A stretch of DNA of 34,992 nt from Bacteroidota bacterium (GTDB lineage Bacteria; Bacteroidota; Bacteroidia; JABDFU01). The notes beneath the pieces are model-generated. The model was not told the origin of the DNA. It searched no databases and saw only the letters and a list, made by a program, of their open reading frames with translations. Both the position numbers and the translations under genes were made by a program. The stretch lies in contig JABDFG010000022.1 of the NCBI GenBank assembly GCA_013286655.1, forward strand, positions 1-34,992, given 5' to 3'. Shown here piece after piece: positions 1 through 34,992 of the stretch (positions within the stretch are counted from its first letter, which is position 1; every line of letters starts with the position of its first letter).

Positions 1-348
1 TCACGCATGATGGAAAGGGAAATCTTCTCAATACCAACGCAGACACCATTGCTGCGGCATTAGCCGTTTCGATGGCAACAAAAATGGAAGCTCACCTGTT
101 TTATTGTTTTGAGAAAAATGGCGTGCTGCTCAATGTAAATGATGACAGCTCTTTCATTTCTGAGCTAAAACAGGATCACTACGAAGAAATGAAAGAAAAA
201 AAAGCAAATATACGAAGGCATGATACCAAAACTGGACAATGCATTTCAGACGGTAGCAAAAGGTGTCCATTCCGTGTACATTTGTAATGCCTTTCATTTA
301 TCATCCATCGTAAATAACGCACAGCCTATTGGTACACGCATCAGCTGA
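1..348 (+). CDS. argB: Acetylglutamate kinase ArgB, 3' part, with a frameshift
   Basis: The window opens inside an N-acetylglutamate (or N-succinylglutamate) kinase, which phosphorylates the gamma-carboxylate in arginine synthesis in the cytoplasm. The frame beginning at base 3 reads THDGKGNLLNTNADTIAA, the ArgB substrate/nucleotide-binding region, and runs to about base 200. The conserved C-terminus (GMIPKLDNAFQTVAKG, ending PIGTRIS) lies in a different frame, from about 205 to the TGA at 346-348. The two frames meet in a run of eight A (196-203). Removing one A would restore a continuous ...EKKQIYEGMIPKLD... protein. Read without correction, translation ends at 287 and loses the last roughly 44 family residues. 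argE and argH follow directly, so the gene is expected to be functional. A sequence error, transcriptional slippage or a genuine mutation are all possible. Confidence 0.85.
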
Positions 349-1414
349 AATAAAGACCGGGCAATTATTTAACGAAGCAATAGCCCTGCTCAAGAGACTG
401 ATCGCCACTCCTTCGTTCAGTAAAGAAGAACAAGGAACAGCAGGAATTATCAATGACTTCTTTTTATCAAAAAATATAGCCGTCAGTCGAAAAAATAATA
501 ATATCTGGGTATATAACAAACACTTTGATCAGTTAAAACCCAGCATTCTTTTAAATTCACATCACGATACCGTAAAACCTAATCCAGGTTATACACGGGA
601 TCCTTTTCTACCCAAAGTTGAAGAAGGTAAACTCTACGGACTGGGAAGTAATGACGCAGGAGCCTCTTTGGTAGCCCTAATCGCAGCATTTCTTTCTTTT
701 TATGAAAGAACGGATTTAAAATTCAACATCCTGTTCGCCGCTACAGCCGAAGAAGAAATTTCGGGAGAAAATGGTATTTTCAGTATTCTTCCCGAATTAC
801 CCATCCTTGAGTTTGCGATTGTTGGAGAGCCCACGCAGCTCCAGATGGCCATTTCGGAGAAAGGATTGATGGTGATTGATTGCTACGCAAGAGGAAAAGC
901 AGGCCATGCTGCCCGGAACGAAGGAGAAAATGCCATTTACAAAGCTTTAAAAGATATTGAATGGATAAAAAACTATCAGTACCCCAAAGTTTCGGAAACA
1001 CTTGGTCCTGTTAAAATGAGTGTGACCCTTATTAAATCGGGCACACAGCACAATGTGGTACCTGCCTTGTGTGAATTCACCATTGATGTACGCACAACAG
1101 ATGCTTATACCAATGAAGAAGTTTATAAAATAATAAAACAACATATTTCTTCCGAAGCAAAAGCCCGGTCCATGCGATTACAACCTTCTTCGGTGGGCAG
1201 CGATCATCTATTGGTAAAAACAGCCGGGGAGCTTGGAATTAAAACCTACGGTTCTCCTACACTGTCGGATCAGGCATTAATCGACTCCCCTTCGATTAAA
1301 ATTGGCCCGGGTGACAGTGCACGTTCCCACATGGCAGATGAGTATATTGAATTGCAGGAAATAAAGGAAGGAATCGAATTGTACAGAAAAGTTATAGAAA
1401 AAATCAGTTTGTAA
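329..1414 (+). CDS. argE: M20 family deacylase, ArgE-like (acylornithine/acylcitrulline deacetylase)
   Basis: This is a 361-residue cytoplasmic zinc hydrolase of the M20 family that removes the acyl group from an arginine precursor. The expected metal ligands are visible: H78 and D80 in SHHD, D109 in GLGSNDAGAS, the E141-E143 cluster containing the general base, E167 in GEPTQ, and H334 near the C-terminus (ARSHMADEY). The start is TTG at 329, because the frame is closed by a TAA at 311 and no ATG occurs near the N-terminus. It overlaps the end of argB by 20 bases, which implies translational coupling. Bacteroidota ArgE enzymes may act on acetyl or succinyl derivatives of ornithine or citrulline, and the sequence alone does not say which. 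DapE is the alternative M20 assignment, but the position between argB and argH argues for arginine synthesis. Confidence 0.88.
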   Translation: MVHASAEIKTGQLFNEAIALLKRLIATPSFSKEEQGTAGIINDFFLSKNIAVSRKNNNIWVYNKHFDQLKPSILLNSHHDTVKPNPGYTRDPFLPKVEEGKLYGLGSNDAGASLVALIAAFLSFYERTDLKFNILFAATAEEEISGENGIFSILPELPILEFAIVGEPTQLQMAISEKGLMVIDCYARGKAGHAARNEGENAIYKALKDIEWIKNYQYPKVSETLGPVKMSVTLIKSGTQHNVVPALCEFTIDVRTTDAYTNEEVYKIIKQHISSEAKARSMRLQPSSVGSDHLLVKTAGELGIKTYGSPTLSDQALIDSPSIKIGPGDSARSHMADEYIELQEIKEGIELYRKVIEKISL

Positions 1415-1437
1415 AAAATAGTCATATACCAAGACGT

Positions 1438-2760
1438 ATGAAACTCTGGCAAAAAGGAAATAACGTAGACGAACAGGTAGAAAAATTCACAGTTGGTAAG
1501 GATGTACTATTTGATATTCAATTAGCAGAATACGACGTATTGGGCAATATCGCTCATGCCCGTATGATCGCTTCTATAGAACTTTTGACCAAAGAAGAAT
1601 TGAACAAGCTGGAAGCAGAATTAAAAAAAATTTACCATCAGATAAAAAAAGGAAATTTTATACTGGAAGAAGGGATGGAAGACGTCCATTCACAAATTGA
1701 ATACCAGCTCACCCAGTCATTGGGAGAAACCGGAAAAAAAATTCACGTAGGCCGTTCGCGTAACGATCAGGTCCTGGTAGACCTGAAACTATTTCTCCGG
1801 GAGGAAATCAAATCACTCATCACCCATATAGAACGGCTCTTCAAGCTGCTGCTGCAACAAAGTGAAAAATTCAGAAATCATTTACTCCCCGGCTACACCC
1901 ACTTCCAGGTGGCTATGCCCTCCTCCTTTGGATTATGGTTTGGTGCGTATGCAGAAAGTTTATCCGACGATCTCGAAATGCTCCTGGCATCCTACACCAT
2001 GGTTAATAAAAACCCCCTCGGTTCCGCCGCCGGTTATGGATCCTCCTTCCCTTTGAACAGGCAAATGACAACGGACTTACTCGGTTTCGAATCCTTGAAT
2101 TACAATGCAGTATACGCTCAGATGACAAGGGGCAAATCCGAAAAAGCAGTAGCGATGGGGATGTCAAACGTGGCGTCCACGCTGTCCAGGCTCGCTTATG
2201 ATGTTTGTTTATACATGAACCAGGAATTTGGCTTTGTTAAATTCCCCGATGAGTTAACTACCGGCTCCAGCATCATGCCGCATAAAAAGAATCCCGATGT
2301 ATTTGAACTCATACGCGCCCGGTGCAATAGAATACAGGCTATTCCAAACGAATTGACATTGCTCACCGGCAATTTACCATCCGGCTATCACCGAGATCTG
2401 CAGTTGAGCAAAGAAATTATTTTTCCGGCCATTACCTCCTTAAAAGAATGCATAGAAATGACCATCCTTATGTTGGAAAACATCTCCATCCGGGAAAACA
2501 TTCTGAACGATAAAAAATACGACGTATTGTACAGCGTAGAATCTGTCAACCAATTAGTGATGCAGGGAACTCCCTTCAGAGATGCCTATAAACAGGTAGG
2601 CGAAACCATCGCACAGGGCAATTTCCAACGACCCCAATCGGTACCCTATACACACGAGGGAAGCATCGGAAATCTAAACAACAACAAAATCGCAGAAAAA
2701 TTCAATTCCACACTCAGCAAATTCAAGTTCAACGAGAAAATGCGGGAATTAATCCAATAG
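1438..2760 (+). CDS. argH: Argininosuccinate lyase
   Basis: ArgH splits argininosuccinate into arginine and fumarate, the last step of arginine synthesis. The 440 residues are the normal family length. Visible hallmarks of the fumarase/aspartase superfamily are GRSRNDQ (105-111), the catalytic-histidine region GYTHFQVAMPSSFG (H155) and the signature GSSIMPHKKNPD (276-287) with the catalytic serine in the flexible loop. The ATG at 1438 lies 23 bases after argE, in the same operon. The gene ends facing a minus-strand operon, with a structured intergenic element between them. Confidence 0.97.
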   Translation: MKLWQKGNNVDEQVEKFTVGKDVLFDIQLAEYDVLGNIAHARMIASIELLTKEELNKLEAELKKIYHQIKKGNFILEEGMEDVHSQIEYQLTQSLGETGKKIHVGRSRNDQVLVDLKLFLREEIKSLITHIERLFKLLLQQSEKFRNHLLPGYTHFQVAMPSSFGLWFGAYAESLSDDLEMLLASYTMVNKNPLGSAAGYGSSFPLNRQMTTDLLGFESLNYNAVYAQMTRGKSEKAVAMGMSNVASTLSRLAYDVCLYMNQEFGFVKFPDELTTGSSIMPHKKNPDVFELIRARCNRIQAIPNELTLLTGNLPSGYHRDLQLSKEIIFPAITSLKECIEMTILMLENISIRENILNDKKYDVLYSVESVNQLVMQGTPFRDAYKQVGETIAQGNFQRPQSVPYTHEGSIGNLNNNKIAEKFNSTLSKFKFNEKMRELIQ

Positions 2761-2795
2761 CATGCTCTTTAATTTAGAAACCTGCGGGGAGACGT

Positions 2796-2878
2796 CCACG
2801 AAAGGTGTGAACCTGAAGTTTCGCTGCTTGAGGCGCTGACCTGCGTGATAAGCGAAAGCTTTAGGTTGGCTTTCGTGG
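2796..2878. repeat. Extended imperfect palindrome (long hairpin) downstream of argH
   Basis: Within the 174-base gap between argH and the convergent thioredoxin-like gene I see a nested inverted repeat. Bases 2796-2804 (CCACGAAAG) pair perfectly with 2870-2878. Bases 2810-2818 pair with 2859-2867 (8 Watson-Crick pairs and one G-T). Bases 2819-2825 (TTTCGCT) pair perfectly with 2851-2857. This leaves one small internal loop, one bulged G and an apical loop of 25 bases that can itself form a short GCGC/GCGT stem. The element could be a folded RNA at the 3' end of argH mRNA or a dispersed intergenic repeat. I see no ORF in it that looks real. Confidence 0.6.
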
Positions 2879-2889
2879 CGCACTTTTCT

Positions 2890-2929
2890 TTGGTTCGTTT
2901 CTTTTGTGCGAGCAAAAGAAATGAACAAA
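2890..2929. terminator. Strong hairpin between convergent genes, possible bidirectional terminator
   Basis: Bases 2893-2906 (GTTCGTTTCTTTTG) pair with 2913-2926 (CAAAAGAAATGAAC), giving a 14-bp stem with one G-T pair and a 6-base loop (2907-2912). Two more A-T pairs lie outside a single mismatch. It sits just beyond the stop of the minus-strand gene (2935) and 130 bases after argH. It lacks a clean long T-run, so its role as a terminator is inferred from position and stem strength. Hairpins built on a CTTTTG/CAAAAG core look familiar to me from Bacteroidota intergenic regions. Confidence 0.5.
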
Positions 2930-2934
2930 TAGTA

Positions 2935-4194
2935 TTACTCCTTCAACAACATATCAACAAACTCATTCGTCTCTTTCACGTATTTATCAAAATACGTCCC
3001 CGTAGCCGGGCCGCTAAAACCAGTAGAAATTTTCCGGACCTTCCCTTTACGGTCAATATAAATAGTCGTTGGAAAAGAAATCAGCTGCTTCAGGGCCGGC
3101 AGTGTTTTAACGGCCTCTGACTTGTCAGAAGAAGTTGCTGCAATTAAAAAATCGTAGGAGCAGGCAAATCTTTTCTTTAACCGTTCCACATTCGCCACTG
3201 CTTTGTTCATATCTCCCGTGCGTTCATATGCCAAAGCAACAATTTCCAATCCTTTTGAAACATTTCGTTCATAGAAGCCGGAAAGAAACCTCGTTTCATC
3301 CATACAATTCGGACACCAGGAACCCATGATCTGAACGATCACCACCTTTCCCCTGTATTTGTCATCGGAAACGGAAACAACTTTTCCATCCAGCCCGGGA
3401 AAACTAAAATCAAGTTTATCATAACCCGGTTTTAAGTAAGTAAGTGAATCCGCATTTCGTAATTCAAATTGATTATTTCTTTCCGCTGCCCACCTTTCAT
3501 GTCCATGCGCTCCCGAATAAAAATCCCCTTCCAATGTCTTATCGACCTTTAGTTTCGCCTTAAACACATAAGCATGCGAACCATCAAAAGAAGACAATTC
3601 CATCAGCGTATCCTTGTTCTTTTCGTACATCCTGCCCGACAAGTAGCGATAATCTCCTGTTTCTGTTAGAAAGGTGCCGTAGATACGATCCAGGCAGCCG
3701 GATTCCTTGAAAAGCCCAATTGATTTGTACGAATCGCTTTTGTTTTCCGGGTTAAAATCCACCTTCCATTTACCAACAAATGGAGAAATGAGCAAATTTC
3801 TCTTCTTCGGGAAAACTTCGATTTGCCGGGCCGCAAACTTTAATCCGCTTTTATTTTTACTGCCATGATTGATCCAGACACCTGAGATCGAATCCTTATT
3901 GATCCATTTAAACCTTAATTCCGAATCAAACACCGGCATTTTAAATCCTATAGAATCGCTTGCCATTGTCAGTTCATCCACCAGGAAGGTTTCCTCCGCG
4001 TTGTAGATCTCCAGTTGCGGCTTTTGGTCCTTGGACAGCATGCGAAAATTGAAATCAAGACACACAGAATCGTTCAAAGGCATTTGCGCAAACCAAAGCC
4101 GGTTTGTCTTTGTGAGAGCACAATCAGATTGAGAAAGTAAAGCCAGCGGGAACAAACAAAAGAAAAAAAAACCAATGAACAACCTTCTTTTCAT
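2935..4194 (-). CDS. Secreted TlpA-like thioredoxin-fold protein
   Basis: This 419-residue protein has an N-terminal signal peptide (MKRRLFIGFFFFCLFPLALLSQ), so it is exported to the periplasm or cell surface. Residues about 25-255 form a beta-rich region I cannot assign. Residues about 258-419 are a TlpA/AhpC-TSA-type thioredoxin domain, with the active site GSWCPNC (C294, C297) and the cis-proline at P375 in FPTTIYID. Such proteins reduce or isomerise disulfides, or handle haem or cytochrome maturation; the substrate here is unknown. It is the last gene of a minus-strand operon, 25 bases after the aldehyde dehydrogenase. The hairpins at 2796-2929 lie beyond its stop. Confidence 0.85.
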   Translation of the reverse strand: MKRRLFIGFFFFCLFPLALLSQSDCALTKTNRLWFAQMPLNDSVCLDFNFRMLSKDQKPQLEIYNAEETFLVDELTMASDSIGFKMPVFDSELRFKWINKDSISGVWINHGSKNKSGLKFAARQIEVFPKKRNLLISPFVGKWKVDFNPENKSDSYKSIGLFKESGCLDRIYGTFLTETGDYRYLSGRMYEKNKDTLMELSSFDGSHAYVFKAKLKVDKTLEGDFYSGAHGHERWAAERNNQFELRNADSLTYLKPGYDKLDFSFPGLDGKVVSVSDDKYRGKVVIVQIMGSWCPNCMDETRFLSGFYERNVSKGLEIVALAYERTGDMNKAVANVERLKKRFACSYDFLIAATSSDKSEAVKTLPALKQLISFPTTIYIDRKGKVRKISTGFSGPATGTYFDKYVKETNEFVDMLLKE

Positions 4195-4219
4195 TACCTA
4201 TCAAATTAAATGGCAGACA

Positions 4220-5770
4220 TTAAACTGTAAACGCTATTCCCTGTGCGAGGGGCAATTCCGTCCCATAGTTAATCGTATTTGTCTGCCGCCGCATGTAGGC
4301 TCTCCAGGCATCTGAACCCGATTCCCGTCCTCCACCCGTATCTTTTTCCCCCCCAAAAGCCCCGCCTATCTCAGCTCCGGAAGTTCCAATATTCACATTG
4401 GCTATACCACAATCTGAACCTTCCTGAGACAGAAATTTTTCCGTTTCCAGTATATTCCTGGAAAATATAGCGGAAGAAAGTCCCTGAGGAACATCGTTGT
4501 GAAGTTCAATCGCCTCTCCCAGAGAGGAATATTTCATAAGGTATAAAATCGGAGCAAATGTTTCCTCCTGAACCTTTCGGAAACTATTTTTAGCTTCTAT
4601 TATGCATGGCCTGACATAACAACCCGAATCAAAACCCTTTCCTTTCAGCACCTCTCCACCACAAACCACTTTCCCGCCTTCTGCTTTCACTTCCTTCAGG
4701 GCTTCCTCAAACACACGTACAGCCTGCTTGTCAATAAGAGGTCCGACCATTGTTCTTTTTTCCAAAGGGTGGCCAATGACCAGTTGAGCGTAGGCCTTTT
4801 CCAGTTTTTCCCTGAAACTTGCATAAATGGTATCCTTTATAATCAAACGCCGGGTTGTCGTGCAGCGCTGCCCCGCAGTACCCGCGGCACCAAATAGTAC
4901 AGCCCTTAAGGCCAGGTCCAGGTCGGCATGTTCGGTAATAATAATGGCATTGTTTCCACCTAATTCCAATAAGGAACGGCCCAGTCGTTTGGCGACTGCC
5001 GTTCCAACCGTTATTCCCATACGCGTAGAGCCGGTGGCTGAGATAAGCGGGATCCGTTTATCCGTACAGATCAATTCCCCGATGCGGGCATCACCGATGA
5101 TAAGGTTCAGAACTCCTTCCGGCACTTCATTCCGGTTTAGCACACCGGTAATCAGGGTATGACAGGCAATTGCACACAAAGGCGTTTTTTCAGATGGTTT
5201 CCAGATCACGGTGTCTCCACAAACCAAGGCCAACATGGAATTCCAGGCCCATACCGCCACCGGAAAATTAAAAGCAGAGATAACACCTACCCTTCCAAGG
5301 GGATGCCATTGTTCATACATGCGATGCCGGGGACGTTCGGAGTGCATCGTCAACCCATACAGTTGTCTCGACAAGCCGACAGCGAAATCACAGATATCGA
5401 TCATTTCCTGAACCTCACCCAAACCCTCCTGATAAATTTTTCCGGTTTCATACGAAACGAGCTTCCCCAAAGGTTCTTTGTATTTTCTTAATTCATCAGC
5501 TATCTGACGAACCAGATCACCCCGTTTAGGCGCCGGCACCATCCTCCACTTATGAAAAGCCTCTTGCCCGGTCTTCATCATTTTTTCGTAATCCAGCTTA
5601 GTAGCTTGATTTACAATTCCGATTAATTCCCCATCCGCCGGAGAATAGGAATCAATACGATCTCCCTTCGTTTCGTACCATTTTGTACCCGTGCAAATCC
5701 CTTTACTAATCCGTTTTAAGCCAAGCTCCTGCAGAACCCGCCCCATTTCATACCTATCATTTGCTGCCAT
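4220..5770 (-). CDS. Aldehyde dehydrogenase, ALDH7 type (aminoadipate-semialdehyde dehydrogenase-like)
   Basis: This is a 516-residue NAD(P)-dependent aldehyde dehydrogenase. Catalytic landmarks are N168 in AFNFP, K191 in WKPSE, E269 in LELGGNN and the nucleophile C303 in TAGQRCTTTRR. The sequence around 121-160 (QEMIDICDFAVGLSRQLYGL, then EQWHPLG) matches ALDH7, the antiquitin/AmaB group, which oxidises 2-aminoadipate 6-semialdehyde in lysine breakdown. The family call is firm; the exact substrate is inferred. The start overlaps the end of the upstream TPR gene by 14 bases, so translation is probably coupled. The internal Met8 is a possible alternative start. Confidence 0.9.
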   Translation of the reverse strand: MAANDRYEMGRVLQELGLKRISKGICTGTKWYETKGDRIDSYSPADGELIGIVNQATKLDYEKMMKTGQEAFHKWRMVPAPKRGDLVRQIADELRKYKEPLGKLVSYETGKIYQEGLGEVQEMIDICDFAVGLSRQLYGLTMHSERPRHRMYEQWHPLGRVGVISAFNFPVAVWAWNSMLALVCGDTVIWKPSEKTPLCAIACHTLITGVLNRNEVPEGVLNLIIGDARIGELICTDKRIPLISATGSTRMGITVGTAVAKRLGRSLLELGGNNAIIITEHADLDLALRAVLFGAAGTAGQRCTTTRRLIIKDTIYASFREKLEKAYAQLVIGHPLEKRTMVGPLIDKQAVRVFEEALKEVKAEGGKVVCGGEVLKGKGFDSGCYVRPCIIEAKNSFRKVQEETFAPILYLMKYSSLGEAIELHNDVPQGLSSAIFSRNILETEKFLSQEGSDCGIANVNIGTSGAEIGGAFGGEKDTGGGRESGSDAWRAYMRRQTNTINYGTELPLAQGIAFTV

Positions 5771-7772
5771 TTTGCATGTTTTTTAAAGTCTCATATCCGT
5801 GTTTCGCCTGCGGATGATTCGGGTTCAGTTGTAACGTTCTAGCCCAGGCATCCAAAGCTTTCGGATAGTCTTTAATAGTGAAATAAGCCCCCCCCAGGTT
5901 ATACCAAATCTCTGCATTATTCGGAGCGACCTGTAAACCCTTTTGCATTTCAGCGATCGCTTCAGTATACTTCTGTTCCTTTCCCAGGCGAAGTGCGTTA
6001 TTCAAATACCCATTGGAAAGAATCTCCTTGTACCGGGGGATATCCGGATAATGCGGATAGTATTTCTCAACCATGTCCCAGTTCTCTTTGGTTTTGGCCA
6101 GATCGCCCAGTTTATAATACGCTAATCCACGATTGATATAACTGGTCACATAACGTTCGTGTATACCGATCGCTTTATCCAAATACCCAATTCCCTTCAT
6201 CAGCAACTCGTTTTGCTTCGCCTTATTTTCAGGACGCTCGGATAAATCGATGTAACGCGCACCCGCATTACCGTTCGCCAGTGCACTATTAGGAACCGTT
6301 TCCACATCCTTGGTAAATAAGGTAATGTCATTCTTCCAGTCCGCATTCCGTTCGATTGTTTTGAAAGCACTCGCAATCACCAGTATGGCAAGGGATCCCA
6401 CCAGGATCAAACGCTTGGTTGCCTCCCCTGAACTGAGTTTCCGGACTCCTTTAACCAGCAGGAAAGCTGCTGCAATAGCAAAACCAAGCGAAGAATGGTA
6501 AATCAATCGCTCGCCCATGGTCGCCCCGATATTCAGAAAAATGTTACAGACCAGAAACAAATTTGTCAAATAAAATGCAATCGCAAAACACAGTACGTGG
6601 CGCTTTTTAAACAGCCAGATTCCGGTTGCTATCATTCCCACATGAATCACTACGGAAAGCCAGACGATCAGATCCCCGATATTTTTATACGCAATAGCCC
6701 GGTAAGAATAATCCGCCGACAGGGGATGCGGAAATAATAACAGTTTGAGATAATTCAAGGTAGTCGCTATTTCCGTCGCTATTTTCTCAGAGCCTTTTGC
6801 AAACAAATAAGGGTTATTTAAAACTTCATTATCCGGCACATTTGCCTTCAGTACAACAATGGAGAAACGGATCATCACATATACGATCAGAACCAGCGTA
6901 TACGGCAAAAAGGATTTAAAACTTTCGCCGGACGTATACCCTTTAAACAAATAGAACGCCAGGGGTAATAACACAACCAGCGTAACGGCATATTCCTTAG
7001 ACAACAAAGCCAGGAAAAAACACAGGAGCGCTTTGAGTAGAGTCTGACCCTTCGTATCCTCCTTGTACCGGAATGCGTAAATAAATGTCAGACAAATAAA
7101 AAGAAAAGACATAATCTCATCCCGGCTCTTTACATTGGCAACTACTTCCGTGTGGATCGGGTGAATCACAAACAAAAGCGTAGCAATAAATGCCATATCC
7201 GGTTCAAGGGGAAATACGATATTTCTGAGAAAATAAAGTAATACAACGGCAGACAGGACGTACAACAATATATTCACCGCATGGCGAAAATGCATGCCTT
7301 TTGCAATACAATCCATTTCGTTCCACAATCCATCCTGATTGATGTCTTCTTCCGGATCCATCTTTCCATTACTGTTTGTATCCCAACAATTATCTTTTAG
7401 CTTCCCATTTGAGGTAGTTCCAATAAACTCCTGTTCTATAGCGAACGTAACAATCGATAATGGACGGTAACGACCACCGGACAATTGATCCTTGGCATTC
7501 ATCTGACGGTAAAAACTGTCATAAGCATCCCTGCTTAAAATTTTAGGTATGCCTTTAAATCCTTCCTGAACATATTCATTCTTCCCGATCACGATGCCAT
7601 CATCCAGTGCAAATTCATTAAAAAAAGAATTAAAATAAAACACCAGGCCAATCAATGAAATGATCATCGCCTGCGTCCGGAAATCGGAAAAAGAAAAGAA
7701 AGAAGAAACAGGTAAGGTAACCGGGCTTTTTTGAACGGGCCCGGGTTTGTGCTTGCTTTTTTGCTTAGCCAT
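5757..7772 (-). CDS. TMTC-like multi-pass membrane protein with EF-hand-like insert and C-terminal TPRs
   Basis: This 671-residue inner-membrane protein has one membrane segment at about 33-53, then a large extracytoplasmic loop, then roughly eight or nine hydrophobic segments to about 470, and tetratricopeptide repeats from about 500 to the end. The acidic pair D57-D58 (FALDDG) and the later HPIHTEVVANVKSRDEI motif are typical of the TMTC/DUF1736-like branch of GT-C glycosyltransferases, which use lipid-linked sugars. Between residues 128 and 155 two consecutive loops match the EF-hand pattern: DTNSNGKMDPEE (131-142) and DINQDGLWNEMD (143-154). It is the first gene of the operon, reading away from the histidine kinase. 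The family is reasonably clear; activity and acceptor are unknown. Confidence 0.75.
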   Translation of the reverse strand: MAKQKSKHKPGPVQKSPVTLPVSSFFSFSDFRTQAMIISLIGLVFYFNSFFNEFALDDGIVIGKNEYVQEGFKGIPKILSRDAYDSFYRQMNAKDQLSGGRYRPLSIVTFAIEQEFIGTTSNGKLKDNCWDTNSNGKMDPEEDINQDGLWNEMDCIAKGMHFRHAVNILLYVLSAVVLLYFLRNIVFPLEPDMAFIATLLFVIHPIHTEVVANVKSRDEIMSFLFICLTFIYAFRYKEDTKGQTLLKALLCFFLALLSKEYAVTLVVLLPLAFYLFKGYTSGESFKSFLPYTLVLIVYVMIRFSIVVLKANVPDNEVLNNPYLFAKGSEKIATEIATTLNYLKLLLFPHPLSADYSYRAIAYKNIGDLIVWLSVVIHVGMIATGIWLFKKRHVLCFAIAFYLTNLFLVCNIFLNIGATMGERLIYHSSLGFAIAAAFLLVKGVRKLSSGEATKRLILVGSLAILVIASAFKTIERNADWKNDITLFTKDVETVPNSALANGNAGARYIDLSERPENKAKQNELLMKGIGYLDKAIGIHERYVTSYINRGLAYYKLGDLAKTKENWDMVEKYYPHYPDIPRYKEILSNGYLNNALRLGKEQKYTEAIAEMQKGLQVAPNNAEIWYNLGGAYFTIKDYPKALDAWARTLQLNPNHPQAKHGYETLKNMQNGSK

Positions 7773-7809
7773 GCTATACGAAATTAAGGTTTTTAACGTT
7801 AGGTTTCAC

Positions 7810-7817
7810 TACCTTTA
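7810..7817 (+). promoter_or_regulatory. Putative Bacteroidota -7 element
   Basis: TACCTTTA differs from the Bacteroidota sigma-70 -7 consensus TAnnTTTG only in its last base. It lies 35 bases before the TTG start of the histidine kinase, in the 80-base gap between divergent genes. I do not see a clear -33 TTTG element. Confidence 0.35.
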
Positions 7818-7852
7818 TGGACATTCGTGGTCATTAAAATCTAATCCGAAAA

Positions 7853-10800
7853 TTGGCTAATTCGCTCATTCAAAAATTGCCTCCCCACTTTTACTTACTG
7901 ATTGCAGGTCTTACAGCTATTCTGCTAAGCTCTGCATTTCAAGGTCCTTCCGACACCAATTACACGGCCGAAATAAAAAAATTTGAATCCACTTTGCATA
8001 AAAAAGAACGCCAGCTTGAAAAGGAATTGAACACGTTAAATGAACTGGCTTCAAAAAAAACCTATAACGAACTTTTCAGTGAAAAACCGGCATACTACGA
8101 CCAGCTTTATAAAGAATTCGGCTATGTATTGCTGATTTATGAAAACGACACCCTCAAGTTCTGGTCCGACAATTCCGCAGCGGTCGAAAATCAAATGAAG
8201 ACCGTTTGTTTAGATGACAAATTAGTCAAACTTCGCAACGGCTGGTTCGAAGTCATGTGCGCAAAATCATCTCAATCGGCCAAAAACTGCATCGGCCTGC
8301 TGCTGATCAAAAACGATTTTCCCTATCAGAATAATTACCTGCTCAATGGCTTCCAACAACAATTTTCCTTACCGGAAGAAACACGCCTGCAAAAAGGAAG
8401 TCCGACAGATGTACGTGCGATCCATGATCAGACAGGAAACTACCTGTTCTCGTTAAAATTTTCCGGAAATCAGGAGCAAACCTCCTCCAACCATATCTGG
8501 TCTGTACTTACTGCCTTTGCGGGAATTATACTGATACTGATCGGATGCTCCTTATTTTTTAGCAGTACTTTCTACAGAAAATCCAACCGAATCCCCTTGT
8601 TCTTCATCAGTTTGATAACAGTGCGTTTTTTAATGTTAAAACTTCATTTGCCCGAAGCACTGTATTCAAGCCCCTTATTCGGCCCGCAGTATTACGGGGA
8701 TGCTACTTCCTTCTGGCTTCCTTCTCTGGGAGACCTGGTGCTGAATACGCTCTTTGTACTTTGCATGGCACTTTTTTTTAATTTTTCTGAACTGAATTTC
8801 CCGGCAACCAAGTTAAAGTCCAAGTTTGCGTTTGTTTTAACAGCGGGATTACTTCTGGCCCTCCTGCTTTGTTCACTTATCGTAAATAAATTTTTCATCA
8901 GTCTTATTCAGAATTCAACCATTTCGTTCACCATCAACAATATATTCAGTCTCGATTCCCTGAGCTATATAGGATTTGTAATGATTGCACTTATACAACT
9001 CGCATTTTTTCTGATAGTAGATAAAGTACTCAAATGGGTAGGCGATTGGCAATTACCCCGAACGTTATTTTTCCAGGCCTTCTTTATTTCCGTTTTAATT
9101 TTTTCCATTATTTGTCATTTGATCGGGTATGTCGACTGGATGTTTATTATCATGCCAATTATTGTTATCCTGTGTATTTACCTGATTAAGAAAAGAAATC
9201 CTCCGCTTTATTCTTTTCCGGATATCGTGCTCATCGTCATTTTATTTTCCATTTACAGCGTTCATACATTTACAAAAGAAGGAAAAGAAAAAGAACACCG
9301 GGAACGGATGGTCATTGCTCAAAAACTGGCGGATGACCAGGACCCCCTGACAGAACACCTGTTTTCTGAGCTCGAAACAAAATTTAATTCAGACAGCCTC
9401 TTGGTCAGTTACCTGGCCCAACCTCCCAAAAACATGAATGCCTTTGAGAAACGACTCCGGCAGGATTATTTTAGCGGCTACTGGGATAAATACGATATTA
9501 AATTGTCTGTTTACGATTCTTCCTGCAATGCGCTGCTTAAGCCGATCCGGCCCGCAGCCGACAACAATGCTTACTACGACGACATCATCGAACGCGAAGG
9601 ACAGCCAACTACCTGTGAACATTTCTTTTTCCTGAAAAATAATTCAGGAAAAATAAGTTACATGGCCAAACTTCCGGTTTATGGCTTCCGGCATGGACAA
9701 CATTTGCTGGCAACCCTATATGCCGTATTAAACACCCGGTTTTTGCCGGAAGAGACAGGATTCCCCGAGTTACTGCTGGACCGCAACATGGGAATCGACC
9801 GGGATCTGTTTAATTACTCCTATGCCAAATACAAAAACAATGAACTGATCAGCCAATACGGGAAATATCAGTTCAGTTTAAAGCCGGCACCGTTCACCAG
9901 CAACAAAGAAGAATTTAAATTTACCGACAGCGACGGGTATACACATTTAAGCTATTCTCCGAATAAATCCACTGTCGTGGTGATCAGCAAACTCTCGCAT
10001 ACCCTGCTCGAGGCCGTAACTTATTTTTCCTACCTCTTTAGCTTTTTTAGTTTGATCGTGTTGATTTCGATCATCATTCGCCAGGTTGTGCGGGGTAATT
10101 TGTTCAATCAGAGCAGTTTCAAATACCGTATCCAGTTTTTGCTCGTACTGATTGTATTGGTGTCCCTCGCTTTGTTTGGAACAGGGACGATCTTCTACAT
10201 CAAACAGCAATATGAAGCAAAAAACAAAGAGAGTCTGAGTGAGAAAATAAATTCAGTGGCCATCGATTTAGAAAGTCAGTTAGGAAGCGAATCCGCACTG
10301 AATGCCGGCAACAAGGAATACAGCAATTACCTCCTCCGTAAATTATCTTCTGTGTTTTTTACCGACGTAAGCATTTATGACCTCAAAGGAAATGTATATG
10401 CTTCTTCTCAGCCAAAAATAGTTGAAGAAGGTCTGACTTCGAAAAAGATGAATCCCGATGCATACCTTCAAATGGCCATTGGTCAAAAATCACAATACAT
10501 CCATGACGAAGAAATTGGCAACCTGGAATACCTTTCCGCCTACGTTCCTTTTAAAGGCAAAAATGGACAACTCCTCGCTTATTTAAATCTACCTTACTTC
10601 GCCAAACAAACCGAACTGGAAAAGGAAATAGCCGGATTTCTGGTGGCGCTTATCAATATTTATGTTTTGCTCTTCGCCTTATCCGTCATTATGGCCATTT
10701 TTATTTCCAACTACGTTACACGACCCCTTAAGCTCGTACAGGACAAACTCAGTAAAATTCAGTTAGGAAAAATAAACGAACCGATCGAATGGGCCGATCA

Positions 10801-11554
10801 CGACGAGATTGGCAGCCTGGTAAAAGAATACAACCGCATGATCGAAGAACTGACACACAGCGCCGACTTACTGGCAAAGTCGGAGCGGGAAAGCGCCTGG
10901 AGAGAAATGGCACGGCAAGTGGCTCATGAAATTAAAAACCCTTTAACGCCGATGAAACTAAGTGTGCAACATCTGCAACGCATGATGCATGACAAATCAC
11001 CCGACCTGGAACAAAAACTGCAACGCATTACGAACACGCTGATTGAGCAGATCGATGCCTTGTCCTCTATAGCGAGCGCATTCTCAAGCTTTGCTAAAAT
11101 GCCCAAACCAAACAACGAAAAGACCGATCTGGACATTATTTTACAAAACACCATTAACCTTTTCAAAGAAATAGAAGGTTCCAGCATACGTTACCTGAAT
11201 AATACGGGGGCGGAAGCATTTATCTTTGCGGACAAGGAACAACTGCTACGGGTCTTTAATAACTTACTTAAAAATGCCATCCAGGCCATTCCCGAAACGC
11301 AGGAAGGCAGAATAACGGTACTGCTAAATCGTGAAAACAATTACTATACGGTAACGGTGAAAGACAATGGGACAGGGATAAATATAGACCTGGTCGATAA
11401 AATATTTACCCCTAATTTCACCACGAAAACGACAGGAATGGGATTAGGTCTGGCGATGGCGAAAAACATGATTGAAAGCTGCGAGGGAAAAATAAGCTTC
11501 AAAACAGAAGAAGGGAAAGGAACGGAATTTTATGTTTCGATACCGGTCTATTAA
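7853..11554 (+). CDS. Large NtrY-like membrane sensor histidine kinase
   Basis: This 1233-residue protein starts at TTG 7853; an in-frame stop at 7835 and the absence of an ATG force the choice. Order of parts: membrane segment 12-30; extracytoplasmic region to about 215; a block of about seven hydrophobic segments (216-472); second extracytoplasmic region (473-717); two segments (722-784); a third, cache-like extracytoplasmic region (785-925); one segment (926-952); HAMP (about 953-1005); HisKA with H1025 in REMARQVAHEIKNPLTP; HATPase_c with N-box N1137/N1141, DNGTGI (1171-1176) and GMGLGLA. The H-box wording is typical of NtrY. No response regulator is adjacent, so its partner is elsewhere. 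The signal it senses is not evident. purN follows after 11 bases. Confidence 0.88.
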   Translation: MANSLIQKLPPHFYLLIAGLTAILLSSAFQGPSDTNYTAEIKKFESTLHKKERQLEKELNTLNELASKKTYNELFSEKPAYYDQLYKEFGYVLLIYENDTLKFWSDNSAAVENQMKTVCLDDKLVKLRNGWFEVMCAKSSQSAKNCIGLLLIKNDFPYQNNYLLNGFQQQFSLPEETRLQKGSPTDVRAIHDQTGNYLFSLKFSGNQEQTSSNHIWSVLTAFAGIILILIGCSLFFSSTFYRKSNRIPLFFISLITVRFLMLKLHLPEALYSSPLFGPQYYGDATSFWLPSLGDLVLNTLFVLCMALFFNFSELNFPATKLKSKFAFVLTAGLLLALLLCSLIVNKFFISLIQNSTISFTINNIFSLDSLSYIGFVMIALIQLAFFLIVDKVLKWVGDWQLPRTLFFQAFFISVLIFSIICHLIGYVDWMFIIMPIIVILCIYLIKKRNPPLYSFPDIVLIVILFSIYSVHTFTKEGKEKEHRERMVIAQKLADDQDPLTEHLFSELETKFNSDSLLVSYLAQPPKNMNAFEKRLRQDYFSGYWDKYDIKLSVYDSSCNALLKPIRPAADNNAYYDDIIEREGQPTTCEHFFFLKNNSGKISYMAKLPVYGFRHGQHLLATLYAVLNTRFLPEETGFPELLLDRNMGIDRDLFNYSYAKYKNNELISQYGKYQFSLKPAPFTSNKEEFKFTDSDGYTHLSYSPNKSTVVVISKLSHTLLEAVTYFSYLFSFFSLIVLISIIIRQVVRGNLFNQSSFKYRIQFLLVLIVLVSLALFGTGTIFYIKQQYEAKNKESLSEKINSVAIDLESQLGSESALNAGNKEYSNYLLRKLSSVFFTDVSIYDLKGNVYASSQPKIVEEGLTSKKMNPDAYLQMAIGQKSQYIHDEEIGNLEYLSAYVPFKGKNGQLLAYLNLPYFAKQTELEKEIAGFLVALINIYVLLFALSVIMAIFISNYVTRPLKLVQDKLSKIQLGKINEPIEWADHDEIGSLVKEYNRMIEELTHSADLLAKSERESAWREMARQVAHEIKNPLTPMKLSVQHLQRMMHDKSPDLEQKLQRITNTLIEQIDALSSIASAFSSFAKMPKPNNEKTDLDIILQNTINLFKEIEGSSIRYLNNTGAEAFIFADKEQLLRVFNNLLKNAIQAIPETQEGRITVLLNRENNYYTVTVKDNGTGINIDLVDKIFTPNFTTKTTGMGLGLAMAKNMIESCEGKISFKTEEGKGTEFYVSIPVY

Positions 11555-11565
11555 AAAACATACAG

Positions 11566-12144
11566 ATGAAAAACATAGCCATTTTTGCTTCGGGCGAAGG
11601 AAGCAACGCCCAGCAGCTGATCGACTATTTTAAAAAGAACGAAACAGGCCGGGTGGTTTTATTGGTAACAAATAATCCCGATGCACACGTGATCCAGCGT
11701 GCGAATAAAGCAGCCATTCCACAGCTTCTGCTGGACAAGAAAAAATTCATCGAAACAGATCACTTACTGGAAAAACTGAAGGAATATAACATTTCCTTCA
11801 TTGCATTGGCAGGGTTTATCTGGTTAATCCCCGCTTACCTGACACACGCTTATCCCGACAGAATAATAAACATACATCCCGCCTTGCTGCCCAAATACGG
11901 TGGAAAGGGTATGTACGGGATGAATATACACCAGGCGGTTATCCATAACAAAGAGCCGGAAAGTGGTATCAGCATCCATTACGTCAATGAACACTATGAT
12001 GAAGGCAAAATAATTCTACAAGTCAAATGTAAGGTGAATCCTTCCGACACTCCGGAAAGTCTTGCCGCTAAAATTCACCAGTTAGAGTATGCACATTATC
12101 CGAAAGTTGTGGAAGCACTTATTTGTTCGGTTCCTTGTGCTTAA
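11566..12144 (+). CDS. purN: Phosphoribosylglycinamide formyltransferase PurN
   Basis: PurN transfers a formyl group from 10-formyltetrahydrofolate to GAR, the third step of purine synthesis in the cytoplasm. The 192 residues match the usual length. The phosphate-binding SGEGSN (9-14), catalytic N102 and H104 in INIHPALLPKYGG, and D145 in NEHYDEGKI are all present. It lies 11 bases after the histidine kinase and may share its transcript. Its last 26 bases overlap the end of the convergent phoU gene. Confidence 0.95.
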   Translation: MKNIAIFASGEGSNAQQLIDYFKKNETGRVVLLVTNNPDAHVIQRANKAAIPQLLLDKKKFIETDHLLEKLKEYNISFIALAGFIWLIPAYLTHAYPDRIINIHPALLPKYGGKGMYGMNIHQAVIHNKEPESGISIHYVNEHYDEGKIILQVKCKVNPSDTPESLAAKIHQLEYAHYPKVVEALICSVPCA

Positions 12145-12796
12145 GCACCTTTGCTTCAATGTAAAAAATAATTTCCTCCGCGATGTTCTTTGTTTGATCT
12201 CCTACACGTTCCAGTTTACGGATCATCGATAAAATGTGCAGACTTTCGCGGATATTATCCGGATGGGATTTGATATAATCCGTTATCACATAACTGGCTT
12301 CATTATTTACTTCATCTAATTTCTCATCTTTTTTGAATAAGGTGCGGGCCAGACGGGTATCTTCCTGTTCATATGCCTGGGCAGCATCCAACAGCATTGC
12401 ATTTGACATGTCGAACATTTCTACGATACGGGCAACCTTTAAAAGCTCCGGATCAAATTGTTTATCAATATCAATGACAAACCGAGCGATTCCTTCTGCA
12501 ATATCACCTATACGTTCCAGGTTAGAATTAATTTTCAAAGCCGCCAGTACAAAACGCAGGTCAATCGCCACCGGTGTAAACAAAGCAAAAATATTTTCAC
12601 AATCCCGGTCGATCTTAAGCTCATACGCATTCACCCGCCTTTCCACGGCCACCACCTGCCGGGCAAGATCCTTGTCGTGCTGAATCAGCGCCTCTTTACC
12701 TTTTTCCACTTGCTGGCGCACGAGTTTCCACATATTGAGCGTATCTGTTTTAAGAAGCTGCAATTCTTCATCCAGGTGCGAATGAGTAGTCGTCAT
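12119..12796 (-). CDS. phoU: Phosphate-transport regulator PhoU
   Basis: PhoU is a cytoplasmic protein of two three-helix bundles that links Pst transport to PhoR/PhoB signalling and restrains phosphate uptake. The 225 residues show both characteristic repeats: NLERIGDIAEGIA in the first half and KLERVGDQTKNIAEE in the second, each carrying the ExxxD-type metal-binding pattern. It is the last gene of the porin-pst operon, 18 bases after pstB. Its 3' end overlaps purN tail to tail by 26 bases. Confidence 0.95.
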   Translation of the reverse strand: MTTTHSHLDEELQLLKTDTLNMWKLVRQQVEKGKEALIQHDKDLARQVVAVERRVNAYELKIDRDCENIFALFTPVAIDLRFVLAALKINSNLERIGDIAEGIARFVIDIDKQFDPELLKVARIVEMFDMSNAMLLDAAQAYEQEDTRLARTLFKKDEKLDEVNNEASYVITDYIKSHPDNIRESLHILSMIRKLERVGDQTKNIAEEIIFYIEAKVLKHKEPNK

Positions 12797-12814
12797 ATTT
12801 TATGAGTATTTAGG

Positions 12815-13588
12815 TTATCCAAATCTGCCGGTTATGTAATTCTGTGTTCGGGTGTGTTTAGGATTCGTAAACATGGTTTTCGTATCATCGCATTCAATCA
12901 GTTCCCCCATGTAAAAAAAAGCAGTCTTATCACTTACCCTACCCGCCTGTTGCATGTTATGCGTTACAATAATAATCGTGTATTGATTTTTCAATTCATA
13001 AATCAGCTCTTCGATTTTGGCGGTAGAGATCGGATCAAGTGCGGAAGCCGGTTCATCCATCAATAAAACAGAAGGCTCAATCGCCAGAGCCCGGGCGATA
13101 CATAAACGCTGCTGCTGTCCACCCGATAATTCAAACGCGGATTTTTTCAATTTGTCCTTTACTTCCTCCCAGAGTGCAGACTGTTTCAGGGAGCGCTCCA
13201 CCCGCTCCTCTATAAATTTAGCCTCCTTTACCCCATTCACCCGTAAACCGTACGCTACATTTTCAAAAATGGACTTTGGAAAAGGATTCGGTTTCTGGAA
13301 AACCATTCCGATATTTTTTCTAAGCTCATCCACATTCATAGAACGGTCGTTGATATCCTTTCCATCCACCATGACATACCCCGTAATCCGGGTGCTGGGA
13401 ATCAGATCATTCATCCGGTTAAAACACCTTAAAAAAGTGGATTTGCCACAACCCGAAGGACCAATCAAAGCCACCACCGTATTCTCCTCCATGGACAAGG
13501 TAATTCCCTTTAACGCATGAAAGTCGCCATAGTAAAGGTTAACATCCTTCGCCATGACTTTCGGTTTCTTCACATAATCTTTTACCAT
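12815..13588 (-). CDS. pstB: Phosphate ABC transporter ATP-binding protein PstB
   Basis: PstB is the ATPase of the high-affinity PstSCAB importer on the inner face of the cytoplasmic membrane. In its 257 residues I see Walker [10 protein letters not shown] (43-51), the Q-loop at Q98 (FQKPNPFP, the PstB-specific wording), the signature LSGGQQQR (154-161), Walker B LLMDEP (175-180), the D-loop SALD and the switch H210. The length is normal. It begins 10 bases after pstA and ends 18 bases before phoU. Confidence 0.97.
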
Positions 13589-13598
13589 GTTAAAATGA

Positions 13599-14477
13599 TT
13601 AATTCATTTTCACTTTCTTCCCAAAATACCTGCGCAATACATTTGCCAGCAAATTTAAGATCAGCACAATAAGCACAAGTACCAAAGCCGTGCCATAAGC
13701 CATTTTACGGGACTCAACAATATTTGTTCCACTGGTTGAGATAACATACAGATGATAAGGCAGGGCCATCACCTGGTCAAAAATACTGTGGGGAAGTTTG
13801 GGTAAAAAATAAGCAGCCACCGTAAATAAAATAGGTGCTGTTTCGCCCGATATTCTTCCGATGGATAAAATAAGACCGGTAATAATATTTGGCAAAGACA
13901 TGGGTAATACCACCTTTCGGATGGTCTGTAATTTCGTCGCACCCAGCGCATAACTTCCTACCCGAAAGGAATTATCAATTGCTTTCAGTGATTCTTCCGT
14001 AGTCCGGATAACAACCGGTAGTACCAGCAAACCCAGAGTGAGAGAACCGGCCAGTATGGAATCTCCAAAATGAAGGTCATTAACAAATAAGGACATACCA
14101 AACAGGCCGAAAACAATGGAAGGTATCCCCGCCAGGTTATTGGTCATTGCTTTCATAAAGCGTTTTAATATCCCATCCTTGGTATATTCATGCACATAAA
14201 TCCCCGACATAATACCAATAGGAAAGGCAAAAATCATACTTCCAAGCATTAAACAAAACGTTCCGATAATCGCGGGATATATTCCACCTTTAGTCATTCC
14301 ATCCTCCGGCATTTTAGTCAGAAAATCCCAGCTAATCGCCGGAAGCCCGCGAATAACAATAAATCCAAGTATCACAAAAAGAACCAGTACGATGCTGGCA
14401 CTCATCAATGTGAACAAAGTAAAAACAAAATTTTGCGAAGCCTGCTTTCTTCTATGTATTTTACCGGAATCCATCAT
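13599..14477 (-). CDS. pstA: Phosphate ABC transporter permease PstA
   Basis: This 292-residue inner-membrane permease has about six hydrophobic segments. It carries the PstA landmarks [15 protein letters not shown] and the EAA loop [16 protein letters not shown] that contacts PstB. It pairs with PstC to form the phosphate channel. The ATG overlaps the TGA of pstC as ATGA, so the two permeases are translationally coupled. A second ATG follows immediately and could also serve as the start. Confidence 0.95.
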
Positions 14478-15679
14478 TTACTATATTTTCTACGTGCTGA
14501 AATTAAGTCAACCGTTAAATTAATCACCAGGGTCATCACAAATAAAACACAACCCAATGCAAACAAAGCCTTATAATGTAAGCCCCCATGCGCGGATTCC
14601 CCAAGTTCAGCCGCTATGGTTGCCGGGATGGTCCGCATCGGTACCAGGATACTGTGTGGAATAATTGCCGCATTACCGGTCACCATTAGAACGGCCATCG
14701 TTTCACCCATAGCCCGGCCGATGCCCAAAATCGTCGCCGCGGAGATCCCGGAAATAGAGTAAGGAACAATTACTTTATAGATCGTCTGCCAGTGCGTTGC
14801 TCCTAAAGCCAGGCTGGCCTCCTTCATGGCACGCGGTGTATTCCGGATAGCATCTTCAGAAATAGTAATGATGGTTGGCAGCGCCATGATGGCCAATACA
14901 AGGCTACCCGACAAACCCGTTTCCCCTACCGGCAGATTAAATGTTTTCTGTACCAGGGGAACAATCACGATCAAACCAAAAAAACCATACACCACAGAGG
15001 GTATACCCGCCAGCAACTCAATCACCGGTTTTAAGATTTTACCTACACGGGCATCCGCAATTTCCGCAATATATACGGCCGTTGCCAAACCAAAAGGCAA
15101 AGCGATGAGAATCGCCACCAGACTTACCCATAAAGTCCCCAGTATTAAAGGAAGAATTCCCAACTGAGCGGCAGGTTGAGCCGTAGGAAACCATTCCTTG
15201 TCTTTTATAAATCCTGTCAAGGTCACTTTTTTCATCGCTAAAATCCTTCCCTGGAAATTTTTACTGATGTATTCCGTCGGGAAAAATGCGATGATACCGG
15301 TTTTCTTACCCATCAGTTCACTGATCCGTTGAGGAACAAATTGCAGGCTGTCTCCCAGTTCAGCATCCGAGTAATAGTTGCTGATATCATTCACACTAAA
15401 AACAATGATCGAATCTTTATTCCCGCCAACCTCTTTCCAATTCGTTATTTTCCGGTCAAAAATATTTTTTATTTGCTGTGCCGTCAATTCCTGTACTGGA
15501 TTACTTTTGTTCAACGCGATGACAGAGCCCTTTTCAACAGGCGTTTCGTTAAAAAGACCCCAGCCTTCCTTAAACAAAAATAAGACGATAAGTATAACGG
15601 CAAAACTGGTGATGGTCCCGCTTAAAAACAAGAGACCCTCTACGAATTTTTCAATGAATCTTTGAAAGGAGGTCTTCAA
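14474..15679 (-). CDS. pstC: Phosphate ABC transporter permease PstC with a PstS-like periplasmic insert
   Basis: The C-terminal part (about 170-401) is a standard PstC: ELLAGIPSVVYGFFG (221-235), the EAA loop EASLALGATHWQTIYKVIVP (287-306) and about five membrane segments. A first membrane segment lies at about 17-37. Between it and the next (about 173) are some 130 residues, making the protein roughly 100 residues longer than the classical PstC. Residues 53-137 resemble the neighbouring PstS: LTAQQIKNIFDRKITNWKEV here against LTREQLEGIFTGAIVNWKEV there, then IIVFS against IIVYS, then TGIIAFFPTEYI against GAIGYVGLAYL. The PstS phosphate-binding RESSSGT is replaced by VNDISNY. The insert therefore looks like a degenerate binding-protein lobe facing the periplasm. 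Confidence 0.92.
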   Translation of the reverse strand: MKTSFQRFIEKFVEGLLFLSGTITSFAVILIVLFLFKEGWGLFNETPVEKGSVIALNKSNPVQELTAQQIKNIFDRKITNWKEVGGNKDSIIVFSVNDISNYYSDAELGDSLQFVPQRISELMGKKTGIIAFFPTEYISKNFQGRILAMKKVTLTGFIKDKEWFPTAQPAAQLGILPLILGTLWVSLVAILIALPFGLATAVYIAEIADARVGKILKPVIELLAGIPSVVYGFFGLIVIVPLVQKTFNLPVGETGLSGSLVLAIMALPTIITISEDAIRNTPRAMKEASLALGATHWQTIYKVIVPYSISGISAATILGIGRAMGETMAVLMVTGNAAIIPHSILVPMRTIPATIAAELGESAHGGLHYKALFALGCVLFVMTLVINLTVDLISARRKYSK

Positions 15680-15722
15680 TTTCTTTTACTTTTTAAATTT
15701 TTCAGTCCATACCATAACTCAT

Positions 15723-15745
15723 AAGCCCTTCCGTAAGAAGGGCTT
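15723..15745 (-). promoter_or_regulatory. Stable hairpin in the pstS-pstC gap
   Basis: AAGCCCTTC (15723-15731) and GAAGGGCTT (15737-15745) form a perfect 9-bp stem with a 5-base loop, inside the 145-base gap between the pstS stop and the pstC start. No T-run follows it on the minus strand, so it is not a canonical terminator. It could be a processing or 3'-end-stabilising structure that yields more PstS than permease, as is common for pst operons. Confidence 0.5.
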
Positions 15746-15824
15746 TGTCCAGAATGCTGCGGACGATGAGTACTAAACTAAACAACAACTACATTAATTT
15801 AAATTTAGTGTCTTGAAAAATTCA

Positions 15825-16640
15825 TTATTTAACAGAAATATACCCAACTTCTTCTACTGTTTTTTGACCTTCTGCAGAGAGCACATAGTCAATATAGGGC
15901 TTAACTTTTGCCTCCAGGTCCCCTGCATAGAAATAATACAAAGGTCGCGCGATCGGATACGTTTTATCTTTAGCAGCTTTGATACTTGCTTTAACAAAGG
16001 TCTTTCCATCATACGATACCGCCAGATCCTTCACTTCCTTATTCAGGTAGGCCAGGCCCACATAACCGATAGCACCCTTAGTCTGACCCACCGATTGAAC
16101 AATAGCTCCTGTGGCAGGCAAGCTCAATACCGTAGCGGCATAGTTCTTTTTACCCATTACATGTTCCTTCATGAAATCATACGTACCGGAACTGGATTCA
16201 CGGGAGTACACGATAATTTTATCATCGTCCCCTCCAACTTCTTTCCAGTTTACAATCGCACCGGTAAAAATACCCTCCAGCTGCTCGCGGGTTAACTGGC
16301 TGACTTTGTTTTTTGGATTAACAATGATAGAAAGTGCGTCAATACCGACAATCACTTGTTTTATTTTTTTATCCTTCAATTTCATTTTTTCATCCACTTT
16401 CAGATCCCTGGAAGACATAGCTATATCCGTGCTTCCATCCTCCAAAGCAGCAATTCCAATTCCCGAACCACCGCCAACGACTGTGATAGAAGCATCTGTA
16501 TTTTTCTTCATGTAGTTTTCTGCTTCCTTTTGAGACAAAGGCAATACGGTATCACTCCCCTTTACTTTTATTTCAACTTTCCCAACAGTAAAGGCCATCA
16601 TAAGGCCTGTTGCTGCTAATAAACAAATTGCTTTTTTCAT
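15825..16640 (-). CDS. pstS: Periplasmic phosphate-binding protein PstS
   Basis: PstS captures phosphate in the periplasm and delivers it to PstC/PstA. The 271 residues start with a signal peptide (MKKAICLLAATGLMMAFTVG). Phosphate-contact segments are visible: KGSDTVLPL (27-35), GGGSGIGIAAL followed by DIAMSSRDL, and SRESSSGTYDFM (146-157). It follows the porin by about 100 bases, which include a very stable hairpin. The permease gene pstC is next. Confidence 0.95.
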   Translation of the reverse strand: MKKAICLLAATGLMMAFTVGKVEIKVKGSDTVLPLSQKEAENYMKKNTDASITVVGGGSGIGIAALEDGSTDIAMSSRDLKVDEKMKLKDKKIKQVIVGIDALSIIVNPKNKVSQLTREQLEGIFTGAIVNWKEVGGDDDKIIVYSRESSSGTYDFMKEHVMGKKNYAATVLSLPATGAIVQSVGQTKGAIGYVGLAYLNKEVKDLAVSYDGKTFVKASIKAAKDKTYPIARPLYYFYAGDLEAKVKPYIDYVLSAEGQKTVEEVGYISVK

Positions 16641-16656
16641 TTTTTTAGTTTTAGTA

Positions 16657-16683
16657 AATACCTCCCGAAGATCGGGAGGTATT
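16657..16683 (-). promoter_or_regulatory. 12-bp perfect hairpin upstream of pstS
   Basis: AATACCTCCCGA (16657-16668) is the exact reverse complement of 16672-16683, with a 3-base loop. It lies 17 bases upstream of the pstS start on the transcribed minus strand. Six G-C pairs in the middle make it very stable. The bases after it on the minus strand are A-rich, not T-rich, so it is not a standard terminator. A 3'-end stabiliser for the porin message, a processing site or a translational element for pstS are possible. Confidence 0.5.
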
Positions 16684-16720
16684 AGAGGGACTGTATTAAT
16701 TCTATTTAAATAAACTATTA

Positions 16721-16747
16721 TTAAACCGTTTAAAATGACCGGTTTAA
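16721..16747 (-). terminator. Weak hairpin over the porin stop codon
   Basis: TTAAACCG (16721-16728) pairs with CGGTTTAA (16740-16747) across an 11-base loop. The right arm includes the porin stop codon (complement of 16744-16746). An AT-rich stretch follows in the direction of transcription. It may cause partial termination between the porin and pstS. Confidence 0.3.
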
Positions 16748-18141
16748 TTCATCATTCCGTTGTTCGATACCTTTTTATTTTGGTTGAACAGGAAGTAGAA
16801 GGTAACACGATAAACCATGTCATTATCATTTTTCACTCTGGTACCATACGCAGATCCCTCACCACCTGAAAGCGTGGTCGTTTGCATAGAGCTATATGCA
16901 TTGTACCAAATATTTGGCATGATATGGAATCGTGCATTGGGAGTCCAGTCAAGACCCGCAGTTAAAAAACTTTGTGTATAGAACGTACCATAAGTAAGGT
17001 TACTTCCGGTAATAGCACTGTACGCTTTGGAATAAACATTGTTAATGTTCCATTTTGTATCCGGATTATACATGTCATACCTTGCAAATATGCTCAGCTT
17101 GTTTTTTAATATTTGTCCGGATGCGAATACTGACCATCCCATTTGAACACCAGTTGCAGTATCGTTAACAGCTCCAGCAACAGGTTTTCCGTTACTATAT
17201 GCCTGATAAATGTCTGAGTTTTTATTCATCTGTTCAAATACTTCAAAACCAACCCTGAACCATTCGCTTTTATAAGATACATAAGCCTTCATGGTACTAT
17301 TACCGGTAGCAGTTTTGGTAGAGGAATTATTTGTAGTCATCAGATCCCCATATAAACCTACCGTTAGGTTACGCTGCAAAAAAGTTCCATAAAGGTTAAG
17401 TCTGACTTTTTTGAAGTTGCTTGCGCTTGGTACAGCAGAGTTATTATTCCCAACTTGTAAAAAATAACCGATCATATTTGGTCTGGAACTATCAGGAGCG
17501 CCACCTGCAACCCATAATTTACCTTGTAAGGATGCACCCATATCTGTTGATCCATCAATGTTATGCAGATCCATGATCGTTCTTTCTACTGAACGATATG
17601 ACCACAAAGGCTCAGTTCCATAAGGAGTAGCGAAAGAACAGGTTTGATATTGCCCAATTACCAGATCCTGATTTTTAATGAAATTAGACCATTTTACATT
17701 CGCGTATTTTACATACATGGTGTTTTTGCCACCTGCATCTTCGTTTTGCTCATTTGCCAAAACAACCTGAGCTGTAAAATTAGGAGCAAACTGATAATCA
17801 TAACCTAAATAAACCCGTCGGATTGCAAAAGCATTCTCCTGGTAATTTGCTGGAACCTGCGTTGCTCCGGTCCCCGCTTTTGGCGTAGAAACCGGTGTAG
17901 TATTTAATGCCCCAATCTTACCTGCAGTTGAATTCGCTCCTCCATTAAACCCGGCGTACTGCACATTTCCCCCTCCTCTTTGCGCGGTATCATTATGTGA
18001 TTTAAACGCGTAATCCCCGAAAGCATATCCCCAAAGGTTTCCGGATGGCACAAAACTTTCCTGCGCCTTCGCGCCTTCGATCGCCAATACACCACCTATT
18101 GCGAGGCACATTGACATAATTTTTGTAGTCTTCAATTTCAT
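16744..18141 (-). CDS. Phosphate-type outer-membrane porin (OprO/OprP-like)
   Basis: This 465-residue protein has a signal peptide (MKLKTTKIMSMCLAIGGVLA, cleavage probably after AKA before QESF). The rest is a series of alternating aromatic/polar strands typical of an outer-membrane barrel, ending in RVTFYFLFNQ. The stretch FAIRRVYLGYDYQFAPNFTA resembles the Porin_O_P (OprP) family. Its position as first gene before pstSCAB-phoU, behind a Pho-box-like array, strongly suggests that it passes phosphate across the outer membrane. The OprP arginine ladder cannot be confirmed by eye, so selectivity is inferred from context. Confidence 0.8.
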   Translation of the reverse strand: MKLKTTKIMSMCLAIGGVLAIEGAKAQESFVPSGNLWGYAFGDYAFKSHNDTAQRGGGNVQYAGFNGGANSTAGKIGALNTTPVSTPKAGTGATQVPANYQENAFAIRRVYLGYDYQFAPNFTAQVVLANEQNEDAGGKNTMYVKYANVKWSNFIKNQDLVIGQYQTCSFATPYGTEPLWSYRSVERTIMDLHNIDGSTDMGASLQGKLWVAGGAPDSSRPNMIGYFLQVGNNNSAVPSASNFKKVRLNLYGTFLQRNLTVGLYGDLMTTNNSSTKTATGNSTMKAYVSYKSEWFRVGFEVFEQMNKNSDIYQAYSNGKPVAGAVNDTATGVQMGWSVFASGQILKNKLSIFARYDMYNPDTKWNINNVYSKAYSAITGSNLTYGTFYTQSFLTAGLDWTPNARFHIMPNIWYNAYSSMQTTTLSGGEGSAYGTRVKNDNDMVYRVTFYFLFNQNKKVSNNGMMN

Positions 18142-18171
18142 ATTTAGTTAGTTGTTTGGTTTATTTGGGTG

Positions 18172-18179
18172 CAAAACAA
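18172..18179 (-). promoter_or_regulatory. Putative -7 element of the porin-pst operon
   Basis: On the minus strand this reads TTGTTTTG, one mismatch from TAnnTTTG. It lies 9 bases downstream of the last Pho-box-like heptamer and about 30 bases before the porin ATG, leaving a leader of roughly 25 bases. No -33 element is seen, which fits an activator-dependent promoter. Confidence 0.4.
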
Positions 18180-18188
18180 CTCAGGGAA

Positions 18189-18228
18189 GGTTAAGAAAGC
18201 ATAACCCCAATGTTAAGCTATTGTTAAA
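18189..18228 (-). promoter_or_regulatory. Pho-box-like array of four heptamers at 11-bp period
   Basis: On the minus strand, reading toward the porin, four heptamers occur at exactly 11-bp steps: TTTAACA (18228-18222), CTTAACA (18217-18211), GGTTATG (18206-18200) and CTTAACC (18195-18189). The spacers are all 4 bases. Three carry TTAAC, the core of the TTAACA PhoP box known from Bacillus; 7+4 spacing is the rule for PhoB/PhoP-type boxes generally. The array ends 9 bases before a -7-like element. Binding by a PhoB-type regulator is inferred, as no phoB/phoR lies in this window. Confidence 0.65.
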
Positions 18229-18337
18229 TTGATCGAAAGTTTTCAAAGTACAGATGTTAATTAACTATTTTTCAACCACTTAACTTCATGATTTTAGATC
18301 TCGAGAATTAATTTAACGGTTAACCAGCCTTTAATTT

Positions 18338-18345
18338 TACCTTTG
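18338..18345 (+). promoter_or_regulatory. Putative -7 element of the DUF47-pit operon
   Basis: TACCTTTG is a full match to TAnnTTTG and sits 27 bases before the ATG at 18373. Several TTAAC motifs lie nearby (18313, 18320, 18346, 18357), including the palindrome GGTTAACC at 18318-18325. Only the last two are 11 bases apart, and they lie downstream of the -7 element, so a classical activating Pho box is not evident on this side. Confidence 0.5.
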
Positions 18346-18372
18346 TTAACCTTAAATTAACATACGGCCTTT

Positions 18373-19020
18373 ATGAACTTCAGTAACATTTTACAACTTT
18401 TCATCCCAAGGGACCGGATCTTTTTCCCACTTTTTGCCAAAGCAACCCAGAACCTGGTTGTTATTTCAAACACCCTGGTTCAAATGGTGAATTCCAACGA
18501 TCATAATCAAAGACGTGCTTTGATCCGGGAAATTGAACGGCTGGAACATGTCGGAGACAATGTCACCCATGAAATATTCAATGAATTAAGTGCCAATTTC
18601 ATTACCCCATTTGACCGGGAAGATATCCAGCGGCTTGCCTCCTCTATTGACGACATCGCCGATTTTATAGAAGGTTCCGCCAAACGTGTTGAGCTGTATA
18701 AAATTGAAAGGATATCCCCGGCCATCATCAAACTTGCGGAATTGATCGAAACTTCAGCACAGGAATTACACAGTGGGGTCTCTGAACTAGGAAATAAAAA
18801 GAATGTTCATAAAATCAAGGAGGCCTGTGTGCGCATTAACAGCATCGAAAACCATGCAGACGATGTATTCAACATGGCCATTGCCAATTTATTCGAACAG
18901 GAAAAAGATGCCATCGCCATTATCAAGGTAAAGGAAATTCTTGCCGCGCTCGAAACGGCTACCGATAAATGCGAGGACGCAGCCAATGTACTGCAAACGA
19001 TACTCGTTAAAAACGCCTAA
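18373..19020 (+). CDS. DUF47 PhoU-like protein, Pit accessory protein
   Basis: This 215-residue, largely helical protein belongs to the DUF47/PhoU-like group often encoded directly before Pit transporters. It contains PhoU-type metal-binding patterns: EHVGD (58-62), SIDDIADFIE (D93/D97) and, in the second half, ENHADD and DKCEDA. It probably regulates or assists the Pit transporter whose start lies 7 bases downstream. It is a second PhoU-related protein in this locus, distinct from PhoU at 12119-12796. Confidence 0.9.
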   Translation: MNFSNILQLFIPRDRIFFPLFAKATQNLVVISNTLVQMVNSNDHNQRRALIREIERLEHVGDNVTHEIFNELSANFITPFDREDIQRLASSIDDIADFIEGSAKRVELYKIERISPAIIKLAELIETSAQELHSGVSELGNKKNVHKIKEACVRINSIENHADDVFNMAIANLFEQEKDAIAIIKVKEILAALETATDKCEDAANVLQTILVKNA

Positions 19021-19027
19021 ATAGCCT

Positions 19028-20017
19028 ATGACCTTGCTCTTTATTATCGTCATCCTCCTGGCCCTTGTTTTTGATTTTATCAATGGCTTTCACGATGCTG
19101 CCAATTCAATTGCTACCGTAGTGTCCACAAAAGTTTTATCTCCCCTCACGGCCGTAATATGGGCCGCCGCCTTTAACTTCATCGCTTATTGGATCTTCGA
19201 GCTGAAAGTGGCCGACACGGTTTCAAAAACGGTAAAGGGAGAATATGTAACCCTGGTAGTTGTTTGCTCCGGACTAATTGCTTCTATTATCTGGAACCTG
19301 ATTACCTGGTGGAAAGGAATTCCTTCCAGCTCTTCCCACACCCTTATCGGCGGTTTTGCCGGAGCGGGAATTGCCAATGCGGGGGGCTTTAGCGCAATCC
19401 ATTGGGGAAAAGTAATGCCGGTGATCTATTTTATCGTGCTAGCACCCGTTTTGGGAATGCTTATTTCCATTATTATCAATATTATTACCATCAATATTTG
19501 CAAAAAAATGAGGCCCTCCCGGGTAGATGCGGTTTTCCGTCGACTGCAGCTGGTATCCTCGGCTGCATATAGTTTGGGACACGGGGGTAATGATGCACAG
19601 AAAGTCATCGGAATTATTGCAGCAGCCCTGGTATCCCAGGGAATGATAACGGACATCAGCCATATACCCGGATGGGTACCCATTGCTTGTTACAGTGCTA
19701 TATCACTGGGAACCATGTTCGGGGGATGGAGAATTGTAAAAACAATGGGGCAAAAGATAACCAAGCTCACTCCTTTTGAAGGATTCAGTGCGGAAACCGC
19801 AGGTGCCATTACACTTTTCGTTACACAATATTTTAAAATACCCGTAAGTACTACTCATACCATCACCGGATCAATTGTTGGAGTCGGCGTGGCCAAGCGC
19901 ACCTCCGCGGTGCGTTGGGGTGTTACGATCAATTTGATCTGGGCCTGGGTGCTGACTATTCCGGTTGCAGGAATTCTGGCAGCGCTTATTTTTTACCTGA
20001 TGAGGGCACTGATGTAG
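19028..20017 (+). CDS. Low-affinity inorganic phosphate transporter, Pit family
   Basis: This is a 329-residue inner-membrane transporter of the PiT (PHO-4) family, which takes up metal-phosphate or phosphate with a cation. Both inverted-repeat signatures are visible: GFHDAANSIATVVST (20-34) and GHGGNDAQKVIGI (184-196). Further landmarks are PSSSSHTLIGG (99-109) and VSTTHTITGSIVGVG (273-287). About nine hydrophobic segments are present. It is co-transcribed with the DUF47 protein (7-base gap) and lies divergent to the Pst operon. Confidence 0.95.
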   Translation: MTLLFIIVILLALVFDFINGFHDAANSIATVVSTKVLSPLTAVIWAAAFNFIAYWIFELKVADTVSKTVKGEYVTLVVVCSGLIASIIWNLITWWKGIPSSSSHTLIGGFAGAGIANAGGFSAIHWGKVMPVIYFIVLAPVLGMLISIIINIITINICKKMRPSRVDAVFRRLQLVSSAAYSLGHGGNDAQKVIGIIAAALVSQGMITDISHIPGWVPIACYSAISLGTMFGGWRIVKTMGQKITKLTPFEGFSAETAGAITLFVTQYFKIPVSTTHTITGSIVGVGVAKRTSAVRWGVTINLIWAWVLTIPVAGILAALIFYLMRALM

Positions 20018-20046
20018 CACCTGAACAAATCTCTTACCTTAGCCTT

Positions 20047-20490
20047 ATGATAAGTATCTATACAGACGGAGCTTCCCGCGGAAATCCAGGCCCGGGAGGA
20101 TATGGCATTGTAATGATCTCCGGCCATCACCGCAAAGAATTCTCAAAAGGCTTTAAACATACTACGAATAACCGCATGGAGCTGATGAGCGTGATCGTAG
20201 CTTTGGAAATGCTGAAAAATGAAGGAAGCGAAGTCACCATTTATTCCGATTCCAAATATGTAGTAGATTCCGTAGAAAAAAAATGGGTGTTTGGTTGGCA
20301 AAAAAAGGGATTCAAAGACAAAAAGAACCCCGACCTGTGGCAACGCTTCCTCCGTATCTACCCACGGCACAAAGTAAAGTTCGTCTGGGTAAAAGGCCAT
20401 TCCGATAATCCCGAAAACAATCTCTGTGATGAACTCGCAGTGGCCGCGGCCCTGGGAGGGAATTTACAAGAGGATATTGGGTACCGGTAA
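20047..20490 (+). CDS. rnhA: Ribonuclease HI
   Basis: RNase HI cuts the RNA strand of RNA-DNA hybrids. The 147 residues contain the catalytic set D7 (YTDGASRGNPGPGG), E45 (NNRMEL), D68 (YSDSKYV), H118 and D128 (WVKGHSDNPENNLCDELA). I chose ATG 20047 because it gives the normal family N-terminus MISIYTDGA. The frame extends upstream into the Pit gene, but that part only translates the transporter gene out of frame. It starts 29 bases after pit and may be read from the same transcript. Confidence 0.95.
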   Translation: MISIYTDGASRGNPGPGGYGIVMISGHHRKEFSKGFKHTTNNRMELMSVIVALEMLKNEGSEVTIYSDSKYVVDSVEKKWVFGWQKKGFKDKKNPDLWQRFLRIYPRHKVKFVWVKGHSDNPENNLCDELAVAAALGGNLQEDIGYR

Positions 20491-20497
20491 TTGGCCT

Positions 20498-20518
20498 TCC
20501 AGGGATTATTTACCTGGA
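20498..20518. terminator. Short hairpin between convergent rnhA and aminopeptidase genes
   Basis: TCCAGG (20498-20503) and CCTGGA (20513-20518) can form a 6-bp stem with a 9-base loop. It spans the 15-base gap and the last bases of the minus-strand gene. Weak; no T-run. Confidence 0.25.
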
Positions 20519-23115
20519 TCCGGATCCCTTAACAAATCCTCCAGTTTCTTTTTCTGCTCCTGCACTTTCGTTAACTCAACTGCCACCTCAACCGTATTCT
20601 CTTTTTTTTCCGTTTTATCCTGCATCAATTTAGTTAGGGCTTTCTCCCGCAATGCATACTTATCTTCCAGGTCCTGCAGGATTTTTTTGGTGTAAAATCT
20701 TACATATTTATTATCATCCTTTTCCAATTCAGCCAATGCCGGTAAAGACTTGTTAATACTTTCATCACTGCAACGCTTCAGGAAATCCCCGTAAACAGAA
20801 ACATAATTAATCCTCCAGGGACCGGTAAACTTATCCCGGGATTGAAGAAAGAAATCAGCATTTTCATCCGACCCGTTACGCGAATAAATATACATCAGTG
20901 CAAACAAAATTTGTTTGTTTTTCTCCGATTCCATCGTTTTCGCAATCTTCACTGATTGCGTACTGTCCAGTTTATTAATTGCATACAGTCCGCCGCTGAT
21001 AACAGCATAGGACGAATCCTTCAGTGCATCCTTGTAGAGCGACCCCAGGTCCTGATCCTTGAAATTATCCGAGAGAAACGAAATCGCCTCTGAACGGACA
21101 AGTGATTTGGGATCTTTCCTGGCGATTTCGATCAGTTTATTTTTAGTCAGCTCTTCATTTCCCGGCAGAATTTCCTTCAAGCCCGATATGGCCAATCGGC
21201 GTAATTCCCAGGAGGTGTCCTTCAAGGCGCTTAGTATACACTCCTTATACTCCGGCGCAGTTTTCGTTTGCACCAAACCAAATAAGGCTTCCCTTCGGTC
21301 TTCAAACAAGGGAGCATGATGATACTGAAACCCCAGTTCAGCTGGGGTTTTACCAGTTTCTGTCTTAACGCAAACCAACATTTTTTCTGCATCCACATTC
21401 ACCAGTTCGGGCCGGGTAATTGCCTCAAATTCAAAGTCCTGCTTCTGCTTTTCCAACACGATCCGCTTACGGATCTTTTTTCCCTCCGAATAAATATCCA
21501 CATCGATCGGTAGTTTATACAAAGGAGTCTTTTTAAGATCCTGCTTTTGTTCGATTGTAACCGTATATTTTTGAGCGGTCGTATCATACCGGTGGCTTAT
21601 TTCAAGATCCGGATGACCACTGGCAAAAAACCATTCATTAAAAAACCAGTTCAGGTCCTCCCCTATTACCTTTTCAAACGCCAACCGAAGATTCGCAATC
21701 TCCGCATTATCAAATTTGTTGGTTTCCAGGTAAAGTTTAAGCGAAGCAAAAAAGGCTTCATCCCCCATATACTTACGCAGCATGTGTAAAATACTTCCTC
21801 CTTTTTCATAGGTGTGTGAGTCGAATAGCTCCTCTTTATCTTCGTAATTATACCTCACCAGATCAACCTGTTTGCGCTTTGCCTCCCGCATATATTTATC
21901 CACTGCCTCCCGCCGGTGAGCATCCGCAGCATCTCTTCCATATTGATGTTCCTCCCAGATATATTCGCCATAATCCGCAAACGACTCATGCAAAGGAATA
22001 TTCGACCAGGATTTGCAGGTAACCAGGTCTCCAAACCACTGGTGAAATAATTCGTGCGCGATCACATCCTCATAATCCCGGTCCAGCATCTCCCGATTCG
22101 TCTGATTTAAAAATTCTCCATGTAAAGTCGCCGTTGTATTTTCCATTGCTCCCGAAACATAATCCCGGACAATAATCTGCGAATACTTATTCCATACAAA
22201 AGGGACTCCCAGAACAGTAGAAAAAGTTTCCATCATTTCCGGCGTATGACCAAAAATTGCACGCGCATAGGGCTCATATTCCTTTTCCACGTAGTAATTT
22301 ACTTCCCTGTCCCTCCATTTATCCTTTACCACCGAAAACTCCCCTACCGTCATCATCACTAAGTAGGTAGAATGCGGTAAATCCATATTCCAATAGTCGG
22401 TCCGCGTACCATCTCCATTCTCCTTTTGATAAACCAATTCTCCATTTGAAAGCGTGGTGTATTTTTCATCTACTGTCATGTAAATTTCCTCCGTCATCTT
22501 TTCATTTGGTTTGTCAATGCAGGGAAACCAGACAGAATTAGATTGGGTTTCCCCTTGCGTCCAGATCTGCTGAGGTTTGTTTTTATCCTTTCCATCCGGG
22601 TTAATAAAATACAAGCCCTTGTCGTCCGAAATAGCAGAGCTCCCCCCTTTCTTCTTCAGCTCATTTGGCTTAGCAGTATAGTCAATAAACAGCTGGAACG
22701 TGTCATTACGCGTATACGCTTTATCCAATTTAATCTTTAATACATCATTCACGTAGGTATAATCCAGTTTAATCTTCTCTTCCCCTTTTAATAAAGCCAC
22801 TTCGTTCATGTCCATCCCACGGGCATCCAGCAAAACCTGATCCTCCCGATAAAAATAAGGTTTGGCAGTAATAGTAGCCTTACCATATAAATAAGCTTTG
22901 GCCCAATCAAACTTCACTTCCAGTTTAGTATGAAGGATATCCGTCAATTTGGTTTCCATTCCATGGTAAACCGGTCGTTCCGGATTAGCCCCAACACCAG
23001 CCGTATCCAACTTTGCAGAATTTATTTTCGCAAGCTGTTCCTTTTTGAATGGGTAACAGGCGGTAAACAAAAGCAGAAACAGAAGACTGCGCCGGGAAAA
23101 AGAAAAATTGACCAT
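20506..23115 (-). CDS. M1 family aminopeptidase, lipoprotein, with HEAT-like C-terminus
   Basis: This 869-residue zinc metallopeptidase probably trims N-terminal residues from peptides outside the cytoplasm. The N-terminus has a lipobox (LLFTAC, C20), so it is a lipoprotein. Residues 50-290 are the M1 beta-domain. The exopeptidase motif GAMEN is at 322-326, the zinc site HELFH at 354-358 with the third ligand E377 (NIPLHESFADY), and Y436 (SHTYEKGGS) fits the transition-state tyrosine. From about 620 onward there are helical HEAT-like repeats (REALFGLV, LRRLAISGLKEI, VRSEAISFLSDN). The charged C-terminal tail ends near rnhA, convergent with it. Confidence 0.93.
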   Translation of the reverse strand: MVNFSFSRRSLLFLLLFTACYPFKKEQLAKINSAKLDTAGVGANPERPVYHGMETKLTDILHTKLEVKFDWAKAYLYGKATITAKPYFYREDQVLLDARGMDMNEVALLKGEEKIKLDYTYVNDVLKIKLDKAYTRNDTFQLFIDYTAKPNELKKKGGSSAISDDKGLYFINPDGKDKNKPQQIWTQGETQSNSVWFPCIDKPNEKMTEEIYMTVDEKYTTLSNGELVYQKENGDGTRTDYWNMDLPHSTYLVMMTVGEFSVVKDKWRDREVNYYVEKEYEPYARAIFGHTPEMMETFSTVLGVPFVWNKYSQIIVRDYVSGAMENTTATLHGEFLNQTNREMLDRDYEDVIAHELFHQWFGDLVTCKSWSNIPLHESFADYGEYIWEEHQYGRDAADAHRREAVDKYMREAKRKQVDLVRYNYEDKEELFDSHTYEKGGSILHMLRKYMGDEAFFASLKLYLETNKFDNAEIANLRLAFEKVIGEDLNWFFNEWFFASGHPDLEISHRYDTTAQKYTVTIEQKQDLKKTPLYKLPIDVDIYSEGKKIRKRIVLEKQKQDFEFEAITRPELVNVDAEKMLVCVKTETGKTPAELGFQYHHAPLFEDRREALFGLVQTKTAPEYKECILSALKDTSWELRRLAISGLKEILPGNEELTKNKLIEIARKDPKSLVRSEAISFLSDNFKDQDLGSLYKDALKDSSYAVISGGLYAINKLDSTQSVKIAKTMESEKNKQILFALMYIYSRNGSDENADFFLQSRDKFTGPWRINYVSVYGDFLKRCSDESINKSLPALAELEKDDNKYVRFYTKKILQDLEDKYALREKALTKLMQDKTEKKENTVEVAVELTKVQEQKKKLEDLLRDPDPGK

Positions 23116-23259
23116 GTTTACAAATAAGGGCTTGAGGAATGGCTAAATATACGGGTATTTTGAAAAAATGTAGCTATATAGTCCCCTATCGTATATAAAT
23201 TTCAGCACTTCGCCTATTTGAATAGCCAATATGCAAACGTATAAATACCTTTATAGGTA

Positions 23260-24282
23260 ATGAATTCTAAAAAATACAGCACGGTATTATTTCATGTATT
23301 AGCCTGGGTGCTGTTAATGTCAATTCCCATATTATTACTCAAACCCTCCCGTCCGGAGCATGGTTTTCTCCACGAACGGGAATTCTTGGAGGTACCGGAG
23401 ATAATATCCTATATCTCCCTGATCTGTGTTTTCTATTTAAACGCTTATTACCTGATCCCCACCTTTCTATCCAGGAAAAAAACAATCACCTATATTCTAT
23501 TGGTGGTGATCCTGATCGCATTGGTATCTGCCGGTAATGCAACCATCATGCATAGCTATTACCCCTTTCACCGTTCGCTTCTCCGCTCCTTCAACATGAA
23601 ACTTTTCCCCGGCATCTTCATTATCGCGATCAGCCTAAGCTACCGGATCATCGCCGATAACGCCGAAATGGAACGCATCCGTAAAGAAAAAGAAAACGAA
23701 GCTTTGAAAACCGAGTTATCCTTCCTGCGCTCACAGGTCAGTCCGCACTTCATGTTCAACGTACTCAACAGCATGGTATCCCTTGCCCGGAAAAAATCCG
23801 ACAGGCTGGAACCCATCTTAATAGAGTTATCCGGTCTGATGCGTTACATGCTCTATGAGTCAGGTATAGAAAAGGTAAGTGTGGAAAAAGAAATGGAATA
23901 CCTTAGAAATTATATTAATTTACAAATGCTTCGGTTTGGTGATGATGTAAAAGTAAACTTCGACTTTCAAAGATCCATCCATGACCATTCCATCGAACCC
24001 ATGCTATTCATTCCCCTTGTTGAAAATGCATTCAAACATGGAATTGGCATCATCGAGCAACCAGAAATTGATATACAGCTTGTTTCCGGTGAAGATTCCC
24101 TTTTTATGCAGGTGATTAATAAGTGTAACAATGAAAGCAAAGAAATAAAAGACAAAAATTCCGGAATTGGTCTCAGTAATCTCAAACGAAGATTAAACTT
24201 ACTGTATCCCGGAAAACACGATCTGCTGATTACAGAACAAAACAATCTGTTTACCGTTTCCCTTAATCTGAATTTAAAATGA
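23260..24282 (+). CDS. LytS/YehU-type sensor histidine kinase
   Basis: This 340-residue kinase has four membrane segments (about 7-27, 49-68, 76-96 and 113-131), a short coiled linker (135-155) and a His_kinase domain with phosphate acceptor H163 in RSQVSPHFMFNVLNS. The ATPase part has LVENAFKHG and GIGLSNLKRRL. It lacks a large sensor domain, so it probably senses a membrane-associated cue. The stop overlaps the next start as ATGA, coupling it to the response regulator. A TACCTTTA sequence at 23246-23253 lies only 6 bases before the ATG. If that is the -7 element, the message would be nearly leaderless. Confidence 0.92.
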   Translation: MNSKKYSTVLFHVLAWVLLMSIPILLLKPSRPEHGFLHEREFLEVPEIISYISLICVFYLNAYYLIPTFLSRKKTITYILLVVILIALVSAGNATIMHSYYPFHRSLLRSFNMKLFPGIFIIAISLSYRIIADNAEMERIRKEKENEALKTELSFLRSQVSPHFMFNVLNSMVSLARKKSDRLEPILIELSGLMRYMLYESGIEKVSVEKEMEYLRNYINLQMLRFGDDVKVNFDFQRSIHDHSIEPMLFIPLVENAFKHGIGIIEQPEIDIQLVSGEDSLFMQVINKCNNESKEIKDKNSGIGLSNLKRRLNLLYPGKHDLLITEQNNLFTVSLNLNLK

Positions 24283-24986
24283 TACGCTGCCTCGCCATAG
24301 ATGATGAAACGCTTGCCCTTGACCTGCTGGAAGATAATATCCGTCAGGTTCCTTTCCTACACTTAATCAAACGCTGCAAAAACGCCTACGAAGCAATGGA
24401 AATTTTGCAGAAAGAAAGCATTGATCTTATTTTCCTCGACATACAGATGCCGGGAATAACAGGCGTTCAATTTTTGCAAAGCCTGCAAACAAAGCCCATG
24501 GTCATTTTCATCACCGCCTATAAACAACACGCGCTGGAAGGTTTTGAATTAAGTGTTTTAGATTACCTGGTAAAACCCGTTTCTTTTGAACGCTTCCTGA
24601 AATCTGCCAACAAAGCTCTGGAATTCAAAAACCTTAAAATGAATCTGCAAGGTCAGGACATTGCACCCGATTACATTTTCGTAAATTCCGAATACAACCT
24701 CGTCAAAATTGTCATCAAAGAAATCACGCATGTAGAAGGCCTTAAAGATTATATCAAAATCTATGTCTCCGGCTCCCAAAAGCCGGTGATCACACGCCTG
24801 AGCATGAAAGCCATTGAAGAAAAGCTTCCCTCAGGGAAATACCTGCGTGTACATAAATCATTTATTATATCCGTTGATAAAATAACTTCTATCCGTAAAA
24901 ACCGTATCCGGCTTGGAGAAACGGAAGTTCCGATCAGCGAGCATTACAGAGATAACTTATTCAGGATCATCAACCCTCCGAATTAA
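24279..24986 (+). CDS. LytTR-family response regulator
   Basis: This 235-residue DNA-binding response regulator is the partner of the kinase immediately upstream (4-base overlap). The receiver domain (1-115) has acidic D8/D9, phospho-acceptor D54 in FLDIQMPG, T79 and K99 (YLVKP). Residues about 130-232 are a LytTR DNA-binding domain (ITHVEGLKDYIKI, then YLRVHKSFIISVDKI). Its target is unknown; the secreted-protein genes directly downstream are candidates. Confidence 0.93.
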   Translation: MIRCLAIDDETLALDLLEDNIRQVPFLHLIKRCKNAYEAMEILQKESIDLIFLDIQMPGITGVQFLQSLQTKPMVIFITAYKQHALEGFELSVLDYLVKPVSFERFLKSANKALEFKNLKMNLQGQDIAPDYIFVNSEYNLVKIVIKEITHVEGLKDYIKIYVSGSQKPVITRLSMKAIEEKLPSGKYLRVHKSFIISVDKITSIRKNRIRLGETEVPISEHYRDNLFRIINPPN

Positions 24987-24998
24987 CACCTAAACCCT

Positions 24999-25006
24999 TA
25001 CATTTG
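24999..25006 (+). promoter_or_regulatory. Putative -7 element that decides the start of the next gene
   Basis: TACATTTG is a full match to TAnnTTTG. It would place transcription initiation at about 25012-25014, downstream of the upstream-most possible start (TTG 25004) and about 18 bases before ATG 25031. This favours the ATG as the true start. Confidence 0.5.
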
Positions 25007-25030
25007 CGCAACAAACAAATAATTGCAAAA

Positions 25031-25978
25031 ATGAGCTTCCTAAAACTTATACCCGGACTGGCTGTTTTGATACTCGCTTCCTGCGCCAAACCTTTTTATA
25101 ACCAAGAATGGCAGGCCACTCCGGTAACCGCAGACGGAAATGCAAAAGAATGGTCCGTTCCGCTAGGTTTTTATGATGGAGAAACAAAGATCCAGTATAC
25201 TTTCTCCAACGATATCAATAATTTATACCTCTGCATGAAGGTCGTTGATGAGAAAACACAGGTCAAAATTATACGCGCGGGATTGCAGCTCTGGATAGAT
25301 AGTATGGGTAAAAACAAACACCAGACAGGTGTTCTCTTCCCAATGGCAAACCCGGATGCGGGAGGCGACAGCAAATCAGGAGAAGGAAGGGACAGAGGCA
25401 GAAATTCAGGAGATGTCTCTTCAGAAAAAAAGTCAGGAGATCATAAACCTGATATAGGCGCTCTTAAACGAAAATTTTTTAATGCTCCCAAAGAAATGCA
25501 ACTCACAGGGTTCAAACCACCCCTGGGAGGTTTAACATCCATGGAAAATAACAATGACATATCCATTAACATCAACTGGGATAGCACCAATACCCTGGTA
25601 TATGAAGCCATTATTCCCTTCAAAACCTTTTATAAAAAATCGCTTTCCTTATCGGATACCACCGTTGTATTGGGGATAACCGTTACCGTTAACGGTCTTC
25701 CTGCACCCGCGGGATCAGGCGGTGGCGGCAGTGGAGGCGGCGGTGGACGCGGAATGGGTGGTGGTGGCATGGGGGGCGCCGGAGGAATGGGCGGAGGTGG
25801 CATGGGGGGTGCCGGAGGAATGGGCGGAGGCGGTATGGGAGGCAGAGGAGGAAATAAAGGCGGAGGAGCGCGACCGACAACAGAAGTAAATCCACTTTAT
25901 GAAACGACTACCTTAAAAACACAGCTGAAACTTGCCACATCTCCGGGGAAACCAAGGCCATCCATGGGGGTGTGGTGA
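25031..25978 (+). CDS. Lipoprotein of unknown function with Gly/Met-rich repeat tract
   Basis: Starting at ATG 25031, the 315-residue product begins MSFLKLIPGLAVLILASC, a lipoprotein signal with acylated C18. Residues about 25-220 look beta-rich (ADGNAKEWSVPLGFYD, NNLYLCMKVVDEKTQV, LQLWIDSMGKNKHQ) and recall a CBM9/DOMON-like sandwich; that is a guess from pattern only. Residues about 228-279 are almost pure glycine with regularly spaced methionines, including three 11-residue units. I cannot assign a function. It follows LytTR by 44 bases and precedes the outer-membrane barrel gene by 27 bases, so the two products may form a cell-surface pair. An upstream TTG start at 25004 is the alternative. 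Confidence 0.75.
   Translation: MSFLKLIPGLAVLILASCAKPFYNQEWQATPVTADGNAKEWSVPLGFYDGETKIQYTFSNDINNLYLCMKVVDEKTQVKIIRAGLQLWIDSMGKNKHQTGVLFPMANPDAGGDSKSGEGRDRGRNSGDVSSEKKSGDHKPDIGALKRKFFNAPKEMQLTGFKPPLGGLTSMENNNDISININWDSTNTLVYEAIIPFKTFYKKSLSLSDTTVVLGITVTVNGLPAPAGSGGGGSGGGGGRGMGGGGMGGAGGMGGGGMGGAGGMGGGGMGGRGGNKGGGARPTTEVNPLYETTTLKTQLKLATSPGKPRPSMGVW
25712..25867 (+). repeat. Gly-rich coding repeat, about three 33-bp units
   Basis: This GC-rich tract encodes glycine with methionine at an 11-residue period (for example GMGGGGMGGAG). The methionines fall at 25754, 25787 and 25820. The unit is a multiple of three, so copy-number changes would alter protein length without breaking the frame. Confidence 0.8.
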
Positions 25979-26005
25979 TTCATTCAAAGTTGGAAAGTTA
26001 GCTAG

Positions 26006-28873
26006 TTGAACTATTTCAAATTCATTTGCAAATTGAACTTTCAAACTTTCAAACTTTCAAACTTTCAAACTTTAAGCTTTAAGCTATTTTTCGCATTATT
26101 TTTACTATTCCTGTCATTTTCCAGCTTTGCACAAATTCCGGAAACCGGGAAGATCGCAGGTGTTATTAAGGATGCCAAAACAGCGAAACCCCTGCAATTT
26201 GCATCCATAGGAGTCCTCCGGCAAAAGGATTCCTCCTTCGTATCGGGTGGAGTAACAGACAGCACCGGATTTTTCAGAATCGGGTCCATCCCTTTCGGAA
26301 CCTATTACCTGAAAATAGTATACATTGGTTATGAACCCTTTAAAACCGGCTTATTTTCACTTAGTCCGGCATTATCCCGAAAAGACTTCGGATACCTGCA
26401 ATTAAAAGCGTCAGGAGCCCTGTTAAAGACAGCCACTATCATCAGCAAACAAATTCTTTTCGATCAGGTAGGTGATACGATACAATACCATGCGGACGCA
26501 TTTAAGACACATCCCGATGCCACCGCAGAAGATCTCATAACTAAAATGCCAGGAGTAACGAATAGTAACGGATCCATTTCCGTGAATGGAGAAAAGGTGA
26601 CTCAGGTGACGGTAGACGGAAAACCATTCTTTGGAGATGATCCCACCATGGCCATTCGAAATTTACCCGCCGAGGTGATTGATAAGATCCAGGTTTTCGA
26701 CAAACAAAGTGACCAGGCACTCTTTACAGGGTTTGACGACGGACAATCCAGCAAAACCATCAATATCATTACCAAAGCAGGCAAAAGCAACGGGGAGTTC
26801 GGCAAATTTTATGCCGGCTACGGCGATGATGACCGCTACATAGCCGGCGGCAATCTGAATATCTTCGATGGGGATCGCAGAATTTCCATACTTGGACTTT
26901 CCAATAATATCAATCAGCAAAATTTCAGCACGCAGGATCTACTTGGCGTAACAGGGGGAGGAGGAGGACGTAGCAGCGGAAATCAGTCAGGCGGAGGCAG
27001 TTCGAACAATTTCCTGATCAGCCCTCAAAACGGAATAACAACCACCAACGCTCTGGGCCTGAACTACAGCGACAAATGGGGCAAGGACATCAAAATAACG
27101 GCAAGTTATTTTTACAGCGAAGCGGACAATACCACGATAACCGACAAAAACAGGAACTACATCAGTACCCATAACGAAGGGCTTTACTATGCGGAAACTG
27201 ATTCTGCCAACAACAACAACTATAATCAACGGTTGAATGTGCGAATGGAATATACAATTGATACTGCTAATTCCCTGATCCTTACTCCCAAATTGAATGT
27301 GCAGAACAACAATTCCGGTCTGGGAATGGCTGGCTATAATACACTCGCCGCAGGAAACATTTTGCAAAGCGAAACATTCAACAATACCCCGGCCTTCACC
27401 GCAGGTTATGATTTCACTAATACACTTCTCTGGCGTCATAAATTTCATAAAAAGGGGAGAACTTTTTCAGCCGGACTCTCCAGTGACATGAATAATAAGT
27501 ACGGCAATGGCAGCCAGACCTCCCTGAGTACTTATTTTTTTCCGGTAGACACCAGCATTATTAATCAGGACAATCCGGTACACAGCAATGGATACATGCT
27601 TTCTCCAAACCTGGTCTATACTGAACCAGTAGATAGTTTCGGCCAGCTGCAATTCAGTTACAATCCTTCTTATACAGTCGCCAATACGGACATGCCCACC
27701 TATAACTACTCGGTCATCGATCAAAACTATACCAATCTGGACACGGCCCTTAGCAATAAATACCAAAGTACGTATACAATTAACAAAGGAGGCATTGGTT
27801 ACCGCAGAAACAAAAAGAAGTTTATGCTCATGGCAGGAATAAACGCGCAATATGCGACCCTTAGTGGCAGCGAATATTTTCCGGTTGCCTTTACTGTCAA
27901 CAAGCCTTTCACAGATATCCTTCCCCAGGCCATGCTCAATTACCGGTTTTCCAAAGGGACCAACCTGCGCATCATTTACCGCGCTACGACTAATCTTCCA
28001 TCGGTTTCTCAACTGCAAAGCGTTATCAACAATAACAATCCCCTTATGCTCAGCACAGGAAACCCCTCCCTTCGCCAGGACTACGAGCAGACCCTGACAA
28101 TCCGTTATGGGAAAACGAGAAATACAAAAGCAAGTGGTTTATTTGTTTATTTCTATGCGAATTACGCCCAGAACTATATCGGCAATCAAACAATTTTTCC
28201 TACAAAGGATACCGTCGTTGGTAAGGAGACGGTGCTGAAACCGGGAGGGCAGTTAACCAGGCCGGTTAATATGAATGGATACCTTAATTCCAAATCATTT
28301 GTTACTTATGCGATTCCCATCACAAAAATAAAATGCAACCTTAACTTAAACTCCGGTCTCAATTATGCCCAGACACCTGGCCTGATCAACAATCTCACCA
28401 ATATCTCCGGTGACTATGGACTAAGTGGAGGTCTTGGACTTAGCAGTAATATCAGTGAAAAAATTGATTTTACATTTTCGTATAGCGCGAACTACAACAT
28501 TGTAAAAAATACACTACCAACGACAGTTCCCAATAATAATTATTTTTCTCAAACCACTTCGTTCAAGTTTAATTGGTTATTCTGGAACGGATTTGTTTTC
28601 AATACAACCCTTAACCATTCGCTCTATGCCGGTCTTTCCCAAAATTACAACCTGGATTTCTTACTGTGGAACGCTTCACTGGGCTACAAGCTGTTAAAGG
28701 ATCACTCTTTTGAAGTAAAAGCCAGTGTTTTTGACCTGCTGAATCAGAACAACACGATCAGCAGAACGGTGACCAATACCTATATAGAAGACGACAAAAC
28801 AAATGTGCTGAACAGGTACTATATGCTGACACTCACCTATACCCTGAGAAATTTCAAGACAGCTAAAACTTAA
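26006..28873 (+). CDS. Outer-membrane beta-barrel protein with CarboxypepD-regulatory-like and plug-like domains
   Basis: This is a TonB-receptor-related outer-membrane protein of the OMP_b-brl_3 type common in Bacteroidota; the reading frame gives 955 residues. After a hydrophobic signal (FKLFFALFLLFLSFSSFAQ, cleavage near residue 43) come a CarboxypepD_reg-like domain (about 46-135: GKIAGVIKDAKTAKPLQFAS), a plug-like region (150-260: DATAEDLITKMPGV, VTVDGKPFFGDDP, EVIDKIQVFDKQS) and a long barrel to the C-terminus (LTYTLRNFKTAKT). There is no ATG at the 5' end: a TAG at 26003 closes the frame, so TTG 26006 or TTG 26033 must be the start. Four copies of an 8-bp repeat lie in the signal-peptide coding region. 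No SusD-like partner is adjacent; the preceding lipoprotein may be one. Substrate unknown. Confidence 0.87.
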   Translation: MNYFKFICKLNFQTFKLSNFQTLSFKLFFALFLLFLSFSSFAQIPETGKIAGVIKDAKTAKPLQFASIGVLRQKDSSFVSGGVTDSTGFFRIGSIPFGTYYLKIVYIGYEPFKTGLFSLSPALSRKDFGYLQLKASGALLKTATIISKQILFDQVGDTIQYHADAFKTHPDATAEDLITKMPGVTNSNGSISVNGEKVTQVTVDGKPFFGDDPTMAIRNLPAEVIDKIQVFDKQSDQALFTGFDDGQSSKTINIITKAGKSNGEFGKFYAGYGDDDRYIAGGNLNIFDGDRRISILGLSNNINQQNFSTQDLLGVTGGGGGRSSGNQSGGGSSNNFLISPQNGITTTNALGLNYSDKWGKDIKITASYFYSEADNTTITDKNRNYISTHNEGLYYAETDSANNNNYNQRLNVRMEYTIDTANSLILTPKLNVQNNNSGLGMAGYNTLAAGNILQSETFNNTPAFTAGYDFTNTLLWRHKFHKKGRTFSAGLSSDMNNKYGNGSQTSLSTYFFPVDTSIINQDNPVHSNGYMLSPNLVYTEPVDSFGQLQFSYNPSYTVANTDMPTYNYSVIDQNYTNLDTALSNKYQSTYTINKGGIGYRRNKKKFMLMAGINAQYATLSGSEYFPVAFTVNKPFTDILPQAMLNYRFSKGTNLRIIYRATTNLPSVSQLQSVINNNNPLMLSTGNPSLRQDYEQTLTIRYGKTRNTKASGLFVYFYANYAQNYIGNQTIFPTKDTVVGKETVLKPGGQLTRPVNMNGYLNSKSFVTYAIPITKIKCNLNLNSGLNYAQTPGLINNLTNISGDYGLSGGLGLSSNISEKIDFTFSYSANYNIVKNTLPTTVPNNNYFSQTTSFKFNWLFWNGFVFNTTLNHSLYAGLSQNYNLDFLLWNASLGYKLLKDHSFEVKASVFDLLNQNNTISRTVTNTYIEDDKTNVLNRYYMLTLTYTLRNFKTAKT
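26041..26072 (+). repeat. 8-bp tandem repeat (TCAAACTT x4) at the start of the barrel gene
   Basis: Four perfect copies of TCAAACTT run from 26041 to 26072, preceded by a degenerate copy (TTGAACTT, 26033-26040). They lie after both possible TTG starts and before the hydrophobic signal core. The unit is not a multiple of three, so gain or loss of one copy would change the reading frame. Confidence 0.9.
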
Positions 28874-28884
28874 AGCCCACGGAA

Positions 28885-29292
28885 TTACTTCTTTCGCTTT
28901 TTCTGCCCTTTAAACAGACGTTTGTCTTCCTGGCCATTTGTCTTGAACGCTTTGCCACCCCAACCATTTGATTTGCGTCGGCCGAAGAGTCCTTTCTTGC
29001 CGTATTGTTTTTTCTGGAATGCACTGCGGCTGGCTTTGCCACTGGCGCGGAAATGTTGTGTTGTTTTAACGTGATCGGACCCTCTTTTGGGTCCGAAGAT
29101 TCCACGGGAGAAGAATTTGTGTTTCCCCGTGCCGGATCCCGCGAAACTATTGTCTTTTTCGTGCAGTTTTTCCGGCTCGGCGTATGTATACGTTGGTTTA
29201 TTCGTTTTCTGGCCGAAACAAGGATGTAGCGCAAAAAGCAAAAAGGTAAAAATTACCGCCGGAAAAAATCGTCTCACACTAAACACTTTCAC
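28885..29292 (-). CDS. Small secreted, strongly basic protein of unknown function
   Basis: The 135-residue product has a clear signal peptide (VRRFFPAVIFTFLLFALHPC, cleavage near FGQ). The mature part of about 107 residues is rich in Lys, Arg, Gly and Phe, ending in LFKGQKKRKK. Patterns such as KFFSRGIFGPKRG and KKGLFGRRKSNGWGG repeat loosely. I do not recognise a family; the composition suggests binding to nucleic acid, polysaccharide or another acidic surface. I prefer this frame over the overlapping 28863-29234 frame because only this one has a signal peptide. It faces the barrel gene (11-base gap) and is divergent from the next lipoprotein. Confidence 0.7.
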   Translation of the reverse strand: MKVFSVRRFFPAVIFTFLLFALHPCFGQKTNKPTYTYAEPEKLHEKDNSFAGSGTGKHKFFSRGIFGPKRGSDHVKTTQHFRASGKASRSAFQKKQYGKKGLFGRRKSNGWGGKAFKTNGQEDKRLFKGQKKRKK

Positions 29293-29339
29293 GCAATATT
29301 ATTCATAAAAAACGAATAGAACAAATGTGGTATTGTTTG

Positions 29340-29347
29340 TATCTTTA
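29340..29347 (+). promoter_or_regulatory. Putative -7 element
   Basis: TATCTTTA is one base off TAnnTTTG and lies 23 bases before the ATG at 29371. The same octamer followed by GT occurs before the gene at 33501. Confidence 0.35.
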
Positions 29348-29370
29348 GTATTCCATCTAATCGACGAAAC

Positions 29371-29586
29371 ATGCCTACTCTTTTAAAAAAAATAGTTTTG
29401 CTGACGGTATTAGCAACCCTGAGCATAGTAGCAACAAATTGCTCCTCCAAAGCGCCAAAAACGGATAAGCAGGAAGAAGTGAAGCAGCGGTACAAATGCC
29501 CGATGAAATGTTCGGAACAGCTGTTTGACAAACCCGGGAAGTGCCCGAGCTGTGGAATGGACCTGGAGAAGGTTAGCCCATCCTGA
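29371..29586 (+). CDS. Small lipoprotein with heavy-metal-binding-type Cys motif
   Basis: This 71-residue protein has a lipoprotein signal (LATLSIVATNC, C24) followed by a single small domain: YKCPMKCSEQLF, then PGKCPSCGMDLEK. This matches the short heavy-metal-binding domain found in copper/zinc efflux proteins (usual form CPMHP...PGKCPxCGM), except that the usual His after CPM is Lys, followed by an extra Cys. It probably binds a soft metal at the cell envelope. It lies 5 bases before the large gene at 29592 and may be in the same transcript. Confidence 0.8.
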   Translation: MPTLLKKIVLLTVLATLSIVATNCSSKAPKTDKQEEVKQRYKCPMKCSEQLFDKPGKCPSCGMDLEKVSPS

Positions 29587-29591
29587 ACGGA

Positions 29592-32500
29592 ATGAATGCC
29601 CCCCTTTTTAAACGTTTTATAACAGGTCTTGCCCTGTTAGTGTCGGGTTATGCATTTTCGGAAAATGGATGGGATTACATAAAAGCAAACGACAATAAAA
29701 CAGCCCGCAGCTTATTCAGAGAAACGCTGGCAAAGGACAGTCTGAACAGGGAAGCGATAACAGGTCTGCTTTACCTGAGCGATATTGAACAGGATAAACT
29801 TGCTTACCAGAAGTATGCAAATAGTTTGATCCGGAATTTCCCGGAAGAGCCTCTTTTCAGCGTTTTCAAAAATGCCTATGCCGGAAGTCCCGATTTTGTC
29901 ATCCGGCAGAAAAATTTCAGTGAAGCGGTAAAATTACCTTATCGGCTGATGCTGGCAGCCGAACAGAGGGAAAAACGAAAATTTAACGAATCGGTTCTGG
30001 CTTACGGAGAACTACTGGAAGATTATCACTGGGCGATGATCGGCCCCTTTAAAAACACTTCAGGAAGCGGTCATGACATTATCTACCCTGTAGAAAAAGA
30101 TACCTACGATAGTTCCAAAACCTACGAAAACAGCAAAGGCGTTTTTTTAAAATGGGTAAGACCCAAATATGATGATGTAAATAACCGCATCGAGTTTTCG
30201 GACTATTTGCTGAACAACTACCCAAGTGCCACTTATTATGCCAGCAGTTTTATTCATTTACCGGAAAACAGAAAGCTAGAGCTGCGCGTGGGAAGCGCTT
30301 CTCCAATAAAAATATGGATAGATGGCAACCTTGTTTTTAATAACAAATCCATCACCCGTTTTAAGTGGGATCAGGAAATTATTGCGCTGAACCTGAATGC
30401 CGGAACGCATCGCATTCTTGTAAAATGTTCAAGTCCCCCACAGGCTCCCAAGTCTTATGATTTACTGTCCTTTTTTGATACTCCCGTAGTTTCCGACCTA
30501 ACGGTAAATACCTGGTTAAGCGATTATTTTAACATCAGCAACGACAATAACAGCAGTGAATTGGGCTTTGGATTACGTTTTACAGATCCCGAAGGAAAAC
30601 TGATTAAAAACATCCATGTACGAGCTATCGCTAATTCAACGATAAGCTCCCAATCAGTATTCCAGACAAGACTCAGTGAAAATTTTACGATCAATTATTT
30701 CAAAGAAACGATTGAAAAAAAACCTTCGGAATTGTTCAATTATTTTGCGCTATGCAAGGCTTATTTTATGGATGGGTTGACGAAACAGGCAGAGCCTTTT
30801 TTTGTAAAAGCACTCCGGGAACACCGGGATCTGGTTATGTTCAAATACCTACTCGCGAAAATATATGCCCAGAATGGAAAGATGGAAAAGGTTTCCCAGG
30901 TGCTGAATGAAATTAACCAGGAAAAGACTCCTGTTTTCGGTTTATTATACAGTAAGCTAAAAGAAATCGATCCGGGAACAGAAGAACAAAAATACGTAAG
31001 CTCCCTTGATCGGTTAAAAACCATAACCCCCTCCAATTATGCTGTTATCAGCGCTTATCTGAAATACTACGACAAGAAAGGCATGCAAAAACAAAAGCAG
31101 GCATTTATCTCGGAGATGAAAAAATCATACCCTGATTACAAAGAATCCCTGGATATGGAACTGGATAACGACAAGTCGGAAAAAGGCCTAACAGAGCGGG
31201 AGCGTCGTGTGGGTACGAAATATACCATTTCGAAAATCGGATCAAGGTTCTTAACACTGGACTACTCAACCGCTATTTCGTATTACAAAAACAAGGGAAG
31301 GGTAAAGAAAGTGATGAGACTCTATAATGAGTTAATTAAACAGGTTCCCAGCAATGTAGATTATCGCCAGGAAAAAGCACACTACCTTCTGGAACATGGA
31401 TTTTTTCAGGAGGCCGCGAATGAATTGCAGGAGGCTTTGGCGATAGCGCCCTACAATAGTCAGGCTCTGGAATACCTGGGGGACGTGTACACTGATAAAA
31501 GCAAATGGAATAAGCTGGCCTCCGATTCCATGGCGCTGAAATTTTACAAACTATCCAAACAATACCAGCGGCAAAATTCCTCCCTCGACACGAAGATCAC
31601 ACGGATCGAAGGTCAGAAAAAACTGAACAAATTATTCAAGACCAAAACATTTGAGGAAATCCTGGGAGATGAACGCTGGAAGAAAAAATACAGCAATGAA
31701 GAATCCGTTATCTTAATGTATACGCGTAACCTGATTTATGATTCAAGTGCACATGTAGAAGTATACCAGCAAATGATGGTAAAAATTTTAAACGAAAGCG
31801 GCGCGAAACATTGGACAGAATACGATTTTAGTTTTATGGGAAATGTCAATACACTCCGGGTACTGAAATCCAACGGCGCAGAAATTACGCCGGATAAGCA
31901 GGGAGCTTATGTGGTGATCAAAAATCTGGAGCCCGGTGATATTCTGCAAATTGACGGAGTGCAGGAATGGGAACAACAAACAGAACTGGACAGAGAACTT
32001 GCGTTCGTTCATTACACCTCCTTTGAAACACCTATCTATTACCACAAATTTGAGGTAGCGGTCCCTGAAAATCAATACCTGGGGTATCTCTACCATAAGC
32101 TGGACAGTACGCTAACTAAAAGCAGCCATGATGGTTTTGATTTTTACAAATGGGAATATTACGATCTTCCGAAAATTGAAACAGAAGAGGCCACCCTTGA
32201 TTTATTTGATCTCTATAGCAATATTATGATCAGTACTTTGCCAGACTGGAGCAAACTGGTAGACTGGTATCAACAAATCACTTATGGAAAATTTGAAATG
32301 ACCTATGAAATCCGGGAAGCATTGGACAGTATCATCCGGCCGGAACTATCCGACAGCCAAAAAGTAGAAAACATTTACAACTACCTGACCAGAGAAATAA
32401 AATATTCCTATGTTCCCTTTTTACAATCCGGTTATGTCCCCAAAGATCCAGGTTTAACGCTTTCTTCCCGTATCGGGGATTGTAAAGATGTGGCAACACT

Positions 32501-33425
32501 GATGATTGTAATGCTGAGGGCTATCGGAATAGAAGCAAACTTTACCCTGGTGAAATCGAATACTTTTAACCATCAGGAGATGCTGCCTTCTCTTTATTTC
32601 GACCATGTTATCGTGCAATATGTACTAAAAGGGAAAACCTCTTACCTGGATATGACAACAGATTATTATCCCTATTACGTGCTGACGGAGAATGATGTGA
32701 ATGCTTTTGCCCTGGTTATAAAAGAAGGCAATTCAACCATCCTACGTCTTCCGGATGACGATCTGGACCCTGGAAAGAATCAAATCAAGTACACGGTAAA
32801 AGCCAAATTAAATACAGATAAAACCATTGACTTATCCGTCGATGGCCTGTACCCGGGGATTGCGGGAGGAAGTATGCGGGAATATTTTTCTTCTATTTCC
32901 GAAGCAGAGCAAAAAAATTACCTGGCAGAACACCTGGGAAAATCGGTGTTTACAAACATGGAACTTTTAAATCATCAGTTTGAAAACAAGAATGAGATTT
33001 CGAAACCTTTGAAGGTTTCTATAGAGTTTAAGGCCTCTCAATTTTCGGATGAAGTGGCCAACCTGCTCATTTTCCAGATTCCTTATATGTCAGTAGTGCA
33101 AAGCAGCGTAGCTGTCTCCGGGAAACACCGGCAGAACCGGATCAATATCGACAAACTGGGAAATACGGCTCCTTCGGTTCAGAAAATAACCCTGAGCTTT
33201 CCGGAACATTATCAGCTTTTAAAATTGCCAGACAATATTAGCTACCAAGGCAAATATGGAAGCTACACGGTACAATTTAAAAAAATTCCCGGGGGACTCT
33301 TCATAGAAAAACAACAGGTATTTACGAAGAAAATAATACCGGTAAACGAGTTTGAAGATTTTAAAGCTTTCTATCTGAAGTTGTTGAATTTTGATAAGAC
33401 GAAACTAGCCATACAGCGATCATGA
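29592..33425 (+). CDS. Large exported TPR / DUF3857 / transglutaminase-like protein
   Basis: The 1277-residue protein starts with a signal peptide (LFKRFITGLALLVSGYAFS). Residues 25-140 are TPR-like. Residues about 145-290 form a PA14/jelly-roll-like section (WAMIGPF, then LRVGSASPIKIWIDGNLVF and LNAGTHRILVKCS). Residues 375-665 are further TPR-like helices. Residues about 705-900 resemble DUF3857 (VEVYQQMMVKILNESGAKHW). A transglutaminase core follows with the triad C964 (RIGDCKDVATL), H1005 (YFDHVIVQY) and D1020 (SYLDMTTDY). A beta-rich C-terminus completes it. DUF3857-transglutaminase proteins are common in Bacteroidota and their substrate is generally unknown. The ATG at 29592 gives the signal peptide. 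Confidence 0.85.
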   Translation: MNAPLFKRFITGLALLVSGYAFSENGWDYIKANDNKTARSLFRETLAKDSLNREAITGLLYLSDIEQDKLAYQKYANSLIRNFPEEPLFSVFKNAYAGSPDFVIRQKNFSEAVKLPYRLMLAAEQREKRKFNESVLAYGELLEDYHWAMIGPFKNTSGSGHDIIYPVEKDTYDSSKTYENSKGVFLKWVRPKYDDVNNRIEFSDYLLNNYPSATYYASSFIHLPENRKLELRVGSASPIKIWIDGNLVFNNKSITRFKWDQEIIALNLNAGTHRILVKCSSPPQAPKSYDLLSFFDTPVVSDLTVNTWLSDYFNISNDNNSSELGFGLRFTDPEGKLIKNIHVRAIANSTISSQSVFQTRLSENFTINYFKETIEKKPSELFNYFALCKAYFMDGLTKQAEPFFVKALREHRDLVMFKYLLAKIYAQNGKMEKVSQVLNEINQEKTPVFGLLYSKLKEIDPGTEEQKYVSSLDRLKTITPSNYAVISAYLKYYDKKGMQKQKQAFISEMKKSYPDYKESLDMELDNDKSEKGLTERERRVGTKYTISKIGSRFLTLDYSTAISYYKNKGRVKKVMRLYNELIKQVPSNVDYRQEKAHYLLEHGFFQEAANELQEALAIAPYNSQALEYLGDVYTDKSKWNKLASDSMALKFYKLSKQYQRQNSSLDTKITRIEGQKKLNKLFKTKTFEEILGDERWKKKYSNEESVILMYTRNLIYDSSAHVEVYQQMMVKILNESGAKHWTEYDFSFMGNVNTLRVLKSNGAEITPDKQGAYVVIKNLEPGDILQIDGVQEWEQQTELDRELAFVHYTSFETPIYYHKFEVAVPENQYLGYLYHKLDSTLTKSSHDGFDFYKWEYYDLPKIETEEATLDLFDLYSNIMISTLPDWSKLVDWYQQITYGKFEMTYEIREALDSIIRPELSDSQKVENIYNYLTREIKYSYVPFLQSGYVPKDPGLTLSSRIGDCKDVATLMIVMLRAIGIEANFTLVKSNTFNHQEMLPSLYFDHVIVQYVLKGKTSYLDMTTDYYPYYVLTENDVNAFALVIKEGNSTILRLPDDDLDPGKNQIKYTVKAKLNTDKTIDLSVDGLYPGIAGGSMREYFSSISEAEQKNYLAEHLGKSVFTNMELLNHQFENKNEISKPLKVSIEFKASQFSDEVANLLIFQIPYMSVVQSSVAVSGKHRQNRINIDKLGNTAPSVQKITLSFPEHYQLLKLPDNISYQGKYGSYTVQFKKIPGGLFIEKQQVFTKKIIPVNEFEDFKAFYLKLLNFDKTKLAIQRS

Positions 33426-33446
33426 ACTCATTTACTTAATCTTTGC

Positions 33447-33454
33447 TATCTTTA
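33447..33454 (+). promoter_or_regulatory. Putative -7 element
   Basis: TATCTTTA lies in the 75-base gap before the gene at 33501, leaving a leader of roughly 40 bases. One mismatch to TAnnTTTG; no clear -33 element. Confidence 0.3.
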
Positions 33455-33500
33455 GTTTAGTGTTTTTTACAGGCCCGATTTTTGTGGTAAACCTTCCTCT

Positions 33501-34992
33501 ATGAACACCCATTATAGTGTATTAATCAGCAAACTGGATGAATTCATCCGTAAATACTACAAAAATCAAGTAGTACGGGGATTCTTGTATGCTGCCGGGG
33601 TGTTCCTGCTTTTCTACCTGAGTGTGACAGTCCTGGAGTATTACGCCCACTTTGATACAGCCATTCGTACATTTTTGTTTTACAGTTTTCTGGTTGTTAA
33701 CGGTTATATTATTACCAGGCTGGTCGTTATTCCTCTACTTAAACTTTACCGGTTGGGCGAGGTCATTTCTTACGAACAGGCAGCAGAGATCATTGGCCAA
33801 CATTTCGACACTATTCAGGATAAACTTTTGAATGTTTTACAACTCCAAAAAGAAGCCGGATCGGCTCAAAATATAATCCTGAATCCAGGAATCCCAAATT
33901 CCAATTCTCTTATTAACGCCGCCATTGATCAAAAAATACAAGAGCTAAAACCCATTCCCTTTGCTTCCGCAATCAATCTCGGTGAAAATAAAAAATACCT
34001 GAAATACACATTAGTCCCGCTTATTATTTTACTTTTCATTCTATTCGCAGCTCCCGGTATTATTACGGACAGCACCAACCGCCTGGTGAAACACCGTACT
34101 TATTTTGAAAAGGAAGCTCCCTTCCGGTTTATGATCGAAAATAAAAATCTGAGTTCGGTTCAGCAGGAAGATTTTGAATTACAGGTAAAACTTGCAGGAA
34201 ATGAAGTCCCCGCCGCCGTTTTTATCTCCATAGACGGAAGTGAGTATAAATTGGATAAAGAAAATACCGTTGAATTCCGTTACCTGTTCAAGAATGTTCA
34301 GAAAACAGTTCACTTCAGATTAACCGCAGAAGGCTTTCAGTCGAAGGAGTACGAACTAAAAATTCTTCCGAACCCCATCCTGCTCAACTTTAGCGTTCAG
34401 CTGGATTATCCTGCCTACCTGGGCAGGCAAAATGAAACACTTAAAAACACCGGTGATTTACTGATTCCCATTGGCACTAAAGTTACCTGGAAATTTAACA
34501 CGCAAAATACGGATATCCTGCGCATGGGTTTTGCCGACACCACGCTTGCTCTTTCTGCATCCGCTTACAATACCTATCAATATTCTTCCCGCATAATGAA
34601 TGACAGACGGTATACGATTACAACTGCCAATGAATTCATTCATAGCAAGGACTCTGTTTTATACAGCATCCATGTTGTTCCGGATGAATACCCGGTAATT
34701 GATGTGGACGATAAAAAAGATTCCCTTTCACAAAAACTACATTATTTCAGAGGTCAGGTAAAGGACGACTATGGATTCACAAACCTGACTTTTAATTATC
34801 GGTTCATCAATAAGACGGACACAGGAGCTAAGGGAGAAATCCCAAATCCCAAATCCCTACTCCCTACTTCTGTTTCCATTCCTGTGAGCAAAACCAAAAA
34901 CCAGGATCAGTTTTTTTACACCTGGGACATGAACACGCTGAACATTGTTTCCGGAGATGCCATTGAATATTATTTTGAGGTATGGGATAACG
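33501..34992 (+). CDS. DUF4175-like membrane protein, 5' part
   Basis: An open frame from ATG 33501 (MNTHYSVLISKLDEFIRKYY) runs without a stop to the window edge, giving about 497 residues of a longer protein. It has membrane segments at about 28-46, 57-80 and 167-187, then a long beta-rich extracytoplasmic part (for example HYFRGQVKDDYGFTNLTFNY and AIEYYFEVWDN). This arrangement matches large DUF4175-family proteins of Bacteroidota, which often carry a coiled-coil region farther on; that region lies outside this window. Function unknown. Two short runs of ATCCCAA-like repeats interrupt the coding sequence in frame (33885-33907 and 34837-34869). Confidence 0.8.
   Translation, partial: MNTHYSVLISKLDEFIRKYYKNQVVRGFLYAAGVFLLFYLSVTVLEYYAHFDTAIRTFLFYSFLVVNGYIITRLVVIPLLKLYRLGEVISYEQAAEIIGQHFDTIQDKLLNVLQLQKEAGSAQNIILNPGIPNSNSLINAAIDQKIQELKPIPFASAINLGENKKYLKYTLVPLIILLFILFAAPGIITDSTNRLVKHRTYFEKEAPFRFMIENKNLSSVQQEDFELQVKLAGNEVPAAVFISIDGSEYKLDKENTVEFRYLFKNVQKTVHFRLTAEGFQSKEYELKILPNPILLNFSVQLDYPAYLGRQNETLKNTGDLLIPIGTKVTWKFNTQNTDILRMGFADTTLALSASAYNTYQYSSRIMNDRRYTITTANEFIHSKDSVLYSIHVVPDEYPVIDVDDKKDSLSQKLHYFRGQVKDDYGFTNLTFNYRFINKTDTGAKGEIPNPKSLLPTSVSIPVSKTKNQDQFFYTWDMNTLNIVSGDAIEYYFEVWDN

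Follow-up and report, generated by a model that had tools for sequence, protein, structure and literature searches.

A candidate PhoB-type Pho box of four 11-bp repeats before a porin-pst operon in Bacteroidota

The window, i.e. the whole stretch of 34,992 nucleotides of a Bacteroidota contig analysed here, carries phosphate genes in two divergent groups. On the minus strand an outer-membrane porin gene (16744-18141) is the first gene of an operon. It is followed by pstS (15825-16640, TIGR02136), pstC (14474-15679, TIGR02138), pstA (13599-14477, TIGR00974), pstB (12815-13588, TIGR00972) and phoU (12119-12796, TIGR02135). The porin, a predicted beta-barrel, had no Pfam or NCBIfam match; its structure model (pLDDT 74) matched known porin structures, OprP and OprO among them. 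Divergently, on the plus strand, run a DUF47 (PhoU_div) gene (18373-19020, PF01865) and the gene of a Pit phosphate permease (19028-20017, PF01384). The initial annotation had placed the porin, pstSCAB and phoU under one promoter. The gene spacing makes a single transcript plausible; however, two strong hairpins intervene, one in the porin-pstS gap (16641-16743) and one in the pstS-pstC gap (15680-15824). With these, the porin may be made in excess over the transporter. In a related genome (G001, L037) a hairpin corresponding to that of the porin-pstS gap is present, but its sequence differs. Residues 51-101 of PstC are recognized by a PstS profile, so that the permease looks as though it had incorporated part of the binding protein; long PstC proteins of about 400 amino acids are common in the class.

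Upstream of the porin gene four heptamers start exactly every 11 bases on the minus strand, running from 18228 to 18189. They read TTTAACA (unit 1, 18222-18228), CTTAACA (unit 2, 18211-18217), GGTTATG (unit 3, 18200-18206) and CTTAACC (unit 4, 18189-18195), with ATAG, TTGG and CTTT in between. The array consists of 11-bp direct repeats of seven conserved and four variable positions, as in a PHO box. Unit 1 was aligned with 29 other sites and unit 2 was likewise placed by the multi-site alignment. Unit 3 is weak and the poorest match, the class consensus being GGTAACA, and at unit 4 the consensus is ..GTAAT. The class consensus of the whole array, taken from porin upstream regions, is gAgTTAACATTAAaTTAATATTGgGGTAACATTG..gTAAT. 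The array does not use the E. coli-type word CTGTCAT; instead, the consensus is TTAACA/GTAACA. Nine bases past the last heptamer lies a -7-like octamer, TTGTTTTG (18179-18172), followed by a C. The element accordingly spans 18171-18179 on the minus strand, with a TTTGC core at 18175-18171, 13 nt after unit 4. The ATG of the porin, at 18141, follows about 30 bases past TTGTTTTG. The coordinates and geometry first proposed for the array, i.e. the 11-bp period on the minus strand and 9 bp to the -7-like octamer, were correct.

The housekeeping promoter of Bacteroidota consists of a -33 TTTG and a -7 TAnnTTTG (PMC7366714). The octamer in the window matches the TTTG half of the latter and has TT where TA is expected. 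No -33 TTTG was conserved in the corresponding stretch of an alignment of 30 sites; units 3 and 4 sit there. Judged by sequence position only, the array lies where a PHO box is expected, immediately before the promoter core and covering the -33/-35 place.

A doublet YTTAACA-N4-YTTAACA with up to two mismatches matched the genome to which the window belongs (the source genome) 165 times, and the backward doublet matched 164 times, i.e. there was no enrichment. Exact matches numbered three, the window site among them. Period and wording alone thus prove little. Because the window and the source genome by themselves constitute weak evidence, conservation was used as the test. The window was scored with a matrix of 32 sites from which its own order and genus and the nearest porin relatives had been left out. 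The array scored 36.0. No other site of the 35-kb window exceeded 5.7, and the reversed window reached -3.9 at most.

Several other sites in the source genome deserve mention. An exact TTAACA doublet lies on contig C8 between a sixA-like gene and ppk1 (L363:2075-2150); it is inverted relative to ppk1 and was left out of the count. In other genomes arrays face sixA (L299) or ppk (L323). Model matches before a glutamate-dehydrogenase-like gene (contig C2) and in an arsenic operon (contig C51) were weak, with E values of 0.02 and 0.25. The C51 match (L360, around 468-493) has an ArsR-like repressor on one side and an aquaporin/arsenate-reductase pair on the other; it possibly reflects a link between arsenic and phosphate, or chance. 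Contig C84 (L215:1-1724) encodes a second member of the window porin's family, ahead of another phosphate-binding-protein-like gene. No array was found upstream of it within the stretch that was fetched.

A scan of named genomes gave 49 porin relatives. Nearly all came from Bacteroidota, mostly from metagenome-assembled genomes; Taibaiella soli, Chitinophagaceae and Mucilaginibacter were represented. Of the porin homologues, 48 had their upstream regions tested, and 37 of these regions carried the array. TTTG stood at a single fixed offset in 35 of these 37 arrays, and TTTGC in 32. In a leave-one-out scan 39 porin upstream regions beat all 40 of their dinucleotide shuffles, and 30 sites aligned without a gap across 60 columns. 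The independent set comprised 58 pst regions of the same class but from other genomes; many of these regions start with a porin that is not alignable to the window porin, or with pstS itself. Scores above 8 were obtained on the sense strand in 33 of the 58 regions (a few of them from genomes that also supplied training sites), on the opposite strand in three and in reversed sequence in none. When a 44-base matrix devoid of any -7 information was used, TTTG followed exactly 11 bases on in 20 of 29 pst matches; in four of the 29 it was found at +22, one repeat unit further. The array accompanied pst in 26 of 41 regions from genomes with a PhoB orthologue vs two of 17 without one (Fisher p = 4e-4, related genomes not being independent). 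The remaining 15 of the 41 PhoB-bearing regions had no array above a score of 15, so some lineages differ. According to the initial annotation, the proposal would be refuted if orthologous operons lacked upstream TTAAC motifs with an 11-bp spacing. This refutation test was run, and the array turned out to be conserved across the class.

Next to these gene-directed scans stands a class-wide de novo search of 296 genomes, many of them incomplete, with the pattern TTAAYA-N5-TTAAYA-N5-KTAAYA-N6-TAAY-N14-TTTGC and three mismatches allowed. It matched at 120 places in 92 of the genomes. As controls, the backward pattern gave eight matches and the same words at a 10-bp period gave six. About 20 of the 120 places were pst operons seen before. 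For downstream reading 80 places were fetched and Pfam was run on 75 proteins. This yielded a TonB receptor plug in 24, Porin_O_P in nine, a response regulator domain in five (four of them with a DNA-binding domain), LTD in three, a PstS type in two, DUF47 in two, and polyphosphate kinase and acyltransferase domains in one each. Judged from their N-termini, several further downstream proteins are beta-helix-like lipoproteins. TonB receptors, which the phylum has in abundance, prove little behind arrays when taken alone. In the genomes G024, G212 and G156 a TonB receptor gene stands back to back with phoB, with one array per gene. As had been suggested, related genomes were thus searched for the array, which was found before porin and pst genes, phoB, DUF47-pit, ppk and other phosphate genes. 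This is the gene set expected behind a PHO box, except for PhoX/DUF839. An array before phoX, likewise anticipated, did not materialize: none was found at the PhoX/DUF839 upstream regions. As many of these family matches are distant, the missing arrays limit the regulon and do not refute it. A phosphate island on contig C156 (L357) of G003, a genome of the same genus, contains DUF47, two SulP-like transporters and three arrays, located before a TonB receptor, a secreted protein and porin-pst.

Which regulator may read the array? The incomplete assembly of the source genome encodes five OmpR-type regulators. Its canonical phoB starts at C85:6303 as MDSGIYKILLVDDEPDILEFLGYNIKREG, is truncated by the contig end and is preceded by an array and TTTAC. 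phoR was not seen on C85 beside the truncated gene; phoB and phoR are complete in G003. Arrays also precede phoB in G024, G212 and G156, and phoB adjoins phoR in G003, G024 and G212. G003, the more complete genome, carries PhoB, PhoR and a PhoB paralogue together, and its PhoB is 80% identical to the PhoBs behind arrays in G024 and G212. The orphan paralogue, P0003, lies beside phoB in the source genome (C85, L216:1529-2212) and in G003 (L362:2790-3500; 67% identical). In the source genome a weak array and TTTCG are located upstream of P0003. P0003 was considered as PhoB itself and rejected; the true phoB starts just after it, at the contig end. Naming by NCBIfam failed as well: the best match of P0003, the Bacteroides PhoB model, was below cut-off, and other regulators of the source genome did equally well. 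Therefore, PhoB was identified by synteny and by identity to G003.

The array is conserved, it stands in fixed register to TTTGC, the 11-bp period is needed, and phosphate genes and phoB lie downstream. On these grounds we consider it highly probable that the array is a Pho box of the PhoB type which activates porin-pstSCAB-phoU. From the sequence we infer the identity of the binding protein, the dependence on its phosphorylation, the activation step, the start site and the induction by low phosphate. Upon phosphate starvation, phosphorylated PhoB, an OmpR-family protein with its gene on C85, would bind the four 11-bp repeats head to tail, in the E. coli manner; two dimers probably sit side by side on a single face of the helix. 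By geometry, units 3 and 4 would be about where a -33 element is otherwise expected. From there PhoB could help the Bacteroidota housekeeping sigma factor at a promoter whose -7 has a TTTGC core with poor TA, and which lacks a conserved -33 TTTG. The transcript would begin some 25 bp ahead of the porin gene and continue through pstSCAB-phoU. Several points speak against this reading: the missing arrays at PhoX/DUF839 genes and at 15 of the 41 PhoB-bearing pst regions, the lack of enrichment of the doublet in the source genome, and the weak third unit of the window site. Further, deletion of the Riemerella system raised pstS expression about 8-fold (PMC5399024), contrary to simple activation.

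The divergent DUF47-pit promoter (18338-18362, plus strand) offers an extension that is compatible with the Pho box. It has a perfect TACCTTTG at 18338-18345, directly followed by a doublet GTTAACC/ATTAACA with an 11-bp period (18345-18362), which covers the expected start site of DUF47-pit. With a score of 5.7 the doublet ranks second among the matrix sites of the window, and it is possibly a second PhoB site, of uncertain role. Conceivably, PhoB acts as a two-way switch: via the array it would activate porin-pst, and via the doublet it would repress the low-affinity Pit in starvation. The position of the doublet right behind TACCTTTG and its matrix rank are consistent with this, and the arrangement is shared by G001. 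We nevertheless regard the switch as unlikely. Doublets or arrays also occur ahead of the pit -7 in G001, G002, G003, G004 and G005, i.e. in a place suited to an activator; within the order such doublets stand in addition to, or in place of, one over the start site. Elsewhere arrays precede DUF47 as they precede activated genes (L266, L267, L159). Moreover, the Bacteroides fragilis permease BF3715 depends positively on PhoB (PMC3547664).

Alternatively, the repeats are real and are read mainly by another OmpR-family regulator, such as RprY, P0003 or an orphan regulator on contig C48, with the phosphate genes being only a part of a wider regulon, e.g. for redox or envelope functions. Several OmpR-family proteins share direct repeats of the TTAAC type, five such regulators are present even in the incomplete source assembly, and the Riemerella motif was noted as ArcA-like and covers many non-phosphate genes (PMC9603813). 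We consider this quite improbable, however. The full-length DNA-binding regulators behind arrays are, in four of four cases, nearest to the PhoB/P0003 branch among the regulators of the source genome. Further, phoB stands beside phoR in the three genomes named above and the downstream genes centre on phosphate. A third possibility, chance repetition in A+T-rich promoter DNA or a phased UP-like element to which no specific regulator binds, is scarcely credible and is already largely refuted. Short A+T-rich words are indeed frequent in these genomes, and the doublet was not enriched at two mismatches, yet the signal vanished with dinucleotide shuffles, reversed sequence, the backward pattern and the 10-bp period, and the sites are followed by a non-random selection of genes.

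Going beyond the single locus, the PhoB-type Pho box might represent one undescribed Pho code used by most of the class Bacteroidia, to which we incline with some reserve. In it, a four-unit, 11-bp PhoB ladder would be locked to TTTGC, replace the -33 element, and control pst, phoB, phosphate porins, TonB receptors, beta-helix and LTD lipoproteins as well as polyphosphate and lipid remodelling. A Pho box that can be read would allow the phosphate-starvation regulon of Bacteroidota, uncultured members included, to be predicted from sequence. It also gives a direct test of which TonB receptors and lipoproteins serve phosphorus scavenging.

In Bacillus subtilis PhoP recognizes direct repeats of TT(A/T/C)ACA; the wording is similar, the phylum and the sigma factor are different. 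The initial annotation had compared the TTAACA wording with that of Bacillus. The nearest precedent, however, is found within the phylum, in the PhoP of Riemerella anatipestifer. There, DAP-seq yielded a single motif, TTTAACA, at 583 peaks (PMC9603813). The Riemerella system is alike in phylum, in word and in having a PhoB-type regulator which binds upstream of its own operon; its motif was published without an array, a period, a -7 register or a phosphate gene set. In B. fragilis expression of pst requires PhoB, which binds the promoter of the operon; a PhoB response is also seen for porin O, polyphosphate kinase and a permease (PMC3547664). A binding site was not defined in that study, which used a 512-bp fragment. 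In Flavobacterium johnsoniae a low-phosphate cluster has a TonB receptor as neighbour of phoB (PMC8115612). The induced set there matches ours: a TonB receptor beside phoB, polygalacturonase- or pectate-lyase-like lipoproteins and LTD nucleases. The text of that paper names no regulatory DNA element, and neither 'pho box' nor 'motif' occurs in it (PMC8115612). Predicted Pho boxes are marked at plcP clusters of marine bacteria, flavobacteria included, and no word is given in the part of that paper available to us (PMC4796936). A Pho-box array for Bacteroidota was not found described in the literature searched, in which subscription papers were little represented. The word TTTAACA, then, is not wholly new; the four-unit array in -7 register and its class-wide use were found undescribed in that literature, which is no proof of novelty.

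The E. coli PHO box consists of two 11-bp units with the word CTGTCAT (PMC4415409), and PhoB sites overlap the -35 (PMC3348028). The Bacteroidota array shares with it the repeats of seven conserved and four variable positions, the location near the promoter core and the place before pst and phoB. It differs in its word, TTAACA/GTAACA, in having four units instead of the basic two and in a TTTGC core in place of a sigma-70 -10. This suggests that a PhoB ladder works on a type of promoter that lacks the -35/-10 pair of E. coli.
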